In this document: positions 1 to 64,000 of the stretch, one piece after another
How the letters are laid out: every line of letters begins with the position of its first letter
Numbering within the stretch: the first letter of the stretch is position 1
NCBI GenBank assembly: GCA_902500825.1
Contig: CABVRX010000008.1
Location: forward strand, 17,703-81,702
Reading direction: 5' to 3'
Source of the DNA: an uncultured Nitrospira sp.
GTDB taxonomy: Bacteria > Nitrospirota > Nitrospiria > Nitrospirales > Nitrospiraceae
Length of the DNA: 64,000 nt
Translations under genes and position numbers: made by a program
Notes under the pieces: model-generated
The model's database searches: none
Seen by the model: only the letters and a program-made list of their open reading frames with translations
What the model was told of the DNA's origin: nothing

Positions 1-72
1 CAGCACGATGAGGATCGACATCACCACGAAGGTATACGGCCTGCGCAAGGCGATCCCGACGATCTGTTTCAT
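1..72 (-). CDS. RND efflux permease, N-terminal fragment cut by window edge
   Basis: The gene starts at an ATG on the minus strand (72-70) and leaves the window after 24 codons. The peptide is an RND-permease N-terminus, running from MKQIVGIALRRPYTF into the first transmembrane helix. It is almost identical, in DNA and protein, to the start of the neighbouring permease at 1641, with three differences in 72 bases. Its ATG overlaps the stop codon (ATGA) of a 29-codon frame that begins at 160, inside the tail of the neighbouring gene. The downstream sequence is unseen, so a full-length pump cannot be confirmed. Confidence 0.75.
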   Translation of the reverse strand, partial: MKQIVGIALRRPYTFVVMSILIVL

Positions 73-141
73 TTTTCGACCTCGACGTTAGTTGCCGGCT
101 CCGAAAACGATTCCGCGCCCGGTTGTTCGTGGTGGTGAGAT

Positions 142-1641
142 TCATGTGGTTGCGACATGGTGACTCCTCATCATGTATTTCGCCATGGTTGGCACCAGCG
201 TGCGTGAGAGCATGAAAGAGGCGAGCATCGCGATCATGACCGCCTCCGCCATGGGTTTAAACAAATAGCCGGAGCTGCCGGTGAGTCCGAAGAGCGGGAG
301 CCAGGCGATCGCGATGCAGAGCGTGGCGACGAGCGTCGGGATGACGATCTGATTGGCGGCATCGACGATGGCTTGCTCCAGCGGCTTGCCCATCTCAAGA
401 TGGCGATCGATGTTTTCGATCATCACGGTCGCGTCATCGACCAGGATTCCGACCGCCAGGGCCAGGCCGCCCAAGGTCATGACGTTGATCGTCTCTTCGA
501 GCCAATGCAGGCCGATGATGGCGGTCAGGATGGACAGCGGGATCGAGGTCCAGACGATGACCGTGGCCCGCCAGGAGCCGAGCAGCAGCAGCACGATGAG
601 GCCGACCAGCGCGCCGGCGGTCAGCATTTCATGGAGCACATCGGAGATCGCATCCTTGACGAAGGTGGAGGCGTCGTCGAGGAGCCTGATCTTCACGCCC
701 TCCGGGACGATGTGCTCGGCCCGCGGGATCATCTTCTTGATCCCGTCCACCACCGCCAAGGTCGAGGCCTCGGTGCTCTTCATGACGACGATGATGACGG
801 TCTGCTTGCCCTTCACCAGCACCGCGTTCTGCTGTACCCGGCCCATGAGGCGCACCGAGGCCACGTCGCGCAGATAGACGAACGCGTTGCCTTCCCGCTT
901 GATCGGGATATCGGCGAATTCCTGGATCTGCAGCGGGGAGGCATTCGTCTGGACGATCCAGTCCGTGGACTTGATCTTGATATCGCCGGTCGGCAGCACG
1001 CGATATTGCTTCATGAGGACATCGTGAATGTCGGACGGCGTGAGGCCGCGCGCGAGCATTTTCTGCGGATCGAGATTGACCATGACCTGCATATCCTGGC
1101 CTCCGTAGGGGTGCGGCAGGATGGCGCCGTTGACGGTCACGAGCAGCGGGCGGATGCGCATGTAGGCGAGGTTATAGAGCTCCGCCGGCGTCATGGTGTC
1201 GGAACTTACCTCCAGCATGGCCACCGGAATGGAGGATGGCGCAAGTCGCATGATCATGGGTGGGGAAATGTCCGGCGGCAGCGCTTTCACGACCGTCTGC
1301 GCAATGGCAGCGATATCCGCTTCGGCCCGGCCTACATCGACTCCGTCTTGCAGGAAAATATTGGTGATGCTGCTACCGTAGTAGGAGTGGCTATGCATGG
1401 ATTTGATGCCTTCCACGGTCGCGGTCACGAACCGCTCGAACAGGTACGTGATGCGTCCTTCCACCTGTTGCGGCAGCAGGCCGGAATAGGTCCAGACCAC
1501 GGAGGTGACGGGGATCAGGATGTTCGGAAAGACGTCGGTCGGCATATGCTGGACCGTCAGGCCTCCGAACAGCACGATGAGGATCGACATCACCACGAAG
1601 GTATACGGCCTGCGCAAGGCGATCTCGACGATCTTATTCAT
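142..1641 (-). CDS. Half-length RND efflux permease (N-terminal half only)
   Basis: This 499-residue protein carries the first half of an inner-membrane RND (AcrB/CzcA-type) proton-driven exporter. It has TM1 at about residues 12-32, the periplasmic porter region to about 330, and TM2-TM6 at about 332-490, including the TM4 segment VGILVDDATVMIEN with its acidic pair. Family members are usually about 1,000-1,050 residues with two such halves; here the frame stops just after TM6 (LSRTLVPTMAKYMM). The next RND start follows 70 bases downstream on the same strand. The second half is therefore missing, by deletion, recombination between tandem copies, or misassembly. A partner adaptor (HlyD) and outer-membrane channel are not visible. 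Without a second half it is unlikely to work as a classical pump on its own. Confidence 0.85.
   Translation of the reverse strand: MNKIVEIALRRPYTFVVMSILIVLFGGLTVQHMPTDVFPNILIPVTSVVWTYSGLLPQQVEGRITYLFERFVTATVEGIKSMHSHSYYGSSITNIFLQDGVDVGRAEADIAAIAQTVVKALPPDISPPMIMRLAPSSIPVAMLEVSSDTMTPAELYNLAYMRIRPLLVTVNGAILPHPYGGQDMQVMVNLDPQKMLARGLTPSDIHDVLMKQYRVLPTGDIKIKSTDWIVQTNASPLQIQEFADIPIKREGNAFVYLRDVASVRLMGRVQQNAVLVKGKQTVIIVVMKSTEASTLAVVDGIKKMIPRAEHIVPEGVKIRLLDDASTFVKDAISDVLHEMLTAGALVGLIVLLLLGSWRATVIVWTSIPLSILTAIIGLHWLEETINVMTLGGLALAVGILVDDATVMIENIDRHLEMGKPLEQAIVDAANQIVIPTLVATLCIAIAWLPLFGLTGSSGYLFKPMAEAVMIAMLASFMLSRTLVPTMAKYMMRSHHVATT
1570..1641. repeat. 72-bp direct repeat of the RND gene start
   Basis: Bases 1570-1641 match bases 1-72 at 69 of 72 positions, in the same orientation. 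Both copies encode the first 24 codons of an RND permease. Such identity over the signal-anchor region, at DNA level, points to recent tandem duplication or gene conversion between two pump genes. How far the match continues to the left cannot be seen. Confidence 0.9.
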
Positions 1642-2079
1642 AGTACGCTTTGGCCCTCAGTATTGATTAACTGTAGGCGTATCATCGCAACGTCAACTTT
1701 CATGATCATTCATATTCTCCATCACTATTCACGTGTGAACCTATCGCAAAAAGACCGACTGAAGGAACTCGTGAATTCCGAAGAAGAGAAAGGAAATATT
1801 ACGAGGTCAACCGATCAGAGAAAGCCCCTTGCCGGGTATTATTCATGATGAGATCGACACCGCCGTAATCTGCGCACGCCTCAATTTCGATAGCGTGCCT
1901 ACAGTCAGACAGCCGACTTGAACGGTGGATTGTCCGACAACCGGACGGCGTCATTCGCGTTGTCGTAGCATGTAACGGTCGCTTGGGAGCTCACGCTGTC
2001 GCCATGGAGAAGCCTCTGCCTGGCGCGTAGACACCACCTCGACGGTTTTTATTATGGATTAATTCGTGAAAGATCCGGA
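1642..2079. other. Intergenic region between RND permease and response regulator
   Basis: These 438 bases contain no convincing gene. The first part (1655-1814) is copy 1 of the 160-bp repeat described separately and lies immediately upstream of the RND start. The rest (1815-2079) lies downstream of the response regulator. It holds a short GTCCG/CGGAC hairpin near 1938-1952 without a T-run, which I do not call a terminator. Long plus-strand reading frames that run through here are antisense to the RND gene and look spurious. Confidence 0.6.
1655..1814. repeat. 160-bp imperfect direct repeat, copy 1
   Basis: This segment aligns end to end with 4248-4407 in the same orientation, roughly three quarters identical with only a few single- or double-base gaps. 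Best conserved blocks are CTCCATCA, TTCACGTG, GTGAATTC, AAAGGAAATATTA and GAGGTCAA. Copy 1 lies directly upstream of the RND permease start (1641, minus). Because it sits where the promoter should be, it may be a duplicated regulatory region; a decayed mobile-element end is an alternative. Confidence 0.8.
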
Positions 2080-2724
2080 CTAGGAGGTTCCCATGATCCC
2101 GTGGGTCAGGGCGTATTTGATCAAATCCGCAGTGGTGTGCAGATTGAGCCGCGTCAGGATCTGACTCTTATGAAACTCAATCGTCCGCGAAGAAATTTTT
2201 AAGAGATTCGCAATCTCCTTCGCCGTCCGTCCCTCGGCCAGCAGCTGCAGGACTTCCCGTTGGCGCGTGGTGAGGGTGTGTGTGTCTGCGGATGTGTCCG
2301 AGGTTTTTGAGAGAAAGACGTTGAGCATGTCTTTGGTAATCAACGGGGTGATATAGGAATGTCCCATCACAGCCGCCCGAATAGCTTGTTCCAATTCATC
2401 CGCTGCTGAGCGTTTGAGCACATAGGCCGTTGCCCCCACTTCAAAGGCGGATTGGACGTATTCTGTGTCTGCGTGCATCGTGACGATGATGATTTTGGCG
2501 CTTGGGCAGATCTTTTTCAGTTGAGCCGCTGCATCGATACCGTTCAGCAGAGGCATGGATATGTCGAGAATCACAATGTCGGGCTGAAGCTCTTTCGCGG
2601 CTGCCAACAGCGCGCGTCCGTCTTCGACGGTGCCGACCAGCTCATACTGGCTTTCGAGAATTCGACGAAATCCCTCCAAGACCAGGAGATGATCATCAGC
2701 CAACAGAATGCGCAGTTTCGGCAT
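2080..2724 (-). CDS. NarL/FixJ-family response regulator
   Basis: A 214-residue DNA-binding response regulator. The receiver domain (about 3-118) keeps the acidic pair D10-D11, the phospho-acceptor D54 in LDISMP, T82 and K104. A LuxR-type helix-turn-helix follows (about 150-206, LTTRQREVLQLLAEG and SSRTIEFHK). It should be phosphorylated by the histidine kinase encoded immediately upstream, whose reading frame overlaps it by 29 bases, so the pair is translationally coupled. A preceding GGAGG-type ribosome site is not obvious because the start lies inside the kinase gene. Target genes are unknown. The neighbouring RND efflux gene shares an upstream repeat with this operon and is a reasonable candidate target. 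Confidence 0.93.
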   Translation of the reverse strand: MPKLRILLADDHLLVLEGFRRILESQYELVGTVEDGRALLAAAKELQPDIVILDISMPLLNGIDAAAQLKKICPSAKIIIVTMHADTEYVQSAFEVGATAYVLKRSAADELEQAIRAAVMGHSYITPLITKDMLNVFLSKTSDTSADTHTLTTRQREVLQLLAEGRTAKEIANLLKISSRTIEFHKSQILTRLNLHTTADLIKYALTHGIMGTS

Positions 2725-3886
2725 GGCGCCCTCCGTGAATCAGCGGGATATCAACCCGGATATGGGTGCCGTGTCCTGGTGTCGGTTCTATCTCGAACGT
2801 GCCTTTCGCTAAGCGTGCGCGTTCCTTCATGTTCAACAATCCCAGGTGGCCACCGGGTTTCTTCGGCTGCTCGATATCAAACCCCAATCCATTATCGAGA
2901 ATGGATAGGACGACCGCCTCTTCCTCGAAAATGACCTCAACTTCGACATGTGAGGCGTGAGCGTGCCGAGCGACGTTGCTGAGACTTTCCTGCACGACCC
3001 GATAAATACAGATGGCGATTTCGTCCGGCAACGCCGCTAGGGGATCATTGTGAACATAGTCGTTCCGAATGCCCGTGCGGGATGAAAATTCATCGACAAG
3101 CCGACGCACAGCTTTCACCAGCCCCAAATCATCCAAAATGGATGGATGAAAGCGATAAGCCATTTGACGCACATCGTCGGAGACGACGGTTAAGCGTTCG
3201 GACACCAAACGAATCTCATCCCGCAGATAGCCGGGATCGGTGAGCGGCTCTTTCTCCATCCGCCGCAGATCCATCGTGAGCATGGCCAGCCGTTGATTGA
3301 TATCGTCGTGCAAGTCGCGGGAGATCCTGCGGCGATCTTCCTCCTGCGCCGTCAAGAGTTGACCGGCCAACGATCGCAACTCCTCTTGACTCTGCTGAAG
3401 CAGCCGTTCGCTGGCGCGCAGCGACCGTTCCGTCTCCGCGCGGTTGGCAATCTCGGTGGTCAGGGCTTGATTGATGGCGGCCAGTTGTTGCGTCCGCGCT
3501 TGCACTCGAGTTTCGAGTTCATCGTGCGCTTGCTTGAGCTCGTCCTCGGCCCTGCGGCGATGCAGAAAGAACAGGAACGGCAACCAGATAGCCGTGAGAC
3601 TGAACAGACGATTGACGACAACCATCCAAAAGGGTATGCCTGTCACGGTTGGGCCGAGAACGATGCCGGTCAGGTCGAGCACGGAGCAGATCGCCGCAGC
3701 AATGAGCGGGTTTTTTTGGTACGGCAACAGTAAAAAGGAGAGGATGGCCAATCCGCCGTAGAGCACTCCCGTACTGATGCCACGTGGAAGATAGAGCTGA
3801 TCAAGGCAGAACAACCCCAGGCCGAGGCCGATAATAATAGGCAGCAAGGCTGTGTTGGAGTCACGAACCATGCAGCGATCCGTCAC
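2696..3886 (-). CDS. Sensor histidine kinase, HisKA_3 (NarL partner) family
   Basis: A 396-residue membrane histidine kinase. The N-terminus (about 12-110) has four hydrophobic segments and almost no periplasmic loop, so the signal is probably sensed in the membrane. A coiled coil (about 112-180) leads to the HisKA_3 dimerisation helix with the phospho-acceptor H193 in SRDLHDDINQRL. A HATPase domain follows, with an N-box near 285 (QESLSNVARHAHA) and G-boxes DNGLGF and GGHLGLLNMKERA. The start given is GTG; an in-frame ATG five codons later (MVRDSN) is equally possible. It precedes and overlaps its response regulator on the minus strand. Confidence 0.93.
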   Translation of the reverse strand: MTDRCMVRDSNTALLPIIIGLGLGLFCLDQLYLPRGISTGVLYGGLAILSFLLLPYQKNPLIAAAICSVLDLTGIVLGPTVTGIPFWMVVVNRLFSLTAIWLPFLFFLHRRRAEDELKQAHDELETRVQARTQQLAAINQALTTEIANRAETERSLRASERLLQQSQEELRSLAGQLLTAQEEDRRRISRDLHDDINQRLAMLTMDLRRMEKEPLTDPGYLRDEIRLVSERLTVVSDDVRQMAYRFHPSILDDLGLVKAVRRLVDEFSSRTGIRNDYVHNDPLAALPDEIAICIYRVVQESLSNVARHAHASHVEVEVIFEEEAVVLSILDNGLGFDIEQPKKPGGHLGLLNMKERARLAKGTFEIEPTPGHGTHIRVDIPLIHGGRHAETAHSVG

Positions 3887-4129
3887 ATCTCATGCGAGAA
3901 CCCATCTCAAAATTAAGAAGTGCCATCCGAAGAATGATCTGTCGTTCGAAGCCCGCCATGTCCTCATGTTTTTCCGGGCAATTCTGATGAAGTAATTCGA
4001 TGATCGATTGACAAGTTTGTCCGACGTGCAGGCACCGGACAGCAGTACAAATCGGCTTGGTGCCCTACACACTCGGTACTCTTGCGCATATTCGGTGCCA
4101 CGCTCGGAGGTCTCGTCGCTTTGTGCCAT
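3861..4129 (-). pseudogene. Possible small frameshifted cysteine-containing gene upstream of kinase
   Basis: Two reading frames here look partly like coding sequence. One opens at ATG 4129 (MAQSDETSERGTEYAQEY) and the other, offset by a frameshift near 4070, continues with a helical, cysteine-rich segment (AVRCLHVGQTCQSIIELLH, then MAGFERQIILRMALLNFE). The second frame ends at TGA 3861-3863, inside the start of the histidine kinase. Joined, they would give a protein of about 88 residues. Alternatively only a 32-residue peptide from ATG 3959 is made, or nothing is. I recognise no family. The overlap with the kinase start would fit a small regulator or sensor partner, but this is speculative. 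Confidence 0.3.
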
Positions 4130-4565
4130 GATGAACTCAGATGGAATGTGCTTTTACTCTGAGAGAGTAGTCGAAAGTTGCAAAGCTAGAACTTGTAGAG
4201 AGTGCGGCAGTATTGTTTTTCCAAACAGAGCGCAACGCTCGGACGAACCTCAGTAGTTACTGGCCTATGGCGTATTATTACAGCATCGGCTCTCATGGTC
4301 ATCCGAGTCCTCCATCAATTGTTCACGTGAGAGCCTATTGCATAGGAATCATGAAAGGAACCGGTGAATTCAGAAGAAGCCAAAGGAAATATTAGGAGGT
4401 CAATCGAAATACGGCATGGTCTCGCCTGTCAGGGTAAGCCGTGCGCCTGCCGTACGAGCACGCTGTGCGGATTGGCTCAGTTCAGTCTCCCGTTTGCTGA
4501 AAAATAGACCTAAGGACAACCTCACACGGAAGGGTGTCATCTGATCGCAGTGAGCTGTCCGGTAT
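4130..4565. other. Intergenic region upstream of two-component system and Lhr helicase
   Basis: A divergent intergenic region of 436 bases. It contains copy 2 of the 160-bp repeat (4248-4407) and upstream sequence that should carry promoters for the minus-strand kinase/regulator genes and the plus-strand helicase. Read on the minus strand the repeat copy includes an AT-rich TAATAAT element (near 4274-4280) that could be a -10 box, without a convincing -35. No other gene is supported. Confidence 0.5.
4248..4407. repeat. 160-bp imperfect direct repeat, copy 2
   Basis: Counterpart of 1655-1814, same orientation and same length. It lies upstream of the two-component genes (minus) and of the Lhr helicase (plus). 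The half nearer 4407 is the better conserved, including TTCACGTG, GTGAATTC and AAAGGAAATATTA. The two copies bracket the kinase/regulator pair, so a duplicated promoter region or a remnant of the insertion that brought in the regulators are both possible. Confidence 0.8.
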
Positions 4566-7500
4566 GTGGCTGCCATGCATGGATTGGTCACGCATGCTAA
4601 GATGCCGCTGATGCCCCTCACTCGGTTCCACCCGATTATTTCCGAATGGTTTTCTTCGCGCGTCGGTCAACCGACTGACGTCCAAATCCAAACATGGCCG
4701 GCGATCCAATCGGGATTGGATGCGCTGATCGCCGCGCCGACCGGATCGGGCAAGACCCTTGCGGCCTTTCTCTCCTGCATCGATCAGCTTTTTAAACAGG
4801 CGCTCAATCGTGAACTCGACGACCATACGCAGGTCCTCTATATCTCGCCGCTCAAGGCGCTGAGCAATGACATTCAAAAGAATCTCCAAAAACCGCTCGC
4901 AGAAATCGGACAGATGGCGTTACAGGCTGGTCTTCTGATGCCGGAGCTACGGGTCCTGGTCCGGACGGGCGATACGCCGATGGCGGATCGCCAGCAGATG
5001 CTCAAGCGCCCACCACACATCCTCGTCACCACACCGGAGTCGCTCTTCATTCTGCTCACGGCGGATAAAAGCCGGCGTTTGTTGCAGACCGTGCGCACCG
5101 TGATCGTCGATGAAATTCATGCGTTGGCGCCGAACAAGCGTGGGGCCCATGTGGTGCTCTCGTTGGAACGGCTGGAGGCACTGACATTGACGAAGCCGCA
5201 GCGGATCGGCCTCTCAGCCACCCAACGGCCGATAGAAACGGTCGCGCAATTCCTCGTCGGTGACCGACCAATACCGACGATCATCGATGTGGGCCACACC
5301 CGGCAGATGGACCTTGCCGTTGAAGTACCAAAAGATGAACTGAGCTGCGTCGCGACCAATGCTATCTGGGCCGATATTTACGACCGTGTGGCTGAGCTCG
5401 TGCGGCAACATCGTACAACGTTGGTCTTCGTCAACACGCGCCGCTTGGCCGAGCGTGTCTCTCACTATCTGGAAGAACGGCTCACGGATCTCGGATCTGA
5501 CGCGGTGGCGGCCCACCATGGCAGTCTGTCACGGCAGATTCGGTTGTCGGCAGAGGAACGGTTGAAGTCCGGCAAGACCCGCGTGGTCGTGGCGACGGCG
5601 TCGCTTGAACTCGGAATCGACGTCGGCACAGTCGATCTGGTCTGCCAGATCGGCTCGCCACGGGCAATCGCGACCTGTTTACAGCGGATCGGAAGGGCCG
5701 GTCATTGGGTCAAGGCCATACCGAAAGGCCGGCTGTTTGCCACGACTAGAGACGAACTGATTGAGTGCGCCGCGCTGATCCGCGCGATCAAGAACGGAAC
5801 GTTGGACCGCATCGAGATCCCCACGGCGCCGCTCGACATTCTGGCCCAACAAATCGTCGCCGCTGCCGCTACGCAAGCCTGGACAGAAGAGGAGCTGTTT
5901 GCATTGGTTTGCCGCGCTGGTCCCTATCGCGAGCTGGATCGTGCCCTATTCGACCGTATCGTCCGGATGTTGGCCGATGGCATTGCGACGCAGCGAGGGC
6001 GTGGGCTTGCCTATCTCTATCACGATCGAATCAACCATCGCGTGAAAGGGCGGCGAGGGGCGAGGCTGGCGGCGATCACTTCAGGCGGTGCGATTCCCGA
6101 TACCGCTAACTATGCTGTGGTGGCGGAACCGGACGGCACGGTTGTGGGAACGGTGGATGAAGACTTTGCCGTGGAGAGTCTGGCTGGCGACATCATGTTG
6201 CTTGGCAACACGTCTTGGCGGATCAAGGGTGTCGAGATGGGGAAGGTACGGGTGGAAGATGCCCATGGCGCGCCGCCCAACATTCCGTTCTGGCGCGGCG
6301 AGGCTCCCTCGCGTACGGCGGAACTCTCCGCAGAAGTGGCATCTCTACGACAAGAGATCGTCGCGCGTGCTTCTTCAGTTGTCAGCCAGCAGCCAGCAGC
6401 TATCGGCTCTTCCGAACCACCCGTCAGCTCCGAGCACTCAATCCTCAGTCCTCAGCTCTCAGTCCTGTCATGGCTCCGCCAAGAATGCGGCCTGGATCAA
6501 CGGGGAGCCCAACAGGCCGTCGAATACGTCTTGATGGGAAAAGCTGTGTTGGGAGTTGTGCCGACCCAGGACACACTCGTGGCCGAACGGTTCTTCGATG
6601 AAAGCGGTGGGATGCAGCTGGTCATCCATGCGCCGTTCGGAGGGCGAATCAATAAGGCCTGGGGGCTTGCACTGCGGAAGCGATTTTGTGTGACATTCGA
6701 TTTTGAGCTGCAAGCAGCGGCCACGGATAACGGCCTCGTGATCTCCCTCGGCGAGAAGCACAGTTTTCCACTGGAGTCCGTATTCGGCTATCTTCATTCC
6801 AACAGTTTGCGAGAAGTCTTGATCCAGGCGGTGTTGCTCGCGCCGATGTTTGCCACGCGCTGGCGTTGGAACGCGTCACGGTCGTTGGCCTTGTTGCGGT
6901 TTGCCAAGGGCAAGAAAGTTCCGCCGCAGATTCAGCGGATGAAAGCGGAAGACCTGCTGGCCGCGGTGTTCCCCGATGCCATCGCATGCCAGGAAAATCT
7001 GACCGGCGAACGGACTATGAGGAAGATTCCTAACCATCCGCTCGTCCAGGAAACATTGCGCGACTGTCTGACTGAAGCGATGGATCTTGAAGGCCTCACG
7101 AATGTCCTGCGGCAGATCGAGTCCGGCACAATCCGCTGGATCGCGATCGATACGCCAGCGCCCTCCGTTTTTTCACATGAAATCCTCAATGCGAATCCTT
7201 ACGCGTTCCTGGACGATGCGCCGCTGGAGGAACGGCGGTCTCGGGCGGTCGAACTGCGGCGGACTCTGCCGCCGGACCTGCTCGGAGAGATCGGGGCGCT
7301 CGATCCGCTGGCCATTGCCGAAGTCGTCCGCGAATCCTGGCCGGTCGTGCGCGATGCCGACGAGTTGCACGATGCGCTCCTGACACTGGTCTGGGTGCCT
7401 GAACCGATACCGGCCGATTGGTCGTCCCACTTACCGGTCTTGGTTGAATCCGGCAGAGCCGTTCGTAGTGCTCTTCACGCTGTGCCTGTTACGACTCATG

Positions 7501-8993
7501 AGGGAACAGGATGGGCCGCGACAGAAAATAAGGGCCAGCTTGAGCAGTTGTTCATGGCCGGTGACGAGCAGATGTTCGATGCCGTGATGCTGGGTTGGAT
7601 GGAAAGCATCGGGCCAACAACGACACACGAACTTGCTGACCGATTGCATCTCCCTGTCGATCATGTTGACTGTGCGATGCTCCGTCTCGAAGCCTCCGGC
7701 CAAGTTCTCCGTGGCCGATTCCGGTCTTCCTCAGCACTATCGGGCGCCGATGCGCCTGAATGGTGTCACCGCCGTTTGCTGGCCCGTATCCATCGCCTGA
7801 CGATCGGAATCTTGCGCAAAGAGGTTGAGCCGGTCACGGCGACAGAGTTCATGCGATTTTTGATGCAATGGCAACATGTCGTGCCGGGAGCGCGACAGCA
7901 TGGAGAAGCAGGCCTGTTGCAAGTGATCGGACGACTGGCAGGTTTCGAGGCGGCTGCGGCTGCGTGGGAGCCACAGCTGTTGCGTCTTCGCATGGCGAAG
8001 TACGAACCAGAGCTTTTGGATCGCCTCTGTCTGAGTGGCGCGGTCGGTTGGGGACGACTCACTCCGCATCCGAAATTCTCACAAGCAGGGGAGACGGAAC
8101 GGCGGCGTATTGTTCCGACCAGCCTTGCTCCCATCAGTCTTTTTCTCCGTGAAGACCGTGAATGGTTGATGAATGTTGTTCACGATGAGACGACCATGCC
8201 GTCCACCAATTTCCATTCTCAGCTGAGTGCGGTCGCGCAGGATTTATGTCGCGCCTTCCAGCAACAGGGTGCCAGTTTCTTCGCCGATCTGGTGCGAATG
8301 ACCAACCATCTTCCGGCAGAGGTCGAGAACGGACTGTGGGAATTGGTGGCGGCCGGGCTCGTAACAGCCGATGGGTTCGACAACCTCCGTGCCCTCATAG
8401 ACCCCCATCGGCGCCGGGCCGAAGGGCGTGAACGAATCCGTCGGCCTCGTCATGCAGCCGGACGATGGTCGCTCCTTCGACCGCCTTCGAGGACCGTCGA
8501 AAGAACTATGGGCTCGTCGAATGGCACTCACCATTCAACGATTCGCGCGACTGAGAATGTCGCTCGTCAACTCTTGCGCCGCTATGGAGTTGTGTTTCGC
8601 GATGTGCTGGCTAGGGAATCATTGGTGCAGTCGTGGCGGGACCTGCTTGTGCAGTATCGGCGCATGGAGATGGCCGGGGAGGTCCGTGGCGGACGATTTG
8701 TGAACGGATTCACCGGGGAACAATTCGCGTTGCCGGAAGCGGTGGAAGCCCTGCGAACAATCCGAAAAAATGGTTTCTCCGCTGGGACGGAGCACGAGAT
8801 CAAACTCTCAGCTACAGACCCGTTGAATCTCGCCGGGGTGATTCTGCCAGGCCCTCGTGTGCCGGCGGTGCCGACCAATTTTCTGGTGTTCAAGAACGGC
8901 GTACTTTTTCGCACGGTGATCGGACGGCAAGATGACGCGGCGCGCTCCGTTGCCGAGCAGGCAGGCCCAGCAACAGCTCGACAGCCTGCATGA
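4566..8993 (+). CDS. lhr: Lhr-like superfamily 2 ATP-dependent helicase
   Basis: A 1,475-residue SF2 helicase of the long Lhr type, implicated in DNA repair in other bacteria. Motifs in order: Q-like region, Walker A APTGSGKT (57-64), TTPESL (155-160), DEIH (182-185), LSAT (216-219), helicase C domain with QRIGRAGHW (about 375). A DEAD/H-associated domain and a long C-terminal region with winged-helix character follow. Length is close to that of E. coli Lhr, longer than the roughly 900-residue core proteins. An in-frame MPLTRFHPI start (codon 16) is possible. Around residues 603-635 a serine-, proline- and glutamine-rich stretch looks inserted between domains (see findings). It is transcribed away from the two-component genes. 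Confidence 0.95.
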   Translation: MAAMHGLVTHAKMPLMPLTRFHPIISEWFSSRVGQPTDVQIQTWPAIQSGLDALIAAPTGSGKTLAAFLSCIDQLFKQALNRELDDHTQVLYISPLKALSNDIQKNLQKPLAEIGQMALQAGLLMPELRVLVRTGDTPMADRQQMLKRPPHILVTTPESLFILLTADKSRRLLQTVRTVIVDEIHALAPNKRGAHVVLSLERLEALTLTKPQRIGLSATQRPIETVAQFLVGDRPIPTIIDVGHTRQMDLAVEVPKDELSCVATNAIWADIYDRVAELVRQHRTTLVFVNTRRLAERVSHYLEERLTDLGSDAVAAHHGSLSRQIRLSAEERLKSGKTRVVVATASLELGIDVGTVDLVCQIGSPRAIATCLQRIGRAGHWVKAIPKGRLFATTRDELIECAALIRAIKNGTLDRIEIPTAPLDILAQQIVAAAATQAWTEEELFALVCRAGPYRELDRALFDRIVRMLADGIATQRGRGLAYLYHDRINHRVKGRRGARLAAITSGGAIPDTANYAVVAEPDGTVVGTVDEDFAVESLAGDIMLLGNTSWRIKGVEMGKVRVEDAHGAPPNIPFWRGEAPSRTAELSAEVASLRQEIVARASSVVSQQPAAIGSSEPPVSSEHSILSPQLSVLSWLRQECGLDQRGAQQAVEYVLMGKAVLGVVPTQDTLVAERFFDESGGMQLVIHAPFGGRINKAWGLALRKRFCVTFDFELQAAATDNGLVISLGEKHSFPLESVFGYLHSNSLREVLIQAVLLAPMFATRWRWNASRSLALLRFAKGKKVPPQIQRMKAEDLLAAVFPDAIACQENLTGERTMRKIPNHPLVQETLRDCLTEAMDLEGLTNVLRQIESGTIRWIAIDTPAPSVFSHEILNANPYAFLDDAPLEERRSRAVELRRTLPPDLLGEIGALDPLAIAEVVRESWPVVRDADELHDALLTLVWVPEPIPADWSSHLPVLVESGRAVRSALHAVPVTTHEGTGWAATENKGQLEQLFMAGDEQMFDAVMLGWMESIGPTTTHELADRLHLPVDHVDCAMLRLEASGQVLRGRFRSSSALSGADAPEWCHRRLLARIHRLTIGILRKEVEPVTATEFMRFLMQWQHVVPGARQHGEAGLLQVIGRLAGFEAAAAAWEPQLLRLRMAKYEPELLDRLCLSGAVGWGRLTPHPKFSQAGETERRRIVPTSLAPISLFLREDREWLMNVVHDETTMPSTNFHSQLSAVAQDLCRAFQQQGASFFADLVRMTNHLPAEVENGLWELVAAGLVTADGFDNLRALIDPHRRRAEGRERIRRPRHAAGRWSLLRPPSRTVERTMGSSNGTHHSTIRATENVARQLLRRYGVVFRDVLARESLVQSWRDLLVQYRRMEMAGEVRGGRFVNGFTGEQFALPEAVEALRTIRKNGFSAGTEHEIKLSATDPLNLAGVILPGPRVPAVPTNFLVFKNGVLFRTVIGRQDDAARSVAEQAGPATARQPA

Positions 8994-9003
8994 ATTCAAC
9001 AGG

Positions 9004-9414
9004 TCAGTACACGAACGGTTTGGACGTCTCGCGTAACAGAAGGAGCAAGGCTTCAGAATTCAGGTCCGTCATCTGGGCATAATTCGCTTGGGCGGCGGAA
9101 AAAAAGGCCGGTTGTTGATCAGTTGGAATACCCAACAGCCGACTCACGGATCCCAGATACTCTCCTCTTCCCGCTGCCAGATCCTGACTCAGATTTGCCT
9201 GATTAAACGTCACAAATGCCGTAGCTTTGAAATCCGGCTTGATCTGGCCGTCTTCGCTCCACCAGGCCGCTCCCGATGTGGTGCCGGTGATGTTGGACGT
9301 CGTGTCGGTCGTCTGATTCAAAGTGGCCTTGAGCGTGCAGCCGGTCGATGACAGAAGCGCTGCGACCACGCCAGCAAGAATCAACAGATGGGTTGGCTGT
9401 CGTTGCATGGGCAT
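9004..9414 (-). CDS. Lipoprotein resembling DUF3015 proteins
   Basis: A 136-residue predicted lipoprotein. A hydrophobic signal ends in the lipobox LSSTGC, putting the lipidated cysteine at C26. The mature part has a threonine-rich linker, then a segment (NLSQDLAAGRGEYLGSVSRL, FFSAAQANYAQM) like the conserved core of DUF3015 proteins, where an A-x-G-x-G-E-x-L pattern is followed by a short helix pair. Function of that family is unknown. It is convergent with the Lhr gene and preceded on its own strand by a good AGGAGG-type ribosome site. Family assignment rests on memory of the motif only. Confidence 0.75.
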   Translation of the reverse strand: MPMQRQPTHLLILAGVVAALLSSTGCTLKATLNQTTDTTSNITGTTSGAAWWSEDGQIKPDFKATAFVTFNQANLSQDLAAGRGEYLGSVSRLLGIPTDQQPAFFSAAQANYAQMTDLNSEALLLLLRETSKPFVY

Positions 9415-9593
9415 CCTCCTTTGCTGGAGTAGAAAAACCTCCGTCTCAGGTTTTTCACTATAGCAGGAAACGAGTGGAATCGGCCATCAAATCGGATAGA
9501 AAGAGTGCAAGGTACGCGCCGAGGGCCGCTGAGCGTTGACAAGTGCACAGAGTCGAGCAAAAATTATAACTTGACGTTGAGGAGGAGGCTTAA

Positions 9594-9821
9594 ATGGCAA
9601 ACTTGGCGGAAGTCATAAAAGGGGCGATGAGCCTGGATGTGCGAGATCGAGCCGTTCTAGCGGAGAAACTTCTCGCGAGCCTGGATGAGTTGAGCGAGGC
9701 TGAAACGGATCGTCTCTGGGCAGAGGAATCGCAGCGACGATTGGACCAGTATCGCGCAGGCCAGGCCAACGCTGTTTCGGCGGACGCAGTTCATGCCAAG
9801 GTGAATAAGCTCTTGCGATGA
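9594..9821 (+). CDS. Type II antitoxin (addiction module component family)
   Basis: A 75-residue protein of the short helical addiction-module family that pairs with RelE/ParE toxins. It has the typical start (LAEVIKGAMSLDVRDRAVLAEK), the LLASLDE segment and a charged tail. In this family it neutralises the toxin and usually represses the operon. A strong GAGGAGG ribosome site lies at 9580-9586. Its last codons overlap the toxin start by four bases (ATGA), so translation is coupled. A TTGACA at 9536-9541 might be its -35 box, but no well-spaced -10 follows. Confidence 0.9.
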   Translation: MANLAEVIKGAMSLDVRDRAVLAEKLLASLDELSEAETDRLWAEESQRRLDQYRAGQANAVSADAVHAKVNKLLR

Positions 9822-10117
9822 TGCCGCTTCGATATCACGAGGCGGCGGAAGAGGAGTTACTGAACGAGATAGGCTATCTCGAAGTGCAGGCCCAAGGGCT
9901 GGGACGACGATTCTTTGCCGAGATCAGGCGGGCTGAAGACCGTATCGTACGATTTTCTCAGTCGGCTCAAGAAATTCGACCTGGTATTCGGAAGTCCATC
10001 CTTCGGACATTTCAGTACTCGCTGATATATTCGATTGAACCGGAAGAAATAGTGGTCTTGGCGGTGGCCCATCATCGTCGGCGTCCCGGTTATTGGGCCG
10101 GCCGCTTGACCGGATAG
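9818..10117 (+). CDS. RelE/ParE-family toxin
   Basis: A 99-residue RelE/ParE-fold protein. Family marks include the N-terminal helix with ARGRR-like basic spacing (LGRRFFAEIRRAEDRI), the central IRPGIRKSILRTFQYSLIYSI strands, and the C-terminal VAHHRRRPGYW. ParE-type members poison gyrase and RelE-type members cut mRNA; the sequence alone does not decide which. It overlaps the antitoxin gene by four bases. The pair stands as a two-gene unit between a lipoprotein gene and a methyltransferase gene. Confidence 0.92.
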   Translation: MMPLRYHEAAEEELLNEIGYLEVQAQGLGRRFFAEIRRAEDRIVRFSQSAQEIRPGIRKSILRTFQYSLIYSIEPEEIVVLAVAHHRRRPGYWAGRLTG

Positions 10118-10179
10118 TGGGCTCAAGAAGTTCCACGGGCTAAGACCGCAATCTCAATAAGCGAAGTCGCTATATTCAG

Positions 10180-10779
10180 ATGGACCCGAGGCATACTGCT
10201 CAACAGTACGATGCCATCGCGACATGGTGGCTTCAACAAATGAAAGATACGACGTACGGTGTGGCAGCACTTGAGCGTACCCTTACATTCGTCGGGACAG
10301 GGCGACACGCGTTGGATGTCGGATGCGGATGTGAGGGCCGATTTCTCAGGATACTCTTGGAACGAGGATTTGATTGCACCGGGCTCGACATCTCGCAAGA
10401 AATGATAACATTGGCAAAGCAACGTTATCCGGAAGCTTCGTTCGTCGTCGGCGATATTTGCGGTTGGCCACTGCCTCGACGATATGACTTGATTACAGCT
10501 TGGGACAGTACGTTCCATCTCCCGTTGGAAAGCCAGGAACCTGTACTGCTGAAATTGTGTGAGGGGCTTTTGCCGGATGGTGTGTTACTGTTCACCTGTG
10601 GCGATGGGAAAGAGCCAGGAAGCATTCAGGGAGAATTCGGCGGCAAGCGATTTGAGTACAGCTCGTTGGGTGTTGTTGAGTTTATCCGACTCCTACATCA
10701 TGCTGGCTGTAGGATTCAACATCTTGAACGTGATCAGTATCCGTTGAACCATGTGTACATTGTGGCCAAGAAATTGTAG
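10180..10779 (+). CDS. Class I SAM-dependent methyltransferase
   Basis: A 199-residue Rossmann-fold methyltransferase. Motif I is ALDVGCGCEGRF (about 44-55), followed by an acidic residue at the end of strand 2 (GLDISQEM) and a motif II region VVGDICGWPLP. The substrate cannot be told from sequence; the size and motif set match small UbiE/Tam-like enzymes. It follows the toxin gene by about 60 bases with no terminator in between, so it might be read with the toxin-antitoxin operon, but nothing shows a functional link. Confidence 0.85.
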   Translation: MDPRHTAQQYDAIATWWLQQMKDTTYGVAALERTLTFVGTGRHALDVGCGCEGRFLRILLERGFDCTGLDISQEMITLAKQRYPEASFVVGDICGWPLPRRYDLITAWDSTFHLPLESQEPVLLKLCEGLLPDGVLLFTCGDGKEPGSIQGEFGGKRFEYSSLGVVEFIRLLHHAGCRIQHLERDQYPLNHVYIVAKKL

Positions 10780-10893
10780 AGCATCAACTCAAATAAGATC
10801 CCTGTTCGGGTAAGGGCGCAAACCCGCGATCGAGGCTTGAATGCAGCCTCAATCTCTCCGCGCTGCTCGTTCAATGTTACCACTGAGTTACTT

Positions 10894-11241
10894 CTACCGC
10901 GCCCTCTGCGGAAACTCTGGAGCGGGTGGATGAGCAGGGGCGGGAGGTGGAGAAGGAAGTTGAAATGTCTGATTGTTCAATTGAAGGGGAGGGCCAGTGT
11001 TGAATCCAGGACTTTGCGGCGGCTGCACCGTGATGATTCGCTCACCATTAGGCAGATTGATCGTGCTTTCGACGTTTCCTTGATGGTCTTTGTAAACCTG
11101 AATGCCACCTTCCTGATTCAGTACTTGGTTTAGCCGTTCCTTCGCGCTCGGCTGTTGAGGTGGTTCCTCCATGGCGGCGAGCAACGGGCTTGGCCATGCG
11201 GCTCCGATTATGATAATGAGGCAGACAACGATCCGGTTCAT
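10894..11241 (-). CDS. Small secreted protein with proline-rich tail
   Basis: A 115-residue protein with a signal peptide ending near SPLLAAM. The mature part has a short predicted beta segment (GIQVYKDHQGNVESTINLPN) and a proline-rich end (SPPPAPAHPPAPE). I recognise no family. It is probably periplasmic. It is a single gene, convergent with the methyltransferase and divergent from the DJ-1/PfpI gene. Confidence 0.65.
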   Translation of the reverse strand: MNRIVVCLIIIIGAAWPSPLLAAMEEPPQQPSAKERLNQVLNQEGGIQVYKDHQGNVESTINLPNGERIITVQPPQSPGFNTGPPLQLNNQTFQLPSPPPAPAHPPAPEFPQRAR

Positions 11242-11424
11242 GGAATCATTATACTGCTGATCTTCGGCTTATCAAGATGCCATAGTTGCTGATGGAGACA
11301 CTCTATTGGTTCTGGTGAAAAACCAGCCCAAGTATTGGGTCGATCATGCCATGATGTTCGCCGTAGGCTCGTTCACGAAAGATTGCGATCTATCGAAATA
11401 ATCGATGACAGAGGGAGGATTTGG

Positions 11425-12096
11425 ATGGAGGGAATGGTTCCAGAGAAGAAACTGCAAGTGGCGATACTGTTGTACGATGGCATGACGGCGCTCGACGCGA
11501 TCGGCCCTTACGAAGTCCTTCAGTCGCCGCCGCTCGGTACCGATGTGCGCTTCGTGGCGCGTGAGAAGGGTGTGAAGCGCACCGACTTCGGGAGGCTCCG
11601 CTTGACGGCGGACTATACGCTCGATGAAACCATCAGCCCTGATATCCTCGTGGTCCCAGGAACTGCATTTCCACAAGCCGTGATGGGAGATCAGCTGGTC
11701 CTCGAATGGATCGCACAGGTGCACCGCACGACCAAGTGGACCACGTCGGTCTGTACCGGCGCCTTAGGTCTGGCAGCCGCCGGCGTGCTTCAGGGCATGA
11801 ACGCCACCACGCATTGGCTTGCCTTCGATATCTTGAAACAATTCGGTGCCATTCCGACCAAACAGCGTGTCGTTCGCGACGGCAAGATCTTTACGGCCGC
11901 CGGTGTTTCTTCCGGGATCGACATGGCGCTCAAGTTGGTTGCGGAAGAGTTTGGTGCCGATGCGGCGCAACTCACCCAACTTCTGATCGAGTATGATCCC
12001 CAGCCACCTTTTGACGCTGGGAGTCCCGACAAAGCGCCATCTGCAATCGTGAATGCGGCACGTGAGGAGTTTAGCAAGTTGGTCGTCATGCCATAA
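11425..12096 (+). CDS. DJ-1/PfpI family protein, isonitrile hydratase-like
   Basis: A protein of about 223 residues in the DJ-1/PfpI (class I glutaminase-like) superfamily. The nucleophile elbow TSVCTGALGLAAAG places the cysteine at C110, and the following ATTHW resembles isonitrile hydratases and the amidase domain of GlxA-type regulators; there is no AraC DNA-binding domain here. I start at ATG 11425 because GAGGGAGGA (11411-11419) fits a ribosome site. The frame is open 30 codons further upstream, but that extension has no family likeness. An ATG three codons later is also possible. Confidence 0.88.
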   Translation: MEGMVPEKKLQVAILLYDGMTALDAIGPYEVLQSPPLGTDVRFVAREKGVKRTDFGRLRLTADYTLDETISPDILVVPGTAFPQAVMGDQLVLEWIAQVHRTTKWTTSVCTGALGLAAAGVLQGMNATTHWLAFDILKQFGAIPTKQRVVRDGKIFTAAGVSSGIDMALKLVAEEFGADAAQLTQLLIEYDPQPPFDAGSPDKAPSAIVNAAREEFSKLVVMP

Positions 12097-12512
12097 CCCT
12101 GTCGAAGGCACCCCAGGGACGGCTTTCTCTCAACGCCGCTGCTCCTGCGCATTTCCATCTGTCGCCTGCCGATCGCGGATCGGCCCGTCAAGATTCGTTT
12201 CAGAAACGAGCCAAGATACACACAGCCATTATGATGCATGTGCGATAAACCCGTGGTTCGGCATGGCAGACATTCAACGAGTAGACGAACAGGAAGTGGA
12301 GACTCGGCGTGAGTGCCGGACGAGAAAGCCGAAGATTGCGTAGGCTCTATCCCGCTAGGGCATAAAACATCGAGCCGGAGGCGACATCAAGAATGCGTAT
12401 CCCCGGACAAGGATTCACGTGACCCAGCAACGATTCCGCAAATGGCGTGGACCAAGAGTCGTGCTTCGGAAGGGGCCAGCGCGTAACATGCCTGTTCATT
12501 CGGCGACAAAGA
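12097..12512. other. Intergenic region without a supported gene
   Basis: A convergent gap of 416 bases between the DJ-1/PfpI gene and phosphoglucomutase. It holds a short palindrome, TCGTTTC-A-GAAACGA (12195-12209), and a 26-codon frame at 12263-12343 with no ribosome site. I see no clear terminator or RNA gene. Confidence 0.5.
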
Positions 12513-14159
12513 TCATATGGGCAAGGCCAATGTGCTGGCGACGAGGGTCTGTGCTTCCTCCTGAATCTGCTTTAAATGTTCTTTCCCTTTGAAGCTCTCG
12601 GCATAGAGCTTATACACATCTTCCGTTCCAGAAGGTCTCGCGGCGAACCAGCCGTTCTCGGTGACGACTTTCAGGCCCCCGATGGCGGCGCCATTGCCTG
12701 GGGCCTCGGTGAGCATCGCCACGATTCGGTCCCCGGCTAGCTCTGTTGCCTTGACTTGATCGGGCGAAAGTTTGGACAGGATAGTTTTCTGCTCTGGAGT
12801 GGCCGGAGCGTCGATCCTTTGATAGGTCGGCTCACCCAACTCGCTGGTTAGATGACGATAGAGTTGGGCTGGGTCTTTACCGGTCTTGGCCATCATCTCG
12901 GCTGCCAACAGATCCATGATGATACCGTCTTTATCGGTCGACCACACCGTTCCATCACGCCGTAAAAATGACGCGCCCGCGCTTTCCTCTCCGCCAAAAC
13001 CGAGGGAACCGTCGAGCAGGCCGCTCACAAACCACTTGAAGCCCACCGGGACTTCAACCAGTTTCCGTTTCAGTTTGGTCGAGACACGATCGATCAGACT
13101 ACTGCTGACTAAGGTCTTGCCGATGCCGGCATCGGTTTTCCAGCCGGGACGATTGGCAAAGAGGTAGGCGATCGAAACGGCGAGATAGTGGTTGGGATTC
13201 ATCAAACCTGAACGAGTGACGATTCCGTGCCGGTCATTATCGGCATCATTACCGAATGCCACGTCGAAGCGATCTTTGATGGCGATGAGATTCGCCATGG
13301 CATAGGGAGATGAACAGTCCATGCGGATCTTGCCGTCCCAATCCAACGGCATAAACCTGAATGTTGGGTCTACAGCGGGATTTACTATTTCAAGGTTCAA
13401 CCCATACCGCTCAACAATCGGCTGCCAGTAGGCCACGCCGGACCCGCCAAGCGGGTCGATCCCAAGCTTCAGCTTCGCGGACTTGATGGCATCCATATCG
13501 ACCACGTTGTTCAGATCGCGCACATAGGTATCGATGTAGTCGTGCCGATGCGTAGTCGATGACTGTCGAGCCTGTTCAATCGGAAGACGCGTCACTCCTT
13601 GAAGGTTAACGGCCAGAAGGGCATTGGCTCGATCTTCGATCCACTTCGTGATTTGTGTATCGGCAGGGCCACCGCTCGGCGGGTTGTACTTGATACCGCC
13701 GTCTTCCGGGGGATTATGCGATGGCGTGATGACGATGCCATCGGCCAAGCCGGAGGTTCGGTCTCGGTTGTAGGTGAGGATTGCATATGAGATGACCGGC
13801 GTCGGCGTGAAGCCTCCGTCTTTGTCGATCATGACCTCAACACCATTGGCAGAAAGGACTTCAAGGGCAGTTGCAAAGGCCGGCTCCGACAGCGCATGGG
13901 TGTCTTTCCCTAAATACAGCGGTCCAGTCGTACGCTGCGCAGCCCGGTATTCGCAAACTGCCTGAGTGATTGCCGCGATATGGTTCTCATTGAAGCTTCG
14001 TTTGAAGGAAGAGCCACGATGCCCTGATGTGCCGAATGACACACGTTGTTCTCGAACAGCTGGGTCCGGTTTTTCGGTCCGGTAAGCGGACAAGAGCTTT
14101 CTCACATCCACAAGGATTGAGGGAGGGGCTGGTTGCCCAGCAAAAGCATGAATAGCCAT
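12513..14159 (-). CDS. pgm: Phosphoglucomutase, alpha-D-glucose-specific
   Basis: A 548-residue enzyme interconverting glucose-1-phosphate and glucose-6-phosphate, at the branch between glycogen or sugar-nucleotide synthesis and glycolysis. It is colinear with E. coli Pgm: [11 protein letters not shown] start, [10 protein letters not shown], active-site [11 protein letters not shown] with phosphoserine S147, metal loop NDADNDRHG, the substrate loop [11 protein letters not shown] and the phosphate-binding [10 protein letters not shown]. The start at 14159 matches the family. An upstream in-frame ATG at 14195 would add 12 residues without homology. It is a single gene on the minus strand, divergent from the AsmA-like gene. 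Confidence 0.97.
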
Positions 14160-14385
14160 AGTAGAGATGTAGTTCGATTGTTCGGCTGCTGTCAACTGTA
14201 GAGAGCCAGTCTCTTATCCAGTTTCACAATAGCGTGGTTACCTCGTGGGCTTTTTTACGTCGTGTTATGTCTTCAGAACTACGAAACCATGGAGAAAACC
14301 TTTATAGAACGCTGAGTTCATGGATTTCGAGGGGTCGATCCGGTAAGATGCCAGAAGAATCGGTACGTAATCTACAGGGGGTAGT

Positions 14386-17300
14386 GTGTCCCATTTTCGG
14401 CTGGTCTTCCTCATCCTACTTGCCTTCGCCGTGTTGGCCGGAGCATTCCTCTCATTTTCAAGAGAGCTGACCGGCCAAGACTATCTCAAAGAGTTTGTCC
14501 TGGAACAGCTTGAAAAGAGTCTGGGGAGAAAGATCAACGTGCATCGCGTCAAGTTCGTGATCTTCCCGCGTATCCGCGTTGAACTCACCGATGTCAAGAT
14601 TCACGACCCTGAGTCAGCGCAGGTTGTGCTGGCGGCAAAGCGGGTCGATCTGGTCTTGCGCCTCCTGCCGCTCCTCAAAAAACAAGTTGTGGGTAAACGA
14701 CTGTTGATTGAGGAACCGACGCTGACGCTTCGGCGGAACGAACGTGGTCGTTGGAATGTTTTGGAAGGGTTGAACGGTCAGGCGGATTCCGGCCAGCCGA
14801 CCATGGACATGATGGCGCGGACATTCATGATCAGAGAGGCGACGCTCGTCAACGGAACGATCACGATCATCGATGCCGCCAGACCGGACGGCGTTCGGTC
14901 CCTTGAGTTAGAGCGCGTCGAGTTTAAGTTGCTGGTCCGGCCTGATCGTGGCCTTGCCGAATTGCACCTGTCGGCGGCTCACCGAGGAGAGTCAGGTATA
15001 TCCGCCATGTCGCTGGATGGGGTCATCAACCGAGCAGAACCATTGATGTCGTTGGCCGGTGATGTGACGACTGAATCGACTAGGAGGCTCCAGTTTGAAG
15101 GAGAGATCGACGCCGCTGATCTCAAAATACGGGACGTGGCCGACTTTCTCGGTCCCAGGCCGGTTTCAAAGCATCTTCAAGGAGCGTTAAACCTTAAGAG
15201 CATCGTCCGTGTCATGCCGGGTGTTGCCGGATATGACATGGTCCTGTCCGACATGACGGCACATTTGAACAATATCACGTTGAAAGGGAAAGCCGATCTG
15301 GCCGGCCTCCTGACTCCTCAACCGACGTTTTCCGTCACGTTCAGCAGTTCTCTTGTTGCCCTCCCTCAGCTGCTGAAAACCATTCCTCCTGACTGGATCC
15401 ACCCGCAGCTTCCAGCCCTGCTGGTGGATCGCCAGATTGACGGCAAAGTGCAAGTGGTGAATGCGACGCTCACTGGGGCTGCGACGACCGGCCCTCAACT
15501 CTCGACAATTGGAGAGTTTCATGTCAGCGAAGGCCAGGGCTTGATCGGCAGTGATCGTGTGGCTGCGAAAGATCTTGCTGCGGTGGTAGTTGTGGAGACA
15601 GGACGTGTTCGCATCACCAAGGTCACCGGAATGTATGGGGCGATGCAGATCACCGGGGGAAAGGCAGAGGTGTCGTTTATCGACGCAGGCCCATGGCTGG
15701 AACTGGAGATTACGGGAGAGACGGCGGCAACGCCTCTCATTGAATTTCTAGCCAGGACGGTGAAGGCAGAGCGGGTTACGCAGTTGCTGGCCGGTATCCG
15801 TGATGCTGAAGGTACGGCGCAGTCGACGTTTCGCCTTGTGGGATCGTTGAACCAGTCCGGCGGGATCACGTTTGCCGGTGGGCAGATCACGGCTCGCCAA
15901 GTCAGTCTTACCCATGTGCATTTACCGGAGCGTTTGACCGGGATGCAGGGGAAATTCGTCTTGGCCGATGGGTCTACACAGTTTGATCAAGTCACGGGAC
16001 ACCTCGGCGGGACCGCGGTCCAAGTCCAAGGGACGATCACCGGCGGACGGACAAGTCAATTCCAAGACTTTGTGATACGCACACGCGGTGATGCGGCGCA
16101 GATGGTCAGGCTGTTTCGTTCAACCGGGAGAGAACAGGGCATGTTCGAGGGCACGGTCAGCACGGAGGTTGCCCTGTCCGGCTCGATAGCGAGACCTCAG
16201 GTTCGCGGATCCGCCGTGTTGGATGAGGCAAAAGTGGTGGTCGGGGCAATGGAAAAGCCTGTCGGTGCCCATGCCACTGTGGAGTTTGAAGGTGTTATGC
16301 CTCAGCTTACCAGCGTAAAGCTGCAGCGCGTCGAGCTGGTTCTGCCGGCTTTGAACATTCCAGCCAAGGGCACCTTGCAGTTCGGTAATGGGTTTATGAT
16401 CGATATGGCCGTGGCGACGAGTACACTGGCGGTATCCGGTCTGCCGGAATGGATGTCCAAAGGAGGGCTTGAGGCGGGCAATATCGAAATCTCGCTCGAT
16501 GTCAAAGGGAAAGAGCCGGATTGGAAGACCTGGCGGATGACCGGATGGATGGGTCTGACAAACGGATTGATGCAGGCAAAAGGGATTGACGGGCACATCC
16601 AAAATCTCTATGCCCGCGTAAAGTTTCTCCGGAACGAGGTTGAACTCAAACGGTTGTCATTCTCGGTTCAAGGCAGCGATGTCGCTGTTGAGGCCACGGT
16701 TCGAAATTGGGCGACGAAGCCCATGATCACCGGCAAGATCGAATCCAACCAGCTTGATCTGAGCCTGATCATTCCGAAAGGTGAACGTACCCCTATACGG
16801 GAGTTTCTGGAAACCTTGGCGACGACCAGTCAAGTGACCATGTCGGCGGCCATCGCGCACGGACGCTACAAGCATCTAAAATTTAACTCGCTCGCCGCCC
16901 GAATCAATATTCAGGACGGGATGCTGGATATCGATCGTTTTTCCGGTGAGTCAACCCACGGTCATGTGGCTGGACGACTGGTGGTGCGACTCCCCCCGAA
17001 GGCACCGGCTGACCTTGACCTTTCATTTCGAGCCACTGGAGTAGAATTCGAAGACCTGTTGAGGCTGACCAAAGCTCACGTCCATGGCGTATCAGGAGAA
17101 GTTCGTGTCAGTGGTGTTCTGCGCGGTCATGGGCGTAACCCCCATGGGGTCTACCCGTCGCTAAACGGGAGGGTCGAATTATTGCTGCAAAATGGTCTCA
17201 TCATGAAATCGAACGAGCGGGCAGTATGGAAGGTCATTAGTTTGCTGAATCTCCCGGCTGTGTTGCAGGGGAAGGTCGATCTTGAAAAGGAGGGGTTGCC

Positions 17301-17745
17301 CTACAACAGGATTTCCGCGACTGTTGCTATTCAGGATGGGATGTTTCAGACGGAAAATTTGATCATCGACAGCCCCATTCTGAAAATTACGGCTGCCGGG
17401 AATTACGATTTGCCGACAGACCAGCTGGATCTTGCCGTCGCCGTGAGTCCGTTCGGGTCATACTCACAATTCCTCAAGACGATTCCACTCTTTGGACGAA
17501 TCGTTGCGGGTGATCGCAAGGGGATCGCCACGGCGATGTTCACCATGAAGGGAGCGCTGGAGGATCCAGAAGTAACCTATTTGCCGGTGAAGTCCTTTGC
17601 ATCCGGCCTATCAGGGTTGGCTCAACTCGCGGTCGATGTCTTAACAAACACCCTGACGTTGCCGATAGACTTGGTGATGCCTGACGAAGAGACCGAAGTG
17701 CGACCAAAAGATATGACTCCATCGCCGGCTCCTGCCGTGCCGTGA
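14386..17745 (+). CDS. AsmA-like envelope protein
   Basis: A 1,119-residue protein with an N-terminal membrane anchor (about 5-24) followed by a long beta-rich periplasmic body. Family features include the opening LEKSLGRKINVHRVKF, the AsmA-type LTDVKIHDP segment, repeated LEGxIxxxDLKIRD-like strands, and the C-terminal AAGNYDLPTDQLDLAVAVSP. Known AsmA/TamB-like proteins form long grooves that carry phospholipids to the outer membrane. Start is GTG 14386 with an AGGGGG-like ribosome site just upstream. It is followed after 108 bases by an M24 peptidase on the same strand. Confidence 0.88.
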   Translation: MSHFRLVFLILLAFAVLAGAFLSFSRELTGQDYLKEFVLEQLEKSLGRKINVHRVKFVIFPRIRVELTDVKIHDPESAQVVLAAKRVDLVLRLLPLLKKQVVGKRLLIEEPTLTLRRNERGRWNVLEGLNGQADSGQPTMDMMARTFMIREATLVNGTITIIDAARPDGVRSLELERVEFKLLVRPDRGLAELHLSAAHRGESGISAMSLDGVINRAEPLMSLAGDVTTESTRRLQFEGEIDAADLKIRDVADFLGPRPVSKHLQGALNLKSIVRVMPGVAGYDMVLSDMTAHLNNITLKGKADLAGLLTPQPTFSVTFSSSLVALPQLLKTIPPDWIHPQLPALLVDRQIDGKVQVVNATLTGAATTGPQLSTIGEFHVSEGQGLIGSDRVAAKDLAAVVVVETGRVRITKVTGMYGAMQITGGKAEVSFIDAGPWLELEITGETAATPLIEFLARTVKAERVTQLLAGIRDAEGTAQSTFRLVGSLNQSGGITFAGGQITARQVSLTHVHLPERLTGMQGKFVLADGSTQFDQVTGHLGGTAVQVQGTITGGRTSQFQDFVIRTRGDAAQMVRLFRSTGREQGMFEGTVSTEVALSGSIARPQVRGSAVLDEAKVVVGAMEKPVGAHATVEFEGVMPQLTSVKLQRVELVLPALNIPAKGTLQFGNGFMIDMAVATSTLAVSGLPEWMSKGGLEAGNIEISLDVKGKEPDWKTWRMTGWMGLTNGLMQAKGIDGHIQNLYARVKFLRNEVELKRLSFSVQGSDVAVEATVRNWATKPMITGKIESNQLDLSLIIPKGERTPIREFLETLATTSQVTMSAAIAHGRYKHLKFNSLAARINIQDGMLDIDRFSGESTHGHVAGRLVVRLPPKAPADLDLSFRATGVEFEDLLRLTKAHVHGVSGEVRVSGVLRGHGRNPHGVYPSLNGRVELLLQNGLIMKSNERAVWKVISLLNLPAVLQGKVDLEKEGLPYNRISATVAIQDGMFQTENLIIDSPILKITAAGNYDLPTDQLDLAVAVSPFGSYSQFLKTIPLFGRIVAGDRKGIATAMFTMKGALEDPEVTYLPVKSFASGLSGLAQLAVDVLTNTLTLPIDLVMPDEETEVRPKDMTPSPAPAVP

Positions 17746-17853
17746 CCGACCTGATTCTTGACCACCCTCTATGCCCATGCTAGCATCGGTTGAAGTTTGA
17801 CTCTGGACACCTCTAAGGATTCCATTCGGTCCCGTTATCCCACTGGTACATTC

Positions 17854-19002
17854 ATGAAACGCAGTACGATATCTCAACCCGAAGCGGCCACACTGTTCAT
17901 CGCCGCCAGCGAGCATGACTCGAATCTCTATTATGCCACCCGCTTTATGGCACCGGATCCGTTCATCTATCTCGAAATCAAAGGCGAGCGGTTGATGGTC
18001 ATGAGCGATCTGGAGATGGATCGCGCCAGGGCTCAAGCGTCGGTGGATCGAGTGTTGTCCTACTCCGAAGTTGAACAGAAGGCGAAGAAGCAGGGAATCA
18101 AGGATCCCACGACGGTTGATATCGTGCATGTCGTGTTAAAAGAGTCCAAAGTCAGGCGCCTACTGGTTCCGGCTAATTTCCCCTTCATCTACGCCACACG
18201 ATTACAGGAACTGGGATATAGCCTCAAGCCGAAGCGCGATCCGTTCTACGAACAACGTGTCGTGAAAACCGAGGAAGAAGTCCGATCTATCGAGCTATCC
18301 CAGCGAGCCACTGAAGATGCCGTGGCTTCGGCGCATGATCTGCTGCGGCGGGCGACTATCCGGGGCGGGGAGTTGTGGTTTGATGGAGCAGTGTTGACCT
18401 CTGAGCGAATCAAGCGATTGATCAACGTCAAACTTATGGAGCAGAACTGCGTGGCCCAGCATACGATCGTGGCGGGTGGGGAACAGGCCTGTGATCCCCA
18501 CAATGAAGGAAGTGGACCGTTGCCGGCTCATCGCAGCATTATCTTCGATGTGTTCCCTCGCTCAGCGACGAGCCGCTATTTTGCCGACATGTCGCGTACG
18601 GTGGTACGTGGGACGGCGAGCCCGGAGCTAAAACGGTTGTATGGCGTCGTCAAGGATGCTCAAGAGGATGCCATCGACAAAATCAAAGACGGCGCCGACG
18701 GGATGAAGATCCATCAAGGCATCTGTGCGCGTTTTGAGAAGGCCGGATACAGGACCGGCCTGGTGAACGGGCGCATGCAGGGGTATTTTCACGGAACCGG
18801 ACATGGCGTGGGGCTGGATATTCACGAAGCGCCTCGTATCAGTCGAACCGGATCACTGCTGCAAGAGGGCCATGTCGTCACTGTCGAGCCAGGACTCTAT
18901 TACCCAGGGTTGGGAGCAGTCCGAATCGAGGACATGGTGCTTGTGACGAAGGACGGTTGCCGCAACCTCACCAATTTTCCAAAAGCCTTCGAGCTCGGAT
19001 AG
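17854..19002 (+). CDS. M24 family metallopeptidase (Xaa-Pro aminopeptidase-like)
   Basis: A protein of about 382 residues with a creatinase-like N-terminal domain and a pita-bread catalytic domain. The five metal ligands can be seen in FDVFPR, FADMSRT, GTGHGVG, TVEPGLYY and RIEDMV, so it should be an active dinuclear metal aminopeptidase, probably cleaving Xaa-Pro bonds. I start at ATG 17854 (MKRSTISQP). The frame stays open 19 codons upstream but lacks a ribosome site. Archease and RtcB genes follow on the same strand within 65 bases. Confidence 0.92.
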   Translation: MKRSTISQPEAATLFIAASEHDSNLYYATRFMAPDPFIYLEIKGERLMVMSDLEMDRARAQASVDRVLSYSEVEQKAKKQGIKDPTTVDIVHVVLKESKVRRLLVPANFPFIYATRLQELGYSLKPKRDPFYEQRVVKTEEEVRSIELSQRATEDAVASAHDLLRRATIRGGELWFDGAVLTSERIKRLINVKLMEQNCVAQHTIVAGGEQACDPHNEGSGPLPAHRSIIFDVFPRSATSRYFADMSRTVVRGTASPELKRLYGVVKDAQEDAIDKIKDGADGMKIHQGICARFEKAGYRTGLVNGRMQGYFHGTGHGVGLDIHEAPRISRTGSLLQEGHVVTVEPGLYYPGLGAVRIEDMVLVTKDGCRNLTNFPKAFELG

Positions 19003-19064
19003 ACGGGCGGTTCGGATCATCTCTCCGCTTTCACACAGGCTGAACACTCCGATTCGGTACAGAG

Positions 19065-19502
19065 ATGTCCCACGCATTTCACTTTCTGGATGACGTCGCT
19101 ACGGCTGATCTGGCGTTCGACGCCTCCGGCGATTCACTCCAGGAGCTCTTCCAAGGAGCGACATGCGCGGTCATCGACGCCATGGCCGATCCTTTAACAG
19201 TGGGGTCCATGTGGCAGCAGACCGTTGAACGAACAGATGAGGATCCTGCCGAACTGTTGTTCGATTGGCTTTCGGATCTCGTGTACTGGAAGGATGCAGC
19301 CGGAGTCATATTCAGTCGGTCGGAACTCACGCTGACTCGCCAGGACCATGGCTGTTGGAAACTGACGGGATTGCTGTATGGAGAGCCGGTCAATGGCTCA
19401 GCTCAGACATTGCGAGCCGATGTGAAGGGAATCACCAAGCATCTGTACGAAGTAAAGCAGGAAGGCATGCGCTGGCACGCACGCGTGGTGGTTGATGTAT
19501 GA
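19065..19502 (+). CDS. Archease, RtcB activator
   Basis: A 145-residue archease (MTH1598-like). The N-terminal ATADLAFDASGDSLQELFQ and the C-terminal VKGITKHLYEVKQEG match the family. Archease binds metal and speeds guanylylation and turnover of RtcB RNA ligase. Its stop overlaps the rtcB start by four bases (ATGA), the tightest coupling possible, which strongly supports this partnership. Confidence 0.93.
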   Translation: MSHAFHFLDDVATADLAFDASGDSLQELFQGATCAVIDAMADPLTVGSMWQQTVERTDEDPAELLFDWLSDLVYWKDAAGVIFSRSELTLTRQDHGCWKLTGLLYGEPVNGSAQTLRADVKGITKHLYEVKQEGMRWHARVVVDV

Positions 19503-20950
19503 AGCTGAATACCAGAATGCAAGTCAATCGGATTTCCAACGAAGTGTGGGAGGTGCCTCCCAGCGAAAAGGAAGGGATGCTTGTTCCGGCACGCATCTAT
19601 GCCACACCGGCTATTCTTCAAGCGATGGATGCCGGAGTGTTCGAACAGGTGACGAACGTCGCGTGTCTCCCTGGAATTAGACGGTATGCCCTTTGTATGC
19701 CGGATGGCCATTGGGGTTATGGTTTTCCGATTGGAGGTGTCGCCGCATTTGATGCCCGGTCAGGAATCATTTCGCCTGGAGGTGTCGGCTATGACGTCAA
19801 TTGTGGCATGCGCCTTATCAGAACCGATCTCGCCCGGGAGGATGTGCAGCCCTATCTTGAACGATTGATGACAGAATTGTTTCGTCGGGTGCCGGCAGGG
19901 GTAGGTGCCGGCGGGTTTGTACAGTTGAATCGCTCCTCGTTTGAACAGGTCATGACCAACGGGGCTCGATGGTGTATCGAGCAGGGATTCGGTTGGCATC
20001 GCGATTTGGAGGTGATTGAAGAGGGAGGGCGGATAATCGGCGCCGATCCCTCAAAAGTCAGCGACCAGGCAGTCAGTCGAGGAATCAATCAATTGGGAAC
20101 CTTAGGGTCAGGTAACCATTACCTTGAGGTCCAGGTGGTATCCAGCGATCGGATATTTGACAAAGAGACTGCTTCAGCTTGGGGAATCACCGGTCATGAT
20201 CAGATTGTTGTCATGGTTCACTGTGGGTCACGTGGGTTCGGCCACCAGGTCGCGAGTGACTATCTCAAGGTGTTCGAACGAGCGATGCAGCGATATGGGA
20301 TTCCTGTGAAAGATCAGCAGTTAGCCTGTGCTCCGTTTGAATCCATCGAAGGGCAGGATTATTTCTCGGCTATGAATTGTGCGGCCAACACAGCCTTTGC
20401 CAATCGTCAAGTGATTACTCATCAGATCCGCGAAGCCTTTGCTGCCGTATTGGGTCGATCGGCAGAGGAGATGGGTATGGAGTTAGTCTACGATGTGGCA
20501 CACAATATCGCCAAGGTTGAGCGGTATCCAGAAGGAGAATTAGTGGTCCATCGGAAAGGCTCAACGAGAGCATTGGGCCCTGGAAGTCCCACGCTTCCGC
20601 CGCGGTATCGTATGACGGGTCAACCGGTGATTTGCGGCGGTTCGATGGAAACTGGGTCGTATCTATTGGCAGGGACGGAAGGAGCGGTGCGGGATACCTT
20701 TGCTTCGACGATGCACGGATCGGGGCGGACGATGTCGAGGGCCCAGGCGAAGAAGGCTGTTCGGGGTGAACAGATACAGAAGCAAATGAAACAGCGGGGG
20801 ATCATCGTGAAGGCTGTCTCTATGTCTGGGCTGGCGGAGGAGGCGGGGTTCGCCTACAAGAATATCTCCGAGGTCGTCGAAGCGGTCGATCGTGCGGGAA
20901 TCACAAGAACAGTAGCGGAACTCCGGCCGATCGGCAATATAAAGGGCTAG
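19499..20950 (+). CDS. rtcB: RNA ligase RtcB (3'-phosphate/5'-OH)
   Basis: A 483-residue GTP-dependent RNA ligase that joins 2',3'-cyclic phosphate or 3'-phosphate ends to 5'-hydroxyl ends, as in tRNA repair. Metal and nucleotide motifs are GVGYDVNCGMRL, LGSGNHYLEVQ, HCGSRGFGHQ and VAHNIAKVE; the guanylylated histidine is H351 in VHRKGSTRA. The C-terminus has GGSMETGSYLLAG. It is translated from an ATG overlapping the archease stop. No RtcA or RtcR is present nearby, so its regulation differs from the E. coli operon. Confidence 0.97.
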   Translation: MKLNTRMQVNRISNEVWEVPPSEKEGMLVPARIYATPAILQAMDAGVFEQVTNVACLPGIRRYALCMPDGHWGYGFPIGGVAAFDARSGIISPGGVGYDVNCGMRLIRTDLAREDVQPYLERLMTELFRRVPAGVGAGGFVQLNRSSFEQVMTNGARWCIEQGFGWHRDLEVIEEGGRIIGADPSKVSDQAVSRGINQLGTLGSGNHYLEVQVVSSDRIFDKETASAWGITGHDQIVVMVHCGSRGFGHQVASDYLKVFERAMQRYGIPVKDQQLACAPFESIEGQDYFSAMNCAANTAFANRQVITHQIREAFAAVLGRSAEEMGMELVYDVAHNIAKVERYPEGELVVHRKGSTRALGPGSPTLPPRYRMTGQPVICGGSMETGSYLLAGTEGAVRDTFASTMHGSGRTMSRAQAKKAVRGEQIQKQMKQRGIIVKAVSMSGLAEEAGFAYKNISEVVEAVDRAGITRTVAELRPIGNIKG

Positions 20951-20987
20951 CGACGAATAGGCGCACTGTTTCCAGGTATGCACACTG

Positions 20988-22403
20988 CTATGCGGCTTTG
21001 GCCGTTCGAATCTTCGCTGCCTGTCCAAGAATATCGAGTGCAGCGATCCGGTAGGCTTCGGCATATGTCGGAAAGTTGAACACGTTGTCGATAAACGATT
21101 CGATCGTGGCGCCGCTTTGAACGGCGAGCTGTCCAATGTGGACCAATTCAGTCGCAGAATCGCCGACAACCTGGACGCCAAGTAGTTGCTCCCCGGCCGG
21201 ATCAGCGATCATCTTGAGGAGCCCCTGACCACCACCGGAGATCTGTGCACGAGCGATTTCCTCAAACTTTGCCCGTCCAATCAGCGGATCTTTATACCGT
21301 TCTCTAGCACCCGCCTCATCCAGTCCAATGCTGGCCATTTCAGGAATCGTGTAGATTCCAAGGGGGATGGTTGAAGCGGCATCACCGACCGGAAGGTTGA
21401 GCGCATGCCGGACTGCTCGTCGGCCCTGTTCCATGGCTTTGGATGCGAGTGCGGGACCGCTGACCATGTCTCCAACGGCATAGATGTGTTCGATATTTGT
21501 CTGACAATAGTGATTAACTGGGATAAGTCCCCGATCTGAAAGGGCAATGCCGGCTGCTTCAAGCTCAAGATCCTCAATATTGGCTTGTCGTCCAAGGGCA
21601 ACGAGCATTTTTGTACTCTTCACAATCGTCCCGCTCTTGAGTGTGGTGACGACATGGGCGACTCCATCCCATCGCACATCGGCGATCTGGCTCTCGCCAT
21701 AATAATGGCTGCCATGGGTTTCAAGGCCTTTCACAAATTGTTGAACCAGTTCTTTATCCATGAATTGCAGCGGGTATGGGGCACGGTCGATTAGGGTGAC
21801 CTCCACACCCAAGAGCGCAAAGATGGAAGCATATTCACAACCGATGACTCCGCCGCCGATGACCGTCAGCGACTGAGGGAGGTACATCATGGAGAGGAGT
21901 GAGTCGCTATCGAGGATATGTTCATGGTCGACAGGAATCTCGTTTGGATTTCTGGGGCGTGATCCGGTTGCGACCACGATGGTGTCCGCCGTGAACGGTT
22001 GAGATTCACCATCGACGGTTTGCATCTCAATTGTGTGGGCGTTTACGAATCGCGCTCGACCGTGGAGTAGGGCGATGCCGTTACGCCGGAGCTGTCGACT
22101 CATGAACGAATCATGTGCTTGTACAACTTGGTCAAGGCGACTGAGAAGCGTGGAGATTTGGGTATCTGGTTTCAGATTGAATTGTAAGGCTTCACCGGCC
22201 CGCTTGAGTCGATCTAGATGAAGGGCGCTTTCTCGCAGCGTTTTGCTCGGAATGGTTCCGCGATAGACGCAGCTTCCTCCAATCCCACGTTCTCGTTCGA
22301 TGAGGGCAACCCGTTTGCCGGCTTTCGCCCCTTGGACCGCAGCTTTCTGGCCGGCTGGACCGGCTCCGATCACGATGATGTCGTACGTACTTGATATGCT
22401 CAT
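20988..22403 (-). CDS. sthA: Soluble pyridine nucleotide transhydrogenase
   Basis: A 471-residue flavoprotein of the disulfide reductase family. FAD site VIGAGPAGQKAAVQ (about 12-25), then GGSCVYRGTIPSKTLRE: the second redox cysteine of lipoamide dehydrogenase is replaced by Thr, as is typical of SthA. NAD site VIGGGVIGCEYASIFA and the second FAD motif YAVGDMVSGPALASKA follow. SthA equilibrates NADPH with NAD+. The gene is preceded by, and overlaps by four bases, an HDOD gene, so both are one operon. It is convergent with rtcB. Confidence 0.93.
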   Translation of the reverse strand: MSISSTYDIIVIGAGPAGQKAAVQGAKAGKRVALIERERGIGGSCVYRGTIPSKTLRESALHLDRLKRAGEALQFNLKPDTQISTLLSRLDQVVQAHDSFMSRQLRRNGIALLHGRARFVNAHTIEMQTVDGESQPFTADTIVVATGSRPRNPNEIPVDHEHILDSDSLLSMMYLPQSLTVIGGGVIGCEYASIFALLGVEVTLIDRAPYPLQFMDKELVQQFVKGLETHGSHYYGESQIADVRWDGVAHVVTTLKSGTIVKSTKMLVALGRQANIEDLELEAAGIALSDRGLIPVNHYCQTNIEHIYAVGDMVSGPALASKAMEQGRRAVRHALNLPVGDAASTIPLGIYTIPEMASIGLDEAGARERYKDPLIGRAKFEEIARAQISGGGQGLLKMIADPAGEQLLGVQVVGDSATELVHIGQLAVQSGATIESFIDNVFNFPTYAEAYRIAALDILGQAAKIRTAKAA

Positions 22404-23290
22404 AGGTTCATCGCATTGACAATGGTTAAGACCTGATCTTTAGTCATCAGGAGTTTATCGACGTCTTGAGGGTACAGGTTCAACTCTGCGAATACCGGAT
22501 GATCGCGGAGACTGTCTTCGGGCATTTCTTCTGGCGTGAGGAGGTGACTCGCCAATCGATCTGCAACAAAGGTGAGCATGCATTCCTGGCGGAAGGCGGT
22601 GGTATGCTCGTAGTCCCCGTAATATTGGATCGCCTCTGCCACTTGTTTGGGCAGACTCCATTTATCGGCGATCAGAACGCCCACATGGGCATGGTAGCCC
22701 TCGATCAATGTTTTGATGTGAGATTTGTTATCCAGTATCGTGGCCAGTGCTTTGACCCAATCGTTGCTTAGTTCTCGAGCAATCGTCGTGATTATTCGTA
22801 GGACAACGGGTTTTCCGATTTCATGCAATAGTCCGCAGAGATAGGCGCTTTCGACATTCATACGTTTCGTCCGAGCGACTTCTTTGGCGAAGGCCCCGGT
22901 GGCCAGCGAATGTCGCCAGAGCTGTTTGACTTCATCTTCATATCCCGGTACATGGAACGCACCGACCTTCAATGAGGCGGTAAAGGCTATTTCTGATAGC
23001 AGGGTGATCCCCAACATGGCGACAGCGTGCTGGAGCGAGATGACCGGACTCCTGGGCATGTAGGCCGGCGAATTGGCAATCTTCAACACATGAGCGGCGA
23101 GGGCTTGGTCTTGATGGATCAATGCGGAAAGCTTTGCTGCATCGGCATTTGGATCTGACGCGAGTGTCATTACTCTGCTGGCGGCTTGCGGCAAGAGTGG
23201 AAGCTCAATCTCCCCGGTCTTGATTTTCTGTATGAGAGCCTCTTCAAGCTGTTCGAGTGGAGGCCAGACTGGCTGTGCTTCAGAGGGCAT
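22400..23290 (-). CDS. HDOD domain protein
   Basis: A 296-residue protein with an HDOD domain (about 25-225), an HD-related fold that usually lacks catalysis and acts in signalling. Visible marks are LPLLPQAASRVMTLASDP, HQDQALAAHVLKIANSPAY, and CGLLHEIGKPVVLRI in the position of the HD motif. No receiver or second domain is fused. It is the first gene of a two-gene operon with sthA (four-base overlap). Its role is unknown; HDOD proteins in other bacteria affect motility, biofilm and c-di-GMP signalling. Confidence 0.85.
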   Translation of the reverse strand: MPSEAQPVWPPLEQLEEALIQKIKTGEIELPLLPQAASRVMTLASDPNADAAKLSALIHQDQALAAHVLKIANSPAYMPRSPVISLQHAVAMLGITLLSEIAFTASLKVGAFHVPGYEDEVKQLWRHSLATGAFAKEVARTKRMNVESAYLCGLLHEIGKPVVLRIITTIARELSNDWVKALATILDNKSHIKTLIEGYHAHVGVLIADKWSLPKQVAEAIQYYGDYEHTTAFRQECMLTFVADRLASHLLTPEEMPEDSLRDHPVFAELNLYPQDVDKLLMTKDQVLTIVNAMNL

Positions 23291-23419
23291 GGAGCGGCTT
23301 CCAGGTTATGACCCTGCTGTTCTAGACAGTGCTTTGTCGGTTGCTTTTCCCAGAAAGTTTAGCGATCGTGACTTTGAAATCGTCACAGACTATACTTTGG
23401 CGTCCATTATGAGGGAATC

Positions 23420-23857
23420 ATGAGTCGAGATTTGTTGGCAGTAGGTGCCATATCGGTGATGTTTGCGAGCCTGGTCCCGTGGTCAAGTATGGTGGCGGAA
23501 TCCTCGGTGAGTGCCGAAAAGGTTGTGAAGGAGACACAGGAAGCCATTGAGGCTACCAAGGAATATACCAGCCAACAGAAGGAGGTTTTCCAACGGAAGG
23601 CACAAGAGGAATTGACGGCGATTCAGCGGCAAATCATTGGGCTGCGTGAGAATATCGCGAAAGCCTCTGAGTCCACACGAGCCGATCTTCAGAAGTCGCT
23701 CAACGAGTTGGAAAAGAAAAAAGATGCTGTCAAAGAGAGGTTGGATGAATTGAAAGGGGCCACTGATACAAAGTGGCATGAAGTTCGGGACGGGATGAAC
23801 AATGCCCTGAACGAACTCAAACATTCATACCAGAAACTGTTGTCCCATATGCCATGA
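23420..23857 (+). CDS. Exported coiled-coil protein
   Basis: A 145-residue protein with an N-terminal hydrophobic export signal (about 5-25) and an otherwise almost wholly helical, lysine- and glutamate-rich sequence with heptad-like spacing (for example LQKSLNELEKKKDAVKERL). It is probably periplasmic. I do not recognise the family; similar proteins are often annotated only as coiled-coil or apolipoprotein-like. A cupin gene follows 36 bases after it. Confidence 0.7.
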   Translation: MSRDLLAVGAISVMFASLVPWSSMVAESSVSAEKVVKETQEAIEATKEYTSQQKEVFQRKAQEELTAIQRQIIGLRENIAKASESTRADLQKSLNELEKKKDAVKERLDELKGATDTKWHEVRDGMNNALNELKHSYQKLLSHMP

Positions 23858-23893
23858 CAGTCGGTTCCTACGTGCCGAGACAGGGGAGTATCT

Positions 23894-24217
23894 ATGATGA
23901 AGGTCGTGACCCTTGCCGATTTTCAGCAGTTCACCGGCGACAAGATGAAGAAGAACAACCTGTTTCAAACGGAGCGCTTTTTCTGCGACATCTATTGTTT
24001 TGAGCCGGGCCAAGAACAAAAAGGCCATGTCCATGGCGACCAGGATAAAGTGTATATCGTTCTAGAGGGACAAGGAACATTTCAGGTCGGCACCGACCAT
24101 CAAATGCTTGATGCGGGGCAAGGGGTTCTGGCCTCAGCCGGGAAGGAGCATGGTGTGAAGAATCATACGACCCGCCGTCTAAAAGTATTGGTGTTTGTCG
24201 CACCTAATCCAGCCTAA
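23894..24217 (+). CDS. Single-domain cupin protein
   Basis: A 107-residue cupin. Motif 1 is GHVHGDQDKVYIVLEG with two histidines and a D/E position, and motif 2 ends in GKEHGVKN with a third histidine, so a metal site is likely. There is no signal peptide. The substrate cannot be inferred. A GGGGAG ribosome site lies upstream and a strong terminator lies 18 bases downstream. Confidence 0.85.
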   Translation: MMKVVTLADFQQFTGDKMKKNNLFQTERFFCDIYCFEPGQEQKGHVHGDQDKVYIVLEGQGTFQVGTDHQMLDAGQGVLASAGKEHGVKNHTTRRLKVLVFVAPNPA

Positions 24218-24234
24218 CGGTTGACAGGGAAAAT

Positions 24235-24276
24235 AAATAAGGGGGAGAGAGCATTGATGCTCTCTCCCCCTTATTT
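24235..24276. terminator. Bidirectional intrinsic terminator
   Basis: A perfect inverted repeat with 20-base arms around a two-base centre: AAATAAGGGGGAGAGAGCAT and its complement. The A/T-rich outer ends give a T-run on each strand. It lies between the convergent cupin (plus) and cytochrome c (minus) genes, and should stop transcription from both sides. Confidence 0.92.
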
Positions 24277-24349
24277 TGTTGCACTTGTTTTCCCGTCTAG
24301 AGGCTCGGTCGATCGTTACTAAGCTTTCAGGTATTCTCTGAACCGGATC

Positions 24350-24811
24350 TTAGGGCTTGTAGCACGAGCGATCGGCTGGTTTGCCTCCATGCGAGAACTG
24401 GTTTTCATACGCCATCACCTGCCAGATTTGCTCCTCGGACAGAAGCCCCTTGTTGGCCTTCATCTTTGTCTTTGGGACGCCTTCCGAGACACGCCAGAAC
24501 CAATACGCGTCCGAGAATCGGCAGACGATGTTCGGGTCACGAAGATCCCGCGCGCCTTTTTTCTTTGGTTGACCGTCTGTTCCGTGGCAACTGCTGCAGT
24601 TGACCTCGGTCTTGAACTCGCCCTTATAAATCTTCCCGCCTTCTTCAATGGCTTTCGCATCGGTCCATCCACCAGCCGGCATTTTTTTATCAGCATAGTC
24701 GGGTGGAACAGGAGCCAATGGAGGGAGATCTTCGGCGAAGGTCATGCTCCCTGAAAGTAGAAGGGCACATCCCGCCATCAGCGCTGAGAGGCCCACATTC
24801 CTTCTCGTCAT
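24350..24811 (-). CDS. Periplasmic monoheme cytochrome c
   Basis: A 153-residue class I cytochrome c. A signal peptide ends near MTFAEDLP. The single heme site is NCSSCHG (about residues 71-77), and a methionine in TKMKANKG is a candidate distal ligand. The C-terminal helix LLSEEQIWQVMAYENQF is typical of small diheme or monoheme electron carriers. It could carry electrons in the respiratory chain. AGGAGG precedes the start on its strand, and the upstream gap has a TATAGT element that could be a -10 box. Confidence 0.92.
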   Translation of the reverse strand: MTRRNVGLSALMAGCALLLSGSMTFAEDLPPLAPVPPDYADKKMPAGGWTDAKAIEEGGKIYKGEFKTEVNCSSCHGTDGQPKKKGARDLRDPNIVCRFSDAYWFWRVSEGVPKTKMKANKGLLSEEQIWQVMAYENQFSHGGKPADRSCYKP

Positions 24812-25080
24812 TCGTACCTCCTAGTGAATTATAATGGATGAATTACCTGTCTTGCTTACTTGAATTGATTGCTCGGCCACAGCATGCGGCGTACTCTCGA
24901 CCGACATCCACTATACCATAGTTTCTCTCGCGAAAAATGAAAACATGAACCGTCTCATCCGGCCGTGGGACCTGATTCTGGTATCACCGCATGTCCTCAA
25001 GGGATGTTTCGTAAGGTGATCCTCTGTTGGTTCATCTGGTGATCGGCGATTTCCGAGACGAACGGTTTCAGAGTCTAATT

Positions 25081-26952
25081 TTATTGTTTGCCGACAATTC
25101 GTTTGATTGCATCCACAATGGATCTCGTTCCAATCCCATAATGATCGACGAGCTCCTCTGGTTTGCCACTATGCGGAATTTCACGAACGGCGAGTTTATA
25201 GACCTTCATGCCTTCCGGTGCAACAGCACTGAGAACGGCATCGCCCAGACCCCCGTGGGCATAGTGATCTTCAACCGTAAGGATTCGACGGTGAGTCGCC
25301 TGACCATTCTCCAATAAAGTATTTCTATCGACGGGGACGATGCTGTAGAGATCGATCACGCGAACGGCAATACCTGATGATTTCAACTGGTCATGAGCTT
25401 TCAAGGCTTCAAACAGTGTCACTCCTGCAGCCACGATGGTGAGCACATCCGATGCACTCTGCCGGAGGACTCTGCTGCCGCCGATGCGGAATCGTTCCTC
25501 CGGTCCGTAGAGGACCGGAGTCTTTGGCCTTCCAGCGCGTATATAGACCATTCCCTTATGCTTCGCAGCTTCCTCGATGAGTTGGTACGTAGAGTTGCCG
25601 TCCGAGGGATAGAGCACCGTGACGTTTGGTTGTGCCGCCATCATCGCGATATCTTCCAAGCCCATTTGCGACGGCCCATCCTCGCCGATGCTGACGCCGA
25701 CATGTGTTCCGACGAGCTTGATGTTCGAACCACTGATCGCAGCCATGCGGATGAAATCGTAGGCGCGACTGAGGAAACAGGCAAAGGTCGCCGCAAAAGG
25801 GATTTTCCCGCAGGCGGCCAGACCGGCGGCGGCACCCACCATATTTTGTTCGGCGATGAAACTCTCAAAGAATCGATTGGAAAACTTCTTGCCGAATTTG
25901 TCGGTGTACGTGGAGTTTTTTACGTCGGCGTCTAGAACGACGATCGAAGGGTTCACGGACCCCAAGGCTTCCAATGCCACACCGAAGGCTTCTCGCGTTG
26001 CGACGGAGTCACCGATTTTATAAGGCGCGGGAGGCATCGGTCCGATGGCTGCGGGAATGGCGCCAGGAGCCGATGGTTTTGCGATCTGAATCACGGCGCC
26101 GTTTGGGCTCAATTGCTTTGTGAGTTCGTCGAGGGCTTTCTGTGTCTCTTCGCCTTTTTTAAGCGGTTTGCCGTGCCAGTCCGCCTTGTTCTCGATGAAC
26201 GAAATGCCTTTACCTTTGTACGTTCGGGCCAGCAACACGGTCGGTTGTCCATTGGTGCGGGCAGCTTCATCGAATGCCTTGAGGATGGCGGTGAGGTCAT
26301 GACCATCGACGACGACGGCATGCCAACCGAATCCGGCCCACCGGGCACGGTACGCATCCATGTCGTGCTGCAGCATCGTGGGGTCACTCTGCCCGAGTCG
26401 ATTCACATCAACAATGGCACACAAATTATCCAAGCCATATTGGCGGCCGATCTCAGCGGCTTCCCAGACCGATCCTTCGACGGATTCCCCATCCCCCATC
26501 AACACATAGGTTCGGTAATCGAGCCTGTCGACGAACTTCGCATTCAATGCAATGCCGATCCCAACGGGAAGCCCTTGTCCCAGTGAACCAGTGGCCATAT
26601 CGACAAACGGCAAGCGAGGAGTCGGATGTCCTTCAAGGTCGGATGTCAACGTGCGCAACTTTAAGAGGTCGCTTTGTGGAAAGAGACCTGCCTCAGACCA
26701 TGCTGCATAGAGCAGCGGAGCCGCATGACCTTTTGACAGGATAAAACGGTCGCTGTTGGGCGCCTTTGGATTATGGGGATCGTAACGCATGACGGAGAAA
26801 AACAATGCGGCGACGATGTCGGCGGCTGATGCGCAGCTCGACGGATGGCCGCTCCCGGCCTCGCTAGTGGCTCGCACACTATTGATGCGGAGTTGGGTTG
26901 CCTTGTTGCGTAGGGTGCTGAGTAATTCAGGCGAAGCAGCTAAACCGGCCAT
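25081..26952 (-). CDS. tkt: Transketolase, single-chain
   Basis: A 623-residue transketolase that moves two-carbon units between sugar phosphates in the pentose phosphate pathway. The thiamine diphosphate motif is MGDGESVEGSVWEAAEIG, the N-terminal histidine lies in SGHPSSC, and the pyrimidine-binding region has EQNMVGAAAG. The segment THVGVSIGEDGPSQMGLED resembles animal-type transketolases more than E. coli TktA. Start at 26952 is chosen for the AAAGGATCT ribosome site and the MAGLAASPELL start. An upstream extension to 27060 has no likeness. Confidence 0.96.
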   Translation of the reverse strand: MAGLAASPELLSTLRNKATQLRINSVRATSEAGSGHPSSCASAADIVAALFFSVMRYDPHNPKAPNSDRFILSKGHAAPLLYAAWSEAGLFPQSDLLKLRTLTSDLEGHPTPRLPFVDMATGSLGQGLPVGIGIALNAKFVDRLDYRTYVLMGDGESVEGSVWEAAEIGRQYGLDNLCAIVDVNRLGQSDPTMLQHDMDAYRARWAGFGWHAVVVDGHDLTAILKAFDEAARTNGQPTVLLARTYKGKGISFIENKADWHGKPLKKGEETQKALDELTKQLSPNGAVIQIAKPSAPGAIPAAIGPMPPAPYKIGDSVATREAFGVALEALGSVNPSIVVLDADVKNSTYTDKFGKKFSNRFFESFIAEQNMVGAAAGLAACGKIPFAATFACFLSRAYDFIRMAAISGSNIKLVGTHVGVSIGEDGPSQMGLEDIAMMAAQPNVTVLYPSDGNSTYQLIEEAAKHKGMVYIRAGRPKTPVLYGPEERFRIGGSRVLRQSASDVLTIVAAGVTLFEALKAHDQLKSSGIAVRVIDLYSIVPVDRNTLLENGQATHRRILTVEDHYAHGGLGDAVLSAVAPEGMKVYKLAVREIPHSGKPEELVDHYGIGTRSIVDAIKRIVGKQ

Positions 26953-27070
26953 GGGAGATCCTTTCGCGATAGAGACCAAAGAATGCGTGGTATCTGATTG
27001 TCTACTCTCGGCAGTAGTGAGACAGAACGTGAGGCTAACAAATCGACTGGCAGAGGTCAATGAAGAGATA

Positions 27071-27098
27071 AGCTCCCCTGGTGCAGACCAGGGGAGCT
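27071..27098 (-). terminator. Hairpin terminator after fibronectin-type lipoprotein gene
   Basis: Inverted repeat AGCTCCCCTGG / CCAGGGGAGCT with a six-base loop, 35 bases after the stop of the minus-strand lipoprotein gene. On the minus strand it is followed by a moderately T-rich stretch (TTATCTCTTCATT), so it probably ends that transcript before transketolase. Confidence 0.65.
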
Positions 27099-27132
27099 GG
27101 GGAAATAGTGATGACTTAAGTGAGCGAGTTGC

Positions 27133-27753
27133 TCAACCTTGAACGGGGGATGTGACCACTAGTATCTCATTCGAACATGGACTTTCTAATTCGCCGCCTT
27201 CCCCCCCGTAGGCACTGATGGCGAAGAAATAGGGCGTATTGGGTTCAAGTTCAGTAATTGTTGCTGATGGAGTCTCGACCGATTGACTTGCCTCATAAGA
27301 ACATGAGCCATGCTCTCCGGAAGATTGTTTTCCGTAATAGATATGGTAACCGGCTACAGTGGGATCAGGGTTCACATTCCAACTCAACCGTGCGGTAGCA
27401 CCGGTCGGAGTGGAGGTCACTGAGATTGTCGGATCTTCTTCTCCGTCAGCAGGCTCCGCGATGGTTGCATGTTCAAAATCTTCGGCCGCACTTGCAGTCG
27501 CGGCTCCTATTGATGTTGCCGTCGGATCTTCCTCGACACTAGAATCCGTTGCAGTAGGGTTGGAATCCGACGGCACACCTTCACCAGAATGAGCGTCGGT
27601 TGCTGTGGAGAGAGACGAAATAACCGGTCCACCTTGTCCATCGGCACCACATCCGGTTAGTGGGAGGGCGATGAGGCTCAAAACTATGACTTGGGCCATC
27701 GCAATCGTGAAGTTTTGATGGACGAAGCCAAGCGAAGTCTTATATCTCAGCAT
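27133..27753 (-). CDS. Lipoprotein with fibronectin type III domain
   Basis: A 206-residue lipoprotein. The lipobox LPLTGC gives a lipidated cysteine at C35. A low-complexity Ser/Thr/Ala/Glu linker (about 45-105) follows, then one fibronectin type III domain (about 110-205) with SWNVNPDPTVAGYHIYYG and LEPNTPYFFAISAY. Such domains are common on surface proteins that bind other proteins or sugars. Start 27753 follows GAGGAGTG. It stands alone, with its own terminator. Confidence 0.85.
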   Translation of the reverse strand: MLRYKTSLGFVHQNFTIAMAQVIVLSLIALPLTGCGADGQGGPVISSLSTATDAHSGEGVPSDSNPTATDSSVEEDPTATSIGAATASAAEDFEHATIAEPADGEEDPTISVTSTPTGATARLSWNVNPDPTVAGYHIYYGKQSSGEHGSCSYEASQSVETPSATITELEPNTPYFFAISAYGGEGGELESPCSNEILVVTSPVQG

Positions 27754-28018
27754 AGGAAACACTCCTCGGATTTTTAGGTGAATAATCATGTATGAAACAT
27801 TGATGTGTTCAGTGGCATGAGCAAGGGATATGCCTAGGCGTAGATCAGAAAAACTATTACTATTCAGCATTTTACAAATTTTCAGAATGGTGAAGGATGC
27901 TAGGTGTGAAGGGTCCAACCTTCAAGTACCGCTAATAGTCATTGCAAGGTCCTGATTAAGCCTCGGGGTAAGTGTACTCAACCAACGACTGTTGTGATGA
28001 AGGATAAAATGGGATGGA

Positions 28019-28867
28019 TCAAGGAGTGATACGGTGGGGATCTGCTCGATCTCTAAAAAACCGAAACAGCAAGTAGCCGTTTATGAGAACTACGATCGAC
28101 AAGATACTGTAGGTTGTTACGGGCGTGGCAAGATCCAGTTCGACCAACACCCGGGACAGGCCGAATCCTACCACTAACCCGTCGAATGCCATGCAAATGC
28201 GTCTGAACGTTTCGGGATCCATCAATCGGATGATGTAGGTTCCGAGTGGAATACCAATGAGGACGCTCGGAACAATGTAGGGGATAATTTCCATGCTGCC
28301 GGCACTGTAGAAACCGATGAATCCATAGGCAATCGCCGTGAGGGAGGATTCACCGACACGGATGACCCCCAAGGCAGCACGGAAATCTTGTTTGGCGTAT
28401 CCCTGGTTGTTGAAGAGCAACGCAAGAGGGGGACCGGAAATGGTGGTGACCGAATAGAGGGTCCCGATTCCGATTCCAAACGGGATGGCAATAGCCTTTT
28501 CAGCTTGAATGGGTTTTCGGATGCCAGCAGCTTGAAGGAGGATCAACGGTAACAAAAAGAAATAGGTGACGAATTTGATCCATGCAGGCTGAACCAAAAA
28601 GAGAATGTAGCTGCCGATACCGATTCCGACCACCAGACCGATCAGTATGGGAGCTACCCGCCACCAGATATTCGGGATGCTCTTCCGATTCATGAACAGG
28701 ACGTACCCATTGATGACGAGCTCGATCAGCACGAGGGCAGGGTTCAAGATGCGATTGGTGTAGAACAGCAAGGCTACAGGAACGGTAATGGAGGAAAAGC
28801 CGTACCCTAACGCGCCGTTCACCGTGGCGGCGACAAACGTAATGAGGACAAGAACGGCTGTATCCAT
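28019..28867 (-). CDS. TauE/SafE-family membrane exporter
   Basis: A 282-residue polytopic membrane protein (about eight helices) of the TauE/SafE (DUF81) group, which exports sulfite, sulfoacetate or related organic anions. The repeated N-terminal motif NGALGYGFSSITVPVALLF and the second-half FGIGIGTLYSVTTISGPPL agree. It starts six bases after the Rrf2 regulator gene and is surely in one operon with it, so its expression is likely under that regulator. Confidence 0.87.
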   Translation of the reverse strand: MDTAVLVLITFVAATVNGALGYGFSSITVPVALLFYTNRILNPALVLIELVINGYVLFMNRKSIPNIWWRVAPILIGLVVGIGIGSYILFLVQPAWIKFVTYFFLLPLILLQAAGIRKPIQAEKAIAIPFGIGIGTLYSVTTISGPPLALLFNNQGYAKQDFRAALGVIRVGESSLTAIAYGFIGFYSAGSMEIIPYIVPSVLIGIPLGTYIIRLMDPETFRRICMAFDGLVVGFGLSRVLVELDLATPVTTYSILSIVVLINGYLLFRFFRDRADPHRITP

Positions 28868-28873
28868 GAGTGC

Positions 28874-29308
28874 TTAGCCTGTGGGTTGGCCTGCGGCAAA
28901 GTCGGCAAGCGAATAGTGGTCGAGGATTCCGGCAATTGCGTCACGGACCGTGCCCATGACTTGTTGGACGGGACACCGCGGTGTATTCGCATAAGGACAA
29001 TCGCTGCATTTCTGGTACGCTGTCTTGCTGACGCAGCCGATCGGCGCCAGTGGGCCGTCGAGTACGCGGATCACTTGACCGAGCGTGATCTCGTGCGGCT
29101 GTTTAATCAGGACATATCCTCCGTTCACTCCACGTCGGCTGGAGATAAGGCCGGCTCGTTTGAGTGTGAGAAGAATCTGCTCCAAGAATTCAACGGGGAT
29201 GTGCTGGCGATCGGCAATGTCGTGACGTTGCAGCGTCGTCTTTTCATGGGCCAGCGTGAGCTCCAGCAACGCCCTGAGACCATATTCACTTTTCTTTGAA
29301 AGTTTCAT
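28874..29308 (-). CDS. Rrf2-family transcriptional regulator with cysteine cluster
   Basis: A 144-residue Rrf2-family DNA-binding protein. The winged helix spans about 1-80 (MKLSKKSEYGLRALLEL, SSRRGVNGGY). Four cysteines follow (GCVSKT, KCSDC, RCPV), with the three-cysteine spacing used by iron-sulfur sensors such as IscR, plus one more. It probably senses redox, iron or sulfur state. It is the first gene of an operon with a TauE-like exporter. A TTTATC/GATAAA inverted repeat sits 13 bases upstream of the start and could be its own operator. An upstream in-frame ATG (29332) would add eight residues. Confidence 0.9.
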   Translation of the reverse strand: MKLSKKSEYGLRALLELTLAHEKTTLQRHDIADRQHIPVEFLEQILLTLKRAGLISSRRGVNGGYVLIKQPHEITLGQVIRVLDGPLAPIGCVSKTAYQKCSDCPYANTPRCPVQQVMGTVRDAIAGILDHYSLADFAAGQPTG

Positions 29309-29321
29309 GAAGTAAAGTGAG

Positions 29322-29345
29322 TTTATCAACAATAATTAGGATAAA
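29322..29345 (-). promoter_or_regulatory. Putative operator of the Rrf2 operon
   Basis: Inverted repeat TTTATC-N12-GATAAA, AT-rich throughout, 13 bases before the start of the Rrf2 gene. The position fits autoregulation, common in this family. No other copy was recognised in the window. Confidence 0.4.
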
Positions 29346-29591
29346 TCACGATGGTTCGTCAAGGTCAAAGTTTCCAGTTGTACTGATATGCAGGAGACCG
29401 GTGACCGTGACACCATTGAAACAAAGGTTATCGGGGAATGCGTCATGCGCGGTCCAGGTAATGTCATATTGCCCGGCACATGAGGCGTCTTGCCCGAGTG
29501 TTCACTTCATAGGTCCACTCTTCCCAGCTTTTATTCCATTTGTGGATTCATTAAGATAGGGGCTTCGGCATAGTTCTCCTTCACGAGGCCA

Positions 29592-30956
29592 TTGTTGAAA
29601 TCTAAGGTCGTCTTCTCTTGCCAAGCCTGTGGACATCAGGCGCCACGGTGGCTTGGCCGCTGCTCTGACTGCGGTGGCTGGAATACCATGAAAGAGGAGC
29701 GGCAAGCGGTGACCGGAAAGGGGCGACCTGCTGCCATAAAGACCGCTCAGGCCAAGGCCACGCCCATCGGTGACATCGAAATAGTGGGAGAGGATCGTCT
29801 GCTTACCCGTATTGGTGAATTCGATCGCGTCTTGGGTGGTGGGGTCATTCCAGGCGCGGTCATCCTCATCGGCGGCGATCCTGGAATTGGGAAGACGACG
29901 TTGCTCTTGCAGGCCTTGCCACGGTTGGCGACGAAGGAGGCGCCGGTTCTCTACGTCTCCGGAGAAGAGTCTCCTCGGCAGATCAGGATGCGTGGACAGC
30001 GGCTCGGCATCGAACATCCGCACCTGTTGATCCTCGCTGAAACTTCTCTTGAACAGATTCTGAAAGCAGTCCAGGAAATCGGGCCCGCTGCCGTCGTGAT
30101 CGATTCGATTCAGACAGTGTACACGGAGCAGATTACATCGGCGCCCGGGAGCATCAGCCAAGTACAGGAAGTTGCCGGGCAACTGATGTGGTTTGCAAAA
30201 CGAGCCGGTGTCCCGGTCTTTCTCATCGGCCATGTCACCAAAGAAGGGGCGATTGCCGGGCCACGACTGCTGGAACATATCGTCGATACGGTCTTATACT
30301 TTGAAGGCGATAAAGGCCACAGCTACCGGATTCTCCGAGCGGTGAAAAATCGTTTTGGATCGACGAACGAAATCGGGGTGTTTGAAATGAAGGACGTGGG
30401 ACTCGAAGAGGTGAACAATCCATCTGAATTATTTCTTGCGGAACGCCCTGAACGGAGTACTGGATCGGTAGTTGTGTCGAGCCTCGAGGGGACGAGACCG
30501 ATACTGGTTGAACTGCAAGCGTTGGTGTCCTCAACCACCTACGCCATGCCGAAACGAATGGCGAACGGAGTGGAGGTCAATCGAGTCTCGTTGCTGCTCG
30601 CCGTGATGGAGAAACGGCTGGGGGTGCATCTCTCCGGATTGGATGTGTATGTGAATGTCGTTGGGGGCATGCATATCGATGAACCGGCGATTGACTTAGG
30701 GATCGTTGCAGCTGTCACATCGAGTTTACGTGAGGTGCCTGTTGAGCCAGGGACGTTACTATTGGGAGAAGTAGGCTTAGGAGGTGAGGTCCGTGCCGTC
30801 AGTCAAGTTGAATTGCGCATTCGCGAGTCTGCCAAGATGGGGTTCCGGCGATGTATTCTGCCTGAGCGAAATCTGACAAAGCTCGATCCTATCGATGGCA
30901 TGGAACTGATCGGTATTCAAGAAGTGCGAGAGGCATTGGATGTGGTGTTGGCGTGA
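29592..30956 (+). CDS. radA: DNA repair protein RadA (Sms)
   Basis: A 454-residue RadA, a RecA-like ATPase that helps branch migration in recombination. It has an N-terminal zinc finger (CQACGHQ and CSDCGGW), Walker A GGDPGIGKTTLLLQ, the RadA-specific KNRFGST motif, and a Lon-like C-terminal domain. It starts at TTG (a second TTG follows directly), with only a weak GAGG-like ribosome site. It heads a long plus-strand run ending near 36.7 kb. Confidence 0.96.
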   Translation: MLKSKVVFSCQACGHQAPRWLGRCSDCGGWNTMKEERQAVTGKGRPAAIKTAQAKATPIGDIEIVGEDRLLTRIGEFDRVLGGGVIPGAVILIGGDPGIGKTTLLLQALPRLATKEAPVLYVSGEESPRQIRMRGQRLGIEHPHLLILAETSLEQILKAVQEIGPAAVVIDSIQTVYTEQITSAPGSISQVQEVAGQLMWFAKRAGVPVFLIGHVTKEGAIAGPRLLEHIVDTVLYFEGDKGHSYRILRAVKNRFGSTNEIGVFEMKDVGLEEVNNPSELFLAERPERSTGSVVVSSLEGTRPILVELQALVSSTTYAMPKRMANGVEVNRVSLLLAVMEKRLGVHLSGLDVYVNVVGGMHIDEPAIDLGIVAAVTSSLREVPVEPGTLLLGEVGLGGEVRAVSQVELRIRESAKMGFRRCILPERNLTKLDPIDGMELIGIQEVREALDVVLA

Positions 30957-31083
30957 AAAGCACATGGCGAAGCGGAAGGGTCTCTGTGCTCGTCCAACGC
31001 GCAGCTTCGGAAAGCCCTCGTTGGATGCGCGCAGTAAGAGCCCCTTCTACTTCGCCATACCATCAGAGATAGAGAAGAACAGG

Positions 31084-31920
31084 ATGCTGAGACACGCTTA
31101 TCCACTGACACTCTTAACAGCGTTCTGGCTCTTCTTTGCCGCCTGCGCCCCGTTTGCGCCGAAACATGAATCACCGCCGCTTAAGCAGGTGACTGCCGAA
31201 GAACTGACCGCACTGTTGCGCCATCGTGAAGCGGCCGTTCAATCGCTGAAGGGATTGTTCAGCGCGAAAGTGCGTGGCGGGTTCTTGCCGATTGCCTCTC
31301 GCGTCGAAGGTGCGGTCTATTATCGTCGACCGAACGCGTTGCGGCTGAGAGGGTTTACTCCTCTCGGGAACGAACTGCTCGACTTTGTTCAAGTTGACGA
31401 TTTGTACAAGCTCCGTTTGCCTCTCGAGGGTAAAACCTATGCCGGTCACCAGTCCGACATGAAAGATGCAGGGAAGCTAGCTCGATTCTCTCAGCTGAGT
31501 ATATGGGCGGTTCGTGGCGTGCTGGGGACGAACTCCATTGCCAGGGATGAAATGGTGAAGGTCGTGGAAGAGAACGGCCGATATCGTCTTGACGTCTACG
31601 CATCGGTAACCGGAGGAACGAGCCCATCGCGTCCTCCGATCCGCCGCCTATGGTTTGACCATCGATTGCTGGTGGTACAAGAGGATTGGTTTGGATCGAG
31701 TGGGGAGGTCGAGGCGACGATTCAGTATGACGATTTTAGGCCACTCGAAGAGGTGGGAGGAATTTCAGCAGAGGCCATGGGTGATCAGAATACCCGGCTA
31801 TTCCGTCCCTTCAAGATTTCTCTCGAAGATGGTCGTGGGCAAGGCTCAGTGCAAGTCACCTTTCACGAGATGCATCACAATCAAGCCATACGGGCAGAAG
31901 ACTTAGGCCAGATCTCATAA
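31084..31920 (+). CDS. Lipoprotein, LolB/DUF4292-like
   Basis: A 278-residue lipoprotein with lipobox WLFFAAC (lipidated C21). The body has the beta pattern of LolA/LolB-type lipoprotein carriers (LRLRGFTPLGNELLDFV, RYRLDVYAS, RRLWFDHRLLVVQEDWF). I infer an outer-membrane lipoprotein-handling or envelope role. I start at ATG 31084 so that the signal sequence is N-terminal. The frame is open back to 30940, inside radA. tsaB starts six bases after its stop. Confidence 0.78.
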   Translation: MLRHAYPLTLLTAFWLFFAACAPFAPKHESPPLKQVTAEELTALLRHREAAVQSLKGLFSAKVRGGFLPIASRVEGAVYYRRPNALRLRGFTPLGNELLDFVQVDDLYKLRLPLEGKTYAGHQSDMKDAGKLARFSQLSIWAVRGVLGTNSIARDEMVKVVEENGRYRLDVYASVTGGTSPSRPPIRRLWFDHRLLVVQEDWFGSSGEVEATIQYDDFRPLEEVGGISAEAMGDQNTRLFRPFKISLEDGRGQGSVQVTFHEMHHNQAIRAEDLGQIS

Positions 31921-31926
31921 TCATCA

Positions 31927-32718
31927 ATGAAAATCCTTGCGGTCGAAACGGCTACGACGTGGCAGAGTGTTGCGATTCTCGAAGACGACCTGATCCTCGC
32001 AACGCATGATCAAGAGGCCGGTGGTGCTCATGGCTCACTGCTGTTGCCCACCATCGATCGACTGCTCTCTCAATCCGGATTGCAGCTCGGCGATCTCAGT
32101 GGTTTTGCCTGCTCGATCGGGCCGGGCACGTTTACAGGGATCCGAGTGGGTATTGCTACCTGCCTAGGACTGCGGGAAGCTACTGGTCTTCCTCTCACGT
32201 TGGTACCGACACTGGAAGCCATGGCGAGGAATCTGGAAGGGGCAACCGTTCCGGTCTGTCCGATGTTGGTCAGTCGTCGTGGGGAAGTCTACTGGGCGAT
32301 TTTCCGCAGGACAGGTGACGGGCGGCTGGATCGAATTGTCGATGAGCAGGTTGGAACCCCGCGAGCTGTTGCGCAGAGTCTTACCGAACCCACCTTAGTA
32401 TTCGGGGCGGGCTGGTCGGCGATGGAATCGGAGATTCGATCGGCATTGTCGAACTCGGTCACCCTGACGGTAGGACCAGATCATGTCTTCAAGCCTTCCG
32501 CTATTCAAGTCGCACGTATCGGGATGGAAGGGTTTCGACAAGGTGCAATTGCCGGAGATCTGATTTTGCCGCTCTATGTTCAACGGGTCGAAGCGGAAAT
32601 TCAATACGAACGGTCGGGAGGTGCTTCGCCCCTGGCAAGGCGCCAGCAGAAGATTGATACCAAAGCAGGGAAGCGATCGGCTCGGGGCCGTCGGCGGTCG
32701 CATCTGCAGGAAATGTGA
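31927..32718 (+). CDS. tsaB: tRNA threonylcarbamoyladenosine synthesis protein TsaB
   Basis: A 263-residue TsaB, the non-catalytic partner of TsaD in making t6A37 of tRNA. It carries the ASKHA-type N-terminus (KILAVETATTWQSVAIL) and the SIGPGTFTGIRVGIAT motif. Compared with typical TsaB (about 230 residues) it has an Arg/Lys-rich C-terminal tail (LARRQQKIDTKAGKRSARG). Its stop overlaps the rimI start by four bases. TsaD is encoded about 10 kb away at 43 kb; TsaC and TsaE are not in the window. Confidence 0.94.
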   Translation: MKILAVETATTWQSVAILEDDLILATHDQEAGGAHGSLLLPTIDRLLSQSGLQLGDLSGFACSIGPGTFTGIRVGIATCLGLREATGLPLTLVPTLEAMARNLEGATVPVCPMLVSRRGEVYWAIFRRTGDGRLDRIVDEQVGTPRAVAQSLTEPTLVFGAGWSAMESEIRSALSNSVTLTVGPDHVFKPSAIQVARIGMEGFRQGAIAGDLILPLYVQRVEAEIQYERSGGASPLARRQQKIDTKAGKRSARGRRRSHLQEM

Positions 32719-33278
32719 GCAGACACGTCGTGCTTGGTGAATTTGAGATTATCCCGGCAATGCCGGAGATGTTATCGGACATTCTTGCTTTGGAAGAGGC
32801 TTGCTTCTCGTCCCCGTGGACGCGCAAAATGTTGGAAGGTGAATTGACGGGCAATCAATTCGCTCACTTTCTCGTGGCGATGCGTCGCGAGCCGTCAAAA
32901 ACAAAGACAGAACCCGCGATTATCGGGTATCATTGTTTCTGGATCGTCTTTGAAGAGCTGCGATTGATGAACTTGGCGGTGCGAGAGTCGATGCGGAGAA
33001 ATGGGGTCGGAGGAGCGCTGGTCACCGAAGCCCTCCGTTTGGGGCTGGAGCAAGCAGCGACTCGTGCGGTCCTTGAAGTCAGATCCTCGAACAACCCGGC
33101 GCGTTCCCTCTATACACATCTAGGTTTTGTTCAGGTCAGCAGTCGCCCTCGTTACTACACGAATCCCATCGAAGACGCCGTGCTGTTGGAAATGAATCCG
33201 CTTGTGATATTGAACGATCGGCAGCAGGACAGGAACGTTGTCCGAGGAGGTGAATCAGCTTCAACAGACTCACTTTAA
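32715..33278 (+). CDS. rimI: Ribosomal protein S18-alanine N-acetyltransferase RimI
   Basis: A 187-residue GNAT acetyltransferase. Motif A is LAVRESMRRNGVGGALV and the C-terminal SSNNPARSLYTHLGFVQV matches RimI. It starts at GTG overlapping the tsaB stop, the usual tsaB-rimI arrangement. The tail after residue 160 is longer than in E. coli. RimI acetylates S18 N-terminal alanine; other substrates are possible. Confidence 0.92.
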   Translation: MSRHVVLGEFEIIPAMPEMLSDILALEEACFSSPWTRKMLEGELTGNQFAHFLVAMRREPSKTKTEPAIIGYHCFWIVFEELRLMNLAVRESMRRNGVGGALVTEALRLGLEQAATRAVLEVRSSNNPARSLYTHLGFVQVSSRPRYYTNPIEDAVLLEMNPLVILNDRQQDRNVVRGGESASTDSL

Positions 33279-33293
33279 CCAGGAGGTGTCGTT

Positions 33294-33533
33294 ATGTTGA
33301 CGGAAGATGCGATCGTCGAGCAGCTTCGCCACTCCAACACCGAATTCCGAGAACTGGAAGCAACCCACCATCGCCTGGATCTTGAACTCAACGAGTTGCA
33401 GAAGCGCCATGTTCTGACCCCGTCGGAAGAAATCGAGAAAAAACGGATACAAAAGGAAAAATTGGCGAAGAAAGACAAGCTTGCAGAATTCATTCGTCTC
33501 TATCGCGAGCAGAGGCTCGAGCCGGCGCGCTAG
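33294..33533 (+). CDS. DUF465/YdcH-family small coiled-coil protein
   Basis: A 79-residue helical protein with the DUF465 pattern: N-terminal EFRELEATHHRLDLELNEL, the central LTPSEEIEKKRIQKEKLAKKD and a C-terminal helix. Function unknown in the family. A strong AGGAGGT ribosome site (33281-33287) supports the start. It lies between rimI and tatC on the same strand. Confidence 0.9.
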   Translation: MLTEDAIVEQLRHSNTEFRELEATHHRLDLELNELQKRHVLTPSEEIEKKRIQKEKLAKKDKLAEFIRLYREQRLEPAR

Positions 33534-33578
33534 AAGGCTGATCGACCCTCGATTCTGCAGGCGGGCGAATCCATCGAC

Positions 33579-34355
33579 ATGGAACAGACTGTTCATCCGC
33601 TTGCCTCCCATATCCAAGCCGTCAAGAGGCGACTGATCATTATCGGTGCGACGGTCTTGGGTTCGTTGGTGCTGACCTTCTCGTATTCCGCCGAAATGGT
33701 GGCTTGGCTCAACCGACCCTTTTCCAATCAACTAGCGTTTTATGGTCCCACAGAAGCGCTGTTCGCGTCGATCAAGGTATCGTTGTTGGCAGCCCTCATT
33801 CTCAGCCTGCCGGTCATTTTTTATCAGTGTTGGAAGTTCATCGAACCCGCTTTGTTAACGAAGGAACAGCGCTGGGCGATTCCGCTGTTCGTGGTGGCCG
33901 GGGGGCTGTTTGCGTTAGGGCTGGTCTTCTGCAACGTAGTGATTTTACCGTTGGTCATCGACCTATTCGTGAATTTCGGACTCGATCGTGATATTACCCC
34001 GCAACTGAGCGTCGGCACGTACATTGATTTTAACGTGAAGTTTCTGCTCATTTTCGGCTGCGCGTTCGAATTGCCTCTGGTCATGAGTCTGGCGGCTATG
34101 GCTGGAGTGGTATCAGCCGACGCATTTGCTCGTTACCGTAAACATGCCGTTTTATCGTGTCTCATTCTCTCCGCCATCGTCACTCCTGACGCAACGCTCT
34201 TTACCATGCTGTTGATGGCGATTCCCTTGATGGCACTGTATGAGATCGGGATTTTAGGCGCCAGACTTTTCGGACGGAATCAGCATTCAGGGGGGATCGA
34301 TTTGCCGCTCGACCCGGATGTGCCGATTAACACCGCTGGAACGAGGCTACGATGA
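33579..34355 (+). CDS. tatC: Sec-independent translocase subunit TatC
   Basis: A 258-residue six-helix membrane protein, the signal-peptide receptor of the Tat export system. Signatures are the N-terminal HPLASHIQAVKRRLIII, YGPTEALFASIKVSLLAAL, FYQCWKFIEPALLTKEQR and FELPLVMSLAA. TatA and TatB are not encoded nearby. The next gene starts within its stop codon (ATGA). Confidence 0.96.
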   Translation: MEQTVHPLASHIQAVKRRLIIIGATVLGSLVLTFSYSAEMVAWLNRPFSNQLAFYGPTEALFASIKVSLLAALILSLPVIFYQCWKFIEPALLTKEQRWAIPLFVVAGGLFALGLVFCNVVILPLVIDLFVNFGLDRDITPQLSVGTYIDFNVKFLLIFGCAFELPLVMSLAAMAGVVSADAFARYRKHAVLSCLILSAIVTPDATLFTMLLMAIPLMALYEIGILGARLFGRNQHSGGIDLPLDPDVPINTAGTRLR

Positions 34356-35443
34356 GGCATGGGGTTGTACAGGCCCTGCGCACGATCACTTCAGTGATAC
34401 TGCTGTGGGGTGTTCTTCTCTGTTCAGCCGGTGAGCAAAGCCTTCGAGCCTACGATCCGTTGTCGTCGAATACACCGTTAAGGGTTTCAGAATCTTCGAC
34501 AGCAACGGGACCATTTGAACAATCGGCAGCAAGCGTCCAGGCCCTTGTGATGAGCGGCAATGGGATCATCTATGCCGGATCCTTCGGGCATGGGATTTTT
34601 CGCACTATGGATCGCGGTGCGACGTGGGATCGAGTAGGAGGTGGCATCACCGATCCTTTTATCTTGAGCTTGGCTTCCACGAAAGAGGGAACAGTCTATG
34701 CCGGGACGTTTCGTGGTGGCGTGTTTCGGTCGCACGATGAAGGAAAGAACTGGCAGCCGGTCAATGCGGGGCTCAAACGGTTTGAAGTCAAAGCATTACT
34801 GGCGGTGGACGATGAGCTTTTCGCCGGTACCGGAGATGGTGTGTATCGCTTGCATGGCTCCGGAGATCATTGGAGCCCAGTGACGTCGGGTTTGGAAGAT
34901 ATTCTGGTCCATGCACTCGCTCGCTCCGCCGATGGAACGCTTTTCGCGGGGACTTCCGGTAAAGGCGTTTTTCGGTTCAGCCCTCGCTCGACCGGTTGGT
35001 CTCGTATGCGGCATGGGTTGAAGGATCATGAAGGAATGATCGAAAATTTCATTCGTGTGTTGGTGATCGATCAGGACCAGAGTGTTTTTGCCGGCACGTT
35101 CGACGGCGGGGTGTTTCGCAGCGTCGACGGAGGACAGACGTGGCGACCGATCAGCCGGGCGCTGCCCAACGACTCTATCCGAGGTATCGTATTCCACGAC
35201 CAAGGAGTGATTGTGGCGACCGGTAACGGGATTTTTAAGACCATGGATAAGGGCCGGCAATGGACTCCCATCAACAAGGGACTGGCGAATCTTGCGGTGC
35301 AGGTGTTGGTCGGATTAGGGGATAAAGGTTTGTATGCCGGGACAAGTTCAGGCGTATTTCGCAGCGATGATGGGGTCTCCTGGATGGCCGTCAATCAGGG
35401 ACTGGAGGCGGGAACCGCGCCCCCGCCGTTTCTCTTTCGGTAA
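34352..35443 (+). CDS. Exported seven-repeat beta-propeller (Ycf48/sialidase-like)
   Basis: A 363-residue protein with an N-terminal signal segment (about 8-30) and seven repeats of about 45 residues, each with a YAGTFxGGVFRS-type strand and a D-x-G-x-x-W Asp-box-like turn. Examples are DRGATWDRV, DEGKNWQPV, DGGQTWRPI and DKGRQWTPI. This predicts a seven-bladed propeller like Ycf48 (photosystem assembly) or BNR-repeat glycosidases, but no catalytic residues are evident. It overlaps tatC by four bases. Exported propellers often assist assembly of envelope complexes; that role is inference. Confidence 0.85.
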   Translation: MRHGVVQALRTITSVILLWGVLLCSAGEQSLRAYDPLSSNTPLRVSESSTATGPFEQSAASVQALVMSGNGIIYAGSFGHGIFRTMDRGATWDRVGGGITDPFILSLASTKEGTVYAGTFRGGVFRSHDEGKNWQPVNAGLKRFEVKALLAVDDELFAGTGDGVYRLHGSGDHWSPVTSGLEDILVHALARSADGTLFAGTSGKGVFRFSPRSTGWSRMRHGLKDHEGMIENFIRVLVIDQDQSVFAGTFDGGVFRSVDGGQTWRPISRALPNDSIRGIVFHDQGVIVATGNGIFKTMDKGRQWTPINKGLANLAVQVLVGLGDKGLYAGTSSGVFRSDDGVSWMAVNQGLEAGTAPPPFLFR

Positions 35444-35454
35444 ATCTAGAAAGG

Positions 35455-35976
35455 ATGAATGGAATGACTGATAGTGGGGAAAAGACAAGAGCGACAATTG
35501 TCGTCACGAGCAAAGGGCAGCCTGTGGGAGAAATCGTACTTAGATTTTTTCATGATGTGGCTCCTGGTCACGTCAACAATTTTGTCAAACTTTCCCGAGA
35601 GGGGTTTTATGATGGGACGACGTTTCACCGCGTCATCCCAGGTTTCATGATTCAGGGAGGAGATCCCAACAGTAAGGGTTCCGACCGTGCATCTCACGGG
35701 ATGGGCGGGCCGGGTTATAAGGTGAAGGCGGAGTTCAACAGTACGCCGCATAAGCGAGGCATTGTTTCAATGGCCCGCTCGAACGATCCGGATAGCGCCG
35801 GGTCGCAGTTCTTTATTTGCGTCGCGGACGCCAATTTTCTCGATTGGCAATACACGGTATTTGGGGAGGTGATCAGCGGAATGGAGGTTGCCGATAAGAT
35901 CGTCAGTATGAAGCGTGATGGTCGAGACAATCCGCTGGAGCGGACCGAGATGACCGTGACGATAAGTGAAGGTTGA
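35455..35976 (+). CDS. Cyclophilin-type peptidyl-prolyl isomerase
   Basis: A 173-residue cyclophilin. The catalytic region is conserved: FYDGTTFHRVIPGFMIQGGD, then SMARSNDPDSAGSQFFI, then LDWQYTVFGEV. There is no signal peptide, so it should be cytoplasmic, like PpiB. It lies 11 bases after the propeller gene. The annotated ATG and an ATG three codons later are both possible. Confidence 0.95.
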   Translation: MNGMTDSGEKTRATIVVTSKGQPVGEIVLRFFHDVAPGHVNNFVKLSREGFYDGTTFHRVIPGFMIQGGDPNSKGSDRASHGMGGPGYKVKAEFNSTPHKRGIVSMARSNDPDSAGSQFFICVADANFLDWQYTVFGEVISGMEVADKIVSMKRDGRDNPLERTEMTVTISEG

Positions 35977-36001
35977 GGATAGGCATAGGTTAAGGTGAAC
36001 A

Positions 36002-36724
36002 ATGTTGTTGAGCTTTCGTTGCCTGATCTTCGCCTTGACCTCAACCTTCCTGCTGTTCGGTTGTGCCGCTCCTCATGTGCCGTCGCGAATTATTTATGAG
36101 GACCCGGTCAATTTTGTGCGGTTGGAAGAAGACTCGGAAGTGCTTCCGGAATGGCCGCCGAGCCACCATACCCATCCGTTCACGCTCGAACCGGAAAAAT
36201 TACGGACGATTTTGTCGGGATTGAAGGTGCAGGAGCATGGGATTGCGCTGCAGCGGTGGTGGCGAGGAGAGTCTCCTCTGGTTCCGGCATTCACAGATGA
36301 GGAGTTGGCCCTCTTGTCTGCATACATATCGGAGGCGCTGGCGGAGGCGAAACACAACGAGCGGGTTACATTCTATTTAAGCCAACCGCAGACATTCGCG
36401 AGGCGAATTATTACGACGGGCGGACTCTATGTTCAGGGGAATGAGCTGCACATGCTTCTGGGGAATTGGAGAATCATTTACGGCATCCCGGCCTATGGGA
36501 TGATCTATGATCGGCGTTACCCCATGCGGCCGACCGCAGCGAAAGGATTTGACCTGATTTTTCAGCCATCCGATGCCGTCATTCCGATGAAGAGCAGTTT
36601 CCTGGACGGAATTTTGGCCAATGCGAAGGACGAACTCATCATCGATTTGACCAAACTGGAACCTTCCGAGCCAAGAGTTTCTCTCATACGGTTCTGCATG
36701 AATCATGAGTCTCTGTGTGAATGA
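36002..36724 (+). CDS. Lipoprotein of unknown function
   Basis: A 240-residue protein with lipobox FLLFGC (lipidated C21). The mature part has one helical region (about 95-120, FTDEELALLSAYISEALA) and a beta-rich C-terminal half with several tyrosines (IIYGIPAYGMIYDRRYP). I do not recognise the family. It ends the plus-strand run and is convergent with the glycosyltransferase. Confidence 0.78.
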   Translation: MLLSFRCLIFALTSTFLLFGCAAPHVPSRIIYEDPVNFVRLEEDSEVLPEWPPSHHTHPFTLEPEKLRTILSGLKVQEHGIALQRWWRGESPLVPAFTDEELALLSAYISEALAEAKHNERVTFYLSQPQTFARRIITTGGLYVQGNELHMLLGNWRIIYGIPAYGMIYDRRYPMRPTAAKGFDLIFQPSDAVIPMKSSFLDGILANAKDELIIDLTKLEPSEPRVSLIRFCMNHESLCE

Positions 36725-36800
36725 CCACGTAGCGGTACGGTTCGTTCCATTGGACGGGGTAGAGGTCGCTGGAGGAACGGAAACGAGGAAGAGAAAAGTC

Positions 36801-37799
36801 TTATCGACCGCCTAGGCCCAGAAGATACATTTTTGGCACTTCCATCAGCGCTTCGGTGATGGACCGCCAGCCGAGCTTGCTCTGGCCGTGGACGCGATCG
36901 ATGAACCTGATGGGTAGCTCAGTGATGTTTGCGCCAAGTTGTACTGCCCGCCAAGCCAGCTCGACTTGAAAGATGTACCCTTTCGCCCGGACGGTTGTAA
37001 GGTTCATCCGTGTCAGGAGCTCACGACGATAGCAGCGGAATCCTCCTGTCCAGTCCTGGATGGTCGAACCCAGAAAGAGGCTCACGTAGCTGTTGCCACA
37101 ACGAGAGACGAATCGCCGGCGAGCATTCCAATTTTCGGTCCCACCCCCAGGCACGTAGCGACTCCCGATCACCAGGTCGGTAGTGCGGCCACGGTGCACC
37201 AAGCGGGGGAGATCCCAGGGAGCATGGCTGAAGTCACAATCCATTTCGAGGATAAGACTGTAATGTTGCTGCAGCGCCCACTCAAATCCCGCAAGATAGG
37301 CTGGTCCGAGCCCTTCTTTTCTGTGCCGGTGGAGGACATGCACATGTCTATGCTGGAAACTGAGCTGATCGGCTAACTCTCCGGTCCCGTCCGGCGAGTT
37401 ATCATCAACGATTAAGATGTCGGCCACAAGATACCGGCCAATCGCTTGGACAAGCGTCTCAAGATTGGTGCGTTCATTGTATGTTGGGAGAACAATGACA
37501 ATCGATTGTTTGAAATCGAACGGTGAGGTGGGGACGAGCTGTTTACCTGCCGCCACTTGGGAATACCCCAGATACTGGTCTTCCGTAGAATCATGTGGGC
37601 TGATGGCAATACGTGCGCTGTCGGCACCTCGGGCGATCAGTTCCTCGGCAAGCTCGAAATCCGAGACGACGTATGCTTCAGCTGTGCCCAGTGCTTTGAG
37701 AGGAATGACGCATTCGCTCTTCCTGATGCGACGGTAGCGTACGAGAGGTGCCAGAGTCTTCTCGACTAATTGCAGAGAGAGTGATTCGTCAGTGGGCAT
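36801..37799 (-). CDS. GT2 glycosyltransferase, dolichol/polyprenol-phosphate mannose synthase-like
   Basis: A 332-residue protein. Residues about 100-330 form a GT-A fold of the DPM1 type: VLPTYNERTNLETLV, DDNSPDGTGELAD, EMDCDFSHAP (metal-binding DxD-like), GSRYVPGGGTENW and VHGQSKLG. It should transfer a sugar from a nucleotide sugar to a polyprenyl phosphate at the membrane. There is no C-terminal transmembrane part, as in soluble DPM1. The first roughly 95 residues are extra and match nothing I know (see findings). It is a single minus-strand gene. Confidence 0.88.
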   Translation of the reverse strand: MPTDESLSLQLVEKTLAPLVRYRRIRKSECVIPLKALGTAEAYVVSDFELAEELIARGADSARIAISPHDSTEDQYLGYSQVAAGKQLVPTSPFDFKQSIVIVLPTYNERTNLETLVQAIGRYLVADILIVDDNSPDGTGELADQLSFQHRHVHVLHRHRKEGLGPAYLAGFEWALQQHYSLILEMDCDFSHAPWDLPRLVHRGRTTDLVIGSRYVPGGGTENWNARRRFVSRCGNSYVSLFLGSTIQDWTGGFRCYRRELLTRMNLTTVRAKGYIFQVELAWRAVQLGANITELPIRFIDRVHGQSKLGWRSITEALMEVPKMYLLGLGGR

Positions 37800-37908
37800 A
37801 GAGATTTCTTCTGTAACCAGATCCGGAGACGGGCGGCATTGTAAACGACAGTAAGTACCCGGGCAAGTCGAAGCCCACCTAGCTGCCTGCGTCCATCTGC
37901 CGTGTTTT

Positions 37909-37938
37909 TTGACAGTTCTGGAACGGCTATGCTACAGT
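37909..37938 (+). promoter_or_regulatory. Sigma-70-type promoter for FprA-like reductase gene
   Basis: TTGACA (37909-37914), 18-base spacer, TACAGT (37933-37938), 57 bases before the ATG at 37995. It overlaps no other gene. Confidence 0.55.
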
Positions 37939-37994
37939 CCGCGATCCGTTGATATTCCAGGTTTTTCTTTACTTAACTTCTTAAGGAACACTGT

Positions 37995-39344
37995 ATGAGC
38001 GGGACACAGGCGCATGTGATTATCGTGGCAGGAGCTGGACCGGCTGGTATGGCTGTTGCCGCCGCGCTTTCAAAATCCGGCCACGAAATCATTATTCTCA
38101 ATCGTGATATCAAATTCGGTGGATTAGCCGAATACGGGATATTCCCTTCTAAGCTGAAACTCCGTGGTGGTCTCAAGAAACAGTATTGGGAACTGCTTCA
38201 ACAGAAGAACGTCCATTATTTGGGGAATGTTTCCATTGGAAACGGAAAAGACCTGACGGTCGAAGAGGTGCGCGGGTTGGGTGCAAGCGCAGTTGTCTTC
38301 ACGATCGGTGCGCAGGGGACCAAGGCTATCGGGGTCGAAGGGGACTCGGCTCACGGCGTGTTTCACGCCAAAGATGTGGTCTATCACTTCAATCGCTTAC
38401 CGGGTTTCGGCGACCGCCCATTTGAAATGGGAAAACATGTCGCCGTGATCGGGGCGGGAGATGTGATGGTGGATATCGCCCACTGGTTGGTCCGCTACAA
38501 GAAAGTTGACAAGGTCACGGCAATTGTCAGACGGGGACCTGTGGAACGAAAGTACAATCCAAAAGAAATTCGCAGCATCTGTGCCAATATGGACCTTGAG
38601 GGGATCAAAGATGAGTTTGAGCGCATCAAGGACCGTCTCGCCAAGGTCGGCCAGAACCCTGATCAAGTCTTACAGGCGTTCACCGACGAGTTTACCAAGT
38701 GCGAACCGAAGGTGACAGAGACGAAGATGGGGTTTCGCTTCCTTGCGTCGCCGAAACGTATTCTGGTTGACGGCAATAATCGAGTTCGCGGACTCGAAAT
38801 GGAAGATAACCGGCTTGACCCAAAGGGTGAAGATACCGTCGCCGTGGGCTTGAAGCAGTATTATGAATTTCCCTGCGACTCGGTTGTGTTTGCGGTCGGT
38901 GACAAGGTGGATGAGACGGTCGGCCTACCGTATAAGAACGGTATGTTTACCACGAACCCGAACAAGACCGGCAATGATCCCGATGATGCGCTTTTTCAGG
39001 CCTTTGATGAATCAATAGGTAAGGTGATGGATGGTATGTTTTTGGCCGGTTGGGCTAGAAAAGCCAGTGAAGGTCTCGTCGGTGTTGCGAAGCGTGATGG
39101 GGATTGGTGTGCGGAAGTCGTCGATCGCTATCTCATGTCCAAGAGCGGCACAGACGCCAAGATAGTACTTGATCGCTTGCACTCGCTTCTTGGAAGGCAT
39201 CAAAGTCGCCCGGTTGACGTGAATGGCTTGCGGGCACTCGATGTGGCAGAACGCTCATTCGCCGGGAAAGCCGACTGCATCGGAGAGTTCAAGTTTGCTG
39301 CAAATCAAGACATGCTTAAACATATTGGACAGGGGAAGGCATAG
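37995..39344 (+). CDS. FprA-like ferredoxin-NADP(+) reductase
   Basis: A 449-residue FAD- and NADP-dependent oxidoreductase of the adrenodoxin reductase/glutamate synthase small-subunit group. FAD site VAGAGPAGMAVAAAL, an NADP site HVAVIGAGDVMVDIAHWLV, and a C-terminal GMFLAGWARKASEGLVGVA match FprA. It likely moves electrons between NADPH and ferredoxin. In an organism fixing CO2 by the reductive TCA cycle, where ferredoxin is required, this would be a key enzyme; that link is inference. It has its own promoter and is convergent with nadK. Confidence 0.85.
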   Translation: MSGTQAHVIIVAGAGPAGMAVAAALSKSGHEIIILNRDIKFGGLAEYGIFPSKLKLRGGLKKQYWELLQQKNVHYLGNVSIGNGKDLTVEEVRGLGASAVVFTIGAQGTKAIGVEGDSAHGVFHAKDVVYHFNRLPGFGDRPFEMGKHVAVIGAGDVMVDIAHWLVRYKKVDKVTAIVRRGPVERKYNPKEIRSICANMDLEGIKDEFERIKDRLAKVGQNPDQVLQAFTDEFTKCEPKVTETKMGFRFLASPKRILVDGNNRVRGLEMEDNRLDPKGEDTVAVGLKQYYEFPCDSVVFAVGDKVDETVGLPYKNGMFTTNPNKTGNDPDDALFQAFDESIGKVMDGMFLAGWARKASEGLVGVAKRDGDWCAEVVDRYLMSKSGTDAKIVLDRLHSLLGRHQSRPVDVNGLRALDVAERSFAGKADCIGEFKFAANQDMLKHIGQGKA

Positions 39345-39367
39345 ATAACGCCCTGAAAATCCCGCTC

Positions 39368-40228
39368 TCATACGTGTCCCCATTTCAGCTTTTCCCGCAA
39401 TACTTCATAGTAATGACTCTCTGGAAATCTAATTAATCTTGTCCGATAGTCAGAGGCCCGAATTACTGCCATATCACCTTGTGACATGGCAACGCCGACT
39501 TGCCCGTCGAGCGTCGCCATCGATCCGTCATCCTTGCTCGTCAACGTCACTTCAATGACGACATCGCCTGGTACGATTAACGGGCGATGCGTCAATGTAT
39601 GCGGAGAGATGGGGGTCAGGATAAGCGCCTGGAGAGCTGGGTTCATGATGGGTCCCCCGGCAGAAAGGGAGTAAGCGGTAGAGCCTGTCGGTGTTCCGAT
39701 GATCAGGCCGTCACCTCGTAGATTTGTCACGAACTGCCCCCCTATGGCGATCTGTAGTTCGATCATACGAGCGAGGGTGCCTTTACTGATGACGACATCG
39801 TTGAGCACGATTCCTCGCGCGACTGTTTCTCCGTGTCGATGAACGTGTGTTGCCAACATCAGACGCTCATCGAGGGTATAGTCGTTGGCGAATACTCGTT
39901 CCAGTGAAGGGTAGAGGTTGTCCAGCCGCACCTCGGTTAAGAATCCGAGCCCACCCATGTTGACCCCCAAGATGGGGATGCTTCGTTCTGCTGCCAGCCG
40001 TGCTGCGTTCAGAATGGTTCCGTCGCCACCCAACACCAACAGCACATCGGCTTTTTCAGCGAGTTGCGTTTTCTGAATTCCGCCCGACTCATTCAACAAT
40101 ACCGCAGACGTTGTATCGAGAAGGACATTGATACTGCGGGCTCGGAGCCAAGCGACAACTCCTAGCAGCGTGGCTTTGACTTCAGGAAATTTTGGCTTGG
40201 TGAGAATCCCGATACTTTTACTTTTCAT
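39368..40228 (-). CDS. nadK: NAD kinase
   Basis: A 286-residue NAD kinase making NADP+. Motifs are LVLGGDGTILNAARLA, NMGGLGFLTEV and GTPTGSTAYSLSAGGPI. No fused domain. It is a single minus-strand gene convergent with the reductase and divergent from clpC. Confidence 0.97.
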   Translation of the reverse strand: MKSKSIGILTKPKFPEVKATLLGVVAWLRARSINVLLDTTSAVLLNESGGIQKTQLAEKADVLLVLGGDGTILNAARLAAERSIPILGVNMGGLGFLTEVRLDNLYPSLERVFANDYTLDERLMLATHVHRHGETVARGIVLNDVVISKGTLARMIELQIAIGGQFVTNLRGDGLIIGTPTGSTAYSLSAGGPIMNPALQALILTPISPHTLTHRPLIVPGDVVIEVTLTSKDDGSMATLDGQVGVAMSQGDMAVIRASDYRTRLIRFPESHYYEVLREKLKWGHV

Positions 40229-40384
40229 GAATCCCGTATGCGTGAGCGGTCAAAAAAGGATGGCGATTGTATCGGGATGTTTCTTTTTATGTCAACGCGT
40301 GGTCAATCGAATCCACGATGCATAGAGTAAAGAGAAAACGACCGCAGTTGTCATCGTGTCACGCCGTCTGTTATTCGCTCAACC

Positions 40385-40413
40385 TTGACTCTCAAGAATA
40401 CTGTGGTTAGAAT
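40385..40413 (+). promoter_or_regulatory. Sigma-70-type promoter for clpC
   Basis: TTGACT (40385-40390), 17-base spacer, TAGAAT (40408-40413). It lies 71 bases before the clpC start, itself preceded by an AAGGAGG ribosome site. I saw no CIRCE or CtsR operator around it. Confidence 0.65.
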
Positions 40414-40483
40414 TAGGCCAAGGTTTATCAAGGGTTTGCTCGAACGCGGCCAGGATTCGCACTCACTAGTGTAAGGAGGCAGG

Positions 40484-42910
40484 ATGTTCGAACGATTCAC
40501 GGACAAAGGTCGAAAGATCATCATCCTCGCGCGCGAGGAGGCCGAGCGGCACCAAAACGACTATCTAGGTACAGAGCATCTCGTCTTGGCCATACTGCGT
40601 GAGTCCGACGGCATTGCCCTGATGATTCTGAAAAAGATGGGGCTCTCTACTGAGCAGATTCGTTTGGAAATTGAGCGAAATCTGCCTGGTGGAGGGACCA
40701 CCATGACGTTTGGTGAGATCCCCTTTAGTCCACGTGTGAAAAAGGTGATTGAATACGGAGTCGAAGAAGCCCGCCTACTGGGACACAATCATATCGGCAG
40801 CGAGCATCTCCTCCTCGGCCTCCTTCGTGAAGAAGAAGGGATAGGGGGAAAGATTCTTCGAAGTTTAGGAGCCAACCTTCTGACTGCACGACAGTTAACT
40901 GTGACATTTCTGCGAAAGTCGGCTCCGCGCGAACGGGATCGGAAGAGTAATACTCCAGCTCTCGACGAATTCGGCCGTGACCTGACGCAGTTGGCTCAAG
41001 AAGGTCAACTGGACCCCGTGATCGGCAGGGCTGATGAAATTGAGCGCGTCCTACAGATTCTCAGTCGAAGGAGCAAGAATAATCCTGTGCTGATCGGTGA
41101 ATCCGGTGTCGGGAAAACCGCTATTGTCGAAGGGCTTGCTCAACGGATTGTTCAATCTGAAGTTCCCGACAATCTGCTCTCTCGCCGGGTCATCGCCTTG
41201 GATCTGGGTTCTCTCGTCGCCGGTACGAAATACCGTGGACAGTTTGAAGAGCGTCTCAAGGTCGTGATGAAGGAAATTGTTCAGGCCGGCAATATCATCA
41301 TTTTTATCGATGAGCTGCATACGCTGGTTGGGGCTGGAGCTGCAGAGGGATCCATCGACGCCTCCAATATGTTGAAGCCGGCCTTGTCGCGCGGCGAAAT
41401 TCAATGCATTGGGGCCACGACGTTGGATGAGTACCGAAAACATATTGAAAAAGACGGTGCGTTGAAACGGCGATTCCAGCCGATCCACGTTCAGCCGCCC
41501 AATCTCGACGAAACCGTTCGCATCATCCAAGGGCTTCGAGACCGGTACGAAGAACATCACGGAGTGGAAATCACAGAAGACGCCATTGTTGAGGCCGTCA
41601 AGTTGTCTGATCGGTACATCACCGACCGGTTCCTCCCGGACAAGGCGATCGATTTGATCGATGAAACCGGGTCACGGGCGAAGCTCCAGACCTATGCGCT
41701 TCCCTCTGAATTAAAAGCGATGGAGCAAGAGCTGAAGAAGGTTTCGCGGGAGAAGGAACTCTCGATATCTATGCAGAATTTCGAAGAAGCCGTACGGCAT
41801 CGTGAGGAAGAAGAGAGGCTGCGCAAGCTGCTCGACGAATCCAAACGAGAATGGAAAAAGAATCAAGAAAAGAACAAACCGGTGATCGGCAAAGAGGATG
41901 TCGCCTATGTTGTCTCAAAAATGACCGGTATTCCGCTCTTTAAGCTGGAGGAAGAGGAATCCAATAAGCTGTTGCGCATGGAAGAATTTCTCCATAAACG
42001 AGTGGTCGGTCAGAACGAAGCGATCTCTGCGGTCGCTCGCGCCATCCGCCGATCTCGTGCCGGGTTGAAGGAAGCTCGGAAACCGATCGGCTCATTCATT
42101 TTCTTGGGACCGACCGGCGTGGGGAAGACGGAACTGGCAAGAACATTGGCTGAGTTTCTGTTCAATAGTGAAGATGCGCTGATTCGTGTTGATATGTCTG
42201 AATATCAGGAGAAGTTTACGAGTTCTCGACTCTTTGGTGCTCCTCCCGGCTATGTTGGGTATGAAGAAGGAGGACAGTTGACCGAAAAGGTCCGCCGTCG
42301 GCCTTATTCGGTCGTCCTATTCGATGAAATCGAGAAGGCACATCCGGATGTGTTCAATGTCCTGCTTCAAGTATTAGACGACGGCGTGTTGACCGATAGT
42401 CTCGGTCGAAAGGTTGATTTCAAGAACACGGTCGTCATCATGACGTCCAACATCGGGACGAAAATGATTCAAAAGGGTGTCTCCCTTGGTTTTCAGAGCA
42501 CAGAAGGGGAAGCGGCGCGTCGGAAGAAGGAGGAAGTGCTCGGAGAACTCCGGAAATCGTTCAGTCCTGAATTTCTCAACCGGATCGATGAGATCGTGAT
42601 TTTCCATCAGTTGGAAAAAGAGCAGCTCTATAGCATCCTGGATATCCTGCTCCGTGAGTTGAACCTCCGCCTGTTGGATAAAGGGATCGAGATTGAGGTC
42701 GATGATGAAGTCAAGCAGTGGCTCATCAAAGAGGGCTACGAACCGTTGTACGGAGCGAGGCCAATGCGAAGGGCTATTCAACGTGCCATCGGTGACCCGC
42801 TTTCCGATGAGCTGATCAGGGGGCGTTTCAAAGAAAGTCGCAAGGTGAAAGTGGTTCTGCGGGACGGAGCTCCGACCTTTATCGAGCAGGAGGCAATGGC
42901 AGGAGTATAG
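40484..42910 (+). CDS. clpC: Clp protease ATP-binding subunit ClpC
   Basis: An 808-residue AAA+ unfoldase of the ClpC type. Two Clp-N repeats (about 1-145), AAA-1 with Walker [14 protein letters not shown], the middle domain with a UVR-like stretch ([18 protein letters not shown]), then AAA-2 with Walker [12 protein letters not shown] and the arginine-finger region, and a C-terminal D2-small domain. A ClpP-binding loop is expected in D2. It delivers unfolded proteins to ClpP, which is not encoded in this window; nor are McsA/McsB partners. A terminator follows at 42949. Confidence 0.97.
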
Positions 42911-42948
42911 CGCCCTTGGCGATCGGGAAGATCTCTATAAGCGTTAGT

Positions 42949-42985
42949 GGCCTCTGCGGCTGATTGCTGCAGGGGCCGTTTTGTT
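42949..42985 (+). terminator. Intrinsic terminator after clpC
   Basis: GGCCTCTGC pairs with GCAGGGGCC (one G-U pair) around an 11-base loop and is followed by GTTTTGTTATT. It ends the clpC transcript. An annotated tsaD start inside the T-run (42981) is therefore unlikely. Confidence 0.75.
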
Positions 42986-43016
42986 ATTCAACGCCATCTG
43001 GCCCATTTGTAACGAG

Positions 43017-44114
43017 ATGTATTTTTCTCACAATCGGTCCAAATTTCAATCTGAGGCTCGATGGCGCCCAGGCTTGGTTCTTGGCATCGAGTCTTCATGC
43101 GATGAAACGGCCGCGGCCATACTCAGTTGCGAAGGCGATGTACTTTCCAACGTCGTCTTTTCACAGGTGACCATCCATGAAAAGTTCGGTGGCGTCGTTC
43201 CAGAACTAGCCGCGCGAGCTCATCTGGGGAAGATCGACATGGTGGTCCGAGAAGCCTTGGCGACCGCCCAAATCTCGAAACATGACCTCAGTGCTATAGC
43301 CGTCACCCAAGGGCCAGGATTGGCCGGGGCACTTTTGGTGGGAGTGAATTACGCCAAGGCCTTGAGTTACGGTTTGGGTATTCCGATCATCGGGGTCAAT
43401 CACCTGCAGGGCCACATCGCTTCCGCCTGGCTTGCTGATTCGATGTTTCCGGTATCCTGCATTGTGCTGGTTGTGTCGGGTGGCCATACCCACCTCTATC
43501 GCCATGAAGTCGGTGGCCGGTGTACGCTACTCGGACGTACCCGCGACGATGCAGCCGGTGAAGCCTTCGATAAGGGAGCCCAGATGCTTGGCTTGGGGTA
43601 TCCAGGTGGACCGGCCGTTGATCGGATCGCACGTTCCGGTGATTCACAAGTTATTCGATTTCCTCGATTCCACCGGGCGAAGAACAGTCTTGAGTTCAGC
43701 TTTAGTGGTCTCAAGACGGCTTTGTTGTACAAGTTACGAGAACTGGGTGGGCCTCTGTCGTCTCAACAGATTGCCGACTTAGCGGCCGGCTATCAAGAGG
43801 CCATCGTGCAGGTGTTGGCCACGAAGGCCTTCGCTGCCCTCACGCAGTCGAATTTGAATACGCTTGCTGTCGTCGGCGGGGTTTCGGCTAATTCCCGGTT
43901 AAGAACTATACTGAGCGAGCGCGCGGTGCGTGAAGGCATTCGCCTATCATTGCCGCCTATCGAGTTTTGCACTGACAATGCTGCCATGATTGCCTCAGCG
44001 GGTCGTCAGTTGCTGATGAACGGAGAACGACCACAGGAAGATTTCGATATCAGCCCGGCTGAAAGATTCGTGGCGATTCATGAAGAAAATAGAGCAAATA
44101 TCGGTTTTTCATAA
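43017..44114 (+). CDS. tsaD: tRNA N6-adenosine threonylcarbamoyltransferase TsaD
   Basis: A protein of about 365 residues, the catalytic subunit that puts threonylcarbamoyl on A37 of tRNA. Motifs are VLGIESSCDETAAAIL, VNHLQGHIASAW, VVSGGHTHLY and the C-terminal CTDNAAMIA. The family start is close to the VLGIES block, so the first 20 residues here are extra; a TTG directly before VLGIES is possible. I reject the longer start at 42981 because it overlaps the clpC terminator. hflX follows with its ribosome site overlapping the tsaD stop. Confidence 0.95.
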   Translation: MYFSHNRSKFQSEARWRPGLVLGIESSCDETAAAILSCEGDVLSNVVFSQVTIHEKFGGVVPELAARAHLGKIDMVVREALATAQISKHDLSAIAVTQGPGLAGALLVGVNYAKALSYGLGIPIIGVNHLQGHIASAWLADSMFPVSCIVLVVSGGHTHLYRHEVGGRCTLLGRTRDDAAGEAFDKGAQMLGLGYPGGPAVDRIARSGDSQVIRFPRFHRAKNSLEFSFSGLKTALLYKLRELGGPLSSQQIADLAAGYQEAIVQVLATKAFAALTQSNLNTLAVVGGVSANSRLRTILSERAVREGIRLSLPPIEFCTDNAAMIASAGRQLLMNGERPQEDFDISPAERFVAIHEENRANIGFS

Positions 44115-44128
44115 GGAGAACGCCAATT
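44113..44128 (+). promoter_or_regulatory. Ribosome binding site and AUU start of hflX
   Basis: AAGGAG (44113-44118) followed by seven bases and ATT (44126-44128). The Shine-Dalgarno sequence overlaps the tsaD stop codon TAA (44112-44114). No NTG codon is in frame until 44246. Confidence 0.7.
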
Positions 44129-45820
44129 CCTGATATCCGAGGTCAGATCACAGGACTCCGTGCCAGCCAAGTCGCCTCGGTAGAACGACTCTACCGACGT
44201 CGTGTCTCCCTCGATAAAGTCATTACCGCAGAGATCGCAAAGGCAATGGCCCAGTTGACCGTTGAGCTCCGTCGACCGATCGGCGTGCTGCTGACCAGGC
44301 GAGGACAGGTCCAGGAAGTGATTGTGGGAACGGATTTGACTCTGTCTTCAACAACGCTGACCTTGTTCCGTGCGGGTGCGCGATCGCTCCGTGGGTTGAG
44401 ATTCATTCGCACACAGCTGCATGATCAGCCCTTAAATCAAGAGGTGCTCACCGACCTCGCCTTCTTGCGACTTGATCTTATCGGCATTCTCTCCGTCACC
44501 GAAGATGGGCAACTCGGCAATCTGTATGTAGCGCATCTGCTGGCGCCCAATTCGACCGGTCAATTGGTCAAAGTACTCAAGGCTGTTCCGTTTCACAATC
44601 TGACCATGATGTTCGCCCAGTTTATCCAAGAGCTCGATGCAGACCTTCAGCAGGCGCGAGCTCATTATGATGTGGGGAGCGGTAGGGAATCGGCGATACT
44701 TGTTAGCGCTTCAGTTAAAAGCCGGTCCGAGCAGGAAGAGCGTTTAATCGAATTGACGGAGCTGGCAACTTCCGCCGATGTCATGGTGGTTGACCGTGTC
44801 GTGCAGCGAACGCCGGACGGACATCAGCGATATCTCTTGGGTAGAGGTAAGCTGAAGGATGTGTTGATTCAGACGCTCCATCGGGGGGCCGACATGGTGA
44901 TCTTTGATCAAACATTGTCGCCGGCTCAACTGCGGGCAATTTCGGAGATGACGGATATCAAGGTTATTGACCGGACGCAACTGATCCTAGATATCTTTGC
45001 CCGACGAGCTCACAGTCGTGAAGGTAAGGTACAGGTGGAACTAGCACAGTTACGGTATCTGCTTCCACGATTATCTGGAAAAGGTGCCCAACTCTCTCGC
45101 CTGGGTGGTGGGATCGGCACTCGTGGACCGGGCGAAACCAAATTGGAAACCGATCGTCGCCGCGTGCGTGACCGAATCACGCATTTAGAACGGGAACTGA
45201 GGCAGTTTGCACGTCAGCAAGGCCAACGGCGGTCAAGGCGAAGTCGACACGGACTGCCTATCGTTTCACTCGTGGGCTATACGAACGCCGGTAAGTCGAC
45301 ATTGCTGAACGTGCTGACGAACAGTCATGTGTCGACTCAAGACCGATTGTTTGAAACCCTGGACACGACGAGCCGACGCCTGCGTTTCCCGGAGGATCGC
45401 GAAATCATCATCACCGATACAGTAGGGTTTATCCGGGATCTTCCGCAAGAGCTGGTCGGCGCCTTTCGGACAACACTCGAAGAACTACACGAGGCAGATC
45501 TTCTGCTGCATGTCGTCGATGCCAGCGCCGCTGACATCGACGTTCAAATTACGGCGGTCATCGCCGTCCTTGAGGAGCTGCATTTGAATGGGATACCGAG
45601 ATTGCTCGTGTTTAATAAGTGTGACCAGATATCATCACCGCACATCGAGTTACTCTGCCGACGGTACGGAGCCATCGGCATTTCGGCGATTCAGCCCGCC
45701 ACACTTCGTCCGCTTCTCACTCGATTGGAAGCTCACGTAAGAGCGCTGGCAACCGGTGAAGATAAGACCGTTGACCTGCCTCTATCGTACGACGCGCTGA
45801 TGCTTGCATCTCGTCGTTAA
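44126..45820 (+). CDS. hflX: Ribosome-splitting GTPase HflX, probable AUU start
   Basis: A GTPase that binds 50S subunits and splits stalled ribosomes. From ATG 44246 it would have 524 residues, but the frame is open 40 codons further up with family-like sequence (IRGQITGLRASQVASVERLY), as in the long HflX proteins of Firmicutes. That segment contains no ATG, GTG or TTG. It starts at ATT 44126, seven bases after a perfect AAGGAG (44113-44118), so initiation at AUU giving 564 residues is likely. The GTPase domain has GYTNAGKSTLL, the G3 DTVGFIRDLP and G4 NKCD. The N-terminal domain keeps GRGKLKDVL and RLGGGIGTRGPGE. Confidence 0.93.
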   Translation: MPDIRGQITGLRASQVASVERLYRRRVSLDKVITAEIAKAMAQLTVELRRPIGVLLTRRGQVQEVIVGTDLTLSSTTLTLFRAGARSLRGLRFIRTQLHDQPLNQEVLTDLAFLRLDLIGILSVTEDGQLGNLYVAHLLAPNSTGQLVKVLKAVPFHNLTMMFAQFIQELDADLQQARAHYDVGSGRESAILVSASVKSRSEQEERLIELTELATSADVMVVDRVVQRTPDGHQRYLLGRGKLKDVLIQTLHRGADMVIFDQTLSPAQLRAISEMTDIKVIDRTQLILDIFARRAHSREGKVQVELAQLRYLLPRLSGKGAQLSRLGGGIGTRGPGETKLETDRRRVRDRITHLERELRQFARQQGQRRSRRSRHGLPIVSLVGYTNAGKSTLLNVLTNSHVSTQDRLFETLDTTSRRLRFPEDREIIITDTVGFIRDLPQELVGAFRTTLEELHEADLLLHVVDASAADIDVQITAVIAVLEELHLNGIPRLLVFNKCDQISSPHIELLCRRYGAIGISAIQPATLRPLLTRLEAHVRALATGEDKTVDLPLSYDALMLASRR

Positions 45821-45841
45821 CCCCTGCACAATCGGGCCGCA

Positions 45842-46507
45842 ATGAAGAAAGCCACACGCATGAAGGCACGATCCGTTCTCGACCGCCCGGCGCGGATTGC
45901 CACGAGTCTTCATCACGCCATGCCGGTGGCGCGAGTCGAATTAACGCATCGTTCTCCGTGGGAACTACTGGTGGCCACAATTCTCTCGGCACAGTGCACG
46001 GATCAGCGCGTGAATCAGGTGACGCCGAGCCTCTTCGCGCAATATCTAACCCCCCAAGTCATGGCAAAGGCGATGCCGACTGAACTGGAGGCATTGATCA
46101 GATCAACCGGCTTCTATAAGAGCAAAGCGAAAAACTTGATCGGCTGTGCTCAGGTCATTACCGCACAGTTCAAGGGGCAAGTCCCCGACACAATGGAAGC
46201 ACTCATCTCGATACCTGGTGTCGGGCGAAAAACAGCCAATGTGCTCCTTGGGGTTGTGTTTGGAAAACCGGCTTTGGTGGTCGATACGCATGTAATGCGG
46301 GTGGCTAACCGACTGGCTCTTTCCCACTCAAATGATCCCGAGCAAATTGAGCGCGATCTACAGTCGGTGTATCCGCAAACCCAGTGGACGGATGTGTCTC
46401 AACGGTTGCTCCTTCATGGCCGATATGTGTGTCTTGCACGGAAGCCTCGCTGCCTTGTATGTCCGATTTATACTGCTTGCGAGTGGGAAGGAAAGCTCCA
46501 GAAATGA
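45842..46507 (+). CDS. nth: Endonuclease III (DNA glycosylase/AP lyase)
   Basis: A 221-residue base-excision repair enzyme that removes oxidised pyrimidines. The helix-hairpin-helix IPGVGRKTANVLL carries the catalytic lysine, the catalytic aspartate lies in VDTHVMRVANRL, and the C-terminal four cysteines (CLARKPRC, VC, CEW, spacing C-x6-C-x2-C-x5-C) bind a 4Fe-4S cluster. Its stop overlaps the next start by four bases. Confidence 0.97.
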   Translation: MKKATRMKARSVLDRPARIATSLHHAMPVARVELTHRSPWELLVATILSAQCTDQRVNQVTPSLFAQYLTPQVMAKAMPTELEALIRSTGFYKSKAKNLIGCAQVITAQFKGQVPDTMEALISIPGVGRKTANVLLGVVFGKPALVVDTHVMRVANRLALSHSNDPEQIERDLQSVYPQTQWTDVSQRLLLHGRYVCLARKPRCLVCPIYTACEWEGKLQK

Positions 46508-47382
46508 TAAAGAGCATGACAGGATTTGGCCAGCGACAGGAGACATGGGCTGACGGGATCGTCAGTGTCGAAGTACGATCGGTTAACCATCGTTTCCTTG
46601 AAACGTCCATTCGCATGCCGAAGTTGATGGCCGGGTTAGAAGAGCGCTTCAAGAAGACGATCCAACAATATTGTGTCCGTGGAAGAGTCGATTTTACGGT
46701 GTTGCTGCAGAGCGGTCGAGGAAGCGCGCGTGCGGTGCAACTTGACGTTGAACTAGCGAAACAGTACTATCAAGTTCTTCGTACTCTCCAGCGTACACTG
46801 AGACTTAAAGGCTCCATTGACATCGAACGGATGGCGGGATTCCGCGATATCATCACACTTTCTGAACAGCCGACCGACGATCCGAAGCTTACAAAAATGG
46901 TGGAGAAGCTTGGACTATTGGCGGTGTCAGATATGGCGAAGATGCGGGAAAACGAGGGGCGTTTGCTTGCGCAGGATATCCTGGCTCGACTTGAGCAAGT
47001 GCGTGAGTGCAGGAGTGCCGTAGTATCCCGCGCTCCCCTCATCGCGCAGGAAACCTTCGACCGTATGAAGCAGCGCGTGGAGAAGTTGTTGGCAGACTCA
47101 ATCCCGGATCTTCCTCGGCTCAATCAGGAGTTGGCCATCTATGCCGATCGGTGCGACATTACGGAAGAATTGGTCAGGCTGGACACGCATATGGTACAGT
47201 TTGAGCGGGCGATCCAGGGCACCGAACCGGTGGGCAAGACGTTGGATTTTCTTCTTCAGGAGATGGGGCGGGAGGTTAATACCATTGGATCAAAAGCCAA
47301 TGACGCGTCGATCAGGACCAACGTGGTGCGACTGAAGGCCGAGCTTGAGCGTATGCGCGAACAGATACAGAACGTCGAATGA
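46504..47382 (+). CDS. YicC/YloC-family endoribonuclease
   Basis: A 292-residue YicC-like protein. It starts IKSMTGFGQRQETWADG and keeps the C-terminal DUF1732 region (GKTLDFLLQEMGREVNTIG). YicC of E. coli is an endoribonuclease affecting sRNA turnover. The ATG overlaps the nth stop by four bases; upstream in-frame sequence to 46384 lies inside nth and is not used. gmk follows with another four-base overlap, the usual yicC-gmk order. Confidence 0.95.
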   Translation: MIKSMTGFGQRQETWADGIVSVEVRSVNHRFLETSIRMPKLMAGLEERFKKTIQQYCVRGRVDFTVLLQSGRGSARAVQLDVELAKQYYQVLRTLQRTLRLKGSIDIERMAGFRDIITLSEQPTDDPKLTKMVEKLGLLAVSDMAKMRENEGRLLAQDILARLEQVRECRSAVVSRAPLIAQETFDRMKQRVEKLLADSIPDLPRLNQELAIYADRCDITEELVRLDTHMVQFERAIQGTEPVGKTLDFLLQEMGREVNTIGSKANDASIRTNVVRLKAELERMREQIQNVE

Positions 47383-48095
47383 GCACCGCGATTACCACAA
47401 GTAACCATCCCCCCAATGTTACCGGGAATCGTCAAGTTCCTGAACGTCGGGGGATCTTGTATATCATTTCAGCTCCCTCAGGAGCGGGAAAGACGACCTT
47501 GTGTAAACAGGTCGTGGCGTCAGTCTCCGGGCTGTGGCATTCGGTGTCGTTTACGACAAGAAAACCACGTCCGGGAGAAGAACACGGACGTGAGTATTTC
47601 TTTATCGAAGAGAACGTATTTCACGATATGGTTGCGAAAAATGAGTTCTTGGAACATGCCCACGTGTATTCCAACTGGTACGGAACACCGCGAAAGCCTT
47701 TAATGGAAAAAATGGAGCAGGGCATCGATGTCTTGCTGGAAATCGATGTCCAAGGTGCGCTTCAGATTAAAAAGAAGTTTGGCGATGCCGTCTATATCTT
47801 CATCCTTCCTCCATCAATGGACATTCTGCGTGCTCGACTCCAAGGTCGGGGATCCGACTCCCAGGAGGAGATTGTTCGCCGATTGCAAAAGGTGAAAGAA
47901 GAAGTGTGGAGTTTTAGGGAATATTACTATATTGTCCGCAACGATGATCTGACGCAATCTCTCCGTGAGCTGCAAAGCATTTGTGTCGCGGAACGTCTGA
48001 AGACCAAACGAATGGACATGCATTGGCTTGAACAAAGCTTTATTCTCGAGAAAGATACAAAATTTCCTGAAAGGGAACCATCATCCATTTTATAG
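47379..48095 (+). CDS. gmk: Guanylate kinase
   Basis: A 238-residue GMP kinase. Walker A is SAPSGAGKTTLCK, followed by the GMP-binding FTTRKPRPGEEHGREYFF and HVYSNWYGTP. It has an extra N-terminal stretch of about 25 residues before the catalytic core. The start overlaps the yicC stop. rpoZ follows about 20 bases downstream. Confidence 0.97.
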   Translation: MSTAITTSNHPPNVTGNRQVPERRGILYIISAPSGAGKTTLCKQVVASVSGLWHSVSFTTRKPRPGEEHGREYFFIEENVFHDMVAKNEFLEHAHVYSNWYGTPRKPLMEKMEQGIDVLLEIDVQGALQIKKKFGDAVYIFILPPSMDILRARLQGRGSDSQEEIVRRLQKVKEEVWSFREYYYIVRNDDLTQSLRELQSICVAERLKTKRMDMHWLEQSFILEKDTKFPEREPSSIL

Positions 48096-48114
48096 TAAGG
48101 GAGCGAGACCTATC

Positions 48115-48474
48115 ATGATCGACATGCTGAGTTTGTTGCCGCAATACACATCGAATGAATTTGATTCCCGTCACCGATTGGTAATCGTCGCCTCGCAGCG
48201 GGCGAAACACTTGACGCAAGGCGCTAAACCAGCAGGGGCTTCTCGCTTCACGAAAGAAACAACCATCGCACTTGACGAAGTGCTGAGAGGTCATTCCACG
48301 TATTTGACCGGCAAAGAGGCCCGCGATGCGATGAAGGAAGCCAAACGAGGAAAAGAGGGGGAAACCGAACGTATTGCAATGATGACCGGAGAGGACGCCC
48401 GCGAAATCAAGAAGGAGCTCAGCGTGTACGTCGATGATACGGTGCAGCCGACGACGGCTCCGGCTGAGGAGTAA
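48115..48474 (+). CDS. rpoZ: RNA polymerase omega subunit
   Basis: A 119-residue omega subunit that helps assemble RNA polymerase. The core SRHRLVIVASQRAKHLTQG and TKETTIALDEVL matches the family. It is longer than E. coli omega (91 residues), with a charged C-terminal extension. Start ATG 48115 follows a GGGAG ribosome site; the frame upstream lies within gmk. Location after gmk is the standard arrangement. Confidence 0.93.
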   Translation: MIDMLSLLPQYTSNEFDSRHRLVIVASQRAKHLTQGAKPAGASRFTKETTIALDEVLRGHSTYLTGKEARDAMKEAKRGKEGETERIAMMTGEDAREIKKELSVYVDDTVQPTTAPAEE

Positions 48475-48477
48475 GGA

Positions 48478-49722
48478 TTGGTCGAAGCGCAATCACCGAT
48501 AAATCTGTGGGGCAAGCGTCTTGTCCTTGGAGTAACCGGCAGTATTGCCGCGTATAAAGCAGTCGGCTTGCTTCGCTCTCTTGTGTGTGAAGGTGCCACC
48601 GTCTCGGTGGCGATGACTCAAGCCGCCACGAAATTTGTGACTCCTCTTACGTTTGAAGTGCTTTCCGGAAGGCGGGTGGCGACGGATCTCTTTGAATCTC
48701 GCGAAGAGATGGCCCATCTTGCCCTCCCGGGCCAAGCACATGCAGTTATTGTGGCGCCGGCTACGGCAAATTTTCTGGCAAAGGCGGCGATTGGTCTGGC
48801 AGATGATCTGTTGAGCACGATGCTGCTGAATGCTCGGTGCCCAGTCATTGTTGCTCCTGCCATGGACGGGGACATGTGGGCACATCCTACTGTTATGCAA
48901 CATGTTCAGCTGCTCCGCGCTCGTGGCGTTGTTGTGCTCGATCCTGAAGTCGGTCCGCTGGCGTCAGGACAAGTCGCACAAGGCAGACTTCCAACAGAGT
49001 TAAGCATCTTGGATGCAGTCCAGAAGGCACTGATCTCTCAGCTGGATTGGCGAGGTCAACGGGTATTGGTATCCGCCGGGCCAACCCAAGAACCCATTGA
49101 TCCGGTTCGTTTTATTTCCAACCGTTCTTCCGGAAAGATGGGATATGCCATTGCAGAGGCTGCACGGGATCGAGGAGCGGAAGTAATCTTGGTGACAGGG
49201 CCTTCCTCTCTGACGCCTCCTTCCGGAGTCACCGCTGTTTCAGTCAACACAGCGAGTGAGATGAGCGACGCGTTGAGTCGGCATTTTCCTTCCTCTACGG
49301 TTCTGATCATGGCTGCGGCGGTTGCAGACTTCCGCCCCAAAGTGTCGGCTGGGCAGAAGCTCAAAAAACAGGGGAAATCCGAGCTGGTGATCGAGCTTGA
49401 AGCCACTCCGGATATTCTTGCGACGTTGTCCTTGCGTCGGACATCACAAATTGTGGTTGGTTTTGCTGCGGAAACTGAACACGTATTGTCTCATGCGAAA
49501 GACAAGTTGAGGGGGAAAGGGTTGGACCTCATCATTGCCAACGATGTTTCACGAGCGGACGGTGGGTTTGGCAGTGACGACAATGCGGTCGTCATTCTCT
49601 CGGCAACGGGCGAACAGAAAGTTTTGGAGCTCATGCCCAAGCGTCGTCTGGCCGACGAAATTCTGACCACCGTGCGCGAACTGTGTCTGGTCTCGCCTCG
49701 TCGCGAGTCCTTGGTGGAGTGA
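48478..49722 (+). CDS. coaBC: Bifunctional CoaBC (coenzyme A synthesis)
   Basis: A 414-residue bifunctional enzyme. The N-terminal CoaC domain decarboxylates 4'-phosphopantothenoylcysteine; the C-terminal CoaB domain makes it from phosphopantothenate, cysteine and CTP. Features are GVTGSIAAYKAVGLL, the active-site histidine region EEMAHLALPG, PAMDGDMWAHPTVM, and the CoaB segment SAGPTQEPIDPVRFISNRSSG. The usual PxMNxxMW motif has Asp in place of Asn (see findings). It starts at TTG three bases after the rpoZ stop. Confidence 0.94.
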   Translation: MVEAQSPINLWGKRLVLGVTGSIAAYKAVGLLRSLVCEGATVSVAMTQAATKFVTPLTFEVLSGRRVATDLFESREEMAHLALPGQAHAVIVAPATANFLAKAAIGLADDLLSTMLLNARCPVIVAPAMDGDMWAHPTVMQHVQLLRARGVVVLDPEVGPLASGQVAQGRLPTELSILDAVQKALISQLDWRGQRVLVSAGPTQEPIDPVRFISNRSSGKMGYAIAEAARDRGAEVILVTGPSSLTPPSGVTAVSVNTASEMSDALSRHFPSSTVLIMAAAVADFRPKVSAGQKLKKQGKSELVIELEATPDILATLSLRRTSQIVVGFAAETEHVLSHAKDKLRGKGLDLIIANDVSRADGGFGSDDNAVVILSATGEQKVLELMPKRRLADEILTTVRELCLVSPRRESLVE

Positions 49723-49729
49723 TCCGAGT

Positions 49730-50296
49730 ATGGCATCCAATTCAAAGCAAACGGGTAATGCCGCTGAAATTGATCGGCTGGCCTTAGCACTCGCTAAGGA
49801 GCCGGGATCCAAGGTGTTTATCCCTTTGGCAGAAGAGTACGGTAAAGCAAGCATGTGGGAGGAGGCGGCGGCCGTTCTTGAAGATGGATTGAAGACTAAT
49901 CCGGGTTTCATCACGGCCATGGTGGCATTAGGCCGCGCCTATGAGCAGTTGAACCAATCGATTAAGGCTAAAGCCATTCTCGAAGAAGCCATAAAGTTGA
50001 GCCCCGATAATCTTCGTGCGCATCGAATATTGGCCAGGCTTTACAGGGCTCAAGGTGCCAAAGAAGCGGCCATCCGGTCGTGCAATGTCATTTTAGCCAT
50101 ACATCCACGCGACCAAGAAGCCTTGTCTCTTCGGGCCGGGCTCGACGCCCTTACCCATTCGGAGGAAGGTCTTGTTCCTACGGCCGGTTCCACCGCCCAA
50201 GCCTCGCAGAAAAAAAGACGTCCTGTGATCGTACAGCTTGAGCAGTGGCTCAGCTCGATCCAGACGCGTCGACAAAATCCCCGGGCCTCTTCTTGA
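49730..50296 (+). CDS. Tetratricopeptide repeat protein
   Basis: A 188-residue protein with TPR-type helical repeats (about 45-145), for example EEAAAVLEDGLKTNPGFITA, AKAILEEAIKLSPDNLRA and HRILARLYRAQGAKEAA. There is no signal peptide. A charged C-terminus ends in KKRRPVIVQLEQWLSS. Its role is unknown. It is the last gene of the tsaD to coaBC series; a fresh promoter follows. Confidence 0.85.
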   Translation: MASNSKQTGNAAEIDRLALALAKEPGSKVFIPLAEEYGKASMWEEAAAVLEDGLKTNPGFITAMVALGRAYEQLNQSIKAKAILEEAIKLSPDNLRAHRILARLYRAQGAKEAAIRSCNVILAIHPRDQEALSLRAGLDALTHSEEGLVPTAGSTAQASQKKRRPVIVQLEQWLSSIQTRRQNPRASS

Positions 50297-50330
50297 CCCT
50301 ACTCCTGAACTTCCTTATGGCTCCAGCGGT

Positions 50331-50359
50331 TTGACCCTCTAAGAAGGGACTGCTAGAAT
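50331..50359 (+). promoter_or_regulatory. Sigma-70-type promoter for aroQ-efp-accB-accC
   Basis: TTGACC (50331-50336), exactly 17-base spacer, TAGAAT (50354-50359). Transcription would begin near 50366, making a GTG at 50372 almost leaderless and favouring a later aroQ start. Confidence 0.7.
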
Positions 50360-50386
50360 GCCCTCTTTGATGTGAGGCAAGTGCAG

Positions 50387-50908
50387 ATGGAGGGTCTTGT
50401 ACGCGACATGCTGCGCATCCTGGTCCTTCATGGCCCCAATCTGAACCTATTAGGTCATCGGGAGGAATCCATCTACGGGACGGCGACCCTTAATATGATC
50501 AATGCGTCGATGATAAAGCTGGGTGGTGAACTTGGAACTGAACTGATTATTCGCCAGTCGAATCTTGAAGGGGAGTTGGTGAACTGGATTCAAGAAGCGC
50601 GACGTGGTTATCACGGCATTATCATCAATCCAGCAGCCTATACTCACACCAGTATTGCGATACGCGATGCTCTGGCTGCCGTTGATGTGCCTACCATCGA
50701 AGTGCATCTGACAAATATCTATCGGCGTGAAGAATTCAGGAAGCACTCATATGTGTCTGGCGTCGCCTTGGCACAGATCACGGGGTTTGGCGCCACCGGA
50801 TATCTATTGGCTTTGCGTGGACTGTGCGAGCAAATATCTGCCGATGGTTCAAAGCAATTTTCCGGTGGGGGTACTTCTGCAAGCGGAGCAAAGTCAGACG
50901 CCTGCTAA
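50387..50908 (+). CDS. aroQ: Type II 3-dehydroquinate dehydratase
   Basis: A protein of about 173 residues that dehydrates 3-dehydroquinate in the shikimate pathway. The family opens with [20 protein letters not shown]; the active site contains the flexible loop after [15 protein letters not shown]-like sequence ([18 protein letters not shown]) and [17 protein letters not shown]. Starts at 50387 (after a GTGAGG site) or 50408 (the usual N-terminus) are both possible. EF-P and the acetyl-CoA carboxylase biotin subunits follow. Confidence 0.95.
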
Positions 50909-50952
50909 GAGTATCATCAGATCGGTCGCGTTTTAATTGAAGGGAGTTGCGA

Positions 50953-51513
50953 GTGATTTCCACGGTGGATTTTCGTAGCGGCGTACGCTTGATGGTCGAA
51001 GGCGAGCCTTTTCATATCGTCGAGTTTCAACACGTAAAGCCTGGCAAAGGTGGTGCCTTCGTTCGCACGAAGTTGAAAAGCTATCTCTCCGGGAATGTGT
51101 TGGACAGAACGTTTCGCTCAGGCGAACGGTTTGATGAGCCCGATTTAGAAGAACGCGACATGCAGTTCCTGTATGCATTAGGAGATTCCTATACGCTGAT
51201 GGACACTGAGACGTACGAGCAACTCACGTTTGAGAAGCGTCAGTTGGGAGAGAACGCCGATCTGTTGAAAGAAAATATGATCGCGAAGATCCTTATCTAC
51301 GAGCATCGCCCGATTGCCGTTGAGTTACCAAACTTTATCGAACTCAAGGTCGTCGATGCGGAGCCAGGTGTTCGGGGAGATACTGCGTCTGGGGGAACCA
51401 AACCAGCGGTCGTGGAAACGGGAGCGACGATCAAAGTTCCGCTCTACTTGGAAGTCGGGACCGTCATCCGGATCGATACCCGCACCAGATCCTATGTGGA
51501 GCGTGTTCGGTGA
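50953..51513 (+). CDS. efp: Translation elongation factor P
   Basis: A 186-residue EF-P, relieving ribosome stalling at polyproline. Three domains are present; the tip loop reads KPGKGGAF with K32 as the candidate modified residue. The start is GTG 50953, six bases after GAAGGGAG; the TTG at 50947 is too close to that site. No EpmA, EpmB or EarP gene is in the window, so the modification cannot be judged. accB overlaps its stop by four bases. Confidence 0.96.
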   Translation: MISTVDFRSGVRLMVEGEPFHIVEFQHVKPGKGGAFVRTKLKSYLSGNVLDRTFRSGERFDEPDLEERDMQFLYALGDSYTLMDTETYEQLTFEKRQLGENADLLKENMIAKILIYEHRPIAVELPNFIELKVVDAEPGVRGDTASGGTKPAVVETGATIKVPLYLEVGTVIRIDTRTRSYVERVR

Positions 51514-52067
51514 GTCGTCGACGATCTGTTCAGACCAGGCCTCGTCGGATTGTGTTGCCCAAGGCGGAGAACGAGACGAGTCAGGAGATCTCACTCACGG
51601 GGGGATCCACCAAGCAAATCCAAGAACTCATCGATCTGCTTCGGCGTAATAATTTGACCGAACTTGAATTCGAACGACAAGGGATCCGTATCCGTATCCG
51701 TCATGAACTCTCGACCAGGCCTCTCGTAACTTCAGCGCAGGACTCTGTCCCAACCCCGCTTCAACAACCGATGCATTCCGCTTCAGCCGTGACATCAGTG
51801 TCGGACGCGAGCACAGGTTTTGTGACCATCACGTCCCCCATCGTCGGTACGTTTTACCGATCTCCTTCACCGGACGCTGATCCCTATGTTGAAGAAGGGG
51901 AATTTGTGAAGAAGGGGCAGGTGCTGTGCATCGTCGAAGCGATGAAACTCATGAACGAGATTGAGTCGGAAGTAGACGGTCGACTTGTCAAGATCTTAGT
52001 GGAAAGCACAAAGTCAGTAGAATATGGTCAGGCACTATTTCTTATCGACCCCAGAGCCGCTTCCTAG
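51510..52067 (+). CDS. accB: Acetyl-CoA carboxylase biotin carboxyl carrier protein
   Basis: A 185-residue AccB. The N-terminal helical region (about 33-70) is followed by an Ala/Pro/Ser-rich linker and the biotinyl domain with VEAMKLMNEIE, biotinylated on K146. A basic N-terminal stretch of about 20 residues precedes the family start. It begins at GTG overlapping the efp stop, and accC follows 42 bases downstream. Confidence 0.96.
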   Translation: MSRRRSVQTRPRRIVLPKAENETSQEISLTGGSTKQIQELIDLLRRNNLTELEFERQGIRIRIRHELSTRPLVTSAQDSVPTPLQQPMHSASAVTSVSDASTGFVTITSPIVGTFYRSPSPDADPYVEEGEFVKKGQVLCIVEAMKLMNEIESEVDGRLVKILVESTKSVEYGQALFLIDPRAAS

Positions 52068-52109
52068 TCATTCTAAAGGCTGCCCTCGCCGTCGTATCGG
52101 AGCCGAGAC

Positions 52110-53450
52110 GTGTTTAAGAAAGTTCTGATTGCCAATCGCGGAGAAATCGCGTTGCGAGTGATCCGCGCGTGCAAGGAGCTCGGCATCAAGACCGTGGCCA
52201 TTCATTCTGAAGCGGATGCGCTTGCACTGCATGTTCGAGCGGCCGATGAAAAGGTGTGTGTCGGGCCGGCTGAATCGGCATTGAGTTACCGAAATATTCC
52301 CAACGTCTTGAGTGCTGCGGAGATTACGGGAGTCGATGCCATTCATCCAGGATATGGATTTCTATCGGAGAACGCCCACTTTGCGGAAGTCTGCGAGTCA
52401 ATCGGCATAAAGTTTATCGGGCCGAGCTCCGAAAATATCGCCATGATGGGCGATAAAGCGAAGGCGCGTGAGATCGTGGCGAAGCGAGGTCTTCCGGTGA
52501 CACCCGGGAGTCCTGGTGAATTGCGCAGCGAGGAGGATGCATTGCAGGCGGCGCAGAAGATCGGCTTCCCTGTGATCATCAAAGCTACGGCCGGGGGTGG
52601 CGGGCGTGGCATGCGTGTCGTCAACAAGGCCGAAGACCTGGGCCGGGCATTTCAGGCTGCTCAGGCCGAAGCGAAATCGACGTTCGGCAACGACGGTGTG
52701 TATCTCGAACGGTACTTTCTGGAGCCGCGCCATATCGAGGTGCAGGTTTTAGCTGATCAACATGGTCGGGTGATTCATCTCGGAGAACGCGACTGTTCAA
52801 TCCAGCGGCGGCATCAAAAATTGGTTGAGGAAACTCCATCTCCTGCAGTCGACGACAAGTTACGTCGGGAAATCGGTCGAGTGGCTGTGGAAGCGGTGAA
52901 AGCAGCGCATTACCGAAATGTGGGCACCGTAGAGTTTTTGCTGGATAAAGACCGTCAGTTTTATTTCATGGAAGTCAATACCCGCATTCAGGTGGAACAC
53001 CCAATCACCGAAATGGTAACGGGTATAGATCTGATTAAGGAACAGATCCGTTTGGCTGCCGGTCATCCGCTTTCGATTCGGCAACAGGATGTCATCCTCA
53101 CCGGACACAGTCTGGAGTGTCGTATTAACGCGGAAGATCCAGAGAAGTTTACGCCCTCTCCAGGAACGATCACCAAGTACAATCCGCCGGGAGGATTCGG
53201 AATCCGGGTCGACTCCGCCATGGAGTCGGGCTCGGTCGTCGTTCCATACTACGATTCGATGATTGCAAAGCTGATCACCCATGGTCGTGATCGACAGGAG
53301 TCAACGGCTCGTATGAAACGCGCCCTCGGTGAGTTTGTCATCGAGGGTATCAAGACCACCATCCCACTTCATCGTCGAATCCTCGATGACCCTGATTTTC
53401 AAAAAGGCCACGTGTCAACGACGTTCTTGGAACGATTCTTGGCTGGATAA
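52110..53450 (+). CDS. accC: Acetyl-CoA carboxylase biotin carboxylase
   Basis: A 446-residue biotin carboxylase that carboxylates AccB-bound biotin with ATP and bicarbonate, the first step of fatty acid synthesis. The start [19 protein letters not shown], the glycine-rich ATP loop [10 protein letters not shown] and [19 protein letters not shown] are typical. It ends the aroQ operon. The carboxyltransferase genes accA and accD are elsewhere. Confidence 0.97.
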
Positions 53451-53618
53451 GCCACGAGGTCTCTTTTCTAAATTGCTGCCTAGGGCGGTGTCCTCTCTCA
53501 AGAGCGCATTCCTTGGTAGACATCTAAACTCGTGTTAAGCTGAACGTCTGTTGTGAAATCGACGGCAGATTGTTACATGCAGGGAGATGAATCCGCTGTT
53601 GCCTTCCTGTTAGGATAA

Positions 53619-54890
53619 GTGTACGCGGAACCAGAGCACATGCGACGTATAGGATTCATCATAAGTATCGTGGCTATCGGGCTTACCATCGGAGGATACG
53701 TATTTTTTAACGGCGAGCGGAAGTCGCCTGTCCGATACCGAACTGCGGCTGTTGAACGTGGTCAGGTCATTTCTGTCGTCAGCGCAACGGGCACGATCAA
53801 TCCAGTTGTTTTGGTCCAGGTAGGTTCGCAGGTGTCGGGTATGATCAAGAGCCTTCACGCCGATTTTAACTCGCGCGTCAAGGCTGGGGAAACAGTTGCA
53901 GTCATTGATCCGGAACCGTTCAAGGCTCGTCGAGAACAGGCGGTCAGCAATTTGGAAATGGCTCGATCGAGTGTCGCGCGAGCCAGAGCCGACCTGGCCC
54001 AGCGAAAGCGAGAACTCGAACGGGTGCAATCCCTTTTGCCTCAGCAGTATGTGTCGCAGAACGACGCGGATGTCGCCTTTACGAATTTTCAAAGCGCAGA
54101 AGCACAATTGCGAGTGTCGGAGGCTCAGGTTAAACAAGCAGAGGCGGCATTGAACGCGACCGAGCTGGAATTAAAATACACGGTCATTCGATCCCCTGTC
54201 GACGGAATTGTCGTCGCTCGCAACGTCGAGGTCGGCCAGACGGTTGCGGCGAGCTTTGCCACTCCCAATCTATTCATGATCGCCCTCGATCTGACGAACA
54301 TGCAAGTCGACACCAATGTAAGCGAGTCCGATATTGGCGGAATGGCGGAAGGGAAGGAAGCCGTCTTCACGGTGGATGCGTATCCAGGAGTATCCTTTAC
54401 CGGTACCATTAAGCAAGTGCGGCTCGCGCCTATCAATATTCAGAACGTCGTCACGTACAATGTGGTTGTCGGTGTGGAGAATAAGGAATTACGACTTAAA
54501 CCAGGTATGACTGCCAATGTATCAATTCTTGTGGCGCAGAAAGACCAGGTTATGAAGGTTCCCAACGCGGCTCTCCGCTTTACGCCTCCGAAAGGTGAAG
54601 GTAATCGCGGGGAGGCTGAGGAGAAACCTGCAAAAGGAGATGGAGTTCGTCCGGTCATGATCGAAGCGTCCATGACATCAAAAACTATCTGGAAGCTGGT
54701 AGAAAACGGTGATCTAGCCCCTCTGTTGGTCAAAACCGGTATCTCTGACGGCGTCAGTACGGAAATACTGTCGGGTGATTTGGCAGAAGGAGATCCGATT
54801 GTCATCGGTATTGAACGCCTAGTCGGCGAAAAAAGGGGCAACGATTTACCTCCTGGATTTGGAAACCAACAGCGTCCTCGACCTCGCTAA
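53619..54890 (+). CDS. MacA-like periplasmic adaptor of ABC efflux system
   Basis: A 423-residue HlyD/MacA-family membrane fusion protein with an N-terminal anchor (about 10-30). A lipoyl half-motif (VGSQVSGMIKSLHADFNSRV) flanks a long helical hairpin (about 95-190). Beta-barrel and membrane-proximal domains follow, ending in a proline-rich tail. It should bridge the ABC permease to an outer-membrane channel. Starts at GTG 53619 (after TAGGATAA) or ATG 53640 are both possible. The ATPase gene follows 122 bases downstream. Confidence 0.9.
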   Translation: MYAEPEHMRRIGFIISIVAIGLTIGGYVFFNGERKSPVRYRTAAVERGQVISVVSATGTINPVVLVQVGSQVSGMIKSLHADFNSRVKAGETVAVIDPEPFKARREQAVSNLEMARSSVARARADLAQRKRELERVQSLLPQQYVSQNDADVAFTNFQSAEAQLRVSEAQVKQAEAALNATELELKYTVIRSPVDGIVVARNVEVGQTVAASFATPNLFMIALDLTNMQVDTNVSESDIGGMAEGKEAVFTVDAYPGVSFTGTIKQVRLAPINIQNVVTYNVVVGVENKELRLKPGMTANVSILVAQKDQVMKVPNAALRFTPPKGEGNRGEAEEKPAKGDGVRPVMIEASMTSKTIWKLVENGDLAPLLVKTGISDGVSTEILSGDLAEGDPIVIGIERLVGEKRGNDLPPGFGNQQRPRPR

Positions 54891-55012
54891 ATGCCTGATT
54901 TGCTGTCTGAATTGTTCCGACGTACCGTCGTCCGGTGAAGGAAGGCGTGATCGATTGGTGGCCATAGTACTTTCATTCAGCACTCCCGACTCACATCGTT
55001 CGAGGTAGGGAC

Positions 55013-55723
55013 ATGACTCCACTCATCAACTGCGAAGATGTCTGGAAGATCTATCGGATCGGTGATGTCGAGGTGCAAGCTCTGCGTGGGATAAGTGTCA
55101 CCATCGAACAGGGAGAGTTTGTCGCGATCATGGGGTCAAGCGGATCAGGTAAGTCCACGTTGATGAACATCCTCGGTTGTCTTGATCAACCGACCAAGGG
55201 AAATTACCGGTTGAACGGCGTCGAGGTCGGACATTTGCGATCCGACCAATTGGCAGAGATCCGGAATCAGCAAATTGGGTTTGTGTTCCAGAGCTTCAAC
55301 CTCATTCCCCGTACCAGCGCATTGGAAAACGCTCAGCTACCCCTGTTCTACAGAGGACGTTCTCTGAAAGAGCAGCGTACGCTCGCATCTGCTGCGCTCC
55401 AACGTGTTGGTTTGAGGGGACGAGAGCATCATTCCCCCACGCAACTTTCAGGCGGCCAACAACAACGGGTGGCGATCGCTCGGGCTCTGGTGACGTCGCC
55501 CTCCTTGTTGCTGGCCGACGAGCCAACTGGAAACCTTGATACAGAGTCTAGCCGGGAAATCATGGGGATTCTTGAAGGATTGAATCGGGATGGCATTACG
55601 GTGATCCTCGTCACACACGAAGTTGATATTGCAGCCTATGCTTCGCGCGAAATCGTCGTCAAGGATGGTCAGATCCTAAGTGATCGAGCGACCAAGAGGC
55701 GGTCGCAAGTCGTGGGAGCATAA
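55013..55723 (+). CDS. MacB-type ABC transporter ATPase
   Basis: A 236-residue ABC ATPase. Walker [16 protein letters not shown]-loop, signature [15 protein letters not shown], Walker [13 protein letters not shown] and the H-loop TLVTHEVD-like sequence are intact. It corresponds to the N-terminal half of E. coli MacB, which here is a separate gene. It stops directly before the permease ATG. Confidence 0.95.
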
Positions 55724-56959
55724 ATGCAGGTATTTGTATGGCTGACGGTTGTGACGGCGCTGCGAGTCTTAGTGCGCAACCGGCTGCGCGCTGGTTTGAC
55801 TATGCTGGGGATCGTCATTGGTGTCGGTGCGGTCATCGCCATGGTCAGCATCGGGGAGGGAGCAAAACAGGCCGTCCAGAAACAGATAGCCTCCATTGGT
55901 ACGAATGTCATCATGATTTGGCCCATGGCGACAACTATCGGTGGTGTGCGAGGTGCACAAGGCGGCGCTATCACGCTGACCGTTGCGGATGCCCAGCACC
56001 TGAAGAAGAAAATTCCGATTCTGGTTGATACTGGTTGGGTTAAACGAGACGTGCTGCAGATCGTGAACGGTCACCGCAATTGTAACAGCCCAGTCCAGGG
56101 AGTGTCGCCCAGCTATATCAGTATCCGTGACTGGCCTATCAGAAGTGGAGGTTCCTTTAACCAGGCAGATATGGATAGTGCCGCGCTCGTGGCGCTTCTT
56201 GGGCAGACCGTAGTCGATGACCTCTTTGATCCTGGGGAAGAGCCAATCGGGGCGCTGATTAGAATCAAGAACGTCCCACTCCGCGTAATTGGTATCTTAT
56301 CGCCCAAGGGACAGAACACGTATGGTCAGGATCAGGACGATGTCGTAATCATCCCCTTCACCACCGCTGAGCGAAAAGTCTTTGGGACCCTGTTTCTTGG
56401 GACGGTCGGAGGGATATTTGCGTCCACGGACCGTGCCGAGGACTTGCCGGATGCAGTGGAACAAATTCGAGAAGTCCTGAGGACTCGCCATCGCCTACAG
56501 CATGGGAAACCCGACGATTTTACGATTCGCACGCAGATCGAACTTGGAAAGGTACAAGAAGGGACAAGTCAAACATTGACCGTCATGTTGTTGGCCATTG
56601 CGTCCGTTTCACTACTTGTGGGAGGTATCGGCATCATGAATATTCTGCTCGTCTCTGTGACGGAGCGGACAAGGGAGATCGGCGTGCGAATGGCAGTAGG
56701 AGCCAAGCGACGGCATATCATGATGCAGTTCTTGATTGAGGCTACGACGCTCAGCGTGGTCGGCGGCTGCATCGGCATCTTATTGGGAGTGCTGAGCGCT
56801 CGCTTGATGACGGTGATTGCCGGATGGCCCACGATTATCTCTGGCGACACGGTCGCTGCGGCATTCGGCTTTTCCGTCGCCGTCGGCTTATTTTTTGGGT
56901 TATATCCTGCCAATAAAGCCGCTCGACTCAATCCCATCGAAGCGTTACGCTACGAATAG
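55724..56959 (+). CDS. MacB-type ABC transporter permease
   Basis: A 411-residue permease with the MacB/FtsX topology: one N-terminal helix (about 10-35), a large periplasmic MacB_PCD domain (about 45-280), and three C-terminal helices with GIGIMNILLVSVTERTREIG. It starts at the base after the ATPase stop. With the MacA-like adaptor it forms a tripartite efflux or export system for peptides, macrolides or lipids; no outer-membrane channel gene is adjacent. Confidence 0.94.
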   Translation: MQVFVWLTVVTALRVLVRNRLRAGLTMLGIVIGVGAVIAMVSIGEGAKQAVQKQIASIGTNVIMIWPMATTIGGVRGAQGGAITLTVADAQHLKKKIPILVDTGWVKRDVLQIVNGHRNCNSPVQGVSPSYISIRDWPIRSGGSFNQADMDSAALVALLGQTVVDDLFDPGEEPIGALIRIKNVPLRVIGILSPKGQNTYGQDQDDVVIIPFTTAERKVFGTLFLGTVGGIFASTDRAEDLPDAVEQIREVLRTRHRLQHGKPDDFTIRTQIELGKVQEGTSQTLTVMLLAIASVSLLVGGIGIMNILLVSVTERTREIGVRMAVGAKRRHIMMQFLIEATTLSVVGGCIGILLGVLSARLMTVIAGWPTIISGDTVAAAFGFSVAVGLFFGLYPANKAARLNPIEALRYE

Positions 56960-56984
56960 GGTTGACAATCAGGCCGTACGTTTC

Positions 56985-58184
56985 TTAATCATCCGTCCCG
57001 ATGATCGTGTCGATGGCACGTGTCTGAGGTTCGTCGGTCTGGTGTGCGAGGTCGACGACAAGCGGCGTGACGTATTCAGTACCTTCCGGTTGGTGGGTGA
57101 TGGTGACGATCGGTTGATGGAGTTTCTCCTGATTGAGTTCCGTGACCACGGCCAACTCTCGTGTGTTCAGTCGCACCTGACTATGGACCGGATAGATACC
57201 GACTCTTGCGATGAATGACGACAAGACTCGTTGATCGAGCTTGCCGTGCCGGGATTCTTGATACAAGCGCTGAAATGTGTGGTGTGGGGTGAGCGGAGCA
57301 GTCTTGTCGAATCCGGTGATTAATTCATCGTATCGATCCACGACCATCAGGATGCGGGTGCGGTCGCAAGTAAACTGTCCTCGTGACTCTTTCGGGTACC
57401 CGCTGTCATCGAGGTAGACATGGTGATTCGCGATGAGACGCAGTATGGAAGCCCCAGTCCCTCCTTGTCGCTCCAACATGAGAACCGCACGGCGTGGATG
57501 ATTTTTAAATTCTTGTCGGTCGGCCGTGGCAAGGTCTGTCGCGGCGTGAGCATGACGGACAACGGTAGGGCAAACCTGCAAAAGTCCGATATCATGTAAG
57601 AGGGCGGCGGTCGCGAGCTCTTGCAGTTCCAGAGGGTTGAATTCGAATGTCTGTCCTAAGACCAGTGACAGCGTGCAGGTGGCCAATGCGTGTCGGCTGA
57701 GAGTGGAATCGCCGGCCCGGTTTTGACTCAAGGCCATGAAAATAGCGGAATCGGTCAGGGTTCTCATGGCGATCGTGATTTCTTGGACCGCTTCGGCAGC
57801 CTGATGAGGGTTGACGGCCCCTGTCTTGGTGATGGTCGAAAAAACGGATTGTACGGCTTGATCCATCTGTTGCTTGGCCAGTTTCGCCTGGGCATATTCC
57901 TCGTTCAGCTGAGCCAAGGGTTTGGCTGGCTTCATACTCCAAGTAGGTGCTGCTGCCGTCGTTGAATGTATTGCAGAAGATACGCGAGACACTTGAGAAT
58001 CGATTCCCCGGTCGGGGTCGATGTCGACCATCTTCACCCCCGCGCGCACTAGTTTTTCGATCTGTGTAGGACACTCAACTAGAAATGAATGGCGGAGCAA
58101 GGGAGAGCGGAACCACGAGAGGTCCAGACGGGCAACGTACATTCCGATCTGAAGCTCGCGGATAGAGATGCGTGTTGTCGCCAT
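56985..58184 (-). CDS. HD-GYP-type protein with N-terminal DUF3391, degenerate motif
   Basis: A 399-residue protein. An N-terminal DUF3391 (about 1-100, RISIRELQIGMYVARLDLSW) is joined by a helical linker to an HD-GYP domain. HD is at 197-198, but the characteristic HHExxDGxGYP reads HHVYLDDSGYP (254-264): Glu is Val and the first Gly is Asp. Active members degrade cyclic di-GMP; this one may have weak or no activity, or another partner. It is convergent with the permease gene and in line with the RusA and MraZ genes upstream. Confidence 0.9.
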   Translation of the reverse strand: MATTRISIRELQIGMYVARLDLSWFRSPLLRHSFLVECPTQIEKLVRAGVKMVDIDPDRGIDSQVSRVSSAIHSTTAAAPTWSMKPAKPLAQLNEEYAQAKLAKQQMDQAVQSVFSTITKTGAVNPHQAAEAVQEITIAMRTLTDSAIFMALSQNRAGDSTLSRHALATCTLSLVLGQTFEFNPLELQELATAALLHDIGLLQVCPTVVRHAHAATDLATADRQEFKNHPRRAVLMLERQGGTGASILRLIANHHVYLDDSGYPKESRGQFTCDRTRILMVVDRYDELITGFDKTAPLTPHHTFQRLYQESRHGKLDQRVLSSFIARVGIYPVHSQVRLNTRELAVVTELNQEKLHQPIVTITHQPEGTEYVTPLVVDLAHQTDEPQTRAIDTIIGTDD

Positions 58185-58283
58185 CGGTGTGCGATTGCCG
58201 GTAAATAGAGTCGCAGAACTACCTCCTTCAGATATCGGTACGGGCGGGAGATAACTGTAGTTGAACGAGCGATGGGGCGATGG

Positions 58284-58760
58284 TTAGGCCGAGTGATGAG
58301 GAGAGGGAAGGAACGAAAGAGAGACTTCGATGCGAGGATCGGTTTTGTCGACTTGTTTGTACAGATGGGTTTCAATGATGCGGTTGTCGTTCAATCCAAG
58401 CCCTTCGCAGACCGCATCTTGGGCGATTTTCAGACCGCCGTCGAGGTCGCGTCGTAAAGCGGAAGCAAAATAAAATCGGATAGTGAGCGCGATCGGTCCG
58501 GATTGAAGTCTCTCCCGTAATGAAAATCTCGCTGGGGATTGGGCCAATGCCAGCCAGACTTGCCGGCCGACGTATGCCTTATAGGCGCGTCCGGCAGAGG
58601 ACAGCAAACGACGTCCATTGACCGTCGCATATTGATGGTTGATGCTAGGAGGGACGGGCAATGTAACCGTGAATGTATCCGATGTGACGACCGAGGGATG
58701 TGATGGGGTGCAAAGAGCGGTCTTGGAGTTCGAAGGATCAAATTTCAACGATCGAGTCAT
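58284..58760 (-). CDS. RusA-like Holliday junction endonuclease
   Basis: A 158-residue protein whose C-terminal RRDLDGGLKIAQDAV and DNRIIETHLYKQVDKTDPRIEV matches RusA-family resolvases, including the acidic metal-binding positions. RusA is mostly known from prophages and cuts Holliday junctions. No other phage genes are nearby, so it is either a chromosomal resolvase of this lineage or a remnant. I start at ATG 58760; the frame is open to 58880 without family likeness. Confidence 0.85.
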   Translation of the reverse strand: MTRSLKFDPSNSKTALCTPSHPSVVTSDTFTVTLPVPPSINHQYATVNGRRLLSSAGRAYKAYVGRQVWLALAQSPARFSLRERLQSGPIALTIRFYFASALRRDLDGGLKIAQDAVCEGLGLNDNRIIETHLYKQVDKTDPRIEVSLSFLPSPHHSA

Positions 58761-58889
58761 ACCGTTGATCCGTGGTAATCTTTTCGGTGTGGATGGGCAG
58801 CTTGGATCACCACGACGCAACATTACAGGGAGGCGAGATCCTGATGAACGAGAATTGTATTGACGTTGGCCGGACGGCATGGAGCCGAA

Positions 58890-59330
58890 CTAGAGGAGGT
58901 TCATGATTTTTGCCATGTTCTGCTCATACCGATCTTCTGTACGGGCAATATACCGGCGCCAGTCACTCGGATTCCAAATTTCCATTCGGTGATACAGGCC
59001 GACGAGTATGATCTCTTGATCTTCATCGACCGGAACCAGTTTTCGAAGGCGACCGGGAATCAGGATGCGGCCAGTCTTATCGATGTCCGACGAGCCGGCC
59101 TCGGATACGACGAAGTGCATAAACAGCCGGCTCTGATCTTCGTCCAGAGACGTCCTGGTCCGGTCAAGGACTTTCTCCCACTCTTTCGTAGCGTAAATCA
59201 ATAACGACTGTTCAGGGCCTTTCAGGAACATCACAGTCGGCCCCTCGGCTTCGATCTGTTCACGGATTGGCGAGGGGACGATGAAGCGTCCTTTTTCATC
59301 AACCTTGCAAAGATATTCACCGGCAAACAT
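58890..59330 (-). CDS. mraZ: Transcriptional regulator MraZ
   Basis: A 146-residue MraZ with two SpoVT-AbrB-like repeats. The first is FAGEYLCKVDEKGRFIVPS; the second is SDIDKTGRILIPGRLRKL. MraZ normally heads the dcw division cluster and represses it. Here rsmH, ftsL and the rest of dcw are absent: the next gene is a RusA-like nuclease, and an HTH gene precedes it by 15 bases, sharing its promoter. The usual TGGG-type MraZ boxes were not seen in the short gap upstream. Confidence 0.95.
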   Translation of the reverse strand: MFAGEYLCKVDEKGRFIVPSPIREQIEAEGPTVMFLKGPEQSLLIYATKEWEKVLDRTRTSLDEDQSRLFMHFVVSEAGSSDIDKTGRILIPGRLRKLVPVDEDQEIILVGLYHRMEIWNPSDWRRYIARTEDRYEQNMAKIMNLL

Positions 59331-59345
59331 TTGAATAACCTATAG

Positions 59346-59543
59346 TTAGGAATTCACGACGGTTCTGGTCCGGTCGCGGATCCATTGCTCGAGATCTGAG
59401 CGCACAAATCGCCATTCTTTTCCCAGCTTGAAGGCGGGAATCTGCCGACTCCGAAGATAGCGATAGAGGGTACGTTGAGTAATCTTGAGATATCGGCATG
59501 TTTCTGTCGCGGTCATCAGTTCGGTCTTTAGCGCCCTGCTCAT
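59346..59543 (-). CDS. Small excisionase/MerR-like helix-turn-helix protein
   Basis: A 65-residue HTH protein: MTATETCRYLKITQRTLYRY, then IPAFKLGKEWRFVRSDLEQW, the pattern of the excisionase family (helix-turn-helix_17). Such proteins are DNA-binding factors, in phages or as housekeeping regulators. It starts at ATG 59543 after AGGTGGAG, and precedes mraZ by 15 bases in one transcript. Its promoter is overlapped by an inverted repeat. Confidence 0.88.
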   Translation of the reverse strand: MSRALKTELMTATETCRYLKITQRTLYRYLRSRQIPAFKLGKEWRFVRSDLEQWIRDRTRTVVNS

Positions 59544-59591
59544 CACTCCACCTGCTACCAGAGAGAGGAATGCGCATACCACCTCCAGTAC

Positions 59592-59616
59592 TGTGGCTAT
59601 TCTAGAGACAGCCACA
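59592..59616. promoter_or_regulatory. Inverted repeat over the -10 box (putative operator)
   Basis: TGTGGCT-N11-AGCCACA, perfect seven-base arms, covering the -10 element of the HTH-mraZ promoter. Its position suggests repression of this promoter, by the HTH protein, MraZ or another factor. Confidence 0.5.
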
Positions 59617-59626
59617 ACAATGTCAA
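59599..59626 (-). promoter_or_regulatory. Sigma-70-type promoter for HTH-mraZ operon
   Basis: On the minus strand: TTGACA (59626-59621), 16-base spacer, TAGAAT (59604-59599). About 56 bases upstream of the HTH start codon. Confidence 0.7.
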
Positions 59627-59662
59627 GCGAAAATACATGACATTATGAGTCAGAAACTGTCG

Positions 59663-59995
59663 CTATGGTCTATATTCCCCATCAGCATCGCCGTCTGGTT
59701 GGTCCAACATGGCTTCCACGTCGCGTACGTCTTCCCCCATCTCTTCCCCCATTTTTTTCATGAGACGAGCGACACTCCGAGGATCAGACTCATCAAGGCC
59801 GCTCAGATTGGCAGGGTCTGCGAGTGATTCGAGCCTGGATTCTTCCGAGGTAGGGACGGCGAAGCGGGACAGGAGACGCTCCAACTTCGAACCGCCACAG
59901 TGCTGACAGGTAATCGATCCAGGTTGTCGGGGGTTCATGACAAGGAACGAACTTCGTTTGCGGCATTCTTGACATAAGTACTCATAAATCGGCAT
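59663..59995 (-). CDS. FmdB-family zinc ribbon protein
   Basis: A 110-residue protein. The N-terminal FmdB zinc ribbon (MPIYEYLCQECRKRSSF and CQHCGGSKLERLL) has two CxxC pairs. A longer acidic tail follows (DVRDVEAMLDQPDGDADGE). The family is of unknown function, once linked to formamidase regulation. Start 59995 follows TTGGAGG. It overlaps the comF gene region by a coupled arrangement. Confidence 0.9.
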   Translation of the reverse strand: MPIYEYLCQECRKRSSFLVMNPRQPGSITCQHCGGSKLERLLSRFAVPTSEESRLESLADPANLSGLDESDPRSVARLMKKMGEEMGEDVRDVEAMLDQPDGDADGEYRP

Positions 59996-60015
59996 GGATG
60001 TATCCTCCAAGCATC

Positions 60016-60816
60016 TCAAGAATGGGGCGGACGTTGAGCCAGGATTCGGTCAGGGACGATATCGACACTCACGGTTCGGCTTAACGTTATGGCAAATACG
60101 TCGGCAGACCCGGCCCTGCGCAGGGTTTTTGCACACTCATTCACCGTGGTACCGGTCGTAAAGACGTCGTCGATCAGAAGAATGCGCTTATTGACGATCG
60201 CATCAGGGTGTCGGACGGCAAACGCTCGGCGAAGGTTTTTCTGACGGTCTTTTCTGGACAACGTGGTTTGGGCCGGCGTAGGGGCGGTCCGGACCAAATT
60301 AGTATATGCCACCGGCATATCGAGGCTACGTCCGATGTGATCGGCGAGAAGCAGAGACTGATTGAATTCTCGCTCACGGAGTCTCTGAATGTGCAAGGGC
60401 ACCGGTATGATCACGTCAACGGAATTGAGTGGAGGAAGTCGGGCGATCATGAGGGCGGCAAGCGGAGCAGCCAATGAAACTTTGCCTTGGTACTTAAAGA
60501 AGCGGATTGCATGCTGGAGGGGGGGCATATAAGGGTACAGAGTCCAGGCCCTTGTATAGGAAGGTGGATGTTCAGCGCAGAATCGGCAGACATGGTTTGG
60601 GCTGTAGGTCGTGGTGTTGGAAGAAGGGAAGGGGTGATCACAACGGGCGCATCGAGCGTCAGGCATGAGGGAAATCGCGCTCCAGCAGTCAGAGCAAAAA
60701 TGAGGGATCGGATCATCTGTCAGAGGCGAACTGCAAGTTGAACAATGAACGGGAAAAAAGAATCTTATTGCACGGCGCACGAGACCCGGAATCCGTTCCG
60801 AAACATGATTAGGCAT
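60016..60816 (-). CDS. ComF-family phosphoribosyltransferase-like protein
   Basis: A 266-residue ComF-like protein. N-terminal cysteine pairs (CSTCSSPL, CSDCW, CARCDH, CRFCAEHPP) form a zinc site, and the C-terminal phosphoribosyltransferase fold has ILLIDDVFTTGTTVNECAK as the PRPP loop. ComF acts in natural transformation in competent bacteria; many members have no proven role. No competence genes are adjacent. Confidence 0.9.
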   Translation of the reverse strand: MPNHVSERIPGLVRRAIRFFFPVHCSTCSSPLTDDPIPHFCSDCWSAISLMPDARCARCDHPFPSSNTTTYSPNHVCRFCAEHPPSYTRAWTLYPYMPPLQHAIRFFKYQGKVSLAAPLAALMIARLPPLNSVDVIIPVPLHIQRLREREFNQSLLLADHIGRSLDMPVAYTNLVRTAPTPAQTTLSRKDRQKNLRRAFAVRHPDAIVNKRILLIDDVFTTGTTVNECAKTLRRAGSADVFAITLSRTVSVDIVPDRILAQRPPHS

Positions 60817-60961
60817 TGGAAGTCTTAATTGTTGCTTGTCCCATCACTCTTTATGGCGAAGCACCTGACGGTGTCAAGGTTGTCGGGTTCCGATTTATTA
60901 TGTTATACGAATAAGAATACTACGCATCTGGTGATCAGTCGCCCAAGAGAGCGGGCCGCCG

Positions 60962-61660
60962 ATGGTGATACTGAGACGACTCTCGAAAACCTATTCGCGC
61001 GGAGAAGCTATGGTCGAGGCTTTGCGCGATGTGAGTTTAGAGATTAAGCCCGGAGAATTCTGCGCATTCGTGGGTTCCAGCGGATGCGGGAAAAGCACTC
61101 TTCTGAACCTCGTTGCGGGGTTGGACCTGCCTACATCGGGTGAGATCGTGCTGGATGGGCGATCCACCCACAACCTGACCAGCTATGAATGGACGAAGAT
61201 CAGGCGTGAAACGATCGGGATTGTGTTCCAAGCCTTCCATTTGGTTCATGGTTTGACGGCTGAGGAGAATATTGCGCTGCCTTTGATGTTGCGCGGTGAG
61301 AACGGGCGAGAGATAGCGCAACGGGCGGAGGAAATGCTGGACAGGGTGGGGATGAGTCACCGTCGCCGACATCGACCAGCCGAACTATCCGGCGGGGAGC
61401 AACAAAGAATCGCGATCGCGCGGGCGTTGGTACATGGACCTCGTCTCCTCTTGGCCGATGAGCCGACTGGAAATATCGATTCTCATCAAGGAGCCGCCAT
61501 TATGGCGCTTATTCGTGAGCTTGCGATATCTGGACGGCAGACCGTCCTGCTGGTGACCCATAGCGCGCAGGCTGCGCAAACCGCCGACTATGTATGGACC
61601 ATGCGAGACGGACGACTGGTTTCACGCACTGAACATATGACTGAACTGGTAACTCCGTGA
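60962..61660 (+). CDS. LolD/MacB-type ABC transporter ATPase
   Basis: A 232-residue ABC ATPase with Walker A GSSGCGKSTLLNLVAG, signature LSGGEQQRIAIARAL, Walker [13 protein letters not shown] and H-loop VTHSAQ. Sequence is close to LolD/MacB ATPases. No permease is encoded next to it: pyrD starts within its stop codon, and the nearest matching permease begins at 63009, about 1.3 kb away. It may pair with that permease. Confidence 0.93.
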   Translation: MVILRRLSKTYSRGEAMVEALRDVSLEIKPGEFCAFVGSSGCGKSTLLNLVAGLDLPTSGEIVLDGRSTHNLTSYEWTKIRRETIGIVFQAFHLVHGLTAEENIALPLMLRGENGREIAQRAEEMLDRVGMSHRRRHRPAELSGGEQQRIAIARALVHGPRLLLADEPTGNIDSHQGAAIMALIRELAISGRQTVLLVTHSAQAAQTADYVWTMRDGRLVSRTEHMTELVTP

Positions 61661-62586
61661 TCAATCTCTCCACAACGATTGCCGGCGTGACCTTTCCCAG
61701 CTGTTTCATGAATGCGTCAGGCGCGCTCTGTGTCACACGGGACGAACTTGAGGCCCTGGGGAAATCCGGTTCCGGGGCGATCGTCACGAAGTCCATGACG
61801 ATTGAATCACGCCAGGGGAACCCTGCGCCTCGGTATTATGGATTTTCCGGAGGATCGATCAATTCGATGGGGCTTCCTAATCTCGGCTATAAGGCCTACG
61901 CCGAGATGATTCCTCATCTCAAACGCTTCGGAAAGCCCGTTATCGCCAGCGTGGCCGGTCTCGGGGAAGAAGACTTTCCGACAATCGCGGAAGCGATCAA
62001 TGCCGTACAGCCGGATCTCATTGAGGTGAATCTGTCTTGTCCGAATATTCCGGGTAAACCCCAAATTGGCTATGATCCGGAAACTTCCGAGCGGGTGCTC
62101 AAAAGAGTTCGACCTCTCATCACGGTGCCGATGGGAGTGAAGCTGCCGCCGTACTTTGATCCGGCGCATCATCAGGCTATGGGGAAGGTAATCGGGCGTT
62201 GCGGAGTCGACTTTCTCAATATGATCAATTCAGTGGGCAACGGCCTGATTGTCGATCCTGAACGGGAAACCGTCGTCATTAAACCTAAAGGAGGTTTCGG
62301 CGGATTGGGTGGGAGATTGATCAAGCCCGTAGCATTGGCGAACGTCCGCGCCTTCTATAAATGTTTTGACGGGAAGATTCCAATTATCGGAACCGGAGGA
62401 ATTGTTGAGGGGATCGATGTGTTCGAACATTTCCTCTGCGGCGCATCGGCGGTCCAAATCGGGACGGTGTTGGTGGAGGAAGGGTTGGATGTGTTCGGCC
62501 GACTTGAAGCCGAATTAACCACCGTCTTGATAAGAAAAGGATACGGGTCAATTCTGGAATGCCGAGGACGGCTCAAGGAATTATGA
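61657..62586 (+). CDS. pyrD: Dihydroorotate dehydrogenase, class 1A (fumarate type)
   Basis: A 309-residue enzyme of pyrimidine synthesis. It aligns along its length with Lactococcus PyrDA: NPFMNASG-like FMNASGALCVTRDE, INSMGLPNLGYKA, and catalytic cysteine C128 in NLSCPN with PGKPQIGYD. Class 1A enzymes are cytosolic homodimers using fumarate as electron acceptor. No class 1B electron-transfer subunit (pyrK) or membrane anchor is present. It starts at GTG overlapping the ABC ATPase stop by four bases. Confidence 0.94.
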   Translation: MINLSTTIAGVTFPSCFMNASGALCVTRDELEALGKSGSGAIVTKSMTIESRQGNPAPRYYGFSGGSINSMGLPNLGYKAYAEMIPHLKRFGKPVIASVAGLGEEDFPTIAEAINAVQPDLIEVNLSCPNIPGKPQIGYDPETSERVLKRVRPLITVPMGVKLPPYFDPAHHQAMGKVIGRCGVDFLNMINSVGNGLIVDPERETVVIKPKGGFGGLGGRLIKPVALANVRAFYKCFDGKIPIIGTGGIVEGIDVFEHFLCGASAVQIGTVLVEEGLDVFGRLEAELTTVLIRKGYGSILECRGRLKEL

Positions 62587-62588
62587 AC

Positions 62589-62867
62589 CTATTTATTGCC
62601 GAAGTTGCGGGGCAATAAGTGTTGTTGTAGAGCCTGACGCAGGAGTTGGGCGACATTCCGAACGTTGAGTCGACGCATCAAGTTGAAACGATGGACTTCG
62701 ACCGTTCGGACGCTGATATCCAGCGATGCGGCGATCTCGCGATTCGTATGGCCTAGCGCGACCAATCGCAGAATCTCGCGTTGGCGGGGCGTAATGTGCA
62801 GAGAAGATTTTGGACGGTGTTCCATCCGGTGGAGCGGAAGTGCAACGGACTGTTTGCTTCTTGCCAT
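62589..62867 (-). CDS. Stand-alone LuxR-type HTH regulator
   Basis: A 92-residue protein consisting almost only of a LuxR-type helix-turn-helix (about 26-85, LHITPRQREILRLVALGHTN, NLMRRLNVRN). It lacks a receiver or autoinducer domain, like GerE-type single-domain regulators. It is convergent with pyrD and divergent from the ABC permease gene that follows. Its targets are unknown; the permease promoter in the shared gap is an obvious candidate. Confidence 0.85.
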   Translation of the reverse strand: MARSKQSVALPLHRMEHRPKSSLHITPRQREILRLVALGHTNREIAASLDISVRTVEVHRFNLMRRLNVRNVAQLLRQALQQHLLPRNFGNK

Positions 62868-63008
62868 CTGTCCTCCTCTCAGAAGTTCTATGTGCAGTCT
62901 AGCAAACGACCGAAAATGTGTAAACGAAACGACTGATATATGCCAAGAGTGGAACGCGTGGATGTCACGGATAAGCTCTCTGCAAGTTGGAAGTCTCTCT
63001 CACGCTAA

Positions 63009-64000
63009 ATGCCTGCCTTGTTAAGGGCGCTCCTCCTTCTTCTCACGTCTCATGTCCGGCAATGGCCGTTACGCACACTGCTGACGATCGTCGGGGTGGC
63101 TCTCGGAGTGTCGGCTTCCGTAGCAGTACGGACCGCCAATGTCGATGTGCTGCGGTCCTTTGAGCAGGCCGTCATGACAGTGGCAGGTCCAACCACCTTG
63201 GAAGTGTCAGGAAGTGAAACCGGGCTTGATGAACAAGTCATTACACGAGTACGGACCATCGACGGCGTGGCGGCCGCATCGCCGGTGATCCTACAGACGG
63301 CTGTTCATATGAGGGGAGAGCAAGCAGACCAAGCGGTACAAGTGGTGGGTCTGGATCTTTTGGCCGAATTCAATACGCGCGGGTTCCGCATGAGCCAGCC
63401 GGCAACAGAAAGTCAGCTGATGGGTATGATTCAACCGGAGGCGGTGTTCTTGGGAGCCAAACTGGCCACTGAATGGAATCTATCGGTCGATGACCAGGTT
63501 GATCTGCTGATTGGAACCAGGCGTCTCACCTGTCGGGTTGCAGGGATTCTTCAGAATGAGTCGGACCGAACCTCCTCGTGGGAACGTATGGCCGTCATGG
63601 ATATTGCCGCCGCACAGATTTCGTTTGAGATGATCGGCAAAGTTGATCGAATCGATATCGTGACTGATGAGAAAAAGGCTGTCGAGGAAGTGGCACAGAA
63701 CCTACGGACCGTTCTGCCGTCTTATATGACAGTGGAAAGACCGGCCAATAGGACGAAACAGGTTGAGCAAATGGTACGTGCCTTTCGTCTCAATCTGACG
63801 GTGCTGAGCTGGGTCGGCCTGTTGGTCGGCATGTTTCTCATTTACAACACGATGGCATTTGCCGTTGCCCAGAGGAGACGGGAAATCGGAATTTATCGAG
63901 CGATCGGGATGACGCAGTCTCGGGTGGCGGTGCTGTTTCTGATGGAAGCCGGGTTCTTCGGATTGTTGGGAGGTATCGTTGGAACCGCAGCAGGGGTGAC
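63009..64000 (+). CDS. FtsX/MacB-type ABC permease, cut by window edge
   Basis: Open from ATG 63009 to the window end, at least 330 codons without a stop. It begins with an N-terminal helix (RTLLTIVGVALGVSASVAVR) and a large extracytoplasmic MacB_PCD-like domain, then a further helix (GLLVGMFLIYNTMAFAVAQR). This topology and sequence match LolC/E or DUF214-type ABC permeases. The ATPase at 60962 is a likely partner. The C-terminal helices are outside the window. Confidence 0.88.
   Translation, partial: MPALLRALLLLLTSHVRQWPLRTLLTIVGVALGVSASVAVRTANVDVLRSFEQAVMTVAGPTTLEVSGSETGLDEQVITRVRTIDGVAAASPVILQTAVHMRGEQADQAVQVVGLDLLAEFNTRGFRMSQPATESQLMGMIQPEAVFLGAKLATEWNLSVDDQVDLLIGTRRLTCRVAGILQNESDRTSSWERMAVMDIAAAQISFEMIGKVDRIDIVTDEKKAVEEVAQNLRTVLPSYMTVERPANRTKQVEQMVRAFRLNLTVLSWVGLLVGMFLIYNTMAFAVAQRRREIGIYRAIGMTQSRVAVLFLMEAGFFGLLGGIVGTAAGV

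Follow-up and report, generated by a model that had tools for sequence, protein, structure and literature searches.

Why should the DNA in front of an efflux pump gene resemble so closely the DNA in front of a neighbouring two-component operon? The question is raised by a locus in an uncultured Nitrospira sp., where two stretches of 160 bp recur within the window (the whole stretch of 64,000 nucleotides that was analysed). The most likely answer, judged from sequence, is that the copies are the docking site by which the two-component system would switch on both itself and the adjacent pump, and the best reading of the locus is an autoregulated two-component module whose operator has been copied to several promoters and whose output has been swapped in evolution. 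To our knowledge cis-regulation in nitrite-oxidising and comammox Nitrospira has been little studied, and a limited literature search found neither a described regulator-operator pair for this locus nor a paper on the system.

The repeat pair and its genes

Alignment places the two copies as direct repeats of equal orientation (Table 1), just as an earlier note on this DNA had them. The same note called them three quarters identical, which holds when a few gaps of 1-3 bases are allowed (BLASTN, 74% over ~140 bp, E ~4e-17) and fails in gapless register, where 102 of 160 positions match (64%). A local alignment of the pair scores 102, shuffled pairs (n=300) reaching at most 31, and the most similar block spans 53 bp at 87% identity (1762-1814 and 4355-4407). 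One copy had been said to abut the RND permease start and the other to lie upstream of the kinase/regulator operon; both statements stand, copy 1 ending ~14 bp before the permease ATG (1641, minus strand) and the kinase start (3886, minus strand) being ~360 bp downstream of copy 2. The permease, regulator and kinase genes are all on the minus strand and therefore both copies are promoter-positioned, in equal orientation with respect to the gene that each precedes. The search for further copies that the note had proposed was run over the whole genome (3.79 Mb) and returned copies 1 and 2, with no third.

The likeness between the copies continues ~70 bp past the operator through the 5' leader, and as it extends beyond the operator part of it is due to duplication and not to binding. 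Each copy has its own counterpart in the genome G065, and the duplication therefore appears older than the G065 split. Each promoter copy is followed by short ORFs that have a GGAG resembling a Shine-Dalgarno sequence (1642-1740 and 4248-4333); in that of copy 1, for example MIMKVDVAMIRLQLINTEGQSVL, the TGA overlaps the permease ATG, a possible translational coupling, and a related short ORF can be seen by eye after the promoter in G065. A leader peptide reading was rejected, as relatives outside this lineage carry an ordinary AGGAGG start instead.

Both domains of the regulator, Response_reg and GerE, exceed the Pfam cut-off. By curated NCBIfam models it is neither NarL (116 bits against a cut-off of 250) nor NarP (100 against 343), and the kinase lies below the curated level for LiaS (Strep_LiaS, 105.7 bits against 450). 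Hydrophobic segments cover kinase residues 13-107, which suggests that sensing may take place inside the membrane. A VDD motif can be read in the permease; this motif is expected in drug-type and not in metal-type RND pumps. The C-terminal half of the permease is a separate overlapping ORF, here interrupted by Ns, whereas most relatives have a single ORF of 1059-1097 aa. The same split (499-505 aa and ~566-569 aa) is found in three species, with ORFs that overlap by exactly 17 nt. In the window the second ORF is preceded by a possible Shine-Dalgarno sequence, AGGAG, and so a genuine permease of two polypeptides may exist. The first 72 bases of the window duplicate the 5' end of the permease gene (1570-1641, 96%) beside a run of Ns just outside the window, and the coding stretch flanking this duplicate recurs past the Ns (window 1-140; L017 about 17700-17850); either faulty scaffolding or a second copy of the pump is the probable cause.

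Table 1. Features of the locus and of related loci. Positions are those of the window unless a contig handle is given.
Feature	Position	Strand	Basis or remark
Copy 1, putative promoter/operator region of RND permease gene, with 5' leader	1655..1814	-	BLASTN 74% to copy 2; model R1
Copy 1 distal half-site A, CTCGTAA, ~-70	1799..1805	-	32-site information profile
Copy 1 proximal dyad B-C, TTCGGAA-T-TCACGAG, ~-43	1768..1782	-	strongest symmetry centre
Copy 1 -35-like element, TTCCTT	1762..1767	-	TTCC nearly invariant in sites
Copy 1 putative weak -10, GATAGG	1740..1745	-	predicted from fixed-offset -10 of relatives; 1-bp shift
Copy 2, putative promoter/operator region upstream of kinase/regulator operon	4248..4407	-	BLASTN to copy 1; model R1
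Copy 2 distal half-site A, CTCCTAA	4392..4398	-	site profile
Copy 2 proximal dyad, TTCTGAA-T-TCACCGG, right half degenerate	4361..4375	-	site profile
Copy 2 -35-like element, TTCCTT	4355..4360	-	
Copy 2 putative weak -10, AATAGG	4334..4339	-	predicted
AcrB-type RND permease, N-terminal half, 499 aa	142..1641	-	Pfam ACR_tran, positions 1-494 of 1021
NarL/FixJ-type response regulator, 214 aa, receiver and LuxR-type HTH	2080..2724	-	Pfam Response_reg 3.6e-27, GerE 2.6e-17
Sensor histidine kinase, 396 aa, N-terminal hydrophobic segments, HisKA_3 and HATPase_c	2696..3886	-	
17-nt overlaps of split permease ORFs	window 142-158; L018:9040-9056; L028:10108-10124		
ORFs of small CxxC protein	L101:6695-6952; L152:5854-6123; L151:6348-6611		

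A dyad at constant spacing from a putative -10 box

Fifteen copies align in register across genomes (alignment A1), in the order CTCGTAAT, about 22 bp, CTTCGGAATT(T/C)(A/C)CGAG, GTTCC and, in most, TATAAC. The information profile across 32 sites, from which the architecture was taken, contains three half-sites of 7 bp, A (CTCGTAA), B (TTCGGAA) and C (TTACGAG); B and C together make a 15-bp dyad, TTCGG(A)A-T-TTACGAG, with halves one base apart (7-1-7), and the strongest symmetry centre of the profile is the centre of this dyad. The TTCC adjoining half-site C is nearly invariant, and the TTCC hexamer is spaced 17 bp from a TATA-type hexamer. At one fixed offset a -10-like TA is found in 22 of the 32 sites and a TATA-like sequence in 20; almost every other offset has few such sites or none. 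Taking the TATA-type hexamer as the -10 box puts the dyad centre at ~-43 and half-site A at ~-70, with a poor -35 element adjoining; across the 32 sites, then, a conserved dyad of short half-sites stands at activator distance from the -10 box. The core of ~45 bp and its offset to the -10 box are kept across genera, as is the orientation of the core, but the flanks are not.

In the window the -10 boxes of both copies are non-consensus and displaced by 1-2 bp, the counterpart of that of copy 1 being TATAAC or TATAGA in most relatives. A sequence-only model, R1, was trained on the 15 aligned sites and searched against 79 genomes; it scores copy 1 at 71.3 bits (1740-1816) and copy 2 at 62.1 bits (4333-4409), both of which are in its training set.

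A constant putative operator with differing genes behind it

The site set comprises 24 Nitrospira-family genomes and the record of one further genome. When the DNA of 79 congeners was searched, 10 further genomes proved to carry the core, either in the gap between the regulator and the RND pump operon or beside another unit of the locus. All R1 matches with E<1e-3 in the 79 genomes adjoin an orthologue of the regulator (at least 72% identity), and the held-out sites recovered in the genus at this threshold likewise occur only beside the regulator. An R1 site is present in 18 of the 19 congeners with an orthologue, the nineteenth having a site that a weight matrix derived from those 15 training sites recognises, and the other 60 congeners, which lack an orthologue, gave no R1 match below 1e-3; the site is found only where the regulator occurs (19/19 against 0/60 at E<1e-3). 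A family-wide R1 search (175 genomes) added six genomes, belonging to two further genera, in which the site once more lies at the locus of the regulator. A second weight matrix, built from 31 sites and scanned over 883,000 positions, scores at least 18 at 36 places against a best background of -4.5; these strong places are largely training sites, so that the result speaks for the distinctness of the pattern and is not an independent test, the independent weight resting on the model search. As most sites adjoin the regulator gene, co-occurrence alone could be linkage, a reading that is weakened by the extra copies and by the g14 site (G122), which has an intervening gene.

There are one to three operator copies per genome, multiplied only inside this locus. 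G065 has three, upstream of the RND operon, the kinase gene and the gene for a 108-aa secreted protein, the last having no match in the window's genome in a search made without a positive control. G007 and G032 have two each, before the gene for a protein of 152-157 aa and before the RND region, and the 31-site matrix adds weak sites upstream of their kinase genes. The same matrix found no site between kinase and RND genes in the g17 genomes, where the RND genes are divergent, and so the pump is not invariably a target. In N. moscoviensis (G003) and six other congeners the regulator and site precede two lipoprotein genes, one of them of OmpA/Pal type (Pfam OmpA 7.5e-19 in G069). In several lipoprotein-linked genomes and in two other genera the first ORF past the site encodes, by eye, a small protein with two CxxC-type motifs, for which no Pfam family was above cut-off; it also has a WW(F)(H/Q)T core. 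The genes behind the operator thus differ, being those of an RND pump, an OmpA/Pal lipoprotein operon or a small Cys-rich protein. One homologous operator, in a MAG that bears the label Nitrospira lenta, has an IS30-type transposase gene close by on its downstream side (L149:5182-6192).

In a tree of the regulator the RND-linked genomes fall together (support 79/77) and two changes are needed for those linked to lipoproteins, a topology that is compatible, with moderate support, with one output swap. We lean towards the view that the two-component system and its operator have remained intact across Nitrospiraceae, that the operon behind them has been exchanged, some lineages having the small Cys-rich protein and the OmpA/Pal-type lipoprotein operon and another the RND pump, and that the operator was afterwards copied to the promoter of the kinase gene and to those of new, small secreted proteins.

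The proposed switch, its rivals and known systems

Very likely, a promoter/operator that depends on an activator has been duplicated to give the repeat; it would belong to a local two-component regulon, be bound and activated by the regulator, and have the RND and kinase units under its control. The membrane-embedded kinase would phosphorylate the NarL/FixJ-type regulator, which would bind the 7-1-7 dyad near -43, adjacent to the poor -35 element (TTCC) and with assistance from the half-site near -70, and so activate transcription from the -10 box at its fixed distance. Before the RND permease/adaptor operon the operator would serve the output, and before the kinase/regulator operon it would give positive autoregulation. 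We infer that the adjacent regulator is the binding protein and that it acts as an activator on the putative sites; the signal is presumably envelope or toxic-compound stress. The earlier note had proposed one factor over both units, and this is supported by a core that different genera share with unchanged orientation and spacing to the -10 box, and that occurs only adjacent to the regulator. Its candidate, the NarL-type regulator, is also favoured by the comparative evidence as the probable shared factor.

It is unlikely that the sites are bound by some other transcription factor with its gene outside the locus; whilst binding by the adjacent regulator is itself a prediction, the sites occur only in regulator-bearing genomes and only in the regulator's locus, and a dyad of 7-bp half-sites suits a NarL/FixJ-type dimer. 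The two stretches could also be non-functional products of a local segmental duplication, their likeness merely historical. The extension of that likeness through the 5' leader past the operator core, and a copy number of only two, are what such a history would leave, but the core and its -10 offset have outlasted the flanks across genera, the model still recognises both copies (62-71 bits, both being training sites), and the separate counterparts in G065 make the duplication appear older than that split; we consider this distinctly unlikely.

The element begins within ~100 bp of the regulator stop codon in most genomes, as would be expected of a structured RNA, or of a terminator-like or 3' untranslated part of the regulator gene. 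Copies are, however, also found upstream of the kinase or secreted-protein gene, or one or two genes away from the regulator, and a structured RNA was rejected for want of any Rfam match and for a negligible consensus fold (-0.56 kcal/mol), which leaves this very improbable. Decayed mobile-element ends, the alternative offered in the earlier note, would account for a gene pair flanked by two similar direct copies. We hold them improbable in the extreme, and a mobile element or MITE was rejected, given one to three copies per genome, all at one locus, a register kept across genera and the lack of terminal inverted repeats; no transposase is tied to the copies, the IS30-type insertion near a single homologous site being incidental.

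The duplicated operator of a local regulon is an undescribed example of a well-known and ordinary kind of gene switch. For a conserved sensor system, probably a guard of the cell envelope, it supplies an operator sequence that can be put to the test. The locus is also a clear example of rewired regulation, in which the sensor has kept its operator but not its output, and this constancy is of more interest than the switch itself.

In architecture the sites resemble NarL-activated promoters, which also have a 7-bp half-site dyad near -43, an upstream site and a weak -35. At E. coli ogt, NarL activates from sites at -44.5 and -77.5, and works from -67.5 too (PMC7419079). In NarX/NarL, as here, the regulator is of NarL/FixJ type with a LuxR-type HTH, but the half-site here is CTCGTAA/TTCGGAA and not the NarL heptamer, the dyad spacing is 1 and not 2, the regulon is strictly local, and no known nitrate-sensor domain was found in the kinase. 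Systems of the LiaRS/VraRS type share a HisKA_3/HATPase_c kinase whose N-terminus is almost only membrane segments, a LuxR-type regulator and, as proposed here, autoregulation and envelope-related targets, and the kinase has a sub-threshold NCBIfam LiaS match. They differ in that this is a Nitrospira system with a different operator, no LiaF neighbour seen, and an RND pump or OmpA/Pal lipoprotein as target. BaeSR-mdtABC and CusRS-cusCFBA are alike in having an RND permease and adaptor under the control of a neighbouring two-component system, as is predicted here, whereas their regulators are of OmpR type and ours is of NarL/FixJ type, with a permease that is split into two ORFs.
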